Made by a program: the position numbers and the translations under genes
Part shown: positions 1-64,000 of the stretch, piece by piece
Position numbering within the stretch: position 1 is the first letter of the stretch
How the letters are laid out: the number at the start of each line of letters is the position of its first letter
From: Roseobacter sp. CCS2
Lineage (GTDB): Bacteria > Pseudomonadota > Alphaproteobacteria > Rhodobacterales > Rhodobacteraceae
Assembly (NCBI RefSeq): GCF_000169435.1
Contig: NZ_AAYB01000004.1
Coordinates: forward strand, 62,001 to 126,000
DNA length: 64,000 bases
Direction: 5' to 3'
Notes under the pieces: model-generated
What the model was told of the DNA's origin: nothing
The model's database searches: none
Seen by the model: the letters and a program-made list of their open reading frames with translations, nothing else

Positions 1-346
1 CAGCTTGGAAGCCCTTAAAAAAGATCAGCGGTTGCATAAAACGGTGGCACGCCGGATCACGGTCATAAATCGCCACAAGATCGGCACGGGCGGCCGCCAC
101 CAATTCTGGTGCCGCAACATAAGCCTGATCTGCAATCTCGCGCAAAATCTGTTCTGACATTTCAGGCGAGGCCAGTTTCATCGAAATCCGGTAAGCTAGC
201 GCGCCCTCAAACGACTTATGGTGCAAGACACCTGCGTGGATGAGGCCACCCATTAGCGGCTCATCGGCAATGGCCGCCTCAGCCTCTTCGCATATACGAT
301 GCCAGACGGGATCAACTTCGGTCACTGTGGGTTGTGGTTGCGCCAT
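1..346 (-). CDS. cysE: Serine O-acetyltransferase, N-terminal part (cut by window edge)
   Basis: Makes O-acetylserine from serine and acetyl-CoA, the first step of cysteine synthesis. Only the first 115 codons are here; the left-handed beta-helix catalytic half lies beyond base 1. I read it by hand from the ATG at 346-344: MAQPQPTVTEVDPVWHRI, followed by the helical SATase N-terminal domain with EPLMGGLIHAGVL, FEGALAYRISMKL and RADLVAIYDRDPAC. This domain (about residues 10-110) mediates hexamer assembly. An AGGTGAG stretch lies upstream as ribosome site. It is co-directional with the GTA cluster. From memory, cysE also sits beside the GTA cluster in Rhodobacter capsulatus. Confidence 0.85.
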   Translation of the reverse strand, partial: MAQPQPTVTEVDPVWHRICEEAEAAIADEPLMGGLIHAGVLHHKSFEGALAYRISMKLASPEMSEQILREIADQAYVAAPELVAAARADLVAIYDRDPACHRFMQPLIFFKGFQA

Positions 347-428
347 AGCACTCACCTCGCGTTTATCAGACCTCTTTCATAGATCAGATACTGCCGCCAA
401 GCCAAGAACAAAGCTGTGATGGATCATT

Positions 429-722
429 TCACAATGTTTGATGTGTTTGATGCGCCAAAAGCGCATTTACGACAGCACAGTAAGCATCCAGCGCATCAAA
501 TTCTAATGCGGCCGGGCGCGGCGCCGCTTGCATGCGTACTGCGCGTGACAACAGTGACCCCACACCAAACTGCGGGTGTGGGGCGCCATGCAAAAGCCTA
601 TAGGCCTCTGCACACTCAGTCTCACCGATCAGCGTTTGCATAAGGCGCACACGCCGTTCTACCGGCACCTGCATCAATACACGCGCAGTCATTTCAATAT
701 CGGCAAGCTGCACCGGCCTCAT
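429..722 (-). CDS. Small conserved protein after GTA gp15 (DUF7742-like)
   Basis: A 97-residue protein with no signal peptide or membrane segment and no recognised catalytic motif. Its ATG overlaps the stop of gp15 in an ATGA arrangement, so it is probably translated by coupling with the GTA tail gene. The sequence has an N-terminal MRPVQLADIEMTARVL helix, an Arg-rich middle and a helical C-terminus. I believe a similar small gene lies between gp15 and cysE in other Rhodobacterales (DUF7742), but the family name is from memory. Function unknown; position suggests co-expression with the GTA. Confidence 0.7.
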   Translation of the reverse strand: MRPVQLADIEMTARVLMQVPVERRVRLMQTLIGETECAEAYRLLHGAPHPQFGVGSLLSRAVRMQAAPRPAALEFDALDAYCAVVNALLAHQTHQTL

Positions 723-3700
723 AGATACTTGAGGATTTCGGTTGTCAGCCCAGCGCCAAAACGCTCTGATATTTGGGCGATTTCGATGGTGTAGAAACCG
801 TATCCGATATCCGCTGCCACATCCGAACCTGCATAGGTCCAGGCAGGCGTGGTCACCACTTCTTCGCGCATGACGTTGCCCGCTTTTAGAACGCGGATGC
901 GATAGGCTTCGGTTTCTTCACCCAGTGGAACCTCGCCATCAGCCCAGATATCACCGTCAATCCGGCTGCATCTGATCCACGACACCTCTACATCTGTGCC
1001 GTTCATCAGTACACGCGGATGCGCCACCGGATAAGGCCGCAACCCATTGCCGACAAATGCATGGGTCTCATACCGGAAACTCGCATCGCTCATCGCTTGC
1101 TTGGCTGGGCCAAAGCGATAGTGCCGCTCCGTGCCACGCGCCGCAGTGGGGATCGTGATCTGCTTAGGCACGGCATTGAGCAGGACAACCTGCGACCCTG
1201 CGGGCCATGTATCAGGCATCAACCCCCGGCTGCCCGCCTGCCCCCGCAGTAGGCCTGACAAACGAAATTTGCGTTCAGCCAGTGGTATAGCAGTTTGGAA
1301 CTGAAGAATTTCCCAGTTGCCCCCCGACCCGTCACCAATGGCCAACGTGTTGGCCCCCGCAAGCACCGCTTCATACAAAGCCGAGCTGAGCGTGCCATTG
1401 ATCAACGCCACCTCGACGCCATTTTGACGGTCCCATATGCCGACCGGTCCTGCGGCAAGCGGCGTTTGTGTCAAACCGACCGTGGACGGTTCATTCAAGA
1501 CGTCCTGCAATGCATAATCGCTGTCTTGTGGCGCGCCATAAAGTGCGATGCTACCGGGCCACGGTCGCCCCGCTGCGGCGACATAAGGTGCATGAGGCAG
1601 TTCATCACCGGTCAGCAATGGCAGATCAAGGAACAGCAGTTCTGCCGGAATAGGCCCGACGTAAGGCCGTAACTCCACACCTTCCTCAGCCACGGCATGT
1701 TTGCGGTAAACCTCGGGCTCTACCCGTGTCGCCTCAACCAGGCGTAGGCCCGCCTCTTCAATGCGGTCAATGCGATAGGTGCCCCGGTGGTTTTGTATAT
1801 CCAGCGCGACGGTGTCACCCGCCCCCACACCAGATTGTGCAGGCGGCAAGGCAAAGCGCACGGTTTCTCGCCCGATCCGTGCCTCTTGCAGCCAACGCGC
1901 AACAACCTCTTTGCCTTCCGCACGGGTCAGCACAACTGCGGCTTCGCTCCGCGTCACAGTGTGGGTCTGATCATCAGGCAGGACAATTTCTGCCGCAACT
2001 GCATCATAGTCTGCATCGGCCGCGATATGAGCAAACTGCACACGCCCGGCGATCTCTGCCGCTGCGGCACGGGCCAACGAAAGGCTTCGATCCGTTTCGG
2101 GATCAAGGGCGATGTCAGCATCTGTCAAATAATGATGAACCCGTCCGTCACGATTGCGAAACACCAGCATGCCATCACGTTCCAACGCGTCAAAGCCATA
2201 GGCCAGCATCAACGGCTGAAGTGCAGCGCGCCCTGTGCCGGTTTCGCCAACGGTGTAACCGCGAACCACCCCAAAAAGTTCGCTGACATCGTAATTGGTT
2301 AAACCTGAGCGCGCGCAAATCTCTGCCACAACGGACGCCAGCGATCGGTGCGTCACACGGCCATTCAGCCAAGGCCCCGTTGCATAGGCCCCACCATCCG
2401 GCCAAGCGGCAGTATTACCAGGCCAATACGGATAAGGACGCGGATCCCAGCCCCAGACATGCATGCGGGTCGTGTCGATCATGGCCCCGCCATAAACCGT
2501 TGATGCCGGGTTATTTTCCGGTTCGGCGTAATAGCTGCCAAAGGCCCGCAAATACTGCATCTGCATCAGCTCATCACGGCTACCGTTTGAACCGAAAGGT
2601 AATTTCGGTTTGCCGCACAAGACATGACACGGCCCATTCGCCCCCTTCTCAACAGCCGGGCATCCGACCGAGGTTAGCCAAATTGGCTTACTCTGCGGCA
2701 CCCAATCCGTGGCCGGGCTTTGCCGAATACCACCGATCCGGTCATGGTGCTGATGCGACCACCAGCCTTGAAAATCCTTGGCGCGCCACATCCACGGCTC
2801 ACCTTCAGGGTCTGTGATCGGTACGCGGCGCTGTGCATCTCTGGCCTCGGGCGTTGGGTAGGACCAGTCATAATGTTCTCCGCCTACGACGTTGGATCGC
2901 AGATAAGACAAGTTATGGATCGCACCTGCCGCTGCATCGCGGTGATCCGTCCCGTCGCGCCAATCCGCCAAAGGAAATGCGGCTGACACACCAACGAAAT
3001 CAATATTCTCGTCTGCCCACAGGGGATCAAGGTGAAAGATCTTGTCAGCCGTCCCAGCGGGCTGCATCCCGTGATACTCTGTCCAGTCAGCGCTATAGCT
3101 GATTTTGCATCCTGCACCCAAAATCTGGCGCACATCTGCGGCAAGCGCGCGCAACGCATCGACCATCGGAAACCCATTTGCACCGCGTATGCGGGTCAGA
3201 CCTGCCAGCTCTGTGCCGACACAAAAGGCGGACACACCACCTGCGGCAGCGCAAAGATGCGCATAGTGCAAAACAAACCGGCGATAGCTGTTTTCGGCAG
3301 CGCCCGTATACGTTACGCTGGTCCCCGATACGGCAAAATCAGCTACACCCGCCTGCCCTACAAAAGCAGCAACCTCGGCATCCGCCGCGGCTGTTCCGTC
3401 AGTGGATTCCGCAACGCCAGGTGCAAGCGCAATGGTCATATCACCCACCCAAGGCAAAGCAGCCTGTTCGGTGCCACCGGTGATCGGATCAGGTAAGCTG
3501 TTACCTTCAAGCTGATCCATCATCAGGACCGGACTAACCACAGCATCAAGCCCGCGCGCTTTCAAATCGACAAGTGCCTCGACAACGGCTCTATCTGCGG
3601 GGGTACCACCTGCAATCGGCACGCCCTCGACTTCGGCAACCTTGCCCGCTGTGGCCCGTGTCTGACCATTCACGACCCAAGGCATCGCCCCTGCATCAAT

Positions 3701-4606
3701 CTGCCCCTGCACGACCTTGGGGGCGACCTGACAAACACCACAGCGCAAGTCATCCGCAAACCACATCAGCGGCAACATCACAGATCCACACTCTGGCAGC
3801 TCGGCCTCAAGCGCGTTCATTGAGACGGTAAAGTCGCTTCCCCCAAGCGGCGAATTTGTGTTCACTGCCGTCCGCGCACCAAACTCACTTGATGCATAAA
3901 CCTGCGATGTCGCCAGCGCGTACTCGCCTGCACCCGGCATCAACGCCACACCCTGCACGGCGTTCGACAAATCAACTCCTTCGCTTTGCCCCGGACGCAT
4001 TACTTCAAACGTCAGTTGCGGGATGCGATTGCCAAACTGGCCCAGCGCCAAATCCTCAAACACAACATAAGCCGTCCCACGATAGGCCGGTGTGTTATCC
4101 GCGCCTTCAACCGCGGCAATCTTGGGGTCAGGCAATTGGTCATGCGTGCCCACGTAAACACGCATATTCAATGTGTCCGGCGAAACCTCGGTTCCATCTG
4201 CCCAGATCCGGCCAATCCGGCTGATCTGCCCTTCACACAAAGCGACCGCCAAACTCACGCTGTAAGAATAGGTCGTCGTGCTTGGTTTCGGGGCACTGCC
4301 TTTCCCGCCCCCACTGGTGGATGACGTTTCAAGAAACTGTGACGCCCAGATCACCTGACCGGCCACACGCATGCGGCCATAGATTTGCTGAATGTCAGCG
4401 CCCTCCGCGGCCCCCGTAACCCGAAAACGGTCAATGCGCCCCGTCTCGACCGATCCACTGCCAGCACCCAGCAGTTGTTGGTCAATCCGACGACCAATCG
4501 CAGCTCCTGCCGCGCGCCCGATCGTGGCCATCGACAAGCCCAGAACAGACCCACCAATAGAGCCGCCCAGCGCCATTCCGGCGGCGGAAAGTGCAATCGT
4601 TGCCAT
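719..4606 (-). CDS. GTA gp15, megatron/tail fibre hub protein with TIM-barrel domain
   Basis: At 1295 residues this is the largest GTA protein, sitting at the tip of the tail baseplate where it contacts the recipient cell. It starts with a Gly/Ala-rich hydrophobic segment (about residues 1-48). Around residues 420-730 is the GTA TIM-barrel-like domain, with FCVGTELAGLTRIRG and the WxxSHQHHD and PIWLTSVGCP segments, probably a degenerate or active glycoside hydrolase. A phage-tail module (about 790-960) and a C-terminal beta-rich part follow. Length matches Rhodobacter capsulatus gp15. The next upstream gene (gp14) ends 5 bases before this ATG. Confidence 0.93.
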   Translation of the reverse strand: MATIALSAAGMALGGSIGGSVLGLSMATIGRAAGAAIGRRIDQQLLGAGSGSVETGRIDRFRVTGAAEGADIQQIYGRMRVAGQVIWASQFLETSSTSGGGKGSAPKPSTTTYSYSVSLAVALCEGQISRIGRIWADGTEVSPDTLNMRVYVGTHDQLPDPKIAAVEGADNTPAYRGTAYVVFEDLALGQFGNRIPQLTFEVMRPGQSEGVDLSNAVQGVALMPGAGEYALATSQVYASSEFGARTAVNTNSPLGGSDFTVSMNALEAELPECGSVMLPLMWFADDLRCGVCQVAPKVVQGQIDAGAMPWVVNGQTRATAGKVAEVEGVPIAGGTPADRAVVEALVDLKARGLDAVVSPVLMMDQLEGNSLPDPITGGTEQAALPWVGDMTIALAPGVAESTDGTAAADAEVAAFVGQAGVADFAVSGTSVTYTGAAENSYRRFVLHYAHLCAAAGGVSAFCVGTELAGLTRIRGANGFPMVDALRALAADVRQILGAGCKISYSADWTEYHGMQPAGTADKIFHLDPLWADENIDFVGVSAAFPLADWRDGTDHRDAAAGAIHNLSYLRSNVVGGEHYDWSYPTPEARDAQRRVPITDPEGEPWMWRAKDFQGWWSHQHHDRIGGIRQSPATDWVPQSKPIWLTSVGCPAVEKGANGPCHVLCGKPKLPFGSNGSRDELMQMQYLRAFGSYYAEPENNPASTVYGGAMIDTTRMHVWGWDPRPYPYWPGNTAAWPDGGAYATGPWLNGRVTHRSLASVVAEICARSGLTNYDVSELFGVVRGYTVGETGTGRAALQPLMLAYGFDALERDGMLVFRNRDGRVHHYLTDADIALDPETDRSLSLARAAAAEIAGRVQFAHIAADADYDAVAAEIVLPDDQTHTVTRSEAAVVLTRAEGKEVVARWLQEARIGRETVRFALPPAQSGVGAGDTVALDIQNHRGTYRIDRIEEAGLRLVEATRVEPEVYRKHAVAEEGVELRPYVGPIPAELLFLDLPLLTGDELPHAPYVAAAGRPWPGSIALYGAPQDSDYALQDVLNEPSTVGLTQTPLAAGPVGIWDRQNGVEVALINGTLSSALYEAVLAGANTLAIGDGSGGNWEILQFQTAIPLAERKFRLSGLLRGQAGSRGLMPDTWPAGSQVVLLNAVPKQITIPTAARGTERHYRFGPAKQAMSDASFRYETHAFVGNGLRPYPVAHPRVLMNGTDVEVSWIRCSRIDGDIWADGEVPLGEETEAYRIRVLKAGNVMREEVVTTPAWTYAGSDVAADIGYGFYTIEIAQISERFGAGLTTEILKYL

Positions 4607-4611
4607 CTGTC

Positions 4612-5043
4612 TTACCTCTCGATGAATTCAAATCGCGCCGCGATACGCTTGCGCCAAGGGGCCGAAAGCCAGCTTTCAACCACACCATGCCCTTGGTAGG
4701 CATGAATAAACTGCGGAAGTTCGCCTGCATCAGAAACAACACCCAAATGCTTGGCGACCGCCCCCTGCCGCATCCGAAACAGGATCACTTGACCAGGTGC
4801 CAATGGCGTCGACGTCGCCTCGCGAAGATGCCGGTCCGCGGCCGCCATCAACCGCTCTGCGCCCTGCGGCTCTGACCAATCTTGGGTGTACGCCGGTATC
4901 GCCTCTGGCTCGCAACCATACACCACGCGCCAGATACCGCGCAAAAGGCCAAGGCAATCGCAGCCAACGCCCTGAACCGAAACTTGATGTAAATAGGGCG
5001 TACCAACCCAACCCCGCGCAATATCAACCACCTGCGTATTCAT
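4612..5043 (-). CDS. GTA gp14, NlpC/P60-family cell wall peptidase
   Basis: A 143-residue NlpC/P60-type peptidase of the GTA baseplate, expected to cut peptidoglycan stem peptides during DNA delivery. The catalytic cysteine is in the GCDCLGL motif (Cys30), preceded by the conserved GWVGTPYLHQ. The histidine block is at about 110-125 (KHLGVVSD, FIHAYQGHGVVES). The start ATG overlaps the gp13 stop by four bases (ATGA), implying coupled translation. No signal peptide, as expected for a virion part released by lysis. Confidence 0.93.
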   Translation of the reverse strand: MNTQVVDIARGWVGTPYLHQVSVQGVGCDCLGLLRGIWRVVYGCEPEAIPAYTQDWSEPQGAERLMAAADRHLREATSTPLAPGQVILFRMRQGAVAKHLGVVSDAGELPQFIHAYQGHGVVESWLSAPWRKRIAARFEFIER

Positions 5044-5921
5044 CGGGTCAAACTCCCACCGGTATGAGATTGATCAGAACGCGGCACACTCACCAACCAG
5101 TCATCACCCGGCATATCGGGAAAGCCCTGATAGTTCAGAAAATTGCTGAACTTTTCGCGACAGGTCACAGGGCGCTTGTCGCATCCAGCTGTCAAACGCA
5201 AAACATCACCCGGCGATACCGGCGCATTCAGCGGTGACCACAGTGTGATCACACGCTCAGTCAGACCGACATCCGACTTGATCAACCCCTGCAACCCGAT
5301 CGCCGCACCGCTAAGCACCTCAAGCACACCATGCTCAAACCAACCGATATTGAAATTCTTGATACCCGTCAGCGTAAACACCTGCCCTTCGCTGGGCGCA
5401 TCCAGTGAATGCTCTAGCCGGTAAGACGGATGATCGGTGCCAAACCGGCAGCGCGCATCCCCGAACACAGCACTACATGTCTTGAGATATGATCGCCCCT
5501 GGGTTTGGTTCAGCGCCTCGGTCAACCCCTGCAATTCAGCCTCAAAACCGCCGGCACCCCGGGTGATCTCACCCAAAGATCCGCGAAACAGCGTTTTGCG
5601 CGCATTGGCATCATCCCAGCACACCAACCACACCTGCACAGTGGCACCATCATAGCGGCCCGCCAGAATATCAGCTTCGGCAATGGCATCATCTGACAGC
5701 ACACCAAAAGCCTCGGTGTTATTCACGGACAGCCCTGTGGTATTGGCGATCGCGCGTGCACTTAGCCCGTTCTGCGGGTTAAATGTGATCCCGTCAAAAT
5801 GCAAGTCCGCGTCATGGTCAGTAAACCCCAACTGCACACCGTCGCGCCTGCGGATCAACCAGCAATGGCAAGTATGGCTCACACCAGAGCGCAAGTGAGC
5901 ATAAAGCGCATCTTCACTCAT
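5040..5921 (-). CDS. GTA gp13, baseplate hub protein (DUF2163/BR0599 family)
   Basis: A 293-residue tail hub protein. The N-terminal half is DUF2163-like (CHCWLIRRRDGVQLGFTDHD) and the C-terminal half is the BR0599-like part containing the cysteine pairs CSAVFGDARC and GCDKRPVTC. In the Rhodobacter capsulatus GTA structure the hub carries an iron-sulfur cluster held by four cysteines; four candidate cysteines are present here, so the cluster is inferred. The start ATG overlaps the end of gp12 (ATGA) and the stop overlaps the start of gp14. Confidence 0.92.
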   Translation of the reverse strand: MSEDALYAHLRSGVSHTCHCWLIRRRDGVQLGFTDHDADLHFDGITFNPQNGLSARAIANTTGLSVNNTEAFGVLSDDAIAEADILAGRYDGATVQVWLVCWDDANARKTLFRGSLGEITRGAGGFEAELQGLTEALNQTQGRSYLKTCSAVFGDARCRFGTDHPSYRLEHSLDAPSEGQVFTLTGIKNFNIGWFEHGVLEVLSGAAIGLQGLIKSDVGLTERVITLWSPLNAPVSPGDVLRLTAGCDKRPVTCREKFSNFLNYQGFPDMPGDDWLVSVPRSDQSHTGGSLTR

Positions 5922-6550
5922 AGCCGCACCTCGACCACGGGTACATTGGGTACTTCGCCCGCCTGAAAGCTGGACACAGAGGTCATGATCACATCAGTGT
6001 CAAATCGCACGGGCACGTCAAACTCAAACCCGGCCCGCACTTCAGCCCCTGTATCGGGGGCGCTGGCAAAAGTCAGCAAGCCGCTGTCATAGTCCACCTC
6101 ATAGTCCACACCCTGTTGCGCATAATCACCGCCAACCTGAGCGCGCACAGACCCATGTACAGGCTTCTTGACGGGGCGCTGATAGATGGCATCGCCCGAT
6201 CGGTATGATTTGGCTAGTTGAAAACTGCGCGTCACCTCGTCGCCAACAGCCAGTAACTGATCAGATGCCGCAACCGCACAAGACGGTTTACACGACAAAT
6301 AGTCGCTCCAGTCCTTCCAGCGAAAGCCGACAAGCTGGCCCTGACGCGCCTCAAAGAACGCAATCAAAGTTTCCACATCATCCAAAGACCGCAACCCACA
6401 GCCCGCATCATACCGCCTACGCGCATGTGCCCAAGGCGTATTGCGTTCTTCAAAGCCATTGGCCAGCGTCACAATCTCTGTCCGGCGCTCAGGGCCACCC
6501 AATGCGCCAAAGCTCAACGACGCAGGAAATCTTACATCATGAAAAGTCAT
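5918..6550 (-). CDS. GTA gp12, distal tail protein (DUF2460)
   Basis: A 210-residue DUF2460 protein forming the ring between the tail tube and the baseplate hub. Family signatures visible are the start FHDVRFPASLSFGALGGPE, the middle WAHARRRYDAGCGLRSLDDVE and FRWKDWSDY, and YEVDYDSGLLTF near the C-terminus. It lies 8 bases downstream of gp11 and overlaps gp13 by four bases, within the tightly packed tail block. Confidence 0.92.
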   Translation of the reverse strand: MTFHDVRFPASLSFGALGGPERRTEIVTLANGFEERNTPWAHARRRYDAGCGLRSLDDVETLIAFFEARQGQLVGFRWKDWSDYLSCKPSCAVAASDQLLAVGDEVTRSFQLAKSYRSGDAIYQRPVKKPVHGSVRAQVGGDYAQQGVDYEVDYDSGLLTFASAPDTGAEVRAGFEFDVPVRFDTDVIMTSVSSFQAGEVPNVPVVEVRL

Positions 6551-6558
6551 ATCGGCTC

Positions 6559-7221
6559 CTACCTATGGCGTTCGCTACGGCCCAAAACACGGCTCATCTG
6601 CGCGGCAATCTGACTGCTGCTGCGCTGAAAACCTTGCACATCCGGGGTGGAAATATTCATATTGACGGTCACGGCCCCGCCGCCCGCACCGCGCACGCCC
6701 AATCGACCATCTGCACCACGGGCCAGCGGCATAATCGCCTCAGGCCCCGCTTCGCCCATCAGGCCGGTGCCGCCGCGCATGGGAAAGGTCGTCGGACTGC
6801 TGACAACGCCACCTTTGGCAAAAGGCATCACACGGCCTTGGCTAAACGATCCGCCATCCGCAAAGGGCATCAGGCCAGACACAACACCATTCAGACCACC
6901 CGCCAGCAATCCACCAATGTGATCGGTGACAGGGTTTACAGCGGCTGAATAGGTCGTATTCACCATCTTCTCAGCCAAACCACCCAGCACATCGGTCAGG
7001 CTGCGCCCGTCCAGCACCAGCCCATCAAACGCAGACCGCAACCCTTGGCTAAAGCCACGTTCCAGATTGCCCAAATCACGGGTCGTATCACTCAAAGATC
7101 CCTGCACAGAACGCAACCGATCCTCAAACGCCGCCGTCATGGCTGAGGCATCACCTAGCGCCGTTTCCAGGCCCCCTACATCCGCCTCAAGCGCATCAAT
7201 CTTGTCGATGTCATCCATCAT
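6559..7221 (-). CDS. GTA gp11, short tape measure protein
   Basis: The tape measure sets tail length, and at 220 residues it is very short, as in other Rhodobacter-type GTAs with stubby tails. The first 75 residues form a likely coiled coil (LEADVGGLETALGDASAMTAAFEDRL). A Gly/Ala-rich stretch follows, then the phage-type FADGGSFSQGRVMPFAKGG and MGEAGPEAIMPL motifs and a C-terminal helix. I chose the ATG at 7221 because GAAGG lies six bases before it; the ATG at 7227 has no room for a ribosome site. It overlaps gp10.1 by 11 bases. Confidence 0.92.
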   Translation of the reverse strand: MMDDIDKIDALEADVGGLETALGDASAMTAAFEDRLRSVQGSLSDTTRDLGNLERGFSQGLRSAFDGLVLDGRSLTDVLGGLAEKMVNTTYSAAVNPVTDHIGGLLAGGLNGVVSGLMPFADGGSFSQGRVMPFAKGGVVSSPTTFPMRGGTGLMGEAGPEAIMPLARGADGRLGVRGAGGGAVTVNMNISTPDVQGFQRSSSQIAAQMSRVLGRSERHR

Positions 7222-7405
7222 CTTCATCCTTCACGTCATCAGGAAAATCGCGCAGCAAGGCATCAAACTGCACACGACCCATCGGGGCCTGCGCGCCCGT
7301 CGCACCCAGCATGATCTGCAACTCTGCCGGGGTCAGCGCCCAGAAATCACACGGTTTCAACCGCAACTGGTGCAGTCCCCTCTGCATGAGCCCGACCCAA
7401 TCCAT
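7211..7405 (-). CDS. GTA gp10.1, small tail assembly chaperone-like protein
   Basis: A 64-residue protein of the phage conserved hypothetical family TIGR02216 seen between gp10 and gp11 in GTAs. The diagnostic core is LKPCDFWALTPAELQIML. By position and size it would be the second tail assembly chaperone, binding the tape measure during tail building. It ends in an acidic tail (DDVKDEDDG) whose coding bases also hold the gp11 ribosome site and start. Confidence 0.85.
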   Translation of the reverse strand: MDWVGLMQRGLHQLRLKPCDFWALTPAELQIMLGATGAQAPMGRVQFDALLRDFPDDVKDEDDG

Positions 7406-7408
7406 CGG

Positions 7409-7723
7409 CTACTCCGGCACCGCAAAAGCGCGCGCCAACATGAGTGCTGCAACCTTCGCGGCCCCCACAGGACCGCCTGCAATCTCAGCCGTGATCAGAT
7501 CCGCCGCAGTGCCGGTCCAGCCGCCACCGCGCAGACCCGCAACAACCACCGCCATCACATCAGCCCCCGAAAAAGCAGCCCCTTCAAACCGGCGAATAAG
7601 ATCAACCAATGACCCTTCGCCAAGGGCTGCTTCCAATTCAGCAAGCGCGCCCAGCGTCAGCTTGCAATCATGGGACACCCCATCAATCACAATCGCCACT
7701 TCACCAGTCCAAGGGTTCGCCAT
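7409..7723 (-). CDS. GTA gp10, tail assembly chaperone
   Basis: A 104-residue GTA gp10 family protein (tail tube protein/tape measure chaperone class). It begins MANPWTGEVAIVIDG and contains the conserved LTLGALAELEAALGEGSL segment. No membrane segment. Its ATG overlaps the stop of gp9, and gp10.1 begins 3 bases after its stop, so the three genes are probably translated as a coupled set. Confidence 0.88.
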   Translation of the reverse strand: MANPWTGEVAIVIDGVSHDCKLTLGALAELEAALGEGSLVDLIRRFEGAAFSGADVMAVVVAGLRGGGWTGTAADLITAEIAGGPVGAAKVAALMLARAFAVPE

Positions 7724-8139
7724 CAGATCAACGCCACAAAGGTCAGCGCACCGGCAGAGGCCAGCGACAACTCATAGGTCGCTTCCCCATTATGCGATCC
7801 GGCATATTCCACAGACGTAATCTGAAACGGCCCTTGCAGCGTGCCAAACCCCGGCACAATCACCTGAAAATCAGGCGTCTCACCATCAAAGAAAATCTGG
7901 CGCGCACGCTCATCGGTGGCTTCATCCTTGAACACACCCGATCCGGAGATCGCGGCCGTTTTTACACCCGCCCCGCCCAGCAATTCGCGCCAGCCGCCCG
8001 TACTTTCCAGACTGGTCACATCCACCGTTTCAGCATTCAAACTGATCCGTGTGGCGCGCAGGCCAGCGGCGGTTTCAAACATGCCACCGCCTGTCATATC
8101 TATTTTGACCAACAGGTCCTTACCATTTTGTGCAGCCAT
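7723..8139 (-). CDS. GTA gp9, major tail tube protein
   Basis: A 138-residue tail tube subunit of the TP901-1/HK97-like tail protein class. It starts MAAQNGKDLLVKID and has the family's VDVTSLESTGGWRELL signature at about residues 38-53 and a beta-rich C-terminal half. It lies 28 bases downstream of gp8. In GTAs this is one of the most abundant virion proteins after the capsid. Confidence 0.92.
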   Translation of the reverse strand: MAAQNGKDLLVKIDMTGGGMFETAAGLRATRISLNAETVDVTSLESTGGWRELLGGAGVKTAAISGSGVFKDEATDERARQIFFDGETPDFQVIVPGFGTLQGPFQITSVEYAGSHNGEATYELSLASAGALTFVALI

Positions 8140-8167
8140 CAGGCGTACTCCTCAAATATCAGTTGGG

Positions 8168-8581
8168 TTACGTGTCATCCGCCACGCGGGCACGAAAAAT
8201 CAGGTTGATCTGGCGGACAGCACCGCTGCCTACACGGGCGGCCTTGGCCTTCAGAAAATGTAGCGATACCAGCGATCCCCGGTCCAGCGGCAAAGGCGCA
8301 TCCACCAACGCATCACTCACCGCGGCAGCAGCAGCCTTGGCGGTGGCAAACCCCGCACTTTGGGTCACAACAGTCACTGTAAACTGATGCCAGGCCCCCG
8401 CCCCGGTCTTATCCGACGCATCGCGCACATCCTCTGCCCCCAGCACCACATAAAGCGGCGGCAAAGCCCCCGTCGGCAAAGCATCATAGATATGGACACC
8501 GACCAAAGCATCTAACGCACTATCCGCACGCAACCGCTGAAACACCGCCCGTTGCAGGGCCGCAGCCACTCCATAACTCAT
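8168..8581 (-). CDS. GTA gp8, tail terminator protein (DUF3168)
   Basis: A 137-residue DUF3168 protein that caps the tail tube and joins it to the head. Typical features are AALQRAVFQRLRADSALDALVG at the N-terminus, split here around VHIYDALPTGALPPLYVVLG, and RVGSGAVRQINLIFRARV at the end. The start codon overlaps the gp7 stop by four bases (ATGA). Confidence 0.9.
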   Translation of the reverse strand: MSYGVAAALQRAVFQRLRADSALDALVGVHIYDALPTGALPPLYVVLGAEDVRDASDKTGAGAWHQFTVTVVTQSAGFATAKAAAAAVSDALVDAPLPLDRGSLVSLHFLKAKAARVGSGAVRQINLIFRARVADDT

Positions 8582-8916
8582 GGGGCCACCTCCTCTTGCG
8601 CATGACAGGTCAGGTAGGCGGCATCGACACCCTTCTCGGCCACAGCGTAAATCTCAAACACCCGCGCCCCATCACGAAAACGCTGACCTGCCACCGGTCG
8701 CGACGGCGCACCATAAGGGGCGGCACGGACGGTAATGCGGTAAGGCACACGCGAAAACGTCGTCGCCGTCTCTGCCTTCTCACGGCCCGACCCGGCTTTC
8801 ACCTCGGCCCATAACACGCCCAAAGGCTCCCAATCGCGGGTATAGCCACCGGCCCCATCAGCCACCTTCAAAGGGGCCTCCAGCACCAACGACCGGTTTA
8901 ATTGCGGCGCACTCAT
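8578..8916 (-). CDS. GTA gp7, head-tail stopper protein
   Basis: A 112-residue head-tail joining protein (phage head closure/stopper family, SPP1 gp16-like). Recognisable parts are the N-terminal LVLEAPLKVADGAGGYTRDW, WAEVKAGSGRE and the C-terminal GARVFEIYAVAEKG. It overlaps gp6 upstream and gp8 downstream by four bases each, consistent with a coupled connector module. Confidence 0.9.
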   Translation of the reverse strand: MSAPQLNRSLVLEAPLKVADGAGGYTRDWEPLGVLWAEVKAGSGREKAETATTFSRVPYRITVRAAPYGAPSRPVAGQRFRDGARVFEIYAVAEKGVDAAYLTCHAQEEVAP

Positions 8917-9512
8917 GCCCGACCACCCATAAACAGACGGACCGTGCGATAGCTTTCAATCAACGCCAGCACACCAACAGGCATCGCAGGGGTACTGCGC
9001 GACACATCATGGCGATATTCATAGAAATGGGCCGCCAGCAACATCACTGCCTGGGCCAGGTCGCTTGGCAGATCAGACCACTCAGGACCAAAGCCCGCGA
9101 GCATCCCAATGCGCACCGATCCACCCGCAGACAACGCAGGCAAACACGTGCCAGCCGCCTGCAAACTCGGGCGCTGCATATCAGGCTCCAGATACCAGCT
9201 ATCCGCATCCACAGCCGTCTCCGCCCCCTGCATATTCAACAGCGTCACTTCACTAATCGCATTCACCGGGGCCACAGGCAGCGGCTGACGGCGGGCATCA
9301 CGCCATGCGGTCAAGGTCCAGCTAAACTCGCGCTCAATCAAGATCTTACCAGTGCGGGCCTCAATCGCGGCCATCGCCGCGCGCAGATAGCTTTCCAGCA
9401 CTGCATCTTGAACTCCATCGTCGGAAAACCCCGACCCCAGGCGCAAATGGTCTTGAAATGCAGCGACCGGAAGCGCCGACATGGGCACGGTGGTCTCTTC
9501 GACTAACATCAT
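8913..9512 (-). CDS. GTA gp6, head-tail adaptor protein
   Basis: About 199 residues; the adaptor ring below the portal (phage gp6-like/YqbG-like). The core reads FQDHLRLGSGFSDDG, YLRAAMAAIEARTGK and MLLAAHFYEYRHDV. The open frame extends further upstream to 9578, but I placed the start at 9512 because GGAG sits seven bases before the tandem ATGATG there. The extra upstream codons would run into a strong inverted repeat in the capsid-adaptor spacer. Confidence 0.88.
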   Translation of the reverse strand: MMLVEETTVPMSALPVAAFQDHLRLGSGFSDDGVQDAVLESYLRAAMAAIEARTGKILIEREFSWTLTAWRDARRQPLPVAPVNAISEVTLLNMQGAETAVDADSWYLEPDMQRPSLQAAGTCLPALSAGGSVRIGMLAGFGPEWSDLPSDLAQAVMLLAAHFYEYRHDVSRSTPAMPVGVLALIESYRTVRLFMGGRA

Positions 9513-9554
9513 GGAATTACTCCGAAAACTCTTATACCACTTCAGGCGATAGAT

Positions 9555-9636
9555 CCCGGGCGCACCCGCCCCCCGCATTGCTCGGACGGAAGGGAACTGC
9601 TAGACAATGCGAGGATTGTCTTGATGTGCGCCCGGG
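9555..9636 (-). other. Inverted-repeat region between GTA capsid and adaptor genes
   Basis: The spacer between gp5 and gp6 (9513-9683) is the largest inside the GTA structural block apart from the leader. It holds a perfect 11-bp inverted repeat, CCCGGGCGCAC at 9555-9565 and its complement at 9626-9636. Nested inside are CGCATTG/CAATGCG arms and a perfect 6-bp hairpin GACAAT-N6-ATTGTC at 9603-9620. There is no U-run after it, so it is not a standard terminator. It may protect the 3' end of capsid mRNA, set the ratio of capsid to downstream genes, or be a processing site. Confidence 0.55.
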
Positions 9637-9683
9637 CTGGGTACCGCGCGAAACACGCAGCACCCCATTCACGACCTCAGCGT

Positions 9684-10865
9684 TTAGCTGGCCGCGAATT
9701 TCAGCAGCTTGATCGCTGCAAAATCGCTCACTGCACCGCCAACACGCTTGGTCGCATAGAACAGAACATGCGGCTTGGCAGAGAACGGATCGCGCAACAC
9801 GCGCAGATCAGGACGCTCAGCCACAGTGTAGCCAGCAGAGAAATCACCAAAGGCGACAGACATGGAATTGTCATCAATATCGGGCATATCTTCGGCAATC
9901 AGCACGCGGTAGCCCAGCAAACGCGCAGGCTCACCCACCGCAATGCCGTCGACCCAAACAAAACGACCGTCATTGTCCTTCAACTTACGGATATGACCAG
10001 CCGTCTTGGAGTTCATGACAAAGGTCGCGTTGGCGCGGTACTCAGCACCCAGCGCATAAACCAGATCAATGATCGGATCAGCGCGGGTGATCCCACCAGC
10101 GGTTTCAGACGCCACATAGCCAAGGTTGCCCCAGGTCCAGTTGTCATTGGCCACGGTGCCATAGGTCAGCATACCCGTCGGCTTATCAACGCCGTCACCT
10201 TCGATAAACGCCATCGCCTCGGCACGGGCAAACTTGTCGGCAATCCGGCCAGCCAGCCAACCTTCAATGTCAAACGCGCTGTCATCCAGCAAACGCTGCG
10301 ATGCTTTCGGCAGGGCAGACAATTCATGCAACGGAATAGAAATGCGCTCAATACGCGGTGTATCGGTCTCGGCAACCGCACTCGCCTCAGTCGCCCAACC
10401 GGCACCCATTTCGGAATGATCAACCAGCACATCATAAGACGTCGCATCCACATTCACGACACTCGCAATCGAACGAATGGAAGCAGTCGAAGACAGCGTG
10501 TTCTGAATAGTATCCGCTGTTTGCGGATCCACCAGATAGCCACCATCAGCAGCCACAGCCGTGCCCATCGCTTTGCCTTCCATCTCAAGGCCGCGCAGCG
10601 CGTCATCATCGCCAGAGCGCAGGTAAGCGGCAAAGGCTTTCTGGTGTGGCGCATCCTCAGATGCCGCATGGGCCAGTGCCGTGCGTGAGGTCATCATTGT
10701 CTTTCGATCCAGCTTGTTCATCCGGTCATCCTGTTTTTGAAGTTTGGCATTCACGCCGTGGGAAAAGTCTTTGAAATCGCTCATAAACCCGGCAATCGCC
10801 GTGTTCAGAGACTGGGCAGGAGACACATCTTCCCCAGCCCGAGAATTGCTCTCAGTCTTACTCAT
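9684..10865 (-). CDS. GTA gp5, HK97-fold major capsid protein
   Basis: A 393-residue phage major capsid protein of the HK97 family. The N-terminal part (about 1-100) is a charged, coiled-coil-like scaffold/delta segment normally removed by the gp4 protease. The HK97 fold follows, with GGYLVDPQTADTIQ, ALPKASQRLLDDSAFDIEGW, FVMNSKTAGHIRKLKD and MSVAFGDFSAGYTVAERP. I chose the ATG at 10865, seven bases after AAAGGA; the in-frame TTG just before it is less likely. Confidence 0.95.
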   Translation of the reverse strand: MSKTESNSRAGEDVSPAQSLNTAIAGFMSDFKDFSHGVNAKLQKQDDRMNKLDRKTMMTSRTALAHAASEDAPHQKAFAAYLRSGDDDALRGLEMEGKAMGTAVAADGGYLVDPQTADTIQNTLSSTASIRSIASVVNVDATSYDVLVDHSEMGAGWATEASAVAETDTPRIERISIPLHELSALPKASQRLLDDSAFDIEGWLAGRIADKFARAEAMAFIEGDGVDKPTGMLTYGTVANDNWTWGNLGYVASETAGGITRADPIIDLVYALGAEYRANATFVMNSKTAGHIRKLKDNDGRFVWVDGIAVGEPARLLGYRVLIAEDMPDIDDNSMSVAFGDFSAGYTVAERPDLRVLRDPFSAKPHVLFYATKRVGGAVSDFAAIKLLKFAAS

Positions 10866-10897
10866 CAATCAATCCTTTGATCGTTGCTCGGGCGGGC

Positions 10898-11428
10898 TCA
10901 GTCCCGCGCCATCATTTGGCGCGCACCCTCAAATGCCGCAGCCATCTCGCGCATTGCAGTGGCTGCCGGGTCATCGCCCTTGGCCCCCACACGCGCATCA
11001 GGAAGCATCGGAAAAGTGACCAAAGACACCTCCCAAAGTTCCAACTCCGACAAAAGGCGTCCGCCCTTGTCATCCTTGCGGGCCTTCACGGTGCGATAGC
11101 CAATAGACAGACCATCAATCGCCTTGGCCGCAATCAGCGACGCGGCTTCACGACCCTTGGCCACATCGGTCAGCAACCGGCCTTTGACCCACAGACCCGT
11201 GGCATCCTCGCGCACCTCGTCCCACACACCAATCGGCTGGGCCGGGTCATGCTGCCACAACATCTTCACACCGCGCCCTTTGGCCAGCGACGCACCATAA
11301 GCGCCCGTCTCAACGGTATCGCCACCTTGGTCAGACTTACCAAACAGCGACGCATACCCGCTGATCACGGTGCCATCCGTGACGGTCACCTCAGTGCCAA
11401 GCGCACAAAACTTATGTTCCAAATTCAT
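10898..11428 (-). CDS. GTA gp4, prohead protease (HK97 family)
   Basis: About 176 residues; a HK97-type (S78) serine protease that trims capsid subunits during head maturation. The catalytic His and Ser are expected in KMLWQHDPAQPIG and DGLSIGYRT. There are two adjacent ATGs; I used 11428, which has GGAG seven bases upstream, while the one at 11431 shares its A with the gp3.5 stop. It lies directly before its substrate gene gp5, 32 bases away. Confidence 0.92.
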   Translation of the reverse strand: MNLEHKFCALGTEVTVTDGTVISGYASLFGKSDQGGDTVETGAYGASLAKGRGVKMLWQHDPAQPIGVWDEVREDATGLWVKGRLLTDVAKGREAASLIAAKAIDGLSIGYRTVKARKDDKGGRLLSELELWEVSLVTFPMLPDARVGAKGDDPAATAMREMAAAFEGARQMMARD

Positions 11429-11430
11429 CA

Positions 11431-11637
11431 TCAGGCTCCACTCAGCGCTTTCACAATTTCAAAAACCAACAATCCGGCGCAGCCGCAGACAATCAGCCAG
11501 ACCTGCCATTCCAAACGGGTCACCATGAACTCAATCCGGCCCAAGCGGACATCAACCTGCGCAAACCAGAAATCCGACACCGGCGGCGGGCCATCACGGC
11601 GCGGCTTGCCGTCCATCCCAACAACATTACGCGCCAT
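11431..11637 (-). CDS. GTA gp3.5, small membrane protein
   Basis: A 68-residue protein at the place of gp3.5 in known GTAs. It has a soluble Arg-rich N-terminus (MARNVVGMDGKPRRDG) and one C-terminal membrane helix around WLIVCGCAGLLVFEIV. The start at 11637 has GGAGG six bases upstream, inside the end of the portal gene, giving an 11-base overlap. Role unknown; not essential to the virion model as I know it. Confidence 0.8.
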   Translation of the reverse strand: MARNVVGMDGKPRRDGPPPVSDFWFAQVDVRLGRIEFMVTRLEWQVWLIVCGCAGLLVFEIVKALSGA

Positions 11638-12808
11638 CACCGACCTCCAGCGCAGGCAGTCCCAGCAACGACCGCTTCTCAGCATCCGTCAAAAAAGCGG
11701 CCTCACTCACCCGGCGCCACTGCGCATCCCGCTCGGCAGACAAGGCCGGGATCTGATCCAAATCAGGGCGCAACATCACGTCTTCGCCTGCGTAATCCGA
11801 CAACCAAACAGCAATCGCAGACATTACGCGGGTCGCCAGCGGCAACACCGTCAAACGATAAAACGCACGGTTCGCCTCTTGATAATTCGCATAGGTCGCA
11901 TCCCCCGGAATACCCAGCAGCATCGGCGGCACACCGTAAGCAATCGCAATCTCGCGCGCGGCAGCCTCTTTCGTCTTCTGGAACTCCATGTCAGAGGGCG
12001 AGAACCCCATCGGCTTCCAATCAAGCCCGCCTTCCAACAACATCGGACGGCCTGCATTCTTGGCCCCCTGATGCTGCGTCTCCATCTCGCACAACAACCG
12101 ATCATATTGATCATTGCTCAGCGAAGACTGACCATCCGCCCCACGATACACAATCGCACCAGACGGACGGGCCGCATTATCCAACAAAGCCTTCGACCAG
12201 CGCGACGCCGCATTATGCACATCAATCGCTGACGCCGCGGCTTGCAACGCAGAAAACCCATAATGATCATCTTGGGGATGAAAGCTCTTAATATGGCAAA
12301 TCGGGCTCAGCCCCTCAGCCACATTGAACCGATGCTTGCGACCATTGACCATATACTCATAACCAACAGGCCAGCCATCGGCCCCCGGAACCACAGACAT
12401 GCGATCAGACCGCAAAACATGCATCTCAACAGGCAAGGCCTCATCAGCCACAGCCTCCAGATACCCATTGCCGGTCAACAACACCTGTCCGAACAAAGCC
12501 TCCAACAACTCCGCACGGCCCTGCCCCGCATTCGGACGGGCCAACAGCGCCTGCACCGGATGCGTCTCATAACGACGGTCGGCATCCTGCAATACTACTG
12601 GCAAAGCCGCCGCCGCTTCTGCAATCAATTTCACCGCACGAAACCCAATCGGATTACCCGAAAATCCAGCCTTCGTCAGCGACACCACATCGCGCGGCGA
12701 CCAGGCAACACGACCGGCACTCGACATCGCCATCACACGCCCCGTGGCCGAGGCTTTCACCTCAACTCCAGACGTGTCTGGCTTGGTACGGTTTAAAAAT
12801 TCAAACAT
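11627..12808 (-). CDS. GTA gp3, portal protein
   Basis: A 393-residue HK97-family phage portal protein (PF04860 type), the dodecameric ring through which DNA is packaged. Visible family segments include FSGNPIGFRAVKLIAEAAA, LLARPNAGQGRAELLEALF, LLTGNGYLEAV and GIPGDATYANYQEANRAFYR. The start ATG at 12808 has GGAG six bases upstream. A 112-base spacer without obvious features separates it from the terminase gene upstream. Confidence 0.94.
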   Translation of the reverse strand: MFEFLNRTKPDTSGVEVKASATGRVMAMSSAGRVAWSPRDVVSLTKAGFSGNPIGFRAVKLIAEAAAALPVVLQDADRRYETHPVQALLARPNAGQGRAELLEALFGQVLLTGNGYLEAVADEALPVEMHVLRSDRMSVVPGADGWPVGYEYMVNGRKHRFNVAEGLSPICHIKSFHPQDDHYGFSALQAAASAIDVHNAASRWSKALLDNAARPSGAIVYRGADGQSSLSNDQYDRLLCEMETQHQGAKNAGRPMLLEGGLDWKPMGFSPSDMEFQKTKEAAAREIAIAYGVPPMLLGIPGDATYANYQEANRAFYRLTVLPLATRVMSAIAVWLSDYAGEDVMLRPDLDQIPALSAERDAQWRRVSEAAFLTDAEKRSLLGLPALEVGDGA

Positions 12809-12920
12809 TCAAAACTCCTAGTGCCGGTCGGTGGTGACCATCTGCAGTTCACGAAAAACAATTTGCCTCGGCGGGATTAGGAAATTGACACAGCACCGCG
12901 CGACAGCGCGCGCAACACCC

Positions 12921-14321
12921 TCAAAGCCCGCGAATACTGGGCTTTCGCCACTTCGCGGCAGGCTCAATCATCAAATCGTACAAAGCCCAGACCAACGCAT
13001 CGACACGATCCGGCGATCCTTTGCCCTCAAAACCACGGCTGGTCATCTGCGCCATCTGATCTTCCAGATCAGATAACCCCCGCACATGGGACACGCGCCC
13101 CTGCTCATAAAGCGCCGCAATCGGTTCCGCCCGCGCAACCTTACCCTTGCTGGCATGCACTGACCGATAGGGCACCATGCCATCCACCCCGCGCAGCACA
13201 GCCTCAACCATATCGCCGCCCTGATTGACCTCAGCCACCAACCGATCCGCCCCATGCCTGCGCATCGCCGCAATCGCGGCTTCCGCCCAAGCGGTCGGGC
13301 GTGCGGCAGACATACTGGCATCTTCCAACACAACCGCACGCCAGTCGTGCGGCGATCCGGTCATGACAACACCCGCCACCACAATCCCACATTGATCAGA
13401 CCCCGCATGCGACGTCCCCGGCGGGTCAATCGCCACAACAATCCGGTCCAACGCGGACACCTCACCCACCTGACACCCCGCCAAATCGGCCGAGGACCAC
13501 AACGCCCCCTCAACTTCGGTCAGCATGACGCCTTCCATCTCCTGACGACCCAGCGATGTGCCGCCATAGCGACCCTCAATCTCTTTGAGAAAACTATCCG
13601 CCAAATTCGCGCGGTTCGCCTGCGTCGCCGCATGGGTCACCACGGTCGTGTCGCGCTCTAGCAAATCACTCAGCATCTGCGACTTGCGCGGGGTAGTGGT
13701 AACACAAGCACGCGGGCTATCGCCCAAGCGCAACGCAAACTGCAACATATCCCAGGCCTCATCGCCACGACGCCACTTGGCCAGTTCATCCGCCCAGACC
13801 GCATCAAACTGCGGGCCACGCAAACTGTCTGGATCATGGGCCGAAAATACCTGCGCCTCAGCCCCGTTGGGCCATACCAACAAACGACGGCCCGCAATCC
13901 ACTCAGGACGTCGGTCAGGGGGGCAAACAGACAAAATACCACTATCGCCAAACACCATCACCTCACGGGCCTGATCCATGGTCTCACCCACCAAAGCCAC
14001 ACGGCGGGCAGCGCCTGGCGCATGGGGTAAAGCCCCTTCCACCATGCGCCGGACCCACTCAGCGCCAGCGCGGGTTTTACCCGCACCTCGTCCGCCAAGG
14101 ATCACCCAAGTACGCCAATCACCGCTTGGTGCGATCTGATGGGGCATCGCCCAAAAGTCGAAGAGATAGGGCAATGTCGCCAACTGTTCCGGTGTTAACA
14201 TCTCCAGAAATTGCTTCTGCCAAGAGGCTTTCGCGGAGGCGATCAAGCCTGCACCCGACGTCATGCCGGACGGCGTCATAGTCGATGGCATCTTCATCTG
14301 GGTCGGTTCCGAGTTTGGCAT
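12921..14321 (-). CDS. GTA gp2, large terminase
   Basis: A 466-residue DNA-packaging ATPase/nuclease. Walker A is GGRGAGKTRAGAEW at about residues 76-89 and Walker B is FDAVWADELAKWRR at about 168-181. The RNase H-like nuclease half begins around IVVAIDPPGTSHAGSDQCGIVVAG. In GTAs this enzyme packages random host DNA by headful. The start at 14321 has GAGGAG seven bases upstream; that ribosome site and the first 67 codons lie inside the gp1 frame. Later in-frame ATGs exist (14264, 14201) but the conserved WQKQFLEMLTPEQLATLPYL part begins near residue 34, so a start at or before 14264 is needed. Confidence 0.92.
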   Translation of the reverse strand: MPNSEPTQMKMPSTMTPSGMTSGAGLIASAKASWQKQFLEMLTPEQLATLPYLFDFWAMPHQIAPSGDWRTWVILGGRGAGKTRAGAEWVRRMVEGALPHAPGAARRVALVGETMDQAREVMVFGDSGILSVCPPDRRPEWIAGRRLLVWPNGAEAQVFSAHDPDSLRGPQFDAVWADELAKWRRGDEAWDMLQFALRLGDSPRACVTTTPRKSQMLSDLLERDTTVVTHAATQANRANLADSFLKEIEGRYGGTSLGRQEMEGVMLTEVEGALWSSADLAGCQVGEVSALDRIVVAIDPPGTSHAGSDQCGIVVAGVVMTGSPHDWRAVVLEDASMSAARPTAWAEAAIAAMRRHGADRLVAEVNQGGDMVEAVLRGVDGMVPYRSVHASKGKVARAEPIAALYEQGRVSHVRGLSDLEDQMAQMTSRGFEGKGSPDRVDALVWALYDLMIEPAAKWRKPSIRGL

Positions 14322-14538
14322 GAAAGCGCTCCTCAGCGGTCACCACTTGAAGGTGTGCCGCGTGTAATTGATTAAGTTTGCTTAGAACGTCTTTGAGGGC
14401 CACATCCTCACCCGCTTTAAATGCAGCAGTCATTTGCTCCAGCAGTTTGCGAATATCGCGCGACAGAACATCAACCTCGGCTAACCTTTCGGCAGCCAAG
14501 AATTCGGGGCTCAGCCCGTCATCGTTTTCTTCATTCAT
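14119..14538 (-). CDS. GTA gp1, small terminase-like protein
   Basis: A 139-residue acidic, helical protein at the head of the cluster. The middle (about 20-75) looks like a coiled coil (DVLSRDIRKLLEQMTAAFKAG, cut by KLNQLHAAHLQVVTAEERF). GTA gp1 is regarded as the small terminase partner of gp2. Its last 67 codons overlap the start of gp2 in another frame on the same strand. The ATG at 14538 has no strong ribosome site and is covered by one arm of a 10-bp inverted repeat. Confidence 0.85.
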   Translation of the reverse strand: MNEENDDGLSPEFLAAERLAEVDVLSRDIRKLLEQMTAAFKAGEDVALKDVLSKLNQLHAAHLQVVTAEERFHAKLGTDPDEDAIDYDAVRHDVGCRLDRLRESLLAEAISGDVNTGTVGDIALSLRLLGDAPSDRTKR

Positions 14539-14653
14539 TGTAAATTCAGACCTGTAAGGAAACTTCCGTTACGGTCGAGCGGCAAGGATCGCGTTCACTG
14601 ATCCCGGTCTTCTAGCAATGGGCAATTTACAATATTGACAGGTCAATTGTCAA
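14537..14653 (-). promoter_or_regulatory. Candidate GTA promoter and leader with inverted repeats
   Basis: Read on the minus strand there is a perfect -35 TTGACA (14653-14648), an 18-base spacer and TAAATT (14629-14624) as -10. The spacer region also forms an inverted repeat TTGACA/TGTCAA (14635-14640 and 14648-14653). A perfect 10-bp inverted repeat, ATTGTAAATT at 14537-14546 and AATTTACAAT at 14624-14633, links the -10 region with the gp1 start codon, 77 bases apart. In Rhodobacter capsulatus the GTA promoter is driven by GafA; whether these repeats are its binding sites here is a guess. Confidence 0.55.
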
Positions 14654-14711
14654 CCGAACTGGACATCTCCAACGCACGCACGGTTAACAATTTGTTATTA
14701 AAAGCAGCGCG

Positions 14712-15869
14712 TTAGCCGTCGTTCGCGCGCTCCGCTTCAATCTGACGCCACACCGCCACATTGCGGTTGTGATCATCCAGATTGGTCGCAAACGCATGGC
14801 CGCCGGTGCCGTCAGCCACAAAGAAAATATACTCTGTTGTGTCTGGATCAAGCGCCGCTTCGATCGCCGCCTGTCCAGGGTTGGCAATCGGTGTGGGCGG
14901 CAGGCCTTCGATGACATAAGTGTTCCACGGCGTCGCACCGCGCAGCTCACTCTGGCGCAATCCACGGCCCAAAACACCCTCGCCCCGCGTAATTCCATAG
15001 ATAACCGTCGGGTCCGTCTGCAAACGCATGCCACGGTTCAAACGGTTCACAAACACGCTCGACACCTGACGACGCTCATCCGGCACGCTGGTCTCTTTCT
15101 CGATGATGCTGGCAAGGATCAACGCCTCCTCAGGCGTCTCCAGCGGCAAACCATCCACGCGGTTCTGCCAAGCCTCAGCCAAGATCGCTTCTTGCGTCTC
15201 ACGCATCCTGCGCAGCACGGATGATACCGTATCACCGTCAGAAATGTCATAGTCGCGCGGGGCCAAAGACCCCTCGGCGGGTGCGTCGGTCACGTCGTCG
15301 CGCAGGATATCAATTTCGCCAAGGGCATTCATGATCTGCCAGCTGGTTGCACCTTCGGCAATAACCAACCGGAAGGTCGCGCTTCCATCGGCTTTGACCT
15401 CAGTATAGGCCGCTGGCGGTTCTTCGTCAGACACCACAAACCCAGCAAGTTCAACGAACTGATTGGTTGCGGGGTCCAATTCACGCACGTCAACAATCGT
15501 GCGATTAATGCCAACACGGTAAATCACCTCAGCGCCGCACGTATTGCGGCCACCACGGGTCACAATATCCACGATCTCTTCCATCGACGCGGCCTCAGGC
15601 ACACGAAACCGACCTTGCTTTAACTGGCCAGATTTTTCGGTATAATCCGCACCCAACTCAAAAATAAAAGGTGAGGAGATAGCACTCTTCTCAACCAAAT
15701 CCGCACTCACACGGCTAAAAGTGCCGCCACCGGGCACCTCAAGGCAGATCGCGGCCTCCAACGGGCCCGCAGCGCGGTACTCTCGCGCGCCCCAAGCCAC
15801 AACACCGGCAATCAGGAACAAGCCAACGATCAGAAACGTAAAAGCATTCGACGCGATATGCCGCCACAT
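14712..15869 (-). CDS. mltG: Endolytic murein transglycosylase
   Basis: A 385-residue inner-membrane lytic transglycosylase (YceG family) that cuts nascent glycan strands and so terminates their elongation. One N-terminal membrane helix (about 8-27, AFTFLIVGLFLIAGVVAW) anchors a periplasmic domain. The catalytic glutamate lies in ASIIEKETSVPDERRQVSSV and is followed by LQTDPTVIYGI, the family signature. The start ATG overlaps the fabF stop (TGATG), so the two genes are coupled; the fabF-mltG pair is common in alphaproteobacteria. Confidence 0.95.
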   Translation of the reverse strand: MWRHIASNAFTFLIVGLFLIAGVVAWGAREYRAAGPLEAAICLEVPGGGTFSRVSADLVEKSAISSPFIFELGADYTEKSGQLKQGRFRVPEAASMEEIVDIVTRGGRNTCGAEVIYRVGINRTIVDVRELDPATNQFVELAGFVVSDEEPPAAYTEVKADGSATFRLVIAEGATSWQIMNALGEIDILRDDVTDAPAEGSLAPRDYDISDGDTVSSVLRRMRETQEAILAEAWQNRVDGLPLETPEEALILASIIEKETSVPDERRQVSSVFVNRLNRGMRLQTDPTVIYGITRGEGVLGRGLRQSELRGATPWNTYVIEGLPPTPIANPGQAAIEAALDPDTTEYIFFVADGTGGHAFATNLDDHNRNVAVWRQIEAERANDG

Positions 15870-17128
15870 CAGTCCACTTTCCCAAAGACAACGCTGGCGT
15901 TGGTGCCGCCAAAACCAAAGGAATTGGACAGCGCCACGTCAATCTTTGCAGGGCGCTTTTCATTGGCACACAGATCGACGACCGTCTCGCAATCAACCGT
16001 ATCAAGGTTGATCGTCGGCGGGGCAACCTGATCACGGATCGCAAGGATCGAAAAAATAGCCTCAATCGCACCAGCAGCACCCAACAGGTGACCTGTCATG
16101 GATTTCGTCGACGACATCTTCAGCGATGACGCAGCATCGCCCACCAACCGCTCCACAGCGCCCAATTCAATTGTATCGGCCATGGTGGATGTTCCGTGCG
16201 CATTGACGTAATCAATCTGGCTCGGCTCAATCCCCGCATTGCGGCACGCCGCACGCATCGCACGCTCAGCACCCTCATGATCGGGCGGCGGGGCCGTGAT
16301 GTGGTGGGCATCGCCACTCAAACCATATCCCAGCACTTCGGCGTAAATCTTGGCACCGCGGGCCTTCGCGTGCTCATATTCTTCAAGCACGACAATCCCC
16401 GCACCTTCGCCCATGACAAATCCATCCCGGTCCGCATCCCAAGGGCGGCTTGCCTTTGTGGGATCATCATTATGCTTTGTGCTCAGCGCCTTACAAGCGT
16501 TGAACCCGGCCATACCAAGCTCACAAATCGCGGCTTCTGCACCACCGGCGATCATCACATCCGCATCGCCGTGCTGGATCAAACGAGACGCATCACCAAT
16601 CGCATGTGCACCTGTCGAACAGGCCGTCACGACCGCATGGTTCGGACCGCGAAAGCCATATTTGATCGAAACCTGACCCGAAATCAGGTTAATCAAAGCG
16701 CCCGGCACAAAGAAAGGTGAAATGCGACGGGGTCCCTTTTCGGCCATCATCACGGCGGTATTGGCAATGGAATTCAGACCACCGATACCCGAACCGATCA
16801 TCACGCCAGTCCGCTCAAGATCCTCGCGGTCTTCTGGCGTCCAACCGGAATCTTCAATGGCTTGCTGTGCTGCAGCCATGCCAAAAATAATGAAAGTATC
16901 GATCTTACGCTGCTCTTTCGGATCAAGGTACTGATCGGCATTAAACGTACCATCTGATCCATCGCCCAGCGGGACTTCACACGCGTATTGCGTGGTTAAA
17001 CGGCTCGGATCAAAGCCGGTAATCTTGCCAGCACCAGACTGACCATCCAAAATCCGTTCCCAGGATTTTTCCACACCGTCCGCAAGGGGTGTGACCAACC
17101 CCAGACCTGTCACAACAACACGACGCAT
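15869..17128 (-). CDS. fabF: Beta-ketoacyl-ACP synthase II
   Basis: A 419-residue elongation enzyme that condenses malonyl-ACP with acyl-ACP in fatty acid synthesis. The thiolase-fold triad is visible: Cys in TACSTGAHAIGDA, His in NAHGTSTMADTIELGA and His in KSMTGHLLGAAGAIEA. The start MRRVVVTGLGLVTPLADG is typical. It is co-directional with acpP, fabG and fabD but separated from acpP by an opposite-strand gene, so it probably has its own promoter in the 163-base gap upstream. Confidence 0.96.
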   Translation of the reverse strand: MRRVVVTGLGLVTPLADGVEKSWERILDGQSGAGKITGFDPSRLTTQYACEVPLGDGSDGTFNADQYLDPKEQRKIDTFIIFGMAAAQQAIEDSGWTPEDREDLERTGVMIGSGIGGLNSIANTAVMMAEKGPRRISPFFVPGALINLISGQVSIKYGFRGPNHAVVTACSTGAHAIGDASRLIQHGDADVMIAGGAEAAICELGMAGFNACKALSTKHNDDPTKASRPWDADRDGFVMGEGAGIVVLEEYEHAKARGAKIYAEVLGYGLSGDAHHITAPPPDHEGAERAMRAACRNAGIEPSQIDYVNAHGTSTMADTIELGAVERLVGDAASSLKMSSTKSMTGHLLGAAGAIEAIFSILAIRDQVAPPTINLDTVDCETVVDLCANEKRPAKIDVALSNSFGFGGTNASVVFGKVD

Positions 17129-17291
17129 ATTCTGCCCTCACCTCTTGGCGTATTTGGCCCACTGATAGCCTAGCCGGTGGTCTAGGGGCAAGGGCAGCAG
17201 TCAAGATCGGCAAGGATAGGACACATGCGTTTCATCAGGTCTTAAGGCATTGGCGGTAGATGTGATGCAGAGACGAAGAAGGAATAGCAGC

Positions 17292-18224
17292 ATGCGACGT
17301 CTGGGATTGATCATCAGTCTTGCAATCGGCACGTTTGGCGCAAGCGGGCCCGCCCACGCCGATTGCGCCCTAATCGACAGGATCGACAAACTATATACGA
17401 TCCAGTCGCGGCTTGCCCGCGATCCTGCAACCGCCCTCTTTGCAAATGACATCCGGCAAATTCGCATCGCAAGCGCAGATATCAGCAATGATGAAGTTCT
17501 CAACGCTGTGAATGGAAACCGGTTCACCGGACATGGGGCAGATGTTTTGCAATTCCTGCAAAACACCCGGCTCTTGCTGCAACAAGCCAGCCTTGATGAT
17601 CCACAGTCCGTGCGCCCACATTTCAACATCGTCAGGCGTGGCAATCTGGACAAGATTGGACAACATCTGCTTGATCTGCGCTGCAACGCTGCGCAAATCG
17701 CATACGATACAGATTTCAACAGTAACCGCGATATAAGTGGAACAAGCGATGCAGAGGATTTGGCAGAAGTCGCCGAAAATCTGTCAGCACTTGCAGCTGA
17801 GGTTTTTCAATGGCGCACGCTGTTTCTCACACTGACGCTCATTGCTGTGGTGACGGTCGTTACACCAATTATACGACGCTGGCTTATTCTGCGACGTCGA
17901 CGGGCGAAACGGCATAAAACGACCTATAATACACGGTATTGTCGGCAAAACCTCAAAGTTCCCGGCGTGCTGATCGACATCAATTGCTTCGGTACCAAGT
18001 TAAGGCACAGCGACGGCACAGAAATCCCCAAAGGCGAAAAAATCGGGGTCAATATCAGCGATCAATGGATTGATGGCGAAGTGGTCTGGGGCAATACGCA
18101 CTACAGCGGCGTCAAATTCGACAACAGAATCTCGCTCAAGGATGTCGAAACAGTCCGCCGCGAAACGGGCGTAGCAAATTTGCAAGACAAAACGAAAAAC
18201 GGCGCCCCAAAGGACGCCGTCTGA
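17292..18224 (+). CDS. Secreted or membrane-anchored PilZ-domain-like protein
   Basis: A 310-residue protein. I started it at the ATG at 17292, seven bases after AAGGAA, which gives a clean signal peptide (MRRLGLIISLAIGTFG then PAHADC). Residues about 25-170 are a helical periplasmic region with three cysteines. A membrane helix (about 182-201, TLFLTLTLIAVVTVV) is followed by an Arg-rich stretch, and the last about 80 residues resemble PilZ (RQNLKVPGVLIDINCFG, WIDGEVVWGNTHYSGVKFDN). The RxxxR and N/DxSxxG motif is degenerate, so binding of cyclic di-GMP is doubtful. It is encoded opposite to the fab genes on either side. Confidence 0.75.
   Translation: MRRLGLIISLAIGTFGASGPAHADCALIDRIDKLYTIQSRLARDPATALFANDIRQIRIASADISNDEVLNAVNGNRFTGHGADVLQFLQNTRLLLQQASLDDPQSVRPHFNIVRRGNLDKIGQHLLDLRCNAAQIAYDTDFNSNRDISGTSDAEDLAEVAENLSALAAEVFQWRTLFLTLTLIAVVTVVTPIIRRWLILRRRRAKRHKTTYNTRYCRQNLKVPGVLIDINCFGTKLRHSDGTEIPKGEKIGVNISDQWIDGEVVWGNTHYSGVKFDNRISLKDVETVRRETGVANLQDKTKNGAPKDAV
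18191..18220 (-). terminator. Terminator of acpP inside the end of the PilZ-like gene
   Basis: ACGGCG (18199-18204) pairs with CGCCGT (18215-18220) with extra GG/CC pairs inside. On the minus strand the stem is followed by TTTTTCGTTTT, so it should end acpP transcripts. The stem is made of the last codons of the convergent PilZ-like gene. Confidence 0.6.
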
Positions 18225-18241
18225 TAAATCTTTCAAAACGC

Positions 18242-18475
18242 TTACTGTGCGCCGTCGATGAACTTTACCGCGTCACCAAATGTCTGGATGGTCTCGGCAG
18301 CATCGTCAGGGATTTCGATCCCGAACTCTTCTTCGAAAGCCATAACCAGCTCAACAGTGTCCAGACTGTCAGCGCCCAGATCATCAATAAAGGACGCAGA
18401 TTCCGTCACTTTGTCTTCTTCAACACCAAGATGCTCTACAACAATCTTGCGTACGCGGTCTGCAACGTCGCTCAT
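18242..18475 (-). CDS. acpP: Acyl carrier protein
   Basis: A 77-residue acidic carrier protein of fatty acid synthesis. The phosphopantetheine attachment serine lies in [18 protein letters not shown] (Ser36 region), and the DSL motif is perfect. Start [18 protein letters not shown] is canonical. It lies 204 bases downstream of fabG with a candidate promoter of its own in between, fitting the high expression of ACP. Confidence 0.97.
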
Positions 18476-18620
18476 ATCAAATCCTTACGTTTCTATGGGC
18501 TTTCGCCCGTTGTTCCCAAGGCTTGCGCCCATTCTTATGCGGCAATAAAAACCGCGGCCTTATCTGCGTCGCGCAACATTTGACCTAGCGTCACATGCGC
18601 GTTCCAGCAAATCTGCGTGG

Positions 18621-18648
18621 CCTATAACAGAGAATTCCGCAATGGCAA
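18621..18648 (-). promoter_or_regulatory. Candidate acpP promoter
   Basis: On the minus strand TTGCCA (18648-18643), a 16-base spacer and TATAGG (18626-18621) lie about 145 bases before the acpP start, in the fabG-acpP gap. Motif match only. Confidence 0.4.
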
Positions 18649-18679
18649 ACGCTTTGTCGTCATCGAAAGTGGCGACTCG

Positions 18680-19417
18680 CTAGAACATGGCCATGCCACC
18701 GTTCACATGCAAGGTGGTGCCCGTAACATAAGCAGCTTCGGGACTGGAAAGGTACAATACGGCGGCTGCGATTTCCTCTGCATCGCCCATTCGGCCTGCA
18801 GGAACTTGTGTCAAAATACCAGACTTTTGCTCATCCGTCAGTTTGTCTGTCATCGCAGTGGTAATAAATCCTGGCGCGACACAGTTCACCGTAATGCCAC
18901 GGCTCGCAACCTCATAGGCAATCGATTTCGACATGCCCACCATACCAGCCTTCGAAGCCGCATAATTCGCCTGCCCGGGATTGCCGGTTGCCCCCACCAC
19001 AGACGATATATTCACGATACGGCCCCAGCGTGCCTTCATCATCCCACGGATCACGCCCTTACACAGACGCATCGTCGACGTCAGGTTCACCTCCAGCACT
19101 GATGCCCATTCTTCATCCGACATGCGCATAAAGATGTTGTCGCGGGTAATGCCAGCGTTGTTCACCAGCACATCAACCGATCCCATCGCATCAGCAGCCT
19201 GCTTTGGCAGTGCAGTTACTTCCTCCGCATCACTCAGATTACATGGCAGCACATGCGCACGGTCCCCCAGGGATGCCGCCAATTCCTCCAACGGGGCGAC
19301 CCGCGTGCCGGACAGCGCAACCGTTGCACCAGCGTCATAAAGGGACTTTGCGATCGCACCACCGATACCCCCAGATGCACCTGTAACTAGCGCATTCTTT
19401 CCGTTTAAATCAAACAT
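18680..19417 (-). CDS. fabG: 3-oxoacyl-ACP reductase
   Basis: A 245-residue short-chain dehydrogenase that reduces 3-oxoacyl-ACP with NADPH. Cofactor motif TGASGGIGG at about 14-22, NNAG at about 87-90, catalytic Ser in ISSVVGATGN and the YxxxK in ANYAASKAG. Length and start (MFDLNGKNALVTGASGGIG) are typical. It follows fabD by 19 bases, so the two are one transcription unit. Confidence 0.96.
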   Translation of the reverse strand: MFDLNGKNALVTGASGGIGGAIAKSLYDAGATVALSGTRVAPLEELAASLGDRAHVLPCNLSDAEEVTALPKQAADAMGSVDVLVNNAGITRDNIFMRMSDEEWASVLEVNLTSTMRLCKGVIRGMMKARWGRIVNISSVVGATGNPGQANYAASKAGMVGMSKSIAYEVASRGITVNCVAPGFITTAMTDKLTDEQKSGILTQVPAGRMGDAEEIAAAVLYLSSPEAAYVTGTTLHVNGGMAMF

Positions 19418-19436
19418 TTAAAATCCCTTCTTCAAG

Positions 19437-20375
19437 TCATTTACTCACCGTAGCAGCAACAGCCACCACGTTTTCAGGTGTGCCCACAGCGGCAGATGTC
19501 AGACCACGGTCAATGCGCTTGACCATGCCAGACAGCGCCTTGCCCGCGCCGATTTCATAAACCTCGGTCACGCCTTGCCCAGCCATATACATCACGCTTT
19601 CGCGCCAACGCACCGCACCAGTGATCTGTTGCGCCAACAAGTCTTTGATTTGCGCACCGTCCGTCACGGCCTCAGCCAAGACATTGGCGACAACCGGCAC
19701 TTTGGGGTCCGCAATCGCGACGTTGGCCAAAGCTTGCGCCATCGCATCAGCGGCGGGTTGCATCAAACTGCAATGGAAAGGTGCGCTTACAGGCAGCAAC
19801 AACGCGCGTTTCGCACCCTTTTCTTTGGCGATATCCACCGCACGTTCAACAGCCGCCTTATGCCCGGACACAACAACTTGGGCGGGGTCATTATCATTAG
19901 CCGCCTCACACACCTCACCTTGGGCCGCTTGCGCCGCGACTTCTTTTACAGCCCCCAAATCAAGGCCCAGCACGGCCGCCATCGCACCCACACCCACTGG
20001 CACCGCATCTTGCATCGCCTTGCCACGGGCGCGCAGCAAGCGGGCCGTATCGGCCAGTGAAATAGCTTCTGCTGCGGCCAGCGCCGAATACTCCCCCAAC
20101 GAATGACCGGCCACAAATGATGCAGCACCCACTGACACGCCCTCTGCTTCCAAAGCCCGCATCGCGGCAATCGAGGTTGCCATCAACGCAGGCTGTGCAT
20201 TGGCTGTGAGGGTCAATTCTTCAATATCACCACCCCAGATCAAACCGGACAGGTCTTCTCCCAGCGCCTCGTCCACCTCATCGAAAACCGCCCTGGCCGC
20301 AGGATAAGCCTCGGCCAGCGCCTGACCCATCCCAATGGTTTGTGCACCCTGTCCCGGAAATACAAATGCGCGCAT
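19437..20375 (-). CDS. fabD: Malonyl-CoA:ACP transacylase
   Basis: A 312-residue enzyme that loads malonyl groups onto ACP. Motifs: FPGQGAQTIGMG at the start, the nucleophile Ser in AGHSLGEYSAL (about Ser92), and the His in SAPFHCSLMQPA. The frame is open further upstream to 20462, but MRAFVFPGQG at 20375 is the family start and has AGGGGG six bases before it. The divergent b561 gene begins 150 bases away. Confidence 0.96.
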   Translation of the reverse strand: MRAFVFPGQGAQTIGMGQALAEAYPAARAVFDEVDEALGEDLSGLIWGGDIEELTLTANAQPALMATSIAAMRALEAEGVSVGAASFVAGHSLGEYSALAAAEAISLADTARLLRARGKAMQDAVPVGVGAMAAVLGLDLGAVKEVAAQAAQGEVCEAANDNDPAQVVVSGHKAAVERAVDIAKEKGAKRALLLPVSAPFHCSLMQPAADAMAQALANVAIADPKVPVVANVLAEAVTDGAQIKDLLAQQITGAVRWRESVMYMAGQGVTEVYEIGAGKALSGMVKRIDRGLTSAAVGTPENVVAVAATVSK

Positions 20376-20524
20376 CAAATGCCCCCTTGTCGTTGTTTTT
20401 TGTTGTTTGACGCTTACCGCGCCACGTGCCCGCACACAAGCACCGCACCGATGCACAGACAATGGCCTGTGCCGGGACGCCAGACGTGCTAACTATGGCA
20501 GCAGACACAGCATCGGAGTTCGCA

Positions 20525-21712
20525 ATGTCGGGCACACAAACCGCCGCCACCTACGGCATCGTCACAAAAACCTTTCACTGGCTCACAGCGCTACTGATCC
20601 TGACGATCATTCCGCTGGGTGCCGTTGCCAACAGACTGCCATATGAAACCAGCGAACAACTGGCTTTCAAGGCGCAGCTTTTTTCCTTTCATAAAACGCT
20701 CGGTGTGATTGTATTTGTCGTTGCCTTGGCCCGGATCATATGGGCTTTGACACAAACAAAACCGGCCACATTACATCCCGAACGCAAGGTCGAAACACTG
20801 CTGGCGGACTTGGTGCATTGGCTGCTCTACATCTCACTTGTGGCTGTTCCATTGACCGGTTGGATCCATCACGCTGCCACCGAAGGTTTTGCGCCACTCC
20901 TTTTGCCGATCAGCCAGGAACTGCCTTTTGTGCCCAATGATGAAGGCATCGCAAAGCTCTTCGCAGGGCTGCACTGGGTCTGGAGCAAGATCCTGGTTGG
21001 ATCCATTCTGCTGCATATCGCAGGTGCTCTTAAACACCACTTCATTGACAAAGACGCCACGCTACGGCGCATGTGGTTCGGGCCGTCAATTGCAACAGCG
21101 GGGGCCCATCAAAGCAGCCTCACAGCGCCAATCGCAGCAGTAGTGATCTATATCGCAGCGACCGCGGCAGGCGCAGCGGGCGGGCTTTATACCACAAAAT
21201 CAGACATCGTGACGGCCGCCCTTGACGAAGTATCATCCGAGTGGACGGTAACAGAGGGTGAAATCGGCCTGACGGTCACCCAACTGGGCAGCCCGGTAGA
21301 GGGCGCTTTCAACGACTGGACCGCAGCGATCACCTTTGATGAAACCGCCACAGGTGTTCTTGGCCGTGTTGAGACGACAATCGCCATCGGCTCTTTGCAG
21401 CTGGGGTCTGTGACCAACAACGCGCTTGGCACTGACTTTTTCAACGTTGGCACCTTCCCGACGGCGGTCTTTGCCGCCGACATCGTCTCTGACGGGGCGG
21501 ACGGGTATCTGGCCGAAGGCACACTGACCATCAAAGACATCAGCGCCGACCTCACCCTGCCTTTCACTTTGGTGATTGAAGGGGAGACGGCCCAGATGGA
21601 AGGCGCTGTCGTGATTGATCGCCGAACCTTTAACATCGGGCAAAGCATGAATGACGAAAGCAATCTGGCCTTTGCGGTCAACGTCGCTATCGCGCTGACG
21701 GCAACGCGCTAG
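20525..21712 (+). CDS. Cytochrome b561 fused to a YceI domain
   Basis: About 395 residues in two parts. Residues about 1-200 form a four-helix di-heme cytochrome b561 with the heme histidines in TKTFHWLTALL, FSFHKTLGV and LHWVWSKILV...LLHIAGALKHHF. Residues about 215-395 are a YceI-like lipocalin fold (EWTVTEGEIGLTVTQLGSPV, NDWTAAITFD, ISADLTLPFTLVIEG) expected on the periplasmic side. YceI proteins bind isoprenoid quinone-like lipids, so the fusion probably moves electrons to or from a bound quinone. Start chosen at 20525, six bases after GGAG. A separate yceI gene is encoded convergently just downstream. Confidence 0.88.
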   Translation: MSGTQTAATYGIVTKTFHWLTALLILTIIPLGAVANRLPYETSEQLAFKAQLFSFHKTLGVIVFVVALARIIWALTQTKPATLHPERKVETLLADLVHWLLYISLVAVPLTGWIHHAATEGFAPLLLPISQELPFVPNDEGIAKLFAGLHWVWSKILVGSILLHIAGALKHHFIDKDATLRRMWFGPSIATAGAHQSSLTAPIAAVVIYIAATAAGAAGGLYTTKSDIVTAALDEVSSEWTVTEGEIGLTVTQLGSPVEGAFNDWTAAITFDETATGVLGRVETTIAIGSLQLGSVTNNALGTDFFNVGTFPTAVFAADIVSDGADGYLAEGTLTIKDISADLTLPFTLVIEGETAQMEGAVVIDRRTFNIGQSMNDESNLAFAVNVAIALTATR

Positions 21713-21723
21713 ACAACAAAAAA

Positions 21724-21749
21724 GGCCGCTTCCATTCGCGGAAGCGGCC
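21724..21749. terminator. Bidirectional terminator between b561-YceI and yceI
   Basis: A perfect 10-bp stem, GGCCGCTTCC (21724-21733) with GGAAGCGGCC (21740-21749), with an A-run before and a T-rich stretch after, between two convergent genes. Confidence 0.85.
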
Positions 21750-21775
21750 CGAATATTTCTTCGTTCTAAAAATGC

Positions 21776-22354
21776 TTACTCAGCTTGCATCGCTTCAATT
21801 GAAATCATGATTTCAACTTCGTCGCTGACGAAAGGCGCGAAATTGCCAACCTCAAAATCGGAACGCAGCACGGTTGTTGTCGCATCAAAACCGGCCCATG
21901 GCTTTTCTGCCATCGGGTGCATGCCGACTTGGTTCAGCTTGGCATCCAGCACAACAGGGTTTGTGATGCCGTTCAGGGTCAGGTCACCTGTGATCAATGC
22001 GGTATCTTCGCCGGTCACTTCGATAGCGGTCGATGTGAATGTCACCATCTCATCTTCGGCTGCATCAAAGAAATCACCACTCATGAAGTGATCAAAACGT
22101 GCTTCCCAGCCGGTGAACATGGTGCGCACAGGAAAAGAAACATTCACGGATGAAGCAGCAGGATCTTCCTGATCGAACGCAATCTCACCTTCAAAGCCTG
22201 AAAACATGCCATACGTCGTCGAAAAACCAAGGTGGTCATAAGTGAAAACGATCTGGCTGTGGCTGGCGTCCAGCACATAGTTTTCAGATGCTGCGAAAGC
22301 AGGCGTCGTCAGTGTAGCAGCGGCAATGGCAGCCGTGGCGATAAAAGATTTCAT
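21776..22354 (-). CDS. YceI family periplasmic lipid-binding protein
   Basis: A 192-residue secreted YceI protein. The signal peptide is MKSFIATAAIAAATLTTPAFA-like, with cleavage after AFA; the mature part starts ASENYVLDASHSQIVFTYDHLG, the standard YceI beginning. Family segments GMFSGFEGEIAFD and LTGDLTLNGITNPVVL-like (ITGDLTLNGITNPVVL) follow. I chose the start at 22354, seven bases after GGAG; the longer open frame adds no signal. Its upstream region holds a 7-bp-armed palindrome. Confidence 0.92.
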   Translation of the reverse strand: MKSFIATAAIAAATLTTPAFAASENYVLDASHSQIVFTYDHLGFSTTYGMFSGFEGEIAFDQEDPAASSVNVSFPVRTMFTGWEARFDHFMSGDFFDAAEDEMVTFTSTAIEVTGEDTALITGDLTLNGITNPVVLDAKLNQVGMHPMAEKPWAGFDATTTVLRSDFEVGNFAPFVSDEVEIMISIEAMQAE

Positions 22355-22426
22355 GATGCGTCTCCAAGCGTTGATATGTACATCACACACACTTAGGGCA
22401 TCTTCACACACTGTATAGCTTCAAAA

Positions 22427-22445
22427 ATGAACACAACTTGTTCAT
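22427..22445. promoter_or_regulatory. Palindromic operator candidate upstream of yceI
   Basis: ATGAACA-CAACT-TGTTCAT: perfect 7-bp arms around a 5-base centre, 73-91 bases before the yceI start. The size fits a dimeric repressor or activator site; the regulator is not known. Confidence 0.45.
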
Positions 22446-22480
22446 CTACGCAGTTTGGTCAGCGCTGCATCGCGCGTTGG

Positions 22481-23071
22481 TCAGGCCGCCTCAACACCCG
22501 CCAAGGCATCAACACCCAACAAATCCCGCGCAAGCCGGTCCCGCAATGGTAACAGTTGCGCCTCCGTGCCAGCGGCCACAGCAATCGTCTGTGCCGTATC
22601 ACGATAACCCAAAAGAAGCTGACTTTGACCTGTTTCAGCATCTGGTTCCAGAAAAATGCCGCCGATCTCATCAAAAGTGTAAGCCGCGACCATTGTGGGC
22701 CTGCCAGAGCGGTTGCAAACAACCTCTCGTACCTCGTTTTGGCGCGTATCCACATGGATTTCAGGCAGCGTACCACGGCTCGCGAACCACAACAGATAAA
22801 AACCCGCAGCGCCCATCAGTGTCGCCGCACCAATGCGCATAATACCCAATCCGCCATCGAAAAACAGCGTTGGAAGCACCAGAACGCCCAGGGTCGCTGT
22901 GACCAGGCAAACGCCAAAGAAAAAGCAAATCGCCTGACCAAACATCACCGAAAAAGGTGCACCCTTGCCGGATTTCACCTTATAGCCCCAAAACACGTCA
23001 TCAATCTCAAACGGGGATGTCCGCGCAATATCGTTCGAAAAATCAGCGACGGTCGCATTCATATCTGCCAT
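22481..23071 (-). CDS. Small membrane protein, unknown function
   Basis: About 196 residues. Two hydrophobic helices at about 45-70 (FGQAICFFFGVCLVTATLGVL) and 75-100 (IMRIGAATLMGAAGFYLLWFA), then a cytosolic C-terminal domain of about 95 residues with alternating beta-type sequence (PEIHVDTRQNEVREVV, AAYTFDEIGGIFLEPD), suggesting a PH-like fold. I chose the ATG at 23071, seven bases after GGAG, over the ATG at 23092. I do not recognise a named family; it is not linked to the neighbours by overlap. Confidence 0.65.
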   Translation of the reverse strand: MADMNATVADFSNDIARTSPFEIDDVFWGYKVKSGKGAPFSVMFGQAICFFFGVCLVTATLGVLVLPTLFFDGGLGIMRIGAATLMGAAGFYLLWFASRGTLPEIHVDTRQNEVREVVCNRSGRPTMVAAYTFDEIGGIFLEPDAETGQSQLLLGYRDTAQTIAVAAGTEAQLLPLRDRLARDLLGVDALAGVEAA

Positions 23072-23200
23072 CTGCCCACTCCATCTTTTCATCTACACTA
23101 GAATCCTCGCTAAACGCGGCAATAAAGGGGCAAGCTTAGGGCGGGGTTAAGAAATCTGCGATTGTTGCCAAAAACAAAGCTTTTGTAGGTGTTTCATAGC

Positions 23201-23228
23201 TTGCATCAGAACAATCCGGCAGTATAAG
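23201..23228 (+). promoter_or_regulatory. Candidate promoter of rpsF-rpsR-rplI
   Basis: TTGCAT (23201-23206), 16-base spacer, TATAAG (23223-23228), about 110 bases before rpsF and directly before the structured leader. Motif match only. Confidence 0.45.
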
Positions 23229-23230
23229 GC

Positions 23231-23305
23231 CCCATCCTTGCTGCAACATGTATGAACTGCGCAGCCTCTCGTGGATGGGACGCATGCAAGGAAAACCGCC
23301 CATCC
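23231..23305 (+). promoter_or_regulatory. Structured rpsF leader, S6:S18-type motif with alternative pairing
   Basis: GGATGGG (23273-23279) can pair with CCCATCC at 23299-23305, leaving a CCG trinucleotide (23296-23298) just inside the 3' strand, as in the described S6:S18 autoregulatory leader where CCG mimics the 16S rRNA site. The same GGATGGG can instead pair with an identical CCCATCC at 23231-23237, a structure reinforced by an inner GCTGC/GCAGC stem (23240-23244 with 23261-23265). The two folds exclude each other. Inference from sequence only. Confidence 0.5.
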
Positions 23306-23339
23306 TATGAAATGCGCTGATATATGAACTGGAGTACGC

Positions 23340-23693
23340 ATGCCGCTATACGAGCATGTCATGATTGCGCGTCAGGATCTGTCCAACACGCAAGCTGAAA
23401 GCCTTATCGAACATTTCGGAACCGTTCTTGCCGACAACGGCGGCAAGTTGCTGGAAAACGAATACTGGGGCGTCAAAACGATGGCCTATAAGATCAACAA
23501 GAACCGCAAAGGGCATTATGCCTTTATGCGCACAGATGCCCCTGCCCCTGCTATTCAGGAAATGGAACGCCTGATGCGCCTGCACGAAGACGTCATGCGC
23601 GTGCTGACCATCAAGGTCGATGCACATCAGGAAGGCCCTTCTGTGCAAATGCAAAAACGCGAAGAACGTGGCGATCGCCGCGAACGCCGCTGA
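23340..23693 (+). CDS. rpsF: 30S ribosomal protein S6
   Basis: A 117-residue S6 protein, which pairs with S18 on the platform of the small subunit. It starts MPLYEHVMIARQDLS and has the typical YWGVKTMAYKINKNRKGHY and RLHEDVMRVLTIKV segments, ending in a charged KREERGDRRERR tail. First gene of the rpsF-rpsR-rplI operon; GGAG sits six to seven bases before the ATG. Confidence 0.97.
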   Translation: MPLYEHVMIARQDLSNTQAESLIEHFGTVLADNGGKLLENEYWGVKTMAYKINKNRKGHYAFMRTDAPAPAIQEMERLMRLHEDVMRVLTIKVDAHQEGPSVQMQKREERGDRRERR

Positions 23694-23716
23694 TCTGTAG
23701 ATAAGGACAAACAATC

Positions 23717-23944
23717 ATGGCTACTAAACCATTTTTCCGCCGTCGTAAGTCCGATCCGTTTGAGGGCGATAACGCCCCCAAGATCGACTACAAAGACACC
23801 CGCCTTTTGCAGCGCTACATCTCTGAGCGCGGCAAAATCGTTCCCGCCCGTATTACTGCTGTTGGTGCAAAGAACCAGCGCGCCCTCGCCCGTGCGATCA
23901 AGCGTGCCCGTTTCCTTGCCCTGCTGCCATACGCCGTCAAGTAA
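23717..23944 (+). CDS. rpsR: 30S ribosomal protein S18
   Basis: A 75-residue basic protein binding 16S rRNA next to S6. Core motif [17 protein letters not shown] followed by [19 protein letters not shown] is diagnostic. It lies 23 bases after rpsF and 12 before rplI. Confidence 0.97.
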
Positions 23945-23956
23945 GGAGCAAAGCAC

Positions 23957-24595
23957 ATGGACGTTATTCTACTTGAGCGCGTGGCAAAGCTTGGCCAAAT
24001 GGGCGAAGTTGTGTCCGTCAAGCAAGGTTACGCACGTAATTTCCTTCTGCCACAGGGCAAGGCCCTGCGGGTGAACGATGCCAACATGGCGCGTTTCGAG
24101 GCTGAAAAGGCCCAGATGGAAGCACGCAACCTGGAAACCAAAAAGGAAGCAGACGCGCTGGCTGAAAAGCTGGACGGTGAAACATTCATCATCATCCGCT
24201 CTGCATCTGACGCAGGTTCGCTTTATGGGTCTGTCACCACACGTGACGCCGCCGAAGCCGCCACAGAGGCTGGTTTCTCAGTCGACAAAAAGCAGGTTGT
24301 CCTGCTGGGCGCGATCAAAGAACTGGGCCTGCATGACGTATCCGTCGAACTGCACCCAGAGGTCGCTGCAACAATCACACTGAACGTTGCACGCTCTACC
24401 GAAGAAGCCGAACTGCAAGCCGCTGGTAAATCAATCGCTGAACTGGCTGCCGAAGAAGAAGCAGCCGCTGAGTTCGAAATTCAGGAACTGTTTGACGATA
24501 TCGGCGCTGCTGCATCTGACGACGAAGAACTGGCTGAATCAGCTGGTGTCGAAGTTGCAGAAGACGCATCCGAAGATGAGACCAAAGAAGATTAA
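23957..24595 (+). CDS. rplI: 50S ribosomal protein L9 with acidic C-terminal extension
   Basis: A 212-residue L9. The N-terminal rRNA-binding domain ([28 protein letters not shown]) and the long helix are normal, as is the C-terminal domain (about 80-150, [14 protein letters not shown]). Beyond about residue 150 is a long Ala/Glu/Asp-rich tail ending DEDETKED-like, making the protein about 60 residues longer than the usual 150. Such tails occur in alphaproteobacteria; function unknown. The operon ends in a terminator 25 bases on. Confidence 0.96.
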
Positions 24596-24620
24596 TCTTC
24601 TCGCATCTTTGCACAACATC

Positions 24621-24650
24621 AGGCCGCTCCTATCCGGGGCGGCCTTTTTC
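24621..24650 (+). terminator. Terminator of the rpsF-rpsR-rplI operon
   Basis: AGGCCGC (24621-24627) pairs with GCGGCCT (24639-24645), followed by TTTTTC. Confidence 0.85.
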
Positions 24651-24730
24651 GTTGGCTTGGGGAAACACTGGATAAATGGACGCTTAAACGCTTATGATTT
24701 GCCTGAACTGCTGCAACGCATAGGACGGCC

Positions 24731-25366
24731 ATGCCTTACCAACCGACCGACATCATCACGTCAGAGGCGCAGATCCGCGCGGTGATCAGCGGCATTCACG
24801 CGGCCCAAAAGCACAAGGTTCTCGATCATATCGACGATCACTGCCGTATCTGGATCGAACGCAGTCCCTTCATCATCGTCTCCACCGTCGATGCACAAGG
24901 CAACCTTGATACCTCTCCCAAAGGCGACCCTGCGGGCTTTGTAAAGGTTGTGGACGACAAGACACTCGCGATCCCCGACAGGCCCGGCAACCACCGCTTC
25001 GACAGTTTTCAGAACATCCTGCAAACCGGGCGCATCGGCATCGTTTTTATGGTGCCCAATCGCAATGAGGTTGTCCGCGTAAATGGCAGTGCCCAGATCG
25101 TGCGTGACCTGCCCTTGCGCGAAAGCATGGCAATAAACGGGCGTGTGCCTGACTTCGCAACCATCGTCGGGGTTGAAGAGGCCTTTTACCACTGCGGTAA
25201 AGCCATCATCCGGTCAAAGCTGTGGCAACCGGATCAAGCCGCCCCGACAGATGGCCTTCCCACTTACGGCGAAGCGCTTTTCGCGCAAAGCCAAAGCGGG
25301 CTGACGCAGGAAGACATCGACGCGCGCCTGCGGCACAACGAAAAAAACCGGCTCTACGACGAATAA
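24731..25366 (+). CDS. Pyridoxamine 5'-phosphate oxidase family flavoprotein
   Basis: A 211-residue split-barrel protein of the PPOX/FMN-binding DR2398/MSMEG_1061 subfamily. Core segments: [25 protein letters not shown] is spread over about residues 50-76, then [17 protein letters not shown] and [13 protein letters not shown]. The family binds FMN or F420 and reduces or senses small substrates; the actual substrate is unknown. No signal peptide. It stands alone between the ribosomal operon and cpdB. Confidence 0.85.
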
Positions 25367-25482
25367 GGCGCAGAACTGAACAAGAGAGGGTTCGCCGATA
25401 CTATCCGCGATTGTCGACACACCCTTGTCAGGATGCACAGGCAGGCGTTTACTATCCTCATCATTCAAAATTGGGGGTTCAC

Positions 25483-27441
25483 ATGTCACTACGTCTTAAT
25501 CGTCGTCACTTTATCGCGGGTTCAGCAGGCCTGATCGCAATGCACCCGTTTTCCGTCAATGCTGCATCCGGTCAGGCGCATTTACGTCTTATGGAAACCA
25601 CGGACCTGCACGTACATGTCTTCCCATATGACTATTATGCGGACCGGCCCGTCGACACAGTCGGCCTGTCCCGTACCGCCAGTATTATCGAAGGGGTCCG
25701 CGCCGAATCCACCAACTCACTGTTGCTCGACAACGGGGATTTCTTGCAAGGCAACCCGATGGGCGACTACATCGCCTATGAGCGGGGCATGAATGAAGGC
25801 GATATGCACCCGGTGATCACAGCGATGAATACGCTGGGCTTTGATGCCTCGACGCTGGGCAATCACGAATTTAACTACGGCATCTCGTTCCTGATGAAAT
25901 CGGTCGCTGGTGCTGCCTTCCCCGTCGTATCAGCGAACGTGGTCAAGGAAATGGGCGCATCGCCAACCGCCGACACGACCCTCCTGCCCCCTTACACGAT
26001 CCTTGAACGCGAGATTATCGACGGCGATGGCAACGCCGCCCCAATCAAAATTGGTCTTATTGGGTTCGTTCCACCACAAATCATGAACTGGGACCGCAAA
26101 CATTTGGAAGGCAACGTACAGGCCCGCGACATCGTCGAAACTGCGCGCGCCTATGTGCCGCAAATGATAGAAGAAGGCGCAGACATTATCGTTGCCCTGT
26201 CACACTCTGGCATCGGCGGCGCCGAGGCCGAATATGGTATGGAAAATGCATCCATCCCCCTCGCCGCGGTCGATGGGATCGACGCGATCCTGACCGGCCA
26301 CAGCCACCTTGTCTTCCCATCCTCAAACTATGACGATTGGGCCGGCGTCGATGTCGCTGCAGGCACTATTGGCGGCAAACCGGGCGTCATGGCAGGGTTT
26401 TGGGGCAGTCACATGGGCCTTGTTGATCTGCTGATCGAACGTGATGGCAGCAGCTGGCGCGTCCTGTCGCACACGGCCGAGGCACGCCCCATCTCGCGCC
26501 GCGAAGAAGACCGCAGCATCACACCACTGGTCGAGGATTTCGAACCGGTTCTGGCATCAATCCAAGACGTTCACGACGAAACCCTCGCCTATGTGCGCAC
26601 CGCCGTCGGGAAAACGGCAGCCCCACTCCACAGCTATTTCGCATTGGTGGCGGATGATCCTTCGGTCCAGATCGTGTCCAATGCGCAACTCTGGTACATC
26701 GCAGATCAGCTGACCGGCACGGAATATGCGGGGTTGCCCATTTTATCGGCCACCGCCCCCTTCAAAGCAGGCGGGCGCGGCGGGCCTGAATACTTCACGG
26801 ACGTTCCTGTTGGTGATGTGGCAATCAAAAACGTGGCCGACCTCTATCTTTACCCCAACACCGTGCGCGCGGTGAAAGTGACTGGCGCACAAGTGAAAGA
26901 CTGGCTGGAACGATCCGCGGGTATGTTCAACCAAGTGGACGCAGGCGCGACAGATGCGATCCTGCTGAACCCTGACTTCCCCAGTTACAACTTCGATGTG
27001 ATGGACGGTGTGACATATCAAATCGACCTGACCCAGCCCTCAAAATTCGACCGCGAGGGCGCAGTGATCAACCCAGATGCCAATCGCATCGTGAACCTGC
27101 AATTCGATGGGCAACCCGTTGATCCAGAACAAGAGTTCATTATCGCCACCAATAACTACCGCGCTTCTGGCGGTGGCAGTTTCCCCGGTGCGCTGGGTGA
27201 TACGATCATCTTTGAAGGGCCCGACACCAACCGCGATGTCATCGTGCGCTATATCGTGGAACAGGGCACGATCGACCCCAAGGCAGACGCCAACTGGTCC
27301 TTTGCACCGCTACCCGACACGTCCCTTATGTTTGAAACCGGCCCCGCAGGTGCGGCCTATGCCGACAGTGTCGAAGGGATGACAATTACACCCGCAGGCA
27401 CCAGCGACAGCGGCTTCGCGCTATTCCGTATTGAGATGTAG
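25483..27441 (+). CDS. cpdB: 2',3'-cyclic-nucleotide 2'-phosphodiesterase/3'-nucleotidase, Tat-exported
   Basis: A 652-residue bifunctional periplasmic enzyme that opens 2',3'-cyclic nucleotides and removes the 3' phosphate for salvage. The frame is open from 25222, but the start at 25483 gives [19 protein letters not shown], a twin-arginine signal. The metallophosphatase part (about 35-330) has [33 protein letters not shown] and TGHSHLVFP metal-ligand motifs. The C-terminal 5'-nucleotidase part (about 370-610) carries [14 protein letters not shown] for base stacking. Single gene with a shared terminator toward tig. Confidence 0.93.
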
Positions 27442-27467
27442 GCACTGCACCCCGCACAAAATAAAAA

Positions 27468-27489
27468 AGGCGCCCTGTTCGGGGCGCCT
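27468..27489. terminator. Bidirectional terminator between cpdB and tig
   Basis: AGGCGCCC (27468-27475) pairs with GGGCGCCT (27482-27489); A-run before and T-rich stretch after, between convergent genes. Confidence 0.85.
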
Positions 27490-27513
27490 TTCCTTTAGCT
27501 ACCTGTCGAAGAC

Positions 27514-28845
27514 TTACTCTTCTTCAAGCTTCTCAACAGCTTTCTGCAGGTCATCTTTGCTGACCTCTTTGTCCTTTACAACAGCCTGCTCAAAGATATG
27601 ATCAACGACCTTGTCTTCAAACATCGGTGCCTGCAACTGCTGACGGAACTGCGCATTTTGCTGCACAAACTCAAAGAACTGACGCTCTTGACCCGGGTAC
27701 TGGCGGGCTTGGTTCATGATCGCTTGTGTCATTTCCTGATCGGTCACTTTGACCTCAGCCTTCTGGCCAATGTCAGCCAACAACAGGCCCAGCTTTACAC
27801 GGCGCTCGGCCAGCTTGGTGTGTTCTTTGGTCGGCTTGATCTCGGGGTGATCATGGCCTTCGACGTCAGGGTTTTCTTCGTGCCATAGCTGATGGGCAAT
27901 CTGGTTAGACTCAGCTTCAACCAATGACGCTGGCAAATCAAACTTGACCTTCTTGTCCAACGTATCCAGCAGACCACGCTTGGCAACGGCACGGGACGCG
28001 CCTGTATATTCCGCTTCCAAACGTTCGGTGATCTGTGCTTTCAAAGCGTCCAGATCTTCGGCACCGAATTTCTTGGCTAATTCATCATCCATCTTCGGCG
28101 CCTTGGGCGCTTTGACTTCCTTGATGGTGCAAGAAAAAACCGCCTTTTTACCGGCAAGCGCTTCAGCCTGATAATCCTCGGGGAAGGTCACTTCGACGTC
28201 TTTTTCGTCGCCCGCTTTGACCTTCAACAGGCCATCTTCAAAACCGGGAATGAACGAATTGGAGCCCAGCACCAGCGGATAATCCTCAGCAGCGCCACCT
28301 TCAAACGGTTCGCCATCAACTTTACCAACAAAATCCAGAATAACCTGATCACCATCTTTGGCTTGGGTCTTCTTGGGTTGGTAATCAACAGCCTGCGGGC
28401 TTTCGGCAAGGTTATCGAGGGCTTCTTTGACCGAATCCTTATCAGCCTTCACAACCATGCGCTCCAGCTTGATCTTGCTGAAATCAACGTCCTCGATCTC
28501 CGGCAGCTTCTCGTAGGTTACGTCGACCTGCACGTCGTCGCCTTCTTTCCAATCTTCATTGGTCATCTTCATCTCTGGCTGGGCCGCCGGACGATCACCT
28601 GTTTCTTCCAGATGCGAAGACAGCGCGCCGTCAATGGCTTCCTGCATGCTTTCGCCCATCAGACGCTGACCAAACTGCTTGCGCAGCAACGCCATCGGCA
28701 CTTTGCCCTTACGAAAGCCCTTCATTTCAACCGTGGGCTGCGCTTCTTTCAGCTTTTCTTCAACCTTGGCATCCAGTTCAGCCGCCGTGACGGTGATCGC
28801 ATAACCGCGCTTGAGGCCTTCGTTCAGGGTCTCAGTGACCTTCAT
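27514..28845 (-). CDS. tig: Trigger factor chaperone
   Basis: A 443-residue ribosome-bound folding helper with prolyl isomerase activity. N-terminal ribosome-binding domain with the signature [21 protein letters not shown]-like domain (about 160-240, [41 protein letters not shown]); long helical C-terminal chaperone domain. The open frame continues into the tRNA gene upstream, so I placed the start at 28845, six bases after AAGGA, giving [15 protein letters not shown]. Confidence 0.95.
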
Positions 28846-28869
28846 GTGCTGTCCTTCTTTTTTCAAACT

Positions 28870-28954
28870 TGGTGCGGGTGAAGGGACTCGAACCCCCACG
28901 CCTCGCGGCGCCAGAACCTAAATCTGGTGCGTCTACCAATTCCGCCACACCCGC
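28870..28954 (-). tRNA. tRNA-Leu (anticodon UAG)
   Basis: An 85-base class II tRNA read on the minus strand. Acceptor GCGGGTG pairs with CACCCGC, followed by encoded ACCA. D-loop GGCGGAATTGGTAGACGC, anticodon stem CCAGA/TCTGG with loop TTTAGGT (anticodon TAG), a variable stem with GCGAGGC, and the T-loop GGGGGTTCGAGTCCC. The CCA end is 24 bases before the tig start. Confidence 0.96.
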
Positions 28955-28960
28955 ATGATC

Positions 28961-28987
28961 AAAAGGGGCAGGTTTTGGGCCTGCCCC
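28961..28987 (-). terminator. Terminator downstream of nnrD
   Basis: On the minus strand GGGGCAGG and CCTGCCCC (28987-28980 and 28972-28965) form an 8-bp stem followed by TTTT, between the nnrD stop and tRNA-Leu. Confidence 0.65.
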
Positions 28988-29040
28988 CGGTTGCGCGCTG
29001 TCTAGCAAAGGAATGACAGGGATGCGAGAGGAAAAATCGC

Positions 29041-31171
<2,131 letters not shown>

Positions 31172-31201
31172 TCCAAACGACACGAAAAGGGACCTGTATA
31201 G

Positions 31202-32608
31202 ATGGACAACAAAGCTGTTCTGAAACTGATCAAAGACGAGGAAGCCGACTATGTCGACATCCGCTTCACTGATCCACGCGGCAAACTGCAACACGTGACT
31301 GTTGTGGCTGATCTGGTTGACGAAGACTTCTTGGAAGAAGGCTTCATGTTTGACGGGTCTTCTATTGCCGGTTGGAAATCCATTGATCAATCCGACATGA
31401 AACTGATGCCGCAGGCCGAAAGCGCCTATGTTGATCCGTTCTATGCAGAAAAAACCGTCTGCATTAACTGCAACATCGTTGAACCTGACACGATGGAGGC
31501 CTACAGCCGCGACCCACGTGGTACAGCGGTGAAAGCAGAAGAGTACCTGAAATCTTCCGGTATCGGTGATGTGTCCTACTGGGGCCCTGAGGCCGAATTC
31601 TTTGTCTTTGATGATGTGCGCTTTAGCGTCTCCATGAACAAAGTGTCCTACGAAGTTGACGCCATGGACGGCGCATGGAACACAGACACCGAATACGAGA
31701 TGGGCAACACAGGCCACCGTCCCGGCGTCAAAGGCGGCTACTTTCCCGTCAACCCAATCGACGACGCACAGGAAATGCGGTCCGAGATGCTATCCACAAT
31801 GAAGCGCATGGGCATGAAGGTCGACAAGCACCACCACGAAGTGGCGTCTTGCCAGCACGAGCTGGGCCTGATCTTTGGCTCGCTCACGCATCAGGCGGAC
31901 GAGCTGCAGAAATATAAATACGTCATCCACAACGTCGCCCAAGCTTACGGCAAGTCGGCAACATTCATGCCAAAGCCGATTGCGGGCGATAACGGCACAG
32001 GCATGCACGTGAACATGTCGATCTGGAAAGACGGCAAGCCGCTATTCGCAGGCGATAAGTATGCTGACCTGTCGCAAGAGGCGCTGTATTTCATCGGTGG
32101 TATCCTCAAGCACGCCAAAGCGTTGAACGCGATCACCAACCCATCAACCAACAGCTACAAGCGCCTGATCCCGGGCTTTGAAGCGCCCGTTCTGCGCGCC
32201 TATTCGGCCCGTAACCGGTCCGGTTGTGTGCGGATCCCATGGGCCGAAAGCCCCAAGGCCAAGCGCGTCGAGGCGCGTTTCCCTGATCCGGCAGCCAACC
32301 CATACCTGTGCTTTGCGGCGCTGTTGATGGCTGGTCTGGACGGCATCAAGAACAAGATCGATCCCGGTCCATCATCTGACAAAGACCTCTATGATCTGCC
32401 GCCGGAAGAACTGGCAGCGATCCCAACGGTCTGCGGCAGCTTGCGCGAAGCGCTGGAAGCGCTCGAAGCCGATCACGACTTCCTGCTGGCCGGTGACGTC
32501 TTCACCAAAGACCAGCTTGAAGGCTACATGGAACTGAAGTGGGAAGAGGTTTACGCCTACGAACACACACCACACCCCATGGAATACAAGCTGTATTACA
32601 GCTGCTGA
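31202..32608 (+). CDS. glnA: Glutamine synthetase type I
   Basis: A 468-residue ATP-dependent enzyme joining ammonium to glutamate. Substrate motifs FDGSSIAGW, EAEFFVFDDVRF, GDNGTGMHVN and the ATP site KRVEARFPDPAANPYL are present. The adenylylation tyrosine is in KDLYDLPPEE near residue 397, so activity is expected to be set by GlnE and the PII protein encoded just upstream. A strong terminator follows. Confidence 0.97.
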   Translation: MDNKAVLKLIKDEEADYVDIRFTDPRGKLQHVTVVADLVDEDFLEEGFMFDGSSIAGWKSIDQSDMKLMPQAESAYVDPFYAEKTVCINCNIVEPDTMEAYSRDPRGTAVKAEEYLKSSGIGDVSYWGPEAEFFVFDDVRFSVSMNKVSYEVDAMDGAWNTDTEYEMGNTGHRPGVKGGYFPVNPIDDAQEMRSEMLSTMKRMGMKVDKHHHEVASCQHELGLIFGSLTHQADELQKYKYVIHNVAQAYGKSATFMPKPIAGDNGTGMHVNMSIWKDGKPLFAGDKYADLSQEALYFIGGILKHAKALNAITNPSTNSYKRLIPGFEAPVLRAYSARNRSGCVRIPWAESPKAKRVEARFPDPAANPYLCFAALLMAGLDGIKNKIDPGPSSDKDLYDLPPEELAAIPTVCGSLREALEALEADHDFLLAGDVFTKDQLEGYMELKWEEVYAYEHTPHPMEYKLYYSC

Positions 32609-32630
32609 TATTTACACATCATCGACAAAA

Positions 32631-32661
32631 AGAGGCGTCCATGCGGGCGCCTCTTTTTTTT
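32631..32661 (+). terminator. Terminator of glnBA
   Basis: AGAGGCG (32631-32637) pairs with CGCCTCT (32648-32654), followed by an eight-T run. Confidence 0.9.
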
Positions 32662-32668
32662 GAGAATG

Positions 32669-32735
32669 ATTTCCGGACCTGACGCGTAAGTGTCGTGAAC
32701 ATTAAAGTTCATTAACCAATTTGGAGTCCGGAAAT
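32669..32735 (+). promoter_or_regulatory. Leader inverted repeat covering the start of the coiled-coil gene
   Basis: ATTTCCGGAC (32669-32678) is a perfect 10-bp complement of GTCCGGAAAT (32726-32735). The second arm lies between the ribosome site (GGAG, 32723-32726) and the first two bases of the ATG. If both arms are in the transcript the start is closed in a hairpin with a 47-base loop. No clear promoter was seen between the glnA terminator and the first arm. Confidence 0.5.
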
Positions 32736-34047
32736 GACAAGTAAGACCAAGGTTTCGACATTCACGGTGGCTGCCGTTGCAGCACTTTGTATCGTGGCAC
32801 CGATTAGTGCCCATGCGCAGTCCCTCGCTGTGACCTGTGAAGGTGGTGCCGGTGGCGATGTCTGCGATCAGTCCGATATTAACGAGATTGTCGCCGACGT
32901 GAACCAGAACGCAACTGATATTGACGCAAACACCATAGCTGCCAGCAACGCGCAAACCGCCGCTGACAATGCACAAACAACAGCCAATGGTGCCGCAACA
33001 ACCGCAGGCAACGCGCAAACTGCGGCAGATAATGCCCAGACTACCGCGAATGGAGCAGTCACCGCTGCGGGCAATGCCCAGACAGCCGCCGACAATGCGC
33101 AAACAACGGCCAATGGCGCCACAACAGCAGCTAGCAATGCGCAGACTGCGGCGGACAACGCACAAACCACAGCCAACGGTGCTGTAACTGCGGCAGACAA
33201 CGCGCAAACGGCCGCCGACAACGCGCAGACCGCAGCGGATACAGCACAGTCCACTGCTGACGGTGCTGTCGCTGTAAACGCAACACAGCAGACAGAAATT
33301 GACGCCAACGAAGCCGCTGCCGCAAACGCACAATCCACCGCAGATGGCGCTGTCGCGGTCAACACAACACAGCAGACAGAGATCGATGCCAACGAAACCA
33401 CCGCTGCAAATGCGCAGGCGACCGCTGATGATGCTGTCGCCGTAAACGCAACGCAACAGACAGAAATTGACGCCAACGAAACCACGGCTGCAAACGCGCA
33501 GACGACCGCTGATGGCGCTGTCGCGGTCAACACAACACAGCAGACAGAAATCGACGCCAATGAAACCGCCGCTGCAAACGCCCAATCCACCGCTGATGGC
33601 GCTGTCGCTGTCAACGTCACGCAACAACAAGAGATCGAAACAAACGAGGATAACATTGCGACGAACGTCACAAATATTCAGACAAACGCGAACAATATCG
33701 CAACCAATGTCACCAATATCCAAACCAACGCTGACAACATCGCTACAAACAGCGCCGATATCGCAACGAATGCCGCAGATATTGTCGACCTTAAGGATGG
33801 TCTTTCCGAATTGCGCGGCGACCTGAACAAAGGTTTGGCCATGTCGAACGCCATGGAGGTTTTTGCACCTGACCCAGGCTCAAACTTCCGCCTGAACGTT
33901 GGTACTGGTTTTCATGACGGGGAATCCGCGTTTGCTGTTACAGCATCAGGCCGCGTTGGCGAAGCCGGGAGCACAATCGTCTACCTTGGTGTTGCGGCAG
34001 CAGACGGTACAGCAGGCGGTAAAGCTGGTGTTTCTTTCCAGTGGTAA
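32734..34047 (+). CDS. Coiled-coil repeat surface protein, trimeric autotransporter-like
   Basis: A 437-residue exported protein. Signal peptide about 1-29 (cleavage after SAHA). After a short head with two cysteines (Cys35, Cys44), residues 72-350 are almost pure heptad-multiple repeats: four units of 21, five of 28, then 14-residue units with the TNxxNIxTNxxxI pattern of adhesin stalks. The last about 60 residues (from FRLNVGTGFHDG) look like the YadA-type anchor strands and end in an aromatic residue (SFQW), typical of outer membrane proteins. Likely a short trimeric stalk or adhesin. A bacterial surface role is inferred from architecture, not from a named homologue. Confidence 0.8.
   Translation: MTSKTKVSTFTVAAVAALCIVAPISAHAQSLAVTCEGGAGGDVCDQSDINEIVADVNQNATDIDANTIAASNAQTAADNAQTTANGAATTAGNAQTAADNAQTTANGAVTAAGNAQTAADNAQTTANGATTAASNAQTAADNAQTTANGAVTAADNAQTAADNAQTAADTAQSTADGAVAVNATQQTEIDANEAAAANAQSTADGAVAVNTTQQTEIDANETTAANAQATADDAVAVNATQQTEIDANETTAANAQTTADGAVAVNTTQQTEIDANETAAANAQSTADGAVAVNVTQQQEIETNEDNIATNVTNIQTNANNIATNVTNIQTNADNIATNSADIATNAADIVDLKDGLSELRGDLNKGLAMSNAMEVFAPDPGSNFRLNVGTGFHDGESAFAVTASGRVGEAGSTIVYLGVAAADGTAGGKAGVSFQW
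32947..33660 (+). repeat. Tandem in-frame repeats, 63-bp then 84-bp units
   Basis: Four 63-bp units (NAQTAADNAQTTANGA plus five residues) run from 32947 to 33198. A partial unit follows, then five 84-bp units (NAQSTADGAVAVNxTQQT plus EIDANExxAA) from 33241 to 33660. Both unit lengths are multiples of 21 bases, so gain or loss of units keeps both frame and heptad phase. The repeat DNA also creates long spurious frames on the other strand. Confidence 0.9.
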
Positions 34048-34069
34048 GCCACGTTGATAACTTGAAACT

Positions 34070-34098
34070 GGCGGGCTCTTGCCCGCCATTTTCGTTTC
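34070..34098 (+). terminator. Terminator after the coiled-coil gene
   Basis: GGCGGGC (34070-34076), loop TCTT, GCCCGCC (34081-34087), then ATTTTCGTTTC. Confidence 0.8.
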
Positions 34099-34209
34099 TA
34101 AATGGTACATATGGGCGCCTATGATCGTCCGCAGAGCAATATTGAAGCCCGCCGCATAAGCGCTAAACTTCTTTATAGGTTACCTGCCTTATCCAAGAGA
34201 AAGCACGCC

Positions 34210-36060
34210 ATGCATCTTCGCCTTGCTATCGCCCTGCCCTTCATGGCGCTCACCGCCCCTGCCTTTGCCGATGTCACCATCAGCCATGGCTTTTCCACCT
34301 TCGGCGATCTCAAATATGGCCCGGATTTCACGCATTTCGACTATGCTAATCCTGACGCCCCACAAGGCGGCACAATGAGCCAGCGTCAGGTTTTCGGAAA
34401 TCGTACTTTTGACAGTCTGAATGCGTTCATCATCAAAGGTGACAGCGCCCCCGAGGTTAGCATGCATGTTTATGACAGCCTCATGGTGCGGGCCAATGAT
34501 GAACCTGATGCACTCTACGGGCTGATTGCCGAAACGATCGAATACCCCGATGATCTGTCTTATGTGACTTTCAACATGCGGCCTGAAGCACGGTTTCATG
34601 ACGGCGAACCGGTCACAGCACAAGACGTCGTCTTCACGATCAACGCGCTGAAAGCGGAAGGGCACCCCTTTTATCGCAATCTGCTTTCGGATGTGATCGA
34701 GGTTACTGCCGAGACCGAAAACCGCGTGCGCATTGATCTGCCTTCAGGTGCTGGCAGCGGACTTCTGGGGCGCATCGCAGAACTGCCAGTGTTGCCGGAA
34801 CACTTCTACGATGATGCGCCCTTTGACGAAAGCTGGATGGATACCCCCCTCGGCTCTGGTCCTTACGAATTGACTGCGGTCGATGCCACACGTTCGCTCA
34901 CCTTTTGCAAAGATGATGATTACTGGGCTGCGGACCTGCCAGTCAACGCAGGCCGCAACAACTTTGAATGCTTCAATTACGAATACTTCGTCGACGACAC
35001 AATCGGGCTAGAGGCTTTTGCGGCTGGCGAGTATCACATGCGCGCTGAATACCGGTCATCCTCATGGGCGACAGGCTATGACTTTCCCGCAGCCCAGGCC
35101 GGTTATGTCAAGCAAATGCTGATCCCTGATGGCCGCCCGGGCAGTGCGCAGGGCATCTGGCTGAACATGCGTAACCCTGTGATGCAAGACATCCGCGTGC
35201 GCCAGGCCCTGGATTACGCATTCAATTTCGAATGGACGAATGAGGCGATCTTTTACGATACCTACGAACGCACAGACAGCTTCTTTGAAAATACCGACAT
35301 GCAGGCCAGCGGCCTGCCCGAAGGTGCAGAGCTAGCCTTGCTGGAGGAGTTTCGCGATCAGTTGCCACCCGAGGTTTTCACTGACCCTGCCTATGTCCCC
35401 AACGTCAGCAGCAACCGCCCACGTGACCGGGCCGCGTTGCGCAAGGCAGGCGAATTGCTGGATGCGGCCGGTTGGGTCGTGGGTGACGACGGTATTCGCC
35501 GCAATGCGGCCGGAGAGCCGATGCAACTGGAATTCCCCGACAGCAGCCGCAGTCTCGAACGCGTTATGATCCCCTACACCGAAAACCTTAAAGCTTTGGG
35601 AATTGATGTAGAATTTAACGTGATCGACCCAAGCTCGTGGACGCAACGCCGTCAGGCTTTCGACTTTGATATGTCTTCAACAGCTTGGTCGGTATTGACG
35701 ACACCCAGTGCTGAACTGCGGGCTTTCTACGGATCAAGAGCGGCAAATGCTGAAGGCAGCAACAACCTGACCGGCATTGCTGACCCGGTTGTCGATGCAC
35801 TGTTAGAACGTGTTGTGGTTGCCAAAACGCGCGATGAGCTAAACATCGCCGCCCGTGCATTGGACCGGGTTCTGCGCTCAAAACACATCTGGGTGCCGGG
35901 CTGGACGATCAACAGTCACCGTATTGCCGTCTGGGATATCTTCGGCATCCCCGAAGAACCCGCCCCCTACGATTTTTTCCGCAACGTGGATTTTTGGTGG
36001 TTTGAACGCGACAAATACGATGCCCTCGTTGCCGAAGGCGCATTGGACCCCGGCCTTTGA
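34210..36060 (+). CDS. YejA-like extracellular solute-binding protein (family 5)
   Basis: A 616-residue periplasmic binding protein of the oligopeptide/microcin C ABC class. Signal peptide MHLRLAIALPFMALTAPA then FADV; the mature start SHGFSTFGDLKYG with HFDYANPDAPQGG is typical of YejA-type proteins. Further family segments: FNMRPEARFHDGEPVTAQDVVFT, LGSGPYELTAVD and WLNMRNPVMQDIRVRQALDYAF. No yejB/E/F permease genes are next to it, so its partners must be elsewhere. Start chosen at 34210 for the signal peptide. It lies 91 bases before dddP on the same strand. Confidence 0.9.
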   Translation: MHLRLAIALPFMALTAPAFADVTISHGFSTFGDLKYGPDFTHFDYANPDAPQGGTMSQRQVFGNRTFDSLNAFIIKGDSAPEVSMHVYDSLMVRANDEPDALYGLIAETIEYPDDLSYVTFNMRPEARFHDGEPVTAQDVVFTINALKAEGHPFYRNLLSDVIEVTAETENRVRIDLPSGAGSGLLGRIAELPVLPEHFYDDAPFDESWMDTPLGSGPYELTAVDATRSLTFCKDDDYWAADLPVNAGRNNFECFNYEYFVDDTIGLEAFAAGEYHMRAEYRSSSWATGYDFPAAQAGYVKQMLIPDGRPGSAQGIWLNMRNPVMQDIRVRQALDYAFNFEWTNEAIFYDTYERTDSFFENTDMQASGLPEGAELALLEEFRDQLPPEVFTDPAYVPNVSSNRPRDRAALRKAGELLDAAGWVVGDDGIRRNAAGEPMQLEFPDSSRSLERVMIPYTENLKALGIDVEFNVIDPSSWTQRRQAFDFDMSSTAWSVLTTPSAELRAFYGSRAANAEGSNNLTGIADPVVDALLERVVVAKTRDELNIAARALDRVLRSKHIWVPGWTINSHRIAVWDIFGIPEEPAPYDFFRNVDFWWFERDKYDALVAEGALDPGL

Positions 36061-36151
36061 ACCCATCCGAAAACCGGGAAATGTCGAAAACGGACATGAT
36101 CTAGGGCGCGGCACGCGCATACTTGGCCCCGCAAGGCCAAGGGATACTGCG

Positions 36152-37491
36152 ATGAACACCCACTACCGCGACACCCGCAAGATCGACCCGACACGCGGTG
36201 CCACATTGGGGGATGGCACCCCCAATGACCAAGACCGGGTTGAGATTGGACCCACCCAACTGGCTTTTGGCGAATGGGCTGCCGCTGGATTACAATTGCC
36301 TAATCTGCCTAGCCTGCGCACATGGCGGCACAAGCGCTTGGTCGATGCGGTCAATGCCCGCAACTATGGCGGTATACTGATGTTTGATCCGCTCAACATC
36401 CGCTACGCAACCGACAGCACCAACATGCAACTATGGAACAGCCACAACCCGTTCCGGGCGTGCATCGTTTGTGCCGACGGTTATATGGTGATGTGGGACT
36501 ATAAGAATGGCATGTTCCTTAGCAAATTCAATCCGTTGGTGAACGAACAACGCACTGGTGCCGACCTGTTCTATTTTGACCGCGGCGATAAGTTGGAACC
36601 GGCCGCCGACAATTTCGCCAACCAAGTCCGCGATCTGATCATCGAACACGGCGGCGGCAACATGGCACTTGGCGTGATAAACCCATGCTGCACGGCCTGC
36701 GCGCGCTGGAGGCTGTTGGTTTCACCGTTCACCCCGGCGAGGAACTGACCGAAAAGGCGCGCAGCATCAAAGGCCCCGATGAAATCTTGGCCATGCGCTG
36801 CGCCAGCCACGCTTGCGAAACAGCTTGCTATGCGATGGAGGACGCGGCCCGCGCAGGCGTACCCCACGGCGATATGTCCGAAGACGATATCTGGGCGGTC
36901 CTGCACGCTGAAAACATCATACGGGGTGGCGAATGGATCGAAACGCGTCTGCTGTCGTCCGGTCCGCGCACAAACCCATGGTTTCAGGAATGCGGCGGGC
37001 GGATCGTGCAGAACAACGAAATCGTGGCCTTTGATACCGACCTTGTGGGCGCTTACGGCATCTGTGTGGATATCAGCCGGACATGGTGGATCGGCGATCA
37101 GAAACCACGCGCAGATATGATCGAAGCGATGCAGATCGGGGTTGAACATATCCGCACCAATATGGATATGCTTAAACCGGGCGTGAATATCGAAGAGTTG
37201 TCGCGCAAAACCCACGTGTTGCCTGATAAATATCAAAAGCTGAAATACGGCTGCCTGATGCATGGCGTGGGCCTGTGCGATGAATGGCCCTTGGTTGCCT
37301 ACCCCGACAAGATGGTGCCGGGTGCGTTCGATTATGAACTGCAACCCGGTATGACACTTTGTGTTGAGGCGCTGATCAGTCCCGAAAATGGGGATTTTTC
37401 AATCAAGCTGGAAGATCAGGTGCTGATCACCGAAGATGGCTATGAAAACCTGACAAAATACCCGCATGATCCAGCCTTGATGGGGCATTAA
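36152..37491 (+). pseudogene. dddP: DMSP lyase DddP, interrupted by a single-base frameshift
   Basis: DddP (M24 peptidase-like fold) splits dimethylsulfoniopropionate to DMS and acrylate. Frame 1 from ATG 36152 (AAGGGA upstream) gives MNTHYRDTRKIDPTRGATLG to GGGNMALGV; it is then lost. Frame 2 resumes at MLHGLRALEAVGF (36685) and runs to 37491. At 36674-36680 the sequence reads GTGATAA where one more G (GTGGATAA) would restore the frame and the conserved VDKxMLHGLRALEA. Repaired length would be 446 residues, as in known DddP. All metal ligands appear intact (FDTDLVGAYGICVDIS, HGVGLCDEW, CVEALISPENG, KLEDQVLI). A read error or a true loss of function are both possible. Confidence 0.9.
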
Positions 37492-37600
37492 AAAGTCAAA
37501 AAGCATCGGCCTACACCGATGATCCGCTTCCAAGACCTTGGCAATGAGCACACCTGCGGTTAGGCATTTGTTATATCGGAAAAATGATTGGAAATCCCTG

Positions 37601-38125
37601 ATGTTATTCAACTCTGCTAGAAAATTATCTGCCATCATCATGGCGCTATCCTTATCTGCGTGTCTTCCCGCCCAAACGGGTACATCAGGCAGCACTTCCG
37701 CTGATGGTAACTCAGGCGCGCAAACCGCAACCAGAGCCGTAGCATCAGCCAGCAACCCAATTGTAACGCCCAGTTTTGGCGGCGAGCGGGTGAGTTGGAA
37801 TAATGATGGCGGCGGACTGACATATCGGTTTACAGCCATCGAACGTGATGGCGAGGTTTTTGTCTGTGGTGCCTATGGCGGGGCTGGCAGATCTTATGTC
37901 TCAGAGGCCAACCGTGAGCTGATGCGGCGGTCAAGCGTGACAGTGAATGATGAAACAGTGTTCCGAAATCTGACCTTTTTCTACCAAGCATCCAACAAAA
38001 TGCTCGACACACAGCTTGTCGGAAGCGAAACGAGATGCAAATCAACGGGTCTGGCCGCTGGCAGCGTCGCGCTAGAGGATGTGAAGGTCGAGCTTCGCGA
38101 AGGACGCATCCGCATCCGTGTTTAA
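37601..38125 (+). CDS. Putative lipoprotein, unknown function
   Basis: A 174-residue protein with a lipoprotein signal: MLFNSARKLSAIIMALSLSA followed by Cys (lipobox LSAC, Cys at about 22). A Ser/Thr/Gly-rich linker (about 25-55) leads to a small beta-rich domain (RVSWNNDGGGLTYRFTAIE, VFVCGAYGGAGRSYVS) with two cysteines. Start placed at 37601 to give the signal, with GGAAA upstream. No family recognised. It stands alone between dddP and a convergent gene. Confidence 0.7.
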   Translation: MLFNSARKLSAIIMALSLSACLPAQTGTSGSTSADGNSGAQTATRAVASASNPIVTPSFGGERVSWNNDGGGLTYRFTAIERDGEVFVCGAYGGAGRSYVSEANRELMRRSSVTVNDETVFRNLTFFYQASNKMLDTQLVGSETRCKSTGLAAGSVALEDVKVELREGRIRIRV

Positions 38126-38217
38126 ACCGCAGCGTCATGCCCCCATGTAGCCCTTTGAACAGGTCCCGCTTTTGGGACAGTGTTGCGGTTAGCTGGGGGT
38201 AAAACTGCGCTTTGCCC

Positions 38218-39081
38218 CTAACGCGTCAGCGAAACATCAGCCAAAACGCCAAGGTGATCCGACCCCAACAAGCCGCGGTACTGTGCGGTGCCGCCACCCG
38301 GCGCATGCACATGATCCAGCAACAGCGGCACACCGCGTAAATCAAATGTCGGGCGCACCGGCTGCGCAACCCGCAACGCCGCCGCGTGCTGCATGCTTTG
38401 TACACTTTGCGCCCATGGGAAAATGTTGAAATCCCCCGCCATCACAACCGGACTTTCCAGCGTTTCCAACACATCAGACGCCACCTCTGCTGATCGCGCA
38501 TTGCCGTATGGGAACGGCCAGCTGAGGTGGACCGAGGCCACCCAAACGGGCCCCTGCCCCATGTTAATCTGTGCCGCAGCCACAGCCCGCCGATGCGAGC
38601 ATTTGGTCTGCACAATCGGTTCGCGTGACAAAACCGCAATGCCGTTCCACCCTGAAAAAGAACACAGATGCTGATGCGGATAGATGTCCCGCAAATCTGC
38701 CAGCATTGGACGATTGGTGGGTGACACTTCTTGCAAGGTCACAACATCCGCGCCGCTATCACGAATATCAGCAGCCAGGGCATCCAGTTCGCGGTTCCCG
38801 AACCACATATTCTTGGAATAAATCCGCAAATCATCCGCATCTGCTGTACCAACAAGCATCGGCACCGTTGTGCCCGCCCCCAACAGCACAGCCGCTGCCA
38901 ACATCAGGCGCAAGCGCACACCCATGGGAAAAACCAGTACAAGCAAACACAGCACTGCCAGCGGCAACCGCAGCAATGACAAGCTGTCAAACGCAGGATG
39001 CAGCGCCCCGGCAAAGCCGAACAAAACAGCAAGCAGCAGACAAAACGCCCCTGCTTTCAGACCCAAAATCATCAATTTCAT
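38218..39081 (-). CDS. Endonuclease/exonuclease/phosphatase family membrane-linked protein
   Basis: About 287 residues. Two or three N-terminal membrane helices (about 1-75) are followed by an EEP-fold domain expected outside the inner membrane. Catalytic-type motifs: RIYSKNMWFGN, VVTLQEVSPTNRPM, WPFPYGNARSAE, MAGDFNIFPWAQS and the final GSDHLGVLADV with the Asp-His pair. Substrate unknown; similar proteins are annotated as phosphodiesterase-like. An upstream ATG at 39126 would add 15 residues; I preferred MKLMILGLKAG at 39081 because it starts the membrane helix cleanly. Confidence 0.82.
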   Translation of the reverse strand: MKLMILGLKAGAFCLLLAVLFGFAGALHPAFDSLSLLRLPLAVLCLLVLVFPMGVRLRLMLAAAVLLGAGTTVPMLVGTADADDLRIYSKNMWFGNRELDALAADIRDSGADVVTLQEVSPTNRPMLADLRDIYPHQHLCSFSGWNGIAVLSREPIVQTKCSHRRAVAAAQINMGQGPVWVASVHLSWPFPYGNARSAEVASDVLETLESPVVMAGDFNIFPWAQSVQSMQHAAALRVAQPVRPTFDLRGVPLLLDHVHAPGGGTAQYRGLLGSDHLGVLADVSLTR

Positions 39082-39195
39082 CTCAGTAACATCTCTCACC
39101 TTGCCGCGATTGTCGCCAATAAGCATTGCCGCATGCGTATTTGACGCCCATGTCTTGCGCAGTTTTTATGCAGACGGCCAAAGAAAGGTCCCGAT

Positions 39196-40401
39196 ATGCC
39201 AACCGAAAAGCTCACCTTCACCGGGCACGCCGGCGACACGCTCGCCGCGCGTCTTGATATGCCCAACGGCCCGCATCTGGCGACCGCCCTGTTTGCGCAT
39301 TGCTTCACCTGCTCAAAGGATATCACTGCCGCCCGCCGGATCGCGGCACGGTTGTCATCCATGGGTATCGCCGTGCTGCGCTTTGATTTCACCGGATTGG
39401 GCCACTCCGAGGGTGAGTTTGAAAATACCAGCTTCACATCAAACGTTGATGACCTGATCGCGGCGTGCAAAGCACTTGATGCGCGTGGTATGTCGCCTGC
39501 GCTGATTATCGGCCATTCACTGGGCGGTGCCGCAGTGCTGAAAGCGGCCCCCATGATGGATAGCATCAAGGCTGTTGTCACCATTGGCGCGCCCTATGAC
39601 CCGGGCCATGTCACGCATAGCTTCTCAGATTCCATTCCCGAAATTGTGGATCAAGGCGTCGCCAAAGTCTCGCTTGGCGGACGCCCCTTCCGCATTGGCA
39701 AAGACTTTGTCGATGACGTCAGCAAGGCATCGCTGAAATCCTCTGTCGCTAAGCTTGGTGCGGCCCTGCTTGTGCTGCACGCCCCGCGTGATGCGACAGT
39801 GGGGGTTGAAAATGCATCTGATATCTTCCTTGCCGCCAAACATCCCAAAAGCTTTGTGACACTTGATGATGCAGACCACCTGATCACACGGCCTGCAGAT
39901 GCCGAATATGCGGCAGACGTCATCGCAGCATGGTCGAAACGCTATCTGAAGCTTGAAGAACCCAAAGCCCTCGCCGCAGTCCCGGAAGGCATCATGCGGG
40001 TCACCGAAGCTGATGCGAACGGGTTCCTGCAAGATATCCAATCCGGCCCGCACCACATGCTCGCTGATGAACCTGCCAAGTTTGGCGGCACCAACAAAGG
40101 CCTCACACCCTATGGTCTGATGTCAGCGGGTTTGGGGGCGTGTACCTCAATGACTATCCGCATGTATGCCCGGCGCAAAGGCTGGTCTTTAACAAGCGTC
40201 AGCGTCGATATCACACACGCCAAGGAACATGCAGCCGATGCTGCTGATCCCGGTGCAAAAGTCGATCACTTTGATCGATCCATCAGGCTGGACGGTGATC
40301 TGACCGACGAACAACGCGAACGGCTGTTAGAAATCGCAGACAAATGTCCGGTGCACCGCACGCTTGAACGGGCTTCGACAGTATCCACCCATCTGGCATG
40401 A
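39196..40401 (+). CDS. Alpha/beta hydrolase fused to an OsmC-like domain
   Basis: A 401-residue fusion. Residues about 1-250 are an alpha/beta hydrolase with the nucleophile motif IIGHSLGGAAVL (Ser108), HCFTCSKD and the His in DDADHLITRP. Residues about 260-401 are OsmC-like with the two peroxidatic cysteines in GLGACTSMTIRMYARR and DKCPVHRTLE. OsmC proteins remove organic hydroperoxides, so the fusion may hydrolyse and detoxify an ester or peroxide. This architecture is known in Rhodobacterales. A terminator follows. Confidence 0.92.
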   Translation: MPTEKLTFTGHAGDTLAARLDMPNGPHLATALFAHCFTCSKDITAARRIAARLSSMGIAVLRFDFTGLGHSEGEFENTSFTSNVDDLIAACKALDARGMSPALIIGHSLGGAAVLKAAPMMDSIKAVVTIGAPYDPGHVTHSFSDSIPEIVDQGVAKVSLGGRPFRIGKDFVDDVSKASLKSSVAKLGAALLVLHAPRDATVGVENASDIFLAAKHPKSFVTLDDADHLITRPADAEYAADVIAAWSKRYLKLEEPKALAAVPEGIMRVTEADANGFLQDIQSGPHHMLADEPAKFGGTNKGLTPYGLMSAGLGACTSMTIRMYARRKGWSLTSVSVDITHAKEHAADAADPGAKVDHFDRSIRLDGDLTDEQRERLLEIADKCPVHRTLERASTVSTHLA

Positions 40402-40404
40402 AAA

Positions 40405-40430
40405 AAGGCGCAGCAATCACGCTGCGCCTT
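40405..40430. terminator. Terminator between hydrolase-OsmC and bioY
   Basis: AAGGCGCAG (40405-40413) pairs with CTGCGCCTT (40422-40430), with an A-run before; convergent genes on both sides. Confidence 0.8.
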
Positions 40431-40452
40431 TCAAAACCTTTATTGTTCTTTC

Positions 40453-41064
40453 TTAGGTCCGGGCGCGACCAATCAGCTTCCATAGGCCGGGCACCAGAAG
40501 GGCCGCAAGACCCAGCTTAAGGGCATCACCGATGACAAATGGCGTCAAACCAACCTCAATCGCCCAAGACAGTGTTTTGTCTTCATAAAGAACCGCCAGC
40601 CAAGCAACACCCGGCAGATAGATCAGCGCATTGGCGACAAGCAAAGCGACAGCCATCAATACAACCGATCGGTCCCAGCCCGCGCGCGCGGCAAATCCAA
40701 GCGCCAGCGTAGCAAGGACATACCCCACCAGATAGCCGCCCGTACTACCCTGCATGTAAGCAAGGCCGTTCAATTCGGCGGTTGAGCTTTGGAAGATATC
40801 AAAGCCCAGCATGCCGATGATCATATACCCCATGATCGTCGCAAGACCCAGACGTGGGCCATAGGCTGCACCGATGGTCAGCACAGCAAAGGTTCCCATG
40901 CTGATGTAGACGGGGCTACCCGGCACGGCGACTTTGACCTTGGCCAAGATGGCCAAAGCCATGATCCCAAGAACCACCATAACAGCTTGCTTGATGCGCA
41001 ATGCGGTGCCTTCGGACGGCCCAAAGGCCTCTGCAAGAGCTTTATCGTTCAGTGCGAGGGCCAT
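40453..41064 (-). CDS. bioY: Biotin transporter BioY
   Basis: A 203-residue ECF substrate-binding subunit for biotin with six membrane helices. Family signatures visible: VPGSPVYISMGTFAVLTIGA, GPRLGLATIMGYMIIGMLG and STGGYLVGYVLATLALGF. No ECF ATPase or BioN lies beside it, so it works alone or with subunits elsewhere. I looked upstream for a BioR-type palindrome and did not find one. Confidence 0.93.
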   Translation of the reverse strand: MALALNDKALAEAFGPSEGTALRIKQAVMVVLGIMALAILAKVKVAVPGSPVYISMGTFAVLTIGAAYGPRLGLATIMGYMIIGMLGFDIFQSSTAELNGLAYMQGSTGGYLVGYVLATLALGFAARAGWDRSVVLMAVALLVANALIYLPGVAWLAVLYEDKTLSWAIEVGLTPFVIGDALKLGLAALLVPGLWKLIGRART

Positions 41065-41139
41065 GTGCCGCTCTCCCCTATTGTTTATTGCGTTACCGAT
41101 TTATTGCCCATGCCGCGGCGCGGCGCAAGCGCGATGGCG

Positions 41140-41556
41140 CTAACACGGGCGATAAGTCGATGTGGACACATAATCCTTTCGCGGACCCTGAACGGTCCAG
41201 ATGGCTGTCCATTGCGGCCATTCGGTAAAGTCGTAGCGAACGGTGTAGACATCATCGCCGCACGGGTGGTCGGTTCCGGCGGCATGGCCGGATGGCACGA
41301 ATTGATGAAACGGGCGGCCATCATCAAAGGTCACAACAACCGTGTTCGGTGTGAACTGCCATAGATACTGGCGCGTGGCCTCAAGCTGCGCGCCGTTTGC
41401 AAGCGTGAGCCGCCCGGTCTCTTCATAAGTCAGGTGCGCTGCATCAATGGCCGTGAACACAGCTTGCCCCTCCAACGTGCCATGCTGACCGTTCAAATGA
41501 TCACGGATCGTGCGGTGCAAGCGCCACTGCCCCAGAAACTCTGCTGCTGTCACCAT
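41140..41556 (-). CDS. DUF6314 family protein
   Basis: A 138-residue soluble protein, beta-rich with conserved FLGQWRLHRTIRDHLNGQHG at the start and YDFTEWPQWTAIWTVQGPRKDY at the end, the pattern of the DUF6314 family. The open frame continues to 41670, but the start at 41556 (MVTAAEFLGQW) has GGTGA upstream and avoids overlap with the divergent purB. Function unknown; the barrel may bind a small hydrophobic ligand. Confidence 0.8.
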   Translation of the reverse strand: MVTAAEFLGQWRLHRTIRDHLNGQHGTLEGQAVFTAIDAAHLTYEETGRLTLANGAQLEATRQYLWQFTPNTVVVTFDDGRPFHQFVPSGHAAGTDHPCGDDVYTVRYDFTEWPQWTAIWTVQGPRKDYVSTSTYRPC

Positions 41557-41668
41557 CAAGATGTCACCAATCCCCGCAACATGCGCATCTCTCCCTTGAG
41601 GGTTCTGTCCCTGCACCTTATGACGCGTCAGGAATCCTCTGCCCACCCCCGACATAAGGTGCCTGCCC

Positions 41669-42976
41669 ATGATCCCTCGTTATTCTCGCCCGGAAATGAC
41701 TGCCATTTGGGAGCCAGCAACAAAATTCCGCATCTGGTACGAGATCGAGGCGCATGCCTGCGACGCCCAAGCCGCCATCGGCGTGATCCCCAAGGAAAAC
41801 GCCGAAGCCGTTTGGAAAGCCAAGGACGTTGAATTCGATGTGGCGCGGATTGACGAAATCGAAGCGGTCACCAAACACGATGTCATCGCCTTTCTCACGC
41901 ACTTGGCCGAACACATCGGTTCAGACGACGCGCGTTTCGTGCACCAAGGGATGACGTCTTCGGACGTTCTGGACACCACGCTGAATGTTCAACTTGTCCG
42001 CGCCGCTGATCTGCTGATCGCTGATATGGACCGCGTGCTTACAGCCCTCAAAACCCGCGCTTATGAGCATAAGGACACTGTGCGCATTGGGCGCAGCCAC
42101 GGCATTCACGCAGAGCCTACAACAATGGGCCTTACTTTCGCGCGTTTTTATGCGGAAATGGACCGTGGCCGCGCCCGCCTTGTAAACGCCCGCGAAGAAA
42201 TCGCCACAGGTGCGATTTCCGGCGCTGTCGGCACCTTCGCCAATATCGACCCATCGGTAGAAGAGCACGTCTGTACGCAACTGGGCCTGTCGCCCGAACC
42301 CATCAGCACCCAAGTGATCCCGCGCGACCGCCACGCGATGTTTTTTGCCACCCTTGGCGTTATCGCCTCAAGCATCGAAAACATCGCGACTGAAATTCGC
42401 CATATGCAACGGACCGAAGTGCTGGAAGCCGAAGAATTCTTCTCAAAGGGTCAAAAGGGTTCGTCCGCGATGCCGCACAAGCGTAACCCTGTGCTGACCG
42501 AAAACCTGACCGGCCTTGCCCGCCTTGTACGTATGTCGGTTGTACCCGCGATGGAAAACGTCGCGCTGTGGCATGAGCGTGACATCAGCCATTCTTCGGT
42601 TGAGCGCGCCATTGGGCCGGACACGACAGTCACACTGGATTTTGCCCTCAACCGTCTTGCAGGGGTTATCGAAAAATTAGTGATTTATCCTGATAACATG
42701 CTGGCAAATATGAACAAATTTCGCGGCTTGATCATGTCCCAGCGGGTTCTTCTTGCACTGACCCAAGCGGGCGTCAGCCGCGAAGATGCCTACAAGCTGG
42801 TGCAACGCAACGCGATGAAAGTCTGGGAACAAGGAGCCGATTTTAAAACCGAACTCCTTGCTGATGCCGATGTACTGGACGCACTTTCCCCCGAGGAGAT
42901 CGAGGAGAAATTCGATCTCGGGTATCACATGAAAAACGTTGATACGATTTTTGCGCGTGTCTTTGGGACACGCTAG
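41669..42976 (+). CDS. purB: Adenylosuccinate lyase
   Basis: A 435-residue enzyme of purine synthesis that removes fumarate from SAICAR and adenylosuccinate. The fumarase-superfamily signature GSSAMPHKRNPVLTENL is at about residues 262-278. Other markers: HQGMTSSDVLDTTLNVQL and GRSHGIHAEPTTMG. AAGGTG sits seven bases before the ATG. Single gene. Confidence 0.96.
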   Translation: MIPRYSRPEMTAIWEPATKFRIWYEIEAHACDAQAAIGVIPKENAEAVWKAKDVEFDVARIDEIEAVTKHDVIAFLTHLAEHIGSDDARFVHQGMTSSDVLDTTLNVQLVRAADLLIADMDRVLTALKTRAYEHKDTVRIGRSHGIHAEPTTMGLTFARFYAEMDRGRARLVNAREEIATGAISGAVGTFANIDPSVEEHVCTQLGLSPEPISTQVIPRDRHAMFFATLGVIASSIENIATEIRHMQRTEVLEAEEFFSKGQKGSSAMPHKRNPVLTENLTGLARLVRMSVVPAMENVALWHERDISHSSVERAIGPDTTVTLDFALNRLAGVIEKLVIYPDNMLANMNKFRGLIMSQRVLLALTQAGVSREDAYKLVQRNAMKVWEQGADFKTELLADADVLDALSPEEIEEKFDLGYHMKNVDTIFARVFGTR

Positions 42977-42985
42977 AGGGTTATG

Positions 42986-43020
42986 GATCTGACAGCCCAA
43001 CCAGAGGCGTTCAGATCTTT
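42986..43020. terminator. Weak terminator candidate between purB and luxI
   Basis: GATCTGA (42986-42992) pairs with TCAGATC (43011-43017), followed by TTT, between convergent genes. The loop is 18 bases and the T-run short. Confidence 0.4.
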
Positions 43021-43032
43021 ATCGCGACAACG

Positions 43033-43707
43033 CTAAATCTTGGACGGCGCATGCACCGCTTGTTGTTGCGCGATATGCGTCGATCGTGTTATCGCTGCGG
43101 CCTGCTTTGCCTTTTCGATGGATCGGCGCACGGCAGGCATCGCCATGGCGACATAGCGGCGGTCATCGTGCAGGTTGGTATAAGGTTCACCGATGATTTT
43201 CGCAGGATAGCCAAGCTGACGCAACGTTCTTGCAAAAACAGGCGGGCAAAGCGCGATAATTTCAGTGGCACCCTGTGCCGTTGCCTGTTCCACGACACCG
43301 TCTAGAACCAGACCAAGGCATTCTGAACGCTCGGCATGTGTGCCAAGTGTATCAGAAATCACCACACGGGTGGCTTCCCAGACATTCGGCGTGACTTCTG
43401 CATGTGGAATGATGTCGGCAGGGATGCCGATCAGTTTACCATCCACAGCGTCGCGCAACATATAGGTATGTGACCCCCATTGGGCGGTCGTCGCCATCGC
43501 GCGCATGCCGCCCACGACTTTGCCATCTTTCAGCACAAGCGAATAATACGCCTTGGGGTTGTCGTACTGATCCATCTCCACATCATCGTCATGTGGAATG
43601 TCCCAGCCAAGCTGATCCACAAAGAACTGTTTGCGTAGCGCAAGAAACTCAAAGAACGCAGTTCCGTGCTTGTGGAGCTCTGTCAGGTTAAAAGTAATTT
43701 TCTCCAT
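43033..43707 (-). CDS. LuxI-type acyl-homoserine lactone synthase
   Basis: A 224-residue autoinducer synthase that makes an acyl-homoserine lactone from SAM and an acyl donor. The invariant residues are in place: Arg25, Phe29, Trp35, Asp46, Asp49, Arg69, Glu111 and Arg114 (LRKQFFVDQLGW, EMDQYDN, GGMRAM, WEATRVVIS). I chose the start at 43707 because AGGGA precedes it and the protein then begins MEKITFNLTELHKHG. It lies 124 bases downstream of luxR on the same strand, with two palindromes in the gap. Acyl chain length cannot be told. Confidence 0.94.
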   Translation of the reverse strand: MEKITFNLTELHKHGTAFFEFLALRKQFFVDQLGWDIPHDDDVEMDQYDNPKAYYSLVLKDGKVVGGMRAMATTAQWGSHTYMLRDAVDGKLIGIPADIIPHAEVTPNVWEATRVVISDTLGTHAERSECLGLVLDGVVEQATAQGATEIIALCPPVFARTLRQLGYPAKIIGEPYTNLHDDRRYVAMAMPAVRRSIEKAKQAAAITRSTHIAQQQAVHAPSKI

Positions 43708-43762
43708 AGTCTTCCCTCTGGTTGTAAACATTTTAGCGACGGTCCCCACCCCCGCGATTGCT

Positions 43763-43800
43763 GATGTTAACATCGCATCAACAATTTAGCTCTAATTGTT
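43763..43800 (-). promoter_or_regulatory. Two palindromes upstream of luxI (lux-box candidates)
   Basis: GATGTTAACATC (43763-43774) is a perfect 12-bp palindrome, and AACAATT-N7-AATTGTT (43780-43800) is a perfect 21-bp inverted repeat. They lie 56-93 bases before the luxI ATG. Size and place fit binding sites for the LuxR encoded just upstream; neither matches the classical Vibrio lux box sequence. Confidence 0.55.
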
Positions 43801-43831
43801 CACAATAAAGAAAAAAAGGCTTAAGTTATTC

Positions 43832-44440
43832 TCAGATTAAGCCATATTGGTTGGCCAATGCGGCCGCTTGGGTGCCTGTTTTGGCACCAAGTTTAAGCTT
43901 CGCGTTCTTTAAACGCTGCTTCACCGCGCCTTCACTCACACTCAACTCAAACGCGATCTCTTTAAGGCGCTTGCCGTCTTTGACCATGCCCAAAGCTTCC
44001 AGTTCAGCCTTCGTCAAATTTGTCGGCGGTGCTGTTTCGTTGTGGCGGCGCGTCAGATAGGCAAGCAAAAGTTTCACTTCCAGATCGGTATAATCCCGGT
44101 CAGATCGCGTAAAAGATGCAAAGGAACGCTGCGCGTCCGCGCTGCTGTCAAACACAGAAACAGTCACGCCAAACCGCATGCCAAAGGTCTGTGCCTGTGC
44201 AATGATACGTTTGGGATCATCTTCGGCAAGCTTGAACCAGCGGATCGTGCCGACATTGCCGTATGCCCACTTAACGACCGGATCAAAAAGCATAAATCGC
44301 TGCTTGGTATAGTGGGCGATCCATCCTTGCGGAAAGGCATTCACTTCTTCCATGGGAAAGGCAAATCCAATGCGCAACGCGATGTAATAGCCCGATGGGG
44401 CAAGTTGCCCAATCTCATCTGGACCAAGAAGTGTCGACAT
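43832..44440 (-). CDS. LuxR-family quorum-sensing regulator
   Basis: A 202-residue regulator with an N-terminal autoinducer-binding domain (about 10-135) and a C-terminal LuxR helix-turn-helix (about 140-202). Ligand-pocket residues of the TraR type are present: Trp in FPQGWIAHYT, Asp in LFDPVV, Trp in TIRWFKL and Gly in FGMRFGVTVS. The DNA-binding helix is LKEIAFELSVSEGAVKQRLKNAKLKLG with the usual VK..L..A..KL. It is transcribed toward luxI and diverges from a ligand-domain-only gene. Confidence 0.93.
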   Translation of the reverse strand: MSTLLGPDEIGQLAPSGYYIALRIGFAFPMEEVNAFPQGWIAHYTKQRFMLFDPVVKWAYGNVGTIRWFKLAEDDPKRIIAQAQTFGMRFGVTVSVFDSSADAQRSFASFTRSDRDYTDLEVKLLLAYLTRRHNETAPPTNLTKAELEALGMVKDGKRLKEIAFELSVSEGAVKQRLKNAKLKLGAKTGTQAAALANQYGLI

Positions 44441-44507
44441 TCACCTACCTCAACGAGCCGTTGTTTTCACAAAGCTCTTGTTGCAACGACAAAGTTCACC
44501 TTAGTAT

Positions 44508-44528
44508 GATCAAACCCATCGTGTGATC
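44508..44528. promoter_or_regulatory. Palindrome between the divergent LuxR-type genes
   Basis: GATCAAA-N7-TGTGATC (44508-44528), with six of seven arm positions complementary. It has the same 7-7-7 layout as the luxI-upstream repeat but different arm sequence. It lies 54-74 bases before the start at 44582 and 68-88 before luxR, so it could serve both. Confidence 0.45.
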
Positions 44529-44581
44529 GGACTTTATGGTCATATTGTTCGAGTTGGCAACCGGAAAGCGAGTACAAGTCA

Positions 44582-45070
44582 ATGGCCTCTACACAGTTTG
44601 AGATTAGCGAGGCGCTGGGGCAGCTTAATAAACTTGCTCCAACCGGCTACGCACTGGGCATTCATATTGAGTATACGACGCCAAAATTCATGTTTCAGAC
44701 CTATCCGAAGGCATGGTTGGATTACTATTCCAGCAACGGGCTGATTATGTCGGATCCCATGGTCGCATGGGCCTTTCAAGAAGTCGGGGCGCGGCGTTGG
44801 TCTGACCTTGATGATCCGGCAGGCGTCATGATCAAGGCCGCCGAACACGGTATGACGCATGGTGTTGTGGTTTCTGTTGCATCAGAAGACAGTCGTACAA
44901 TTTGTGGCTTTGCAAACGCTGAACGCGAATTTACCGATGAAGAGATCGCACAGATCGAAGATCATGTCGCCCGTATTCACGAAAACACGGCCGACACAGC
45001 ACAGCTTGATCCCGCAACGATAGAACAACTGAAAAAAATGTCGATTATGGTGACGCACCCCGGCTCTTAA
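44582..45070 (+). CDS. LuxR-type autoinducer-binding domain protein without DNA-binding domain
   Basis: A 162-residue protein that is an autoinducer-binding domain over almost its full length and stops just where the helix-turn-helix would begin (LDPATIEQLKKMSIMVTHPGS end). Pocket residues match the neighbouring LuxR: YPKAWLDYYS, MSDPMVAW, ARRWSDLDD and HGMTHGVVVSV. No remnant of an HTH follows in any frame before the next gene 49 bases on, so this is not a fresh frameshift. It could titrate signal or form inactive dimers with LuxR, as truncated TraR-like proteins do, but that is inference. The ribosome site is weak. Confidence 0.88.
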   Translation: MASTQFEISEALGQLNKLAPTGYALGIHIEYTTPKFMFQTYPKAWLDYYSSNGLIMSDPMVAWAFQEVGARRWSDLDDPAGVMIKAAEHGMTHGVVVSVASEDSRTICGFANAEREFTDEEIAQIEDHVARIHENTADTAQLDPATIEQLKKMSIMVTHPGS

Positions 45071-45119
45071 CGCCCCGCAACTAACCAGATTTTTACGAAA
45101 CGTCGATAATACGGCTGGT

Positions 45120-46181
45120 ATGGAATTGCATGCTGCCCCGTTATCTGATCCACCCCTGTCGCGTCGCCGCAAGGCCGCGATGATTATCCAGATGCTGTTG
45201 GAAGACGGCAATACCATATCGCTTGGGCAGTTGCCTGAACAACTCCAACTCAAACTCACCGATGAACTGGGCACCTTGCGCTTGGTCGATAAGGCCACAG
45301 TTTCTGCCGTCGCCGAAGAATTCACAACCGAACTTGAAGCGATTGGTCTGACCGCGCCGGGCACCCGTGACGGGGCGATCACAACGCTGGCCGACCACCT
45401 TAGCCCTGACATCGCCAAAAACCTGCGCAGCCAGTTGGAAAGCGTGCGAAATGGTGATCATTGGCCCATCGTGACCGAGCTGGGTATTGAGCGAATTCTT
45501 GCCATCATGCTGGCCGAGAGTACGGCAATTTGCGCGATTACCCTTTCAAAACTCCCGGTTGTAAAAGCGGCAGAGGTCTTATCGCGGACACCCGGCGAAA
45601 GGGCGCGTCGAATCACATATGCCATGTCACAAACGGAAAGCATTCCACCCGATGCTGTACGCCGTATCGGGTCCGCTTTGGCCCAAGAATACGGTCATCC
45701 CGCAAATGTTGCCTTTGAAAAAGCACCTGTTCAGCGCCTTGGTGCGATCCTGAACTCGACCGTTACAGACACCCGCGAAGATGTGCTGGCCGGCCTGAAC
45801 CAGGAAGACGTCGATTTTGCCACCAACGTGCGCAAGGCGATTTTCACCTTCAAAGACATTGCCCCCCGCGTCAAACCAACCGACATTCCGAACACCATCC
45901 GAAATGTGGATAACGATACTTTGCTGACAGCCATCGCTGCCGCATTGAAAGGGGACGATGCACTGGTCGCATCAGCGGAATTTATTCTCAGCAGCGTATC
46001 GCAACGTATGGCAACCCAGCTGCGCGAAGACGCTGAAGAACGTGGTCATGTCAAAAAAGCTGACGCGGAAAAGGCCATGGCGGCAATCACCACAGCCATC
46101 CGCGAAATGGCCGACGCTGGCGTGATCACGCTGATTGACCCAGATGAGGCCGATGAAGAAGACGACACCAACAGCGAATAG
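45120..46181 (+). CDS. fliG: Flagellar motor switch protein FliG
   Basis: A 353-residue FliG-family rotor protein. N-terminal domain (RRRKAAMIIQMLLEDG), middle domain with LSKLPVVKAAEVLSRTPGERA (typical FliG repeat), and the C-terminal motor domain with NVRKAIFTFKDIAPRV and the charged DNDTLLTAIAAALKG helix that meets the stator. An acidic tail (DEADEEDDTNSE) ends the protein. No other flagellar gene is in the window. It starts 49 bases after the LuxR-domain gene on the same strand, so the two may be co-transcribed. Confidence 0.9.
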   Translation: MELHAAPLSDPPLSRRRKAAMIIQMLLEDGNTISLGQLPEQLQLKLTDELGTLRLVDKATVSAVAEEFTTELEAIGLTAPGTRDGAITTLADHLSPDIAKNLRSQLESVRNGDHWPIVTELGIERILAIMLAESTAICAITLSKLPVVKAAEVLSRTPGERARRITYAMSQTESIPPDAVRRIGSALAQEYGHPANVAFEKAPVQRLGAILNSTVTDTREDVLAGLNQEDVDFATNVRKAIFTFKDIAPRVKPTDIPNTIRNVDNDTLLTAIAAALKGDDALVASAEFILSSVSQRMATQLREDAEERGHVKKADAEKAMAAITTAIREMADAGVITLIDPDEADEEDDTNSE

Positions 46182-46220
46182 TGATTCACGTCCCCGCAGG
46201 AATGGTCTACACTTTAGCCT

Positions 46221-46568
46221 ATGACCAAAAACACCACATTCGATGGCCGGCGCTGGCATGACATGGGTGGCACCGCCGCAGGCCCTGTTCCGACGGATCA
46301 GCATGATTTTTCACTTTGGGAAAAGCGCGTTGACGCTTTGATGATCATCGCCTCAGGCAAGGGGCACTTCACTGTTGATGGCCTGCGCCGGGTGCTTGAG
46401 GACATGAGCGAAGACGCATTTGAAACCATGACCTACTACGAACGCTGGATCGCATCTGTGAACCAAAACCTGATCGAGGCAGGGGTCTATACCACCGCCG
46501 AACTTGGGCAACGGATGTCAGATGTGGCGGCACGCGGCACAACATATGGCGAGGCCGCAAGTGAGTGA
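46221..46568 (+). CDS. Nitrile hydratase/thiocyanate hydrolase beta subunit, N-terminal half
   Basis: A 115-residue protein equal to the N-terminal half of a nitrile hydratase beta chain. Family features: the start RRWHDMGGTAAGPVP, WEKRVDALMIIASGKG, and TYYERWIASVNQNLIEAGVYTTAEL, with the active-site arginine in YYERW. The HDMGG start argues against a maturation activator of the P14K type, which lacks it. Its stop TGA lies inside the GTGAGTGA that starts the next gene. With the two following genes it forms the scnB-scnA-scnC-like layout. Confidence 0.85.
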   Translation: MTKNTTFDGRRWHDMGGTAAGPVPTDQHDFSLWEKRVDALMIIASGKGHFTVDGLRRVLEDMSEDAFETMTYYERWIASVNQNLIEAGVYTTAELGQRMSDVAARGTTYGEAASE

Positions 46569-46848
46569 GCGTCAATATATGCGCGTCAGGGCCGACATGC
46601 CGCCGGGCCATGTACGCACACCCGCCTACCTGCGTGGCAAGGTCGGCTGGGTCGAACGGACGCTGGGCCCCTTCCCCAACCCCGAACAATTGGCATACGG
46701 CATGCAGGCTATGCCGCTGCCTTTGATGCGTGTGCGCTTTACGATGGCCGATATTTGGGGCGCGGATGCAGACCGCCCCCGCGACACGATAGACGCTGAA
46801 ATCTATCGCCATTGGCTTGAACCGGCGGAGGCGCCCCATGCCACATGA
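46561..46848 (+). CDS. Nitrile hydratase/thiocyanate hydrolase beta subunit, C-terminal half
   Basis: A 95-residue SH3-like protein equal to the C-terminal half of the beta chain. It has GHVRTPAYLRGKVGWVERTL, LPLMRVRFTMADIWG and IDAEIYRHWLEPA, the usual end of the family. It starts at a GTG (46561) overlapping the upstream stop by eight bases; an in-frame ATG at 46579 would cut into the conserved part. It ends inside the alpha-type gene. In thiocyanate hydrolase this half is the separate alpha subunit. Confidence 0.83.
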   Translation: MSERQYMRVRADMPPGHVRTPAYLRGKVGWVERTLGPFPNPEQLAYGMQAMPLPLMRVRFTMADIWGADADRPRDTIDAEIYRHWLEPAEAPHAT

Positions 46849-47482
46849 TCACCACGACCACCTGTCACCATCAGGCCATCCTTATCGGCCCGATGACGAT
46901 CATCCGCTTACCTATTGGCAGCAGATGGAAATCGCGGTGCGTGAACTTTTGATCGAAAAGGGCGTGACCACCGCACAAGAGATTGCCGCCCAGATTGACA
47001 CGATGGATGCCCGCAACCCCTCACATGGCGCGGCAGTCGTTGCGCGCGCCTGGACGGACCCGGATTTCCGCGATGACTTGTTACAAGACGCAAGCGCGGC
47101 CACCCGCGAAATGGGTTTTGACATTGGCCCCATGCGGCTGATCGCGCTGGAAAACACCGATACAGAACACAACGTTGTCGTTTGCACGCTCTGCTCTTGC
47201 TATCCGCGTAACCTGCTGGGCCTACCGCCTGATTGGTACAAATCCCGCGCCTATCGCGCACGCACCGTCAAGGAACCCCGCAAGGTACTGGCCGAATTCG
47301 GCGTCACCCTGCCCGACACCACGACAGTGCGCGTCCATGACAGCACCGCGGACATGCGCTATGTCGTCATTCCGGCACGGCCCGCCGGGACAGAAGGCTG
47401 GCATGCGGATGATCTGGCCACACTGGTCACGCGCGACAGCATGATCGGCACAGGCCTGCCCAAATCACCGGATATTGCGTGA
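46838..47482 (+). CDS. Nitrile hydratase alpha/thiocyanate hydrolase gamma subunit, cobalt type
   Basis: A 214-residue metal-binding catalytic subunit. The metal claw is VVCTLCSCYPRNLLGLPPDW (about residues 113-132); Thr between the cysteines marks the cobalt type, and the cysteines are normally oxidised to sulfinic and sulfenic acids. Also typical are WTDPDFRDDLLQDASAATREMG and VHDSTADMRYVVIPARPAGTEGW. Start at 46838 has GGAGG six bases upstream and overlaps the preceding gene by 11 bases. The His-rich N-terminus (MPHDHHDH) could help metal loading. Nitrile hydratase and thiocyanate hydrolase cannot be told apart by motif alone. No activator gene is adjacent. Confidence 0.9.
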   Translation: MPHDHHDHLSPSGHPYRPDDDHPLTYWQQMEIAVRELLIEKGVTTAQEIAAQIDTMDARNPSHGAAVVARAWTDPDFRDDLLQDASAATREMGFDIGPMRLIALENTDTEHNVVVCTLCSCYPRNLLGLPPDWYKSRAYRARTVKEPRKVLAEFGVTLPDTTTVRVHDSTADMRYVVIPARPAGTEGWHADDLATLVTRDSMIGTGLPKSPDIA

Positions 47483-48351
47483 CCACCCAAACGGCACTGA
47501 CAGGCACCAAAGCCGATTGGCTGGCAGATCGCGCATTGCGCGGGCTGATCAGCACCTTGATGCGCCTGCCCTATGATACGCGCGTTACAATGATGGGCAG
47601 CGCCTTGCGCCGCGCCATTGGGCCACTGACCGGATATCGTAAAAGGGCCGAAGATAACCTGGCCTTTATTTACCCTGATATGGGCGCGATTGATCTCCGC
47701 CAGTTGGCAGAGAATTGCTGCGACAATTTCGGACGCACGATCATCGAAAATTATTCGTGGCAAGAGTTCAGTGAAAGGCTTGCCAACACCCACGCCACCG
47801 GTGACGGGCTTGTGCCCCTTTCCGAAGCCGTCAAAGTGCAGCGTCCGGTCATCTTCGTCACCGCTCATTTTGGCAACCACGAGGCACCACGCCATGTTCT
47901 GACACGGATGGGGCATACAATTGGCGGCCTCTACCGTCCGATGCAAAACGCCTACTTCAATGATCACTACGCCAAGACGATGACATCCTGGGGCGGTCCT
48001 GTCTTTCCGCAGGGGCGCCGCGGCACCATGGGCTTTGTCCGGCATTTGCGCAGCGGCGGGTTGGGTACACTGCTTTATGATGTCTCGGCGCCGGGGGCGC
48101 GCTTGCCTTTCTTGGGGCAACCTGCGCGCACATCATTGTCGGCGGCTGAAATTGCATTGAAAATTGACGCCGTTGTCATCCCGTACTTCGGGATCAGACA
48201 GCAAGACGGGTTATCATTTCAGGTCGAAGTCGAACGTCCTGTCGTGCCAGCAACGCCCGAAAAGATGATGCTGGAAATGAACGCCCGGCTAGAGGCGCAA
48301 GTCACGCGTAACCCCGCCCAATGGTTTTGGGTGCATCGCCGCTGGAAATAG
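47479..48351 (+). CDS. LpxL/HtrB-like lysophospholipid acyltransferase
   Basis: A 290-residue acyltransferase of the LPLAT/lipid A secondary acyltransferase family. The HxxxxE catalytic motif is TAHFGNHEAPRHVL (His and Glu five apart). LGTLLYDVSAPGARLPFLGQPARTS is the later conserved block. It starts at a GTG that overlaps the preceding stop (GTGA), so it is translated together with the nitrile hydratase-like gene. Lacks the N-terminal membrane helix typical of enteric LpxL. Possible roles are lipid A or ornithine-lipid-type acylation. Confidence 0.85.
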   Translation: MTTQTALTGTKADWLADRALRGLISTLMRLPYDTRVTMMGSALRRAIGPLTGYRKRAEDNLAFIYPDMGAIDLRQLAENCCDNFGRTIIENYSWQEFSERLANTHATGDGLVPLSEAVKVQRPVIFVTAHFGNHEAPRHVLTRMGHTIGGLYRPMQNAYFNDHYAKTMTSWGGPVFPQGRRGTMGFVRHLRSGGLGTLLYDVSAPGARLPFLGQPARTSLSAAEIALKIDAVVIPYFGIRQQDGLSFQVEVERPVVPATPEKMMLEMNARLEAQVTRNPAQWFWVHRRWK

Positions 48352-48352
48352 G

Positions 48353-49045
48353 TCAGCGCAGTTGTGCTGCCCCAACGATGGGACCATTCGCAGCTTGTTG
48401 AATGATCACAACAACAGGGCTATCGCCCGCCGCATTCGTCTCAAGTGCCAGTGCGACGCGCCCATCCCAGCGCCCGATCACATCCCACGATGTCACGATA
48501 TTGGCGTAGCTGAGGTTACGGCCTGCGTTTTCACCACGCCGGATTGCGACAGTTTCTTCGGGCGTGTAACGCACCAATTGCACGATATAGTCGCCACCTC
48601 TTCCGGCAGCCGCAGTGATGAACACATTACCGCCACGACGGGTTAAACCGACATCAAAGGCGTTACCTGCACGGCTGTGTGCCTGCAATGTATCCATGAC
48701 CTGCATAGACCGCGATCCGATGACATGATCAACCCCGCCAATAATCATTTGTGGCGTATAGACGGTGGTCGCACTGGCGGCGCGGGCATAGGCGTGCTGG
48801 CGTTCTGTAAACTGCGGGCTGGCAAAGCTGTCTTTCCAGCCAATGTAATCCCAGTAATCCACATGCAGCGCCAAAGCGATGACGTCATCGCGTTTGGCCA
48901 GATCATGCAGCATGGCATCTGCCGGCGGGCAGGATGAACACCCCTGAGAGGTATAAAGCTCAACAACCACAGGCCCATTTTGCGCGGCGACTTGCGATGC
49001 TTGCAGCAAGCCGACAAACGACAAAAGTGCTAAAAGGGTACGCAT
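48353..49045 (-). CDS. DUF1223 secreted thioredoxin-like protein
   Basis: A 230-residue DUF1223 protein with a signal peptide (MRTLLALLSFVGLLQAS, cleavage near VAAQ). The thioredoxin-type motif is ELYTSQGCSSCPPADAML with CSSC, followed by ALHVDYWDYIGWKDSFASP. It is probably periplasmic with a disulfide or metal-handling role; function not established. It ends one base after the convergent acyltransferase stop. Confidence 0.9.
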   Translation of the reverse strand: MRTLLALLSFVGLLQASQVAAQNGPVVVELYTSQGCSSCPPADAMLHDLAKRDDVIALALHVDYWDYIGWKDSFASPQFTERQHAYARAASATTVYTPQMIIGGVDHVIGSRSMQVMDTLQAHSRAGNAFDVGLTRRGGNVFITAAAGRGGDYIVQLVRYTPEETVAIRRGENAGRNLSYANIVTSWDVIGRWDGRVALALETNAAGDSPVVVIIQQAANGPIVGAAQLR

Positions 49046-49113
49046 GGCAGGCCTCAGTCTTGGTTATTGTCCGTCCGGTTTAGTCAGCTTCGGCTGAAAT
49101 GACCAATCAACCA

Positions 49114-49184
49114 ATTGCGAGTAGAGCGTCAAGAATGTTTCACTCGCAATCGCCGTTGATCTTTATTGTGTGCAATAGTATACA
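49114..49184 (+). promoter_or_regulatory. acnA promoter with upstream inverted repeat
   Basis: TTGATC (49156-49161), a 17-base spacer and TATACA (49179-49184) make a good promoter about 95 bases before acnA. Just upstream is a perfect 9-bp inverted repeat ATTGCGAGT (49114-49122)/ACTCGCAAT (49142-49150), placed like an activator or repressor site. Confidence 0.5.
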
Positions 49185-49277
49185 ACGCGCGAAAGCGCCG
49201 CATTGCATGACGATTCTGCATGGTGCATCACAATCAACGATAGCCTTGCTCACGCATAAGCCACGAAAGGGAACGCC

Positions 49278-52049
49278 ATGACGATCACAGTCGGCAAAGA
49301 TACCGCAAAAACCCGCAAGACCCTGACAGTCGGTGACCAATCGGTCGCCTACTACTCAATCCCGGCAGCCGAGGCTGCGGGTTTGGGCGACTTTTCAAAA
49401 CTGCCTGCGGCGCTGAAGGTGGTTCTTGAAAACCTGCTGCGGTTTGAGGATGATGGGTTTTCCGTATCGGTCGATGATATCAAAGCCTTTTCGAAATGGG
49501 CAGATAATGGCGGCAAGAATCCGATTGAGATCGCCTACCGCCCTGCCCGCGTGCTGATGCAGGATTTCACCGGCGTCCCTGCCGTGGTTGACCTTGCCGC
49601 GATGCGCGACGGCATCGTCGCCTTGGGTGGTGACGCCCAGCAGATCAACCCGCTGAACCCGGTTGATCTGGTCATCGACCATTCGGTCATGATTGATGAA
49701 TTCGGTAACCCCCGTGCCTTCCAGATGAACGTGGACCGCGAATATGAACGGAACATGGAGCGTTACCAGTTCCTTAAATGGGGCCAAGGTGCGTTCAACA
49801 ACTTCCGCGTGGTGCCGCCGGGCACAGGTATTTGCCACCAGGTGAACCTTGAATATCTGGCCCAAACCGTCTGGACTGACAAAGACCAAAACGGTGAAGA
49901 AGTGGCCTATCCCGACACACTGGTTGGCACGGACAGCCACACCACAATGGTCAACGGCCTCGCCGTTCTGGGCTGGGGTGTTGGCGGGATCGAGGCGGAA
50001 GCGGCGATGCTGGGCCAACCCGTGTCCATGCTGATCCCCGAAGTTGTGGGTTTTGAGCTGACAGGCGAAATGATGGAAGGCACCACAGGCACCGATCTGG
50101 TGTTGAAAGTCGTGGAAATGCTGCGCGAACTGGGCGTTGTCGGCAAATTTGTCGAATTCTACGGCGCTGGTTTGGACGTGCTGCCACTGGCCGACCGCGC
50201 AACAATTGCCAATATGGCGCCTGAATATGGCGCGACTTGCGGCTTCTTCCCGATTGATGATGAAACCCTGCGCTACCTGCGCAACACAGGCCGCGACGAA
50301 GACCGCATCGCCCTGGTTGAAGCCTACGCCAAGGAAAACGGATTTTGGCGCGGTGCGGATTATGCGCCCGTCTACACCGACACCCTGCACCTTGACATGG
50401 GTACAATTGTCCCTGCAATTTCCGGGCCTAAGCGTCCGCAGGACTATATCGCGCTGACAGATGCCGCCAGCGCATTTGGCAAGTATATCGAAGGGCAGCG
50501 GCACGAAAAATCCGCACCTCAAACAGAAAAAGCAGAGATGACAGCCGAAGGCGGCGCACCTGCACCGCATCACATCCCCGGCGACGAAGGGCACCACAAG
50601 TCCCAACACGTAGAGGGTGAAGATTACAAACTACACGATGGTTCCATCGTGATCGCCTCGATCACGTCCTGCACCAATACATCAAACCCCTATGTCATGA
50701 TCGGCGCGGGTCTGGTGGCACGCAAGGCTGCGGCCTTGGGTCTGAACCGCAAACCTTGGGTCAAGACATCGCTCGCCCCCGGTTCGCAGGTCGTCAGCGA
50801 ATATTTGGAGGCCGCGGGCCTGCAAGAAGACCTTGATAAGATCGGGTTCAACCTTGTCGGTTACGGCTGCACCACCTGCATCGGTAACTCTGGCCCGATC
50901 CAGAAAGAATTGTCGGACGCCATCGCCGAAGGTGACCTGATTGCGACTTCGGTCCTGTCAGGCAACCGCAACTTTGAAGGGCGTATTTCGCCCGATGTGC
51001 GCGCCAATTATCTGGCCTCACCACCGCTGGTCGTGGCCTACGCGCTGGCCGGTGATATGAATATCGACATCACTAAAGACCCACTGGGTCAGGATAAAGA
51101 CGGCAATGACGTCTACCTCAAAGACATTTGGCCGACCTCTGCCGAGATTAACGAGTTGGTTGAAAAGACTGTCACCCGCGAGGCGTTCATCAGCAAATAC
51201 GCTGACGTCTTCAAAGGCGACGAAAAATGGCAAGCGGTCGAAACATCGACAGGCGAAACCTACGATTGGCCTGCCACCTCAACCTACGTGCAGAACCCAC
51301 CCTACTTCAAAGGCATGTCCAAGGACGCAGGTGAAATCGCAGATGTGGTCGATGCCAAAGTCCTTGCTGTGCTGGGCGACATGGTCACTACAGACCACAT
51401 CAGCCCGGCTGGTTCGTTCAAAGACACCACACCAGCGGGCCAATACCTGCTGGAACGTCAGGTGCCTGTGCGCGAATTCAACAGCTACGGGTCACGCCGC
51501 GGCAACCACGAGGTTATGATGCGCGGCACATTCGCCAACATCCGCATCAAAAACGAAATGCTGGACGGGGTCGAAGGCGGCTACACCAAAGGGCCCGATG
51601 GCGCACAGACCTCAATCTTCGACGCAGCCATGGCGCACCAAGAGGCGGGAACACCGCTGGTCGTCTTTGCGGGCGAACAATACGGTGCTGGATCATCCCG
51701 CGACTGGGCGGCGAAAGGGACCGCACTTTTGGGTGTAAAAGCTGTGATTGCGGAAAACTTCGAACGTATTCACCGCAGCAACCTTGTGGGCATGGGCGTG
51801 GTGCCGTTCGAATTCACCGGCGGCGACAACCGCAACAGCCTTGGTTTGACCGGTGAGGAAACGGTGACAATCGAAGGTCTGTCAGAGGTCAAACCACTGC
51901 AAGAGCTGACAGCCAAAATCAAAATGGCCGATGGTACGGTGAAAGAGATCACCGTGAAATGCCGCATCGATACAGCGGTCGAGATCGACTACATCAAAAG
52001 CGGCGGCGTGCTGCACTATGTGCTGCAGAATTTGGCGAAAGCTGCTTAA
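49278..52049 (+). CDS. acnA: Aconitate hydratase A
   Basis: A 923-residue TCA-cycle enzyme interconverting citrate and isocitrate through a [4Fe-4S] cluster. The three cluster cysteines are in SCTNTSNPYVMIGAG and YGCTTCIGNSGP. Swivel-domain motifs GAGSSRDWAAKGT and the active-site region EFNSYGSRRGNHEVMMRGTF (split at 20) are intact. Residues about 405-445 hold a charged insert (EGQRHEKSAPQTEKAE) common in alphaproteobacterial AcnA. AAGGGA precedes the ATG. Single gene with its own promoter and terminator. Confidence 0.97.
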   Translation: MTITVGKDTAKTRKTLTVGDQSVAYYSIPAAEAAGLGDFSKLPAALKVVLENLLRFEDDGFSVSVDDIKAFSKWADNGGKNPIEIAYRPARVLMQDFTGVPAVVDLAAMRDGIVALGGDAQQINPLNPVDLVIDHSVMIDEFGNPRAFQMNVDREYERNMERYQFLKWGQGAFNNFRVVPPGTGICHQVNLEYLAQTVWTDKDQNGEEVAYPDTLVGTDSHTTMVNGLAVLGWGVGGIEAEAAMLGQPVSMLIPEVVGFELTGEMMEGTTGTDLVLKVVEMLRELGVVGKFVEFYGAGLDVLPLADRATIANMAPEYGATCGFFPIDDETLRYLRNTGRDEDRIALVEAYAKENGFWRGADYAPVYTDTLHLDMGTIVPAISGPKRPQDYIALTDAASAFGKYIEGQRHEKSAPQTEKAEMTAEGGAPAPHHIPGDEGHHKSQHVEGEDYKLHDGSIVIASITSCTNTSNPYVMIGAGLVARKAAALGLNRKPWVKTSLAPGSQVVSEYLEAAGLQEDLDKIGFNLVGYGCTTCIGNSGPIQKELSDAIAEGDLIATSVLSGNRNFEGRISPDVRANYLASPPLVVAYALAGDMNIDITKDPLGQDKDGNDVYLKDIWPTSAEINELVEKTVTREAFISKYADVFKGDEKWQAVETSTGETYDWPATSTYVQNPPYFKGMSKDAGEIADVVDAKVLAVLGDMVTTDHISPAGSFKDTTPAGQYLLERQVPVREFNSYGSRRGNHEVMMRGTFANIRIKNEMLDGVEGGYTKGPDGAQTSIFDAAMAHQEAGTPLVVFAGEQYGAGSSRDWAAKGTALLGVKAVIAENFERIHRSNLVGMGVVPFEFTGGDNRNSLGLTGEETVTIEGLSEVKPLQELTAKIKMADGTVKEITVKCRIDTAVEIDYIKSGGVLHYVLQNLAKAA

Positions 52050-52071
52050 GCACTTTGTTACATAAACTAAA

Positions 52072-52102
52072 AAGCCCAGTCATCTGACTGGGCTTTTTTG
52101 AG
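52072..52102. terminator. Bidirectional terminator between acnA and ccmG
   Basis: AAGCCCAGT (52072-52080) pairs with ACTGGGCTT (52087-52095), followed by TTTT and preceded by AAAA. Confidence 0.88.
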
Positions 52103-52129
52103 TTCTTAGGTCGGTGTCTACCCCGACAA

Positions 52130-52666
52130 CTACTCTACCGCCTTCGCCAGTTCCGGTAAGAACCGCTGCTCATAATCCGACCCCACCAACGGCCCGACAA
52201 ACCGGTACAAAACCGTTCCGTCCCCATCCACGATGAACGTCTCTGGCGGCGCTGTCACGCCCCAGTCAATCGCGGTCCGCCCGCGCAAGTCAAAGGCTGT
52301 TGCAAAGAACGGATCGTCGTAATTTTCCAGATATTCCGACGCCATCGACTGCTGATCGCGAAAATTAATCCCGGCAATACGATACCCCTGCGCCTCTAAA
52401 TCCAGTAGGTTCGGGTGCTCTGCCCGGCATGGCGGGCACCAGCTAGCCCAGAAATTCACCAAGGTGATGTCGCCCGACCGCAGGTCTGCGTCGGTCAGTT
52501 GCACCGTACCTTGCACCGCCTCTTGCGGCACGGGTGGGGCTTGGTTGCCGATAAATGTGGATCGCAGCTCATCTGGATTATCCCGCAGCATCCCGGCCAA
52601 CGCCAGCCCTGCAAAAGCCGCGAAAATCACTGGCGGCATGATCATCAGAGGCGAGATTTTAGCCAT
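52130..52666 (-). CDS. ccmG: Thiol:disulfide interchange protein CcmG/DsbE
   Basis: A 178-residue periplasmic thioredoxin-like reductase that keeps apocytochrome c thiols reduced for heme attachment. One N-terminal membrane anchor (PLMIMPPVIFAAFAGLALAG), the redox motif NFWASWCPPCRAEHPNL, and the conserved GVTAPPETFIVDGDGTVLYRFVG (read as two parts) are present. Start at 52666 overlaps the end of ccmD by eight bases. Last gene of the ccm block, followed by a terminator. Confidence 0.95.
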   Translation of the reverse strand: MAKISPLMIMPPVIFAAFAGLALAGMLRDNPDELRSTFIGNQAPPVPQEAVQGTVQLTDADLRSGDITLVNFWASWCPPCRAEHPNLLDLEAQGYRIAGINFRDQQSMASEYLENYDDPFFATAFDLRGRTAIDWGVTAPPETFIVDGDGTVLYRFVGPLVGSDYEQRFLPELAKAVE

Positions 52667-52802
52667 TCTTTTCAACCTCGTCCAAAGCCGCGCGGACCTT
52701 GACATAGCGCCGCCAACTCAGCCAGACGATGGCGGCGAGCAATAGGATGCTGACGGCATAAGCAGACAACACTTCAATTCTGTAATCACCCAAATCAGGC
52801 AC
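52659..52802 (-). CDS. ccmD: Heme exporter protein CcmD
   Basis: A 47-residue membrane peptide found by reading between ccmC and ccmG. It begins at a GTG (52802): VPDLGDYRIEVLSAYAVSIL, then LLAAIVWLSWRRYVKVRAAL and DEVEKNG. One membrane helix followed by a basic patch is the CcmD pattern. CcmD helps release heme-loaded CcmE from CcmABC. It overlaps ccmC and ccmG by eight bases each. Confidence 0.9.
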   Translation of the reverse strand: MPDLGDYRIEVLSAYAVSILLLAAIVWLSWRRYVKVRAALDEVEKNG

Positions 52803-53523
52803 GGCGCGCCCTCGCTTCCAGTGCGCGGATACGGCGGGCGCGAATTTCGGTACGGGTGCGCATCAGCACCAATGCGACGAACAACAGCACGAACCCCGCG
52901 ATACAAACCAAAAGCGGGAACCAGAACACGTCAGAGATATTTTCTTCCTTGTCCAGCGACAGCGTCGCGCCTTGGTGCAACCCTTGGTTCCAGAACAGCA
53001 CCGCATAGCGTGACAGGATCGCAAAGACCGACCCGACCAAGCACAAGACGGACGTCAAATCCGCTGCTGTATCGGGGTCTTCGATGGCTTCCCACAAGGC
53101 GATATAGCCAAGATAGAACAAAAACAGGATCAGGAACGACGTCAAACGCGGATCCCACGCCCAATAGGTGCCCCACATCGGCTGCCCCCAGATCCCACCT
53201 GTGAACAGCGCGATTAGCGTGAAAACGACGCCTACAGGTGCCGCGGCCCTTGCTGCTAAGGCGGACACATGGTGCCGCCGGATCACCCAGATCAAAGACG
53301 CGACCAGCATCATGATCCACGCGTTAATCGCCATCAGCGCTGAAGGCACGTGCAAATAGATGATCTTGACGGTCGATCCTTGGCGAAAATCATCAGGCGT
53401 AAAGAAAAACCCCCAAACAAGGCCCACGACCAGGCAGACCCCGGCCAGCGCAAAGCTCCAGGGCAGGACTGGTTTGGTCCAGCCCATGAACAGCTTTGGA
53501 TTGGCATATTCCCACATCGACAT
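52795..53523 (-). CDS. ccmC: Heme exporter protein CcmC
   Basis: A 242-residue six-helix protein that binds heme and loads it onto CcmE. The tryptophan-rich WWD-type motif is WGTYWAWDPRLTS (about residues 120-132), flanked by conserved histidines in IIYLHVPSALMAIN and NQGLHQGATLS. Start at 53523. It is 42 bases downstream of ccmB. Confidence 0.96.
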   Translation of the reverse strand: MSMWEYANPKLFMGWTKPVLPWSFALAGVCLVVGLVWGFFFTPDDFRQGSTVKIIYLHVPSALMAINAWIMMLVASLIWVIRRHHVSALAARAAAPVGVVFTLIALFTGGIWGQPMWGTYWAWDPRLTSFLILFLFYLGYIALWEAIEDPDTAADLTSVLCLVGSVFAILSRYAVLFWNQGLHQGATLSLDKEENISDVFWFPLLVCIAGFVLLFVALVLMRTRTEIRARRIRALEARARRA

Positions 53524-53565
53524 AGGCGCTATCTATCCTTCCTCATCCATCCCAACAATCCCCGA

Positions 53566-54222
53566 TCACCGCAGATTGATGCGTAACACAGCCGCAGTGG
53601 CGAACGGCAATAAGGCAAATGATCCTGCCGTAATCCCCGCCATCAACATCAGCGCGCCGGTCGGGTCCAACCCTTCGGCACCACGGCGCACGGCCTCAGC
53701 CCCAAAGATCAAGGTCGGCACATAAAGCGGCAGCACCAAAAGCGACAGCAACAGCCCACCCCGGCGCAGGCCAACGGTCAGCGCGGCACCAAATGTTCCG
53801 ATCATCGACAACGCCGGCGTGCCGATCAGAAGCGAGATCAGAAGGTAGGCGTAAGCCTCTGGCGCGAGGCTTAGCAGAAAACCCAAGGCTGGCGCGGCAA
53901 GCGTAAGCGGCAGGCCCGTCGTGATCCAATGCGCGCAGGCTTTGACCATAGCCGCGCCTTCCAGTGGCAGCGGTGAGGTCGCCAAAAGCGCGAGCGATCC
54001 ATCTTCATAGTCCAGCGCAAAGATACGGTCGAGCGAAAGCAGGGCTGCCAACAAGGACGCGACCCACAAAATACCCGGTGCGATGCGCGACAACAATTCC
54101 GTTTCAGGCCCCACGCCAAAGGGCACCAGCACCACGACAATCAAAAAGAATGCAAGGCCCAGACCAAAGCCCCCCCCTGCCCGGATCGCCAGCCGCAGGT
54201 CGCGAAAAAGCAGCGCGATCAC
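53566..54222 (-). CDS. ccmB: Heme exporter protein CcmB
   Basis: A 218-residue six-helix membrane subunit of the CcmAB ABC complex. Typical parts: [15 protein letters not shown] at the start, [24 protein letters not shown] (two parts) and [21 protein letters not shown]. The start overlaps the ccmA stop by four bases (ATGA). Confidence 0.95.
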
Positions 54223-54833
54223 AAGAACGCCTCGTCTGATCCACCACTGGCATCATCGGCAGCTTTGAATGGCGTCAGGTCCAGTTCGGGTGCATTCAGC
54301 CCCAAATCAATATGTGTGGCAATCACGGCGACGCCACCCGCCGCTAGGTGCGTGTTTTGTAACCAATCGGCAAAAAGCTTGACCGAAAACCCATCAAGCG
54401 ACACGGTTGGTTCATCCAAAAACAAAACCTTGCGCCCGATCACAGCAAGCCGCGCCAACCCAAGGCGGCGCTTTTGGCCTGCCGACAGCGTGCCGCCTAA
54501 ACGGTCCCGCAAATCAGCCAAATCAAATATCTCAAGAATACTGTCAGGTAAGGGTGTGCCATGCACATCTGCCCAAAACTTGAGGTTCTCGGTTACGGTC
54601 AGCGCTGTTTTTATCCCATCCGCGTGACTGGCATATGCGCCTTCATCCTCTGGAAACGCAACTGCGCCTGCGACGGCAGGCTGCAACCCCGCCAATGTGC
54701 GCAACAGGGTCGTTTTACCAATCCCATTCGGGCCACGCAAAATCAGTGCTGTTCCCGCATCAACCACAAAACTGACGTCCGCCAGCACCGGCATGCCACC
54801 ACGCGCACAGGTCAGATTTTTGACGTTAAGCAT
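54219..54833 (-). CDS. ccmA: Heme exporter ATP-binding protein CcmA
   Basis: A 204-residue ABC ATPase. Walker [17 protein letters not shown], signature [17 protein letters not shown], Walker [15 protein letters not shown] and the H-loop [10 protein letters not shown] are all intact. It powers release of holo-CcmE in cytochrome c maturation. It starts directly after the Mth938-like gene. Confidence 0.96.
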
Positions 54834-55187
54834 TTAGATCGGCAACAGGGCCACCGCGACGCGCCGCCCTTCTGACAATAAAACATTGTAGGTGCGGCAA
54901 GCAGCAGGAGAGGCCATCGTTTCAACCCCGATCCCTGCGTCTTCCAGCGTTGTGCGAAAACCATGCGGGGGATGCGCGATTTCGGCTCCGGTGCCCACGA
55001 ACAGCACATCTATATCGGCGACATGCTCTAACACGGTGGCGGTATCGTCAAATCCGCCCCAACTGCTGACCCCGGTCGGCAAAACCAGCAACGCACCATC
55101 GTATTTTTTGCCACCAACCCGGAAAAACCCCGGGCCGTAGCCGTCAATCGGCACCGCATCGTTATAGGTAATTTCATTCAGGCGCAT
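54834..55187 (-). CDS. Mth938-like domain protein (NDUFAF3/DUF498 family)
   Basis: A 117-residue soluble protein of the Mth938/DUF498 family. Signature parts are LPTGVSSWGGFDD, VDVLFVGTGAEI-like (IDVLFVGTGAEIAHPP) and TMASPAACRTYNVLLSEGR. The mitochondrial relative NDUFAF3 assists complex I assembly; the bacterial role is not settled. It sits between secF and ccmA, an order I recall as conserved in Rhodobacteraceae. Confidence 0.9.
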   Translation of the reverse strand: MRLNEITYNDAVPIDGYGPGFFRVGGKKYDGALLVLPTGVSSWGGFDDTATVLEHVADIDVLFVGTGAEIAHPPHGFRTTLEDAGIGVETMASPAACRTYNVLLSEGRRVAVALLPI

Positions 55188-55202
55188 GGGTTCCCCCCCC
55201 GC

Positions 55203-56171
55203 TCAGGTCTCGATATGACCGTATTTGGTGCCCGCACTTGGGTCTTTCTTCGACCAGTCACGCTTGACCCCCAGAACCAGCAAGATAGCAGAGGCGACAA
55301 AGATCGACGAATAGGTCCCGATCAAAACGCCCCACATCATCGCAAAGACAAAACCGCGGATCACATCGCCACCAAGTGTGAACAAGGCCAGCAAGGCCAG
55401 CATTGTGGTAACCGAGGTCATCAAGGTCCGGCTAAGCGTTTCATTGATCGAAACGTTCAAAACCTCTTTGAGGTCCTTTTTCTTGTACTTGCGCAGGTTT
55501 TCCCGCACGCGGTCAAACACAATCACCGTATCGTTGATCGAATACCCCACAATGGTCAGCAACGCCGCGATAATCGCCAGATCAAACTTGATCTGCAATT
55601 CCGAGAATATCCCAATCGTGAGGATCACATCGTGCGACAGCGCCAGCACAGCGCCGACAGCAAACTGCCATTCAAAGCGCAGCCAGATATACAGCAAGAT
55701 CGCAATAACCGCCAAAGCCACGGCAATAATTGATGTCTGAATCAATTCGCCCGACACTTTTGGACCCACACTTTCGACCGACGGAAAGGCCATATCAGGA
55801 TCAATGGTGCGCAAGGCGGATTGAATAGCTTCGATTGTTTCAGATGCGATCCGCTCATCGCCCTCTTGCGCCTGAACACGCACAAGCGCCACATGCTGAT
55901 CTTCGTCAAAAAGCACGTCGTTCACCTCGGCGATCGAAATATCGCCCAATTCCAGCGTTTCCAGCGCAGCACGATAAGCCCCCACATCAACAGGGATCGC
56001 ACTATCAGTCCGGATGCTTGTCCCGCCTGTGAAATCAATACCAAAGTTCAGGCCTTGGATCAGGAAAGACGCAAAAGCGATGACCATCGCCACCATAGAA
56101 ATGCCCAGCCAGATCCGCGCCCGGCTAAAGAAATCTATCGATGTATTTTCGCGAACCAGTCTTAGACGCAT
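55203..56171 (-). CDS. secF: Protein translocase subunit SecF
   Basis: A 322-residue RND-type membrane subunit that with SecD uses the proton gradient to complete export. Six helices; the signature GIDFTGGTSIR lies in the first periplasmic entry and NDTVIVFDRVRENLRKYK in the cytoplasmic loop before the last helices, with SINETLSRTLMTSVTT. Starts one base after the secD stop. Confidence 0.96.
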   Translation of the reverse strand: MRLRLVRENTSIDFFSRARIWLGISMVAMVIAFASFLIQGLNFGIDFTGGTSIRTDSAIPVDVGAYRAALETLELGDISIAEVNDVLFDEDQHVALVRVQAQEGDERIASETIEAIQSALRTIDPDMAFPSVESVGPKVSGELIQTSIIAVALAVIAILLYIWLRFEWQFAVGAVLALSHDVILTIGIFSELQIKFDLAIIAALLTIVGYSINDTVIVFDRVRENLRKYKKKDLKEVLNVSINETLSRTLMTSVTTMLALLALFTLGGDVIRGFVFAMMWGVLIGTYSSIFVASAILLVLGVKRDWSKKDPSAGTKYGHIET

Positions 56172-56172
56172 A

Positions 56173-57834
56173 TCAAACCTCGATTGTCTTAGGGCGGGTG
56201 CGCGAGAACCAGATCACGATCAGTGACCGGGTAACAAAGATCGCGGTGAAAACAGATGTCATGATCCCAAACATCAGCGTCCAGGCAAAGCCCTGCACGG
56301 GGCCAGACCCCATAACAAGCAAGATCACAGCCGTGATAAACGTGGTGATGTTGGCGTCGATGATGGACGACAGCGCCTTTTCATAGCCCAGCTCAATCGC
56401 GCGCGCGGGGCCTTTGGCGGTTTTCAACTCTTCACGGATCCGTTCAAACACGATCACATTGGCGTCCACCGCCATACCGATGGTCAGCACGATCCCCGCA
56501 ATACCGGGCAAAGTCAGCGTGGCACCCACAATACTAAGCAAGCCAAAGATCAGTGCCACGTTGATCACCAATGCGATATTGGCAAACACACCAAACAAAC
56601 CGTAGCTCAGGATCATATACACAAGGATCGCAATACCCGCGACGATACAGGCAATCTGCCCGGCCGCGATACTATCTGCACCCAATTCCGGGCCAACGGT
56701 CCGTTCTTCAAGGAACTCCAGTTCGGCAGGCAAAGCACCCGCACGTAGCAAAACAGCAAGGTTCGTGGCTTCCTCGACTGTAAAGTTACCGGTGATAATG
56801 CCGGACCCACCCGGAATATGGCTTTGGATTGTCGGGGCGGAAATGACTTCGCTATCCAGCACAATCGCAAAGGGGCGGCCAATGTTTTCCAGCGTGTAAT
56901 CACCAAACTCGCGCGCGGCTGATGTATTGAACCGGAAAGCAACCGCAGGGCGCCCGTTCTGGTCAAAATCAAGCTGGGCATTCTCAAGATCTTCGCCCGT
57001 CACAACGGGACGGCGTTGCACAATGTAATACTGCCCCGGCGTATCCAGCGACGGCAGAATGATGTTGCCCGTTCCGGGGCGTGCGTCAGGATCGGATGTC
57101 GGACTGATAACAGGATTGAACGTCAACTGCGCGGTTGTCCCCAGCAGTTCAATAATCTCGTTCGCCGATCCCACGCCGGGAACCTGCACCAGAATACGCT
57201 CTGACCCCTGCCGTTGGATAGTTGGTTCGCGCGTGCCGACTTCATCAATACGGCGGCGGATGATCTCAAGCGTTTGCATGATCGTGCGCTCGTTCATCGC
57301 GGCAATCTCTGCTTCGCTTAAGGTGATGGTCAGGACGGCACCATTCAGGCGGACATCAATATTGGTCGAAGCTGCACCAGTGAAGGATGCAACAGGCGTT
57401 GCCAGCCCGCGTACAATCTCAAACGCGCGGGCCGCACCTGCCGGTTCTGAAATACGGATACGCAATTCTGTGGGCGGGCTGTCGAGTTGCTCAAAAAAGC
57501 CGATCGTCTGGGTTTCAAGCCGCAGCGCATCGCGCACGGTCGGCCAGAAGCCGTCTATGAATGACACATGCACATCCTCAACCTGCACTTCGACCAGCAG
57601 GTGCGCACCACCGCGCAGATCAAGGCCAAGGTTCACAAGGTTGGAAGGCAAAAAGCTGGGCCACTGGGCCGCATCGGCCTCAAGCTCTGCGTTGGTGACG
57701 CCAGTTTCAATCTCTGCCATCGCATCATTATGCGTTTCGACCCGGCCATAAAAACCGTTGGGCATCGCAAAGGTCAAACCAACGATAACCGTCAGCCAGA
57801 TCATCACAAGCTTGGGGAACGAAATGTTAAGCAT
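56173..57834 (-). CDS. secD: Protein translocase subunit SecD
   Basis: A 553-residue partner of SecF with a large periplasmic P1 domain. Signatures: LGLDLRGGAHLLVEVQ near residue 75, RRIDEVGTREPTIQRQGSERI, and the membrane part with GMAVDANVIVFERIREELK. Start MLNISFPKLVMIWLTVIVG. It is 25 bases downstream of yajC. Confidence 0.97.
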   Translation of the reverse strand: MLNISFPKLVMIWLTVIVGLTFAMPNGFYGRVETHNDAMAEIETGVTNAELEADAAQWPSFLPSNLVNLGLDLRGGAHLLVEVQVEDVHVSFIDGFWPTVRDALRLETQTIGFFEQLDSPPTELRIRISEPAGAARAFEIVRGLATPVASFTGAASTNIDVRLNGAVLTITLSEAEIAAMNERTIMQTLEIIRRRIDEVGTREPTIQRQGSERILVQVPGVGSANEIIELLGTTAQLTFNPVISPTSDPDARPGTGNIILPSLDTPGQYYIVQRRPVVTGEDLENAQLDFDQNGRPAVAFRFNTSAAREFGDYTLENIGRPFAIVLDSEVISAPTIQSHIPGGSGIITGNFTVEEATNLAVLLRAGALPAELEFLEERTVGPELGADSIAAGQIACIVAGIAILVYMILSYGLFGVFANIALVINVALIFGLLSIVGATLTLPGIAGIVLTIGMAVDANVIVFERIREELKTAKGPARAIELGYEKALSSIIDANITTFITAVILLVMGSGPVQGFAWTLMFGIMTSVFTAIFVTRSLIVIWFSRTRPKTIEV

Positions 57835-57859
57835 AGAGCCTGCCTCGCCGGCGAAATGT

Positions 57860-58144
57860 TTAGGTTTTTGCCGGTTCGGTCTTATTGATCACGGTTGCAA
57901 TCGTGGATTTGACCACGCGCACTTTCACGTCCTTGGCAATTTCGACTTCAACTTCGTTGCTGTCGTCCTCTTTGACCTTCACGATCTTACCGACAACACC
58001 GCCTTGGGTGATAATCTGATCACCGCGGCGCAGACCTTCCAGCATTGTGGCGTGTTGTTTCAGCTTTTTCTGCTGCGGGCGGATCAACAGGAAGTACATG
58101 ATCGCAAAGATCAGTAGCAGCATGATTAGGTCTTCGGCTCTCAT
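57860..58144 (-). CDS. yajC: Preprotein translocase subunit YajC
   Basis: A 94-residue single-pass membrane protein of the Sec holotranslocon. One N-terminal helix ([20 protein letters not shown]) and the cytosolic domain with [20 protein letters not shown]. The start at 58144 follows AAGGG by seven bases; the longer frame has no family support. First gene of the yajC-secDF-ccm block. Confidence 0.95.
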
Positions 58145-58379
58145 ATTCCATCCCTTTTGGTCGTGCGGCGTTTGCGCCTTGGAAACTTGCGGCACATTAT
58201 GTCCGGCACCCATGATTGGCAACCGCGATTGGCGCGGTTTTGATCAGGCTTTCATGCGATATGGGGGCAGCACAAAGGGAAAGCAATCGCCAACCGCGAT
58301 ATCAGCGCATTTCCCAGTTCACTTGGGCCCCGCAATCGGGCATATGACGCGCACCACACAACGCAAAAGGACCGATGCC

Positions 58380-59672
58380 ATGCATGACATTCGCACAATC
58401 CGTGACAACCCCGCCGCTTTTGATGCGGCTTTGTCACGTCGTGGGAACGCACCGGTATCATCCCAAATTCTGGCACTGGACGAGGCGCGGCGCGCCAAGA
58501 TTTTGGCGGCTGAAACAGCACAGGCCGAAGCCAACAAAGCCGCAAAAGAGGTCGGTGCCGCCAAAGGCCGCGGTGATGAGGACGAATTTGCACGCCTGCG
58601 CGCATTGGTGGGTGAAAAGAAAGCCGAAATCGCCGCTCTGAATGATGAGGCAAAGGCCCAAGACGCCGCCCTGACCGATATGTTGATGGGTATTCCAAAC
58701 CTGCCCGATGCCAGCATTCCCGATGGCGATGATGAGGACGATAACGTCGAAATCCATCGCCATGGCACGCCCCGCACCCTTGATTTTGATCCGCTTGAGC
58801 ATTTTGACATTCCCGCCATCCGCCCCGGCATGGATTTTGAAACCGCTGCCAAACTTTCTGGCAGCCGCTTTGTTTTGTTGTCCGGCGCTGTCGCCCGCCT
58901 GCACCGCGCGCTGGCGCAATTCATGTTGGATGTGCACGTCGAAGAACACGGGCTGCTTGAGACGATCACGCCCGTGCTGGTGCGCGAAGAAATGATGTAT
59001 GGCACAGGCCAGCTGCCAAAGTTTGGCGAAGACAGCTATCAGACCACCAACGGATGGTGGCTGATCCCAACGGCAGAGGTCACGTTGACCAATATCGTCA
59101 ATGGCTTGACCGTTGACGAAAGCTATCTGCCCCGCCGCTATGTCGCCCACACGCAATGTTTCCGGTCAGAGGCCGGGTCAGCAGGCCGCGACACATCGGG
59201 CATGCTGCGCCAACACCAGTTTGAAAAAGTCGAAATGGTCAGCGTGACAAAGCCTGAGGACAGTGCCGCGGAACACGACCGCATGACCGGCTGCGCCCAA
59301 GCGATCCTTGAAAAGCTGGAATTGCCCTACCGCACGGTTGTGCTGTGCACCGGTGATCTGGGCTTCGGCATGACAAAAACCCACGATATCGAAGTCTGGC
59401 TGCCCGGGCAGAACACCTACCGCGAGATTAGTTCCGTGTCGGTCGCGGGCGATTATCAGGCGCGCCGGATGAACGCGCGGTTCAAACCCGAAGCCGGGGG
59501 TAAACCGCAGTTTGTGCACACGCTGAACGGGTCAGGTCTGGCCGTTGGCCGCGCACTGATTGCGGTGGTGGAAAACGGGCAGCAGGCAGATGGGTCCGTC
59601 GATCTGCCAGCGGCACTGCATCCTTATTTACGTGGCAAAACCCGGATCGACGCCGACGGTCAACTGGTCTGA
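58380..59672 (+). CDS. serS: Seryl-tRNA synthetase
   Basis: A 430-residue class II synthetase. The N-terminal tRNA-binding coiled coil covers about 25-110 ([20 protein letters not shown]). Motif 2 region is [25 protein letters not shown] and motif 3 is [17 protein letters not shown]. Start at 58380 ([18 protein letters not shown]) has AAGGA eight bases upstream. Its 3' end overlaps the convergent DUF2235 gene by 13 bases. Confidence 0.97.
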
Positions 59673-60937
59673 TCATCTGACGGAAGTGCCGCATTGCGCG
59701 GCGCTTCCCACCCGCGCGGGCGCAAGGTGCTGTCAACCTCATGGGTGGGGCCTGCGTCACGCGCAATCAAGAAATCGCGCAATGCCGCAAGCTCTGACGC
59801 GGCGCGCCCTTCCAGATCATCTTTCACAAAATTCAATGATGCCGGGCGATAACCGGGGTCAGCGTTAAGCCGATCCAGTGTTGCGACCGCGATATCTTCG
59901 ACCTCTTTGGGGCCATCACGATCGGTCTGCAGTCCATTCAACAGCAATCCAGACAGTCCGACAGGGCCAAATTTGTTATCCAGCGCCTCTTTGACCGGAT
60001 CAAAGCGGATCGCGACACGGTCAAATTCACCCCAATCAATGCGCAAGCCAGCGTTCTCGGCGCCCTTTGTGACCCAAATCAAAGGAACCGACGACAGCCC
60101 GACCCGTGATCCACCGCCACCCACTGATCCATGGTTTCCCGGAAACCACTGCTGCATATATAATGGCGTCTCGCGGGTCTCATCCCCGTCGTTCAGCCGA
60201 TCCAAATTGGCCCAGGGTGCTGCCGGAAACGTTTTGCGCCGCTCATCAATGGCAATTGCATGACGGGCCGCACTTACAGACCGGCTGAGGTCGGCATCAT
60301 GGAACTGATATTGCGCATTGAACCTTTTGGCACCCGGTAAAAATGCGGGAATACCAAGCGCTTTGACCGTATCCCAAATACCAAGATAGGCAATCTTAAG
60401 ATTGACCGCCCCGGTATCACCGCGATCTATGCGCCATTTGAACTCAGCATCGCTGGTCGCCGTGTAAGGCGCAAAATCCTCGCGGAACAGGTAACTTGAT
60501 GGGTCATCAGGCTTGGTGTCTTTATCACGGCTAACATAGCGGGCAATCGCCTGCGGTATGCGCCCGATATGGCGACGTGGTGGGATGCCGCACGATCTGA
60601 TCAAACCCGCCAAAGACCGGGCGGCAAAACCACCCCGCGAGAACCCGAAGATATAAATCTCATCCCCCGGCTCATAGGCGAACACAAGGTCGCGATACAC
60701 GTCCTCGATCAGGTTCAGCACGCCCCAGCCAAGCGCGCCGCCAAAAATTGTATCCATCTTCCGGCCCAGCCAGTTATTGCCAGTACCTGACCCAACGCCG
60801 GGCGAATAAATGACTTGCTGTGTGTTACCGTCTGCATCGCTGCCAAAGATACAACGCGACATGCGCACCACATTCGTGGGGTGTTCGGCATCGGGCCTAT
60901 TCCACGTTCCATCAATGAAAATCGCTATCCGTTTCAT
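59660..60937 (-). CDS. DUF2235 alpha/beta hydrolase
   Basis: A 425-residue DUF2235 protein, the hydrolase fold shared with some type VI secretion phospholipase effectors (Tle class). The nucleophile elbow is [19 protein letters not shown] (about Ser100); the N-terminus [15 protein letters not shown] is diagnostic. Start chosen at 60937, seven bases after AAAGG. No type VI genes or immunity gene are adjacent, so an effector role is not supported here; a housekeeping lipid hydrolase is equally possible. Confidence 0.88.
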
Positions 60938-61038
60938 ACTAATACCTTTCCGTTGAATGCCACGATGCTGACCCAAGGTCAGTCACCGGACAAGTCCGCT
61001 TTTCCCGACCTTGCGATGGAACCGGATCAAACTGCACT

Positions 61039-61770
61039 ATGTTGATAGATATGAAACAGATTTACGCCCTCCTCACCCTTATCTTTACCGCGACTTTTGT
61101 AATCTCGCCGTTTTTGACCGCACCCTTCAGCGGCTTTCAGGCCGATCAATTGCCGATCCCGCAGGTTGATCCACCAATCCAGCCCGCAGGATATGCATTC
61201 GCGATCTGGGGTCTGATCTATGGCTGGCTGGCGGTGTCGGCGGTTTATGGTATCGTAAAACGCGCTGAAGATACCGCGTGGGACTTTGCCCGCAAGCCGC
61301 TGATCCTTAGCCTGGCAGTTGGCACAACGTGGCTTTCGGTCGCGAACGCCAGCGCTGTCTGGGCGACAGTCCTGATTTTCGTGATGGCCATCACCGCGAT
61401 CATCGCTTTGCTGCGCGCGCCTGCTACTGATCTATGGTGGTTCGCAGTGTCGGTTGGCATTTACGCAGGCTGGTTGACGGCGGCTTCATTTGTGTCGCTG
61501 GGCAGCACTGCGGCAGGATACGGCATACTGACCGATGCGATGGGCTGGGCCTATATCGGGATCACCGGTGCGTTGGTTGTCACTGGCATCGTTATGATGC
61601 GGCGCGCGGCGGCACCTTATGGGCTAACTGTGATCTGGGCGCTTGTCGGTATCATCGTGGGCAACGGTCTGACCACATGGACGGTATCGGCGCTAGCAGG
61701 TATTGGCATCGTCATCCTGCTGGGTCTGATTGCGGCGACACGCGCTAGCGGTCGGTCGGTCCCTTCTTAA
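61039..61770 (+). CDS. TspO/tryptophan-rich sensory-type membrane protein
   Basis: A 243-residue protein with about seven membrane helices and many tryptophans. The first half has [20 protein letters not shown], similar to TspO/MBR and related proteins; [20 protein letters not shown] is a further marker. It is longer than classical TspO (about 160). An inner ATG at 61051 ([10 protein letters not shown]) is an alternative start. Ligand unknown. Its end overlaps the convergent der by 26 bases. Confidence 0.7.
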
Positions 61771-63202
61771 GGTGCTTTGACAGGCGCGACGGTTGCGAGG
61801 ACTTCTTGTCCTTGTAAGGATTCTTGTCGCCTTGATCGCGCAGAAACAGACGGATTGGCGTGCCGGGCATATCAAAATCAACGCGTAAGCCGTTGACAAG
61901 ATACCGCTTATAGCTTTCGGGCATCATATCAGGGTGCGAGGTCATCACCACAAACGCAGGCGGCCGCGTTTTCACTTGGGTCATATAGCGCATCTTGATG
62001 CGTTTCCCGCCCGGTGCGGGTGGCGGGTGCTGTTCCAGCATCCCCGTCAACCACCGGTTCAGATTGGCAGTGGACACACGACGGTTCCACACATCATGCG
62101 CGCGCATGATTGCTTGCTGCAAACGATCAAGGCCCTTGCCTGTCTTGGCCGACACAGTGACCAAAGGCGCGCCGCGCAATTGCGGAAGCAGGCGTTCAAA
62201 GTCCTGCCGCAACTCTTTCAGTTTGCTTTGCTTTTCAACTTCGACATCCCATTTGTTCACGGCCACAACAACGGCACGGCCTTCACGTTCAGCCAGATCA
62301 GCGATCCGCAGATCTTGCTGCTCAAACGGGATTTCAACGTCCAGCAAAACAACGACAACTTCGGCAAATTTCACGGCGCGCAGACCATCGGACACCGATA
62401 GCTTTTCCAGCTTTTCCTGCACCTTGGCCTTTTTGCGCATACCGGCGGTGTCAAAGATGCGCATCGGCACACCGCCCCAGTCCTGCTGAACCGAAATCGC
62501 ATCACGGGTAATCCCGGCCTCTGGACCAGTGAGCAAACGCTCTTCGCCAATGATCTTGTTGATCAGGGTGGATTTGCCCGCATTCGGGCGGCCCACAACG
62601 GCGATTTGCAAAGGCTTGGCGCGGGTCGGAACACGCGCTGCATCTTCATCATCCTCGCCGACATCCACATCGACCTCAGGCGCGTCAGCCGCAGCCTGTT
62701 CCGCGTGCGCATCAGCGATGGGGCGCAAGACATCCATCAATTCGCCCATGCCTTCGCCATGTTCAGCAGACATGCGGATCGGTTCGCCCAGACCCAGCGC
62801 ATAAGCTTCCAGGATTGATGCATCGGCGGCTTTGCCTTCGCCCTTATTGGCAGCCAAAATTACATTGGCGTTTTTCTTGCGCAGGATATCTGCAAACACC
62901 TCATCCGCTGGCAGCACCCCGGCGCGCGCGTCGATCATGAACAAGCACACATCGGCCATCTCAACCGCGCGTTCAGTCAAACGGCGCATGCGGCCTTGCA
63001 GGCTGTCGTCGGTTGCTTCTTCCAAACCGGCACTATCAATCACGGTGAAACGTAAATCGGCAATCCGCCCTTCGCCTTCGCGCAAATCACGCGTCACCCC
63101 CGGCTGGTCATCGACCAAGGCCAGTTTCTTGCCAACCAAACGGTTGAACAAGGTGGATTTGCCCACATTGGGACGACCCACAATCGCAAGGGTAAAGCTC
63201 AT
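61745..63202 (-). CDS. der: Ribosome biogenesis GTPase Der
   Basis: A 485-residue GTPase with two tandem G domains, needed for 50S assembly. G1 motifs are [12 protein letters not shown] (about 8-19) and [12 protein letters not shown] (about 210-221). NKxD appears as AANKGEG (degenerate) in the first domain and VNKWDVE in the second. A C-terminal KH-like domain ([20 protein letters not shown]) and a basic tail follow. An acidic linker ([13 protein letters not shown]) joins the domains. Confidence 0.96.
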
Positions 63203-63251
63203 GTCTATGGCTCCTGACGGCGTTCGCCTGCGCAGCTACACCACTTGCAGC

Positions 63252-64000
63252 TTAACGGAAAGCGTGCAATTGCCCGTTTTTGCTCAGGACGTAAAGGGTC
63301 TCACCGGCCACAACAGGACCTGACGCAGCGCCACCGGGCAGATCAATCTGACCAATAAGCGCACCAGAGGCCGGGTCAAACTGACGGATCAGACCATCAG
63401 AGGATGTCACTATCAAACGACCACCCGCCAGAACGGGACCATAATGGGCGAAGACACGCTTTTGACGTTGCGTGCGTTGTTCATCGTTAAACGTGGGCAT
63501 CGCGGTGCGCCAGATCGGGTCACCTGTATTGGCATCAAGCCGGACCAGTTCATTCAGATCATTGATCAAAAACACAGCGTTTCCCACAGGCCATACCGGG
63601 CTGACTGATCCTTCGGTTGCGGTCCACAGTCGTTCGCCATCATCCAGATTGATCGCAACAGTGCGACCACCAAAGTTGCCGATATAAACGCGGTTACCGA
63701 CAATTACCGGATCACCTGAAATGTCGCTGATCACACCAGCCGCATTTCCCACACGGTCACCGGATATGACCGTTGACCACCGGGTCAGACCACCGCGCGG
63801 ATAGGTCGTCAGCACCTCACCAGAAGGAAACGGAAAGACGACAAATTCGCCACTGACCGCAGGCGATGCGCCCCCCGCGAAATTCGCCGTTGACGGCGCG
63901 CCAGAGCGTTGCCACCGGATGCGACCGTTCGCTGTATCAAGCGCCCAAGCCGTGCTGTCACGCCCGACAACATACACCAGATCGCCACGCAGTGTTGGTG
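63252..64000 (-). CDS. bamB: Outer membrane assembly factor BamB-like PQQ-repeat protein (cut by window edge)
   Basis: The C-terminal about 249 codons of a beta-propeller protein; the N-terminus lies beyond base 64000 (frame stays open, reading PTLRGDLVYVVGRD at the edge). PQQ-type repeat cores are visible: RDSTAWALDTANGRIRWQRS, NLDDGERLWTATEGSVSPVW, RLDANTGDPIWRTAMP and QFDPASGALIGQIDLPGG. In alphaproteobacteria this gene beside der is BamB, a lipoprotein helping BamA insert outer membrane proteins. The signal peptide cannot be checked here. Confidence 0.85.
   Translation of the reverse strand, partial: PTLRGDLVYVVGRDSTAWALDTANGRIRWQRSGAPSTANFAGGASPAVSGEFVVFPFPSGEVLTTYPRGGLTRWSTVISGDRVGNAAGVISDISGDPVIVGNRVYIGNFGGRTVAINLDDGERLWTATEGSVSPVWPVGNAVFLINDLNELVRLDANTGDPIWRTAMPTFNDEQRTQRQKRVFAHYGPVLAGGRLIVTSSDGLIRQFDPASGALIGQIDLPGGAASGPVVAGETLYVLSKNGQLHAFR

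Follow-up and report, generated by a model that had tools for sequence, protein, structure and literature searches.

The protein encoded at 44582-45070 of the window (the whole 64,000-nucleotide stretch of Roseobacter sp. CCS2 DNA analyzed here) is a LuxR-type ligand-binding domain without a helix-turn-helix (HTH), and from its sequence we identify it as an orthologue of CerN from Cereibacter sphaeroides. In the part of PMC11655674 available to us, CerN is described as an HTH-less LuxR homologue and an AHL-dependent antagonist that removes the regulator CerM from DNA. By analogy, we consider it likely that the window protein is an AHL sensor of the same type, whose AHL-bound form would pair with the CerM-type LuxR encoded beside it and take this LuxR off DNA.

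A ligand-binding domain encoded beside luxI and luxR

The locus comprises the following features, in window coordinates.

43033-43707, minus strand: LuxI-type AHL synthase (PF00765, E 2.2e-18)
43832-44440, minus strand: complete LuxR of 202 residues with Autoind_bind and GerE domains (Pfam), of CerM type by its clade (100/100); predicted partner of the HTH-less protein
44478-44507, plus strand: predicted promoter of the HTH-less gene, TTGTTG-N18-TAGTAT (consensus pattern in close loci)
44531-44560, minus strand: predicted luxR promoter, TTGCCA-N18-TAAAGT, interlaced with the opposite promoter (consensus pattern)
44554-44573, unstranded: conserved 20-bp block TTGGCAACCGGAAAGCGAGT, holding the predicted luxR -35 on the minus strand (few changes in an alignment of 18 close loci)
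44582-45070, plus strand: gene of the HTH-less LuxR ligand-binding-domain protein, CerN orthologue (PF03472 only; CerN clade; AlphaFold pLDDT 90.7)
45005-45067, plus strand: part coding for the C-terminal tail (residues 142-162), in which MSIMVTHPGS comes after a probable HTH helix 1 remnant (alignment, motif counts, AlphaFold)
45120-46181, plus strand: fliG, the only FliG gene found in the genome, co-directional and possibly co-transcribed

The HTH-less gene is a complete open reading frame from ATG to TAA, encoding 162 residues. Its called start codon fits the consensus of 17 close rows at the N-terminus, M-x-x-TQ-x-EIS, which is not present in every row. Autoind_bind (PF03472, E 3.7e-16) was the sole Pfam domain over the cut-off in the product, and the same search gave no GerE or other HTH match. 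The product retains each of the six pocket positions that PMC11655674 names for TraR (W, Y, D, P, W, G). The earlier note on this DNA had read the gene correctly: a domain-only product that ends before the HTH, the retained TraR-type pocket, and the divergent orientation from a complete luxR. Stop codon and fliG are 49 bp apart, which leaves no room for an HTH downstream. The AlphaFold model, built from 17 sequences, has its closest solved structures in the LuxR-type ligand-binding domains of SdiA, TraR, CviR and RhlR. RhlR superposes on it with a Z score of 14.6 over 138 residues at 2.7 A, and the VIA-align rows mostly end near residue 142.

What lies beyond that residue differs from the earlier note, which had stated that no HTH remnant follows. 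No HTH does follow, but the last 20 or so residues align with the first HTH helix of the partner LuxR. AlphaFold places a helix at residues 144-152 of the window protein, followed by a strand at 156-158, and a helix at 144-154 of the partner. Since this tail and helix 1 of the partner's HTH start at the same point, the tail probably derives from that helix in a reshaped form. The motif L-x-x-[ML]-[ST]-[IV]-x-x-[ST] occurs in the tail of 45 of 63 HTH-less rows and in the matching region of none of 80 full-length rows, duplicates being kept among the latter. Of ten additional HTH-less rows, two have the strict form. A looser form is found in 51/63 HTH-less rows but also in 8/80 full-length rows, and the tail of CerN has this looser form without the strict one. 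By these counts, the motif appears to mark most of the HTH-less family, not all of it.

The CCS2 genome (3.5 Mb, 99.85% complete) was found to encode three autoinducer-domain proteins: the window protein, the neighboring LuxR and a solo receptor of full length, which is encoded on another contig beside an open reading frame with near-identical 59-residue repeats (L049:3-869). Only one LuxI was found; we chose to set its start at 43707 (MEKITF...), within a frame that opens at 43773. The AlphaFold model of the partner LuxR is poor overall (pLDDT 54.8), with values of 80-94 over residues 141-200, and we relied on it for the HTH alone. Searching 43600-45200 for a known RNA element in the leader gave no Rfam match at E values up to 10. 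On the other side of the HTH-less gene, the window FliG scores 109.9 bits against a curated cut-off of 226.7, and FliF is encoded on another contig. Directly after fliG lie nitrile hydratase genes (46221-47482), with the N-terminal part of the beta chain at 46221-46568, kept in 14/16 close relatives, and the alpha chain at 46817-47482.

Start codons of luxR and the HTH-less gene are separated by 141 bp, and the two predicted promoters face each other in an interlaced arrangement in which each lies within the leader of the other gene. These promoters are consensus predictions; we picked the patterns for promoters and block with the alignment already in view and compared them with first-order shuffles. 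The plus-strand pattern TTG-N17/18-TAnnnT is present in 18/18 close loci, the window included (shuffle mean 1.4, maximum 5), and in 3/21 distant loci. The minus-strand pattern is present in 15/18 close loci (shuffle mean 1.3, maximum 4) and 11/21 distant loci. Within the conserved block, CAAC[CT] at -45 to -14 recurs in 18/18 close loci (shuffle mean 1.2) and 15/21 distant loci (shuffle mean 1.5). When defined more strictly, the block had two matches in 25 further loci, one of them inside the gene, and CAACC was seen by eye upstream in several more. The block looks local, as genome matches to its core were no more numerous than those of a reversed-pattern control: one exact copy and eight with two mismatches make nine, and the control gave nine as well. 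We therefore rejected a regulon defined by the block. Neither of two searched forms of the published CerM motif occurs in the intergenic region of the window.

Conservation of the gene and its relation to CerN

Orthologues beside luxI and luxR, which the earlier note had suggested looking for, are present in all 16 relatives found in a scan of genome contigs, which detects close relatives only. These loci, from Loktanella, Yoonia and other Rhodobacteraceae, are 48-86% identical and encode products of 162-168 residues. Their order is the same in 16/16: purB, luxI and luxR, then the divergent HTH-less gene, then fliG. The earlier note had also named a full-length protein at this place in related strains as the finding that would speak against it; we looked for one in the same relatives and found the protein HTH-less in 16/16, and we rejected an assembly error or local deletion as the cause of the truncation.

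The pocket is conserved well beyond these relatives. We compared 63 HTH-less rows, comprising the window, the close loci, loci from family genomes and two plasmids, with identities to the window protein down to about 40%. W45, Y49, D58, P59 and W73 are invariant in 63/63, and two candidate pocket glycines are kept in 62/63 and 61/63. With ten rows added, all five residues are kept in 71/73, the exceptions being L106 (W73L) and L114 (P59T). In the pocket and tail-motif counts, L074, L079, L080 and L085 were excluded as duplicates, and the full-length rows include duplicates; neither the 63 rows nor the two trees described below include G103, the genome of L080, which the 73-row count does include. 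Looking for the gene beyond the family, we sampled 385 genomes from the class; 2 gave a match at E 1e-15, both from the window's own genus. In most pairs of close relatives, dN of the HTH-less gene is about twice that of its partner. Its dN/dS is 0.13-0.15 for L034/L036, the only pair with unsaturated synonymous sites and weak evidence when taken alone. The HTH-less gene of genome G010 is part of a frame that runs for more than 900 codons between stops (L082:2-2806).

For comparison with CerN, we took its row from genome G051, which has a 100% match to a named C. sphaeroides plasmid LuxR. In the G051 cluster, the HTH-less gene and a LuxR gene diverge, and a second LuxR gene and luxI follow the latter, which is the published order of CerN, CerM, CerR and CerI. 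Its pocket letters also match those published, WYDPWG in CerN and F in place of W57 in CerM. Window protein and CerN share the Autoind domain without HTH, the pocket letters, a divergent CerM-type LuxR with luxI in the cluster, and their clade in the tree. The CerN cluster differs in its extra LuxR (CerR) and in that no fliG was found beside CerN. Identity across the aligned domain is 34% between the window protein and CerN and 33% between the window LuxR and CerM; for CerN against CerM it is 28% in our alignment and 31% in PMC11655674.

In a careful tree of 60 rows, unrooted and with bootstrap values that have not settled, the HTH-less proteins including CerN form one clade (100/98), and the divergent partner LuxRs including CerM form another (100/100). 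Nearer to the HTH-less clade than the neighbor LuxR lies a further set of full-length LuxRs, the third group (91/34); this group and the HTH-less clade together reach 100/100. The proteins of the third group are roughly 205 residues long, and we label them "GtaR-type" here, a label of our own given without comparison to a named GtaR. The 60 rows were picked by hand from 124, leaving out LuxB of Dinoroseobacter shibae, CerR, the CerR relative L071_697 and the solo LuxR. A quick tree of all 124 rows, with long outgroups, agrees on the CerM-side clade (100), but the HTH-less label needs four changes on it as against one in the 60-row tree. The single HTH-less clade depends on omitting the long outgroup rows.

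We further analyzed how faithfully the two genes are kept together. A profile search based on 27 partner LuxRs, with a cut of 206 bits, found a CerM-type LuxR in at least 57 of 295 family genomes. The cut was set by eye in a narrow gap between 207.8 and 205.4 bits, and G051 C5, just under it at 205.2 bits, groups with CerM in the 124-row tree. The window LuxR scores 340.9 bits, being itself a row of the profile. Of the 57 listed genomes, 54 carry the HTH-less gene in the cluster of this LuxR, 46 known from the earlier loci and 8 of 11 checked afterwards. The HTH-less gene is divergent from luxR in 51/54 and co-directional in G094, G183 and G288. Conversely, the HTH-less gene was seen in at least 55 of the 295 sampled genomes (54/294 genera) and shares a cluster with a LuxR in 54/55; the remaining genome, G244, has no LuxR within the 5.5 kb fetched. 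All 55 have a LuxI, in the cluster in 47 and elsewhere in 8.

The CerM-type genomes without the HTH-less gene are G085, G291 and G024, judged from 5.5 kb each and from having no surplus matches beyond their full-length LuxRs; G085 is 94% complete. No LuxI exceeds the cut-off in two of these genomes; in the remaining one, a LuxI lies next to a LuxR of the third group. In G291, purB, luxR and fliG follow in the usual order with neither luxI nor the HTH-less gene between them (L105:971-4427). With three cases only, this suggests that loss of the signal is accompanied by loss of the sensor. The distance matrices of the two proteins correlate (r 0.79, 62 pairs; r 0.65, 45 pairs without most close relatives), which partly reflects common descent.

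Some loci are arranged differently. On a Qingshengfaniella alkalisoli plasmid (L056:2296-4477) and at L076:1340-3526, the HTH-less gene is co-directional with luxR and luxI lies between them; at L106:1704-3052, the two are co-directional. A second kind of luxR/HTH-less pair occurs near IS elements on a Loktanella salsilacus plasmid and in G006 (L054, L074), where no luxI was found beside it.

Proposed mechanism and alternatives

According to PMC11655674, in the part we draw on, CerM binds DNA without AHL. CerN binds CerM in an AHL-dependent manner; with AHL it weakens CerM-DNA binding in vitro and, in E. coli, lifts the repression exerted by CerM. CerN is also required for Fla2 swimming and the expression of ctrA, and CerM levels drop in a cerN mutant. 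Following this work, AHL-dependent heterodimerization with release of the LuxR is the most likely mode of action at the window locus. AHL from the adjacent LuxI would bind the HTH-less protein, which in its AHL-bound form would pair with the divergently encoded CerM-type LuxR. Formation of the mixed pair would take the LuxR off DNA, so that at high cell density the genes it holds in their low-density state would be switched. One difference from the published pair lies in the pocket of the DNA-binding partner. CerM has F at W57, a tryptophan that the CerN authors suggest matters for affinity (PMC11655674), whereas 66/67 partner LuxR rows, the window's included, keep it. As it retains this residue, the partner LuxR here may also sense AHL itself.

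The same domain could serve as an AHL buffer, a homodimer that soaks up signal and raises the quorum threshold with no contact to the LuxR. The complete and conserved pocket would suit this role, and PMC4338825, as far as that text was available, gives ligand sequestering as one of the two roles it proposes for domain-only proteins. A buffer has no need, however, of tight linkage to one class of LuxR (54/57), and CerN acts through contact with CerM (PMC11655674), so we regard this reading as unlikely. Contact could instead be positive, with the protein acting as a co-receptor or stabilizer that keeps the LuxR folded or active. The fall in CerM in the cerN mutant makes stabilization part of the known behavior, but CerN with AHL weakens DNA binding by CerM and lifts its repression (PMC11655674), and a purely supportive role seems quite improbable.

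The earlier note had also offered the product of the next gene, fliG, as a partner through which quorum sensing would be tied directly to the flagellar motor. Its closeness to the HTH-less gene and its being the sole fliG found speak for such a route, by way of FliG or another non-LuxR partner. Across the family, fliG follows the HTH-less gene in only 32/64 loci, 18 of these from the Loktanella/Yoonia group, and nine of the 32 loci in which it was not found offered only about 1.5 kb downstream. The LuxR neighbor is far more constant (54/55 genomes). FliG is thus an unlikely partner, and we give a sensor acting through it very little weight. Even less credible is a decaying, functionless remnant of a duplicated luxR. 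Loss of the HTH and the roughly doubled dN would fit decay, but frame and pocket are kept across dozens of genera and the one usable pair has a low dN/dS; on these same grounds we rejected a pseudogene. Pairing with the CerM-type LuxR remains the reading we prefer.

Known systems and meaning for the family

The earlier note had drawn its idea of mixed dimers from TrlR of Agrobacterium, and that idea held in part. Action on the neighboring LuxR is the best reading, with CerN binding CerM and the pair conserved in the family, but the likeness to TrlR itself is loose. TrlR is also a LuxR-type protein without HTH and forms inactive mixed dimers (PMC11655674, PMC13043044, from the parts available). 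It is, however, an 88% identical copy of TraR that blocks an AHL-activated regulator (PMC11655674). The window protein appears to belong to an old separate lineage; with 32% identity to its neighbor over 150 columns and a clade of its own, it is not a recent truncated duplicate of the TrlR kind.

The protein is no LuxR solo either, having no HTH and a luxI in its cluster. TraM, QslA and Aqs1 are small anti-activators that are not LuxR ligand-binding domains, and the window protein, itself such a domain, falls outside their class. A 2026 review of LuxR protein-protein contacts (PMC13043044) names TrlR, TraM, QslA and Aqs1; CerN does not occur in the part of its text available to us. LuxB (Dshi_4067) of Dinoroseobacter shibae has been described as an autoinducer domain without DNA-binding domain beside luxI (PMC4046655, in the available part). 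The first 50 kb of the plasmid record contain a single autoinducer-domain gene, which is now listed with 308 residues and is taken as LuxB by annotation. This presumed LuxB has a very long branch outside the HTH-less family in the 124-row tree, and there was no Dinoroseobacter record among the matches listed.

The locus itself is in print, in Loktanella and relatives. Cude and Buchan 2013 (PMC3824088) present it as topology D, with fliG in the opposite orientation and purB downstream, and their table appears to give this topology a second luxR locus, found by autoinducer domain alone and, in the part consulted, with no mention of a missing HTH. In the available text of this survey, no organism with a topology D locus had been studied for quorum sensing. 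Subramoni 2015 (PMC4338825) lists it as group 4, fliG - [hp - abd] - luxR - adenylosuccinate lyase, in Loktanella and Rubellimicrobium, suggests ligand sequestering or LuxR binding as possible roles of domain-only proteins, and calls for further study of them. In the parts of these two papers we could draw on, no mechanism is assigned to the gene. We found no link between CerN and this locus in the open-licence literature, most subscription papers lying outside the scope of our search.

The gene, the locus and the kind of mechanism are therefore known already; what is new is the orthology to CerN/CerM, the single origin of the HTH-less lineage, the joint retention of both genes and the predicted interlaced promoters. 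The link to CerN/CerM provides a concrete, testable mechanism for the family genomes that carry the HTH-less gene, at least 55/295 of those sampled (54/294 genera). The authors of the CerN study left its origin open between ancient duplication and fast divergence (PMC11655674, in the part consulted), and our tree supports an old lineage of single origin. More tentatively, CerN/CerM might be, rather than a peculiarity of C. sphaeroides, an old AHL receptor of the Rhodobacteraceae made up of two proteins, in which the HTH-less subunit mainly senses and the other binds DNA. Such a pair would have arisen once and been inherited as a unit. At least in the Loktanella/Yoonia group, interlaced, face-to-face promoters would drive it and could allow only one of the two genes to be expressed at a time; the sensor would be lost once AHL production stops.
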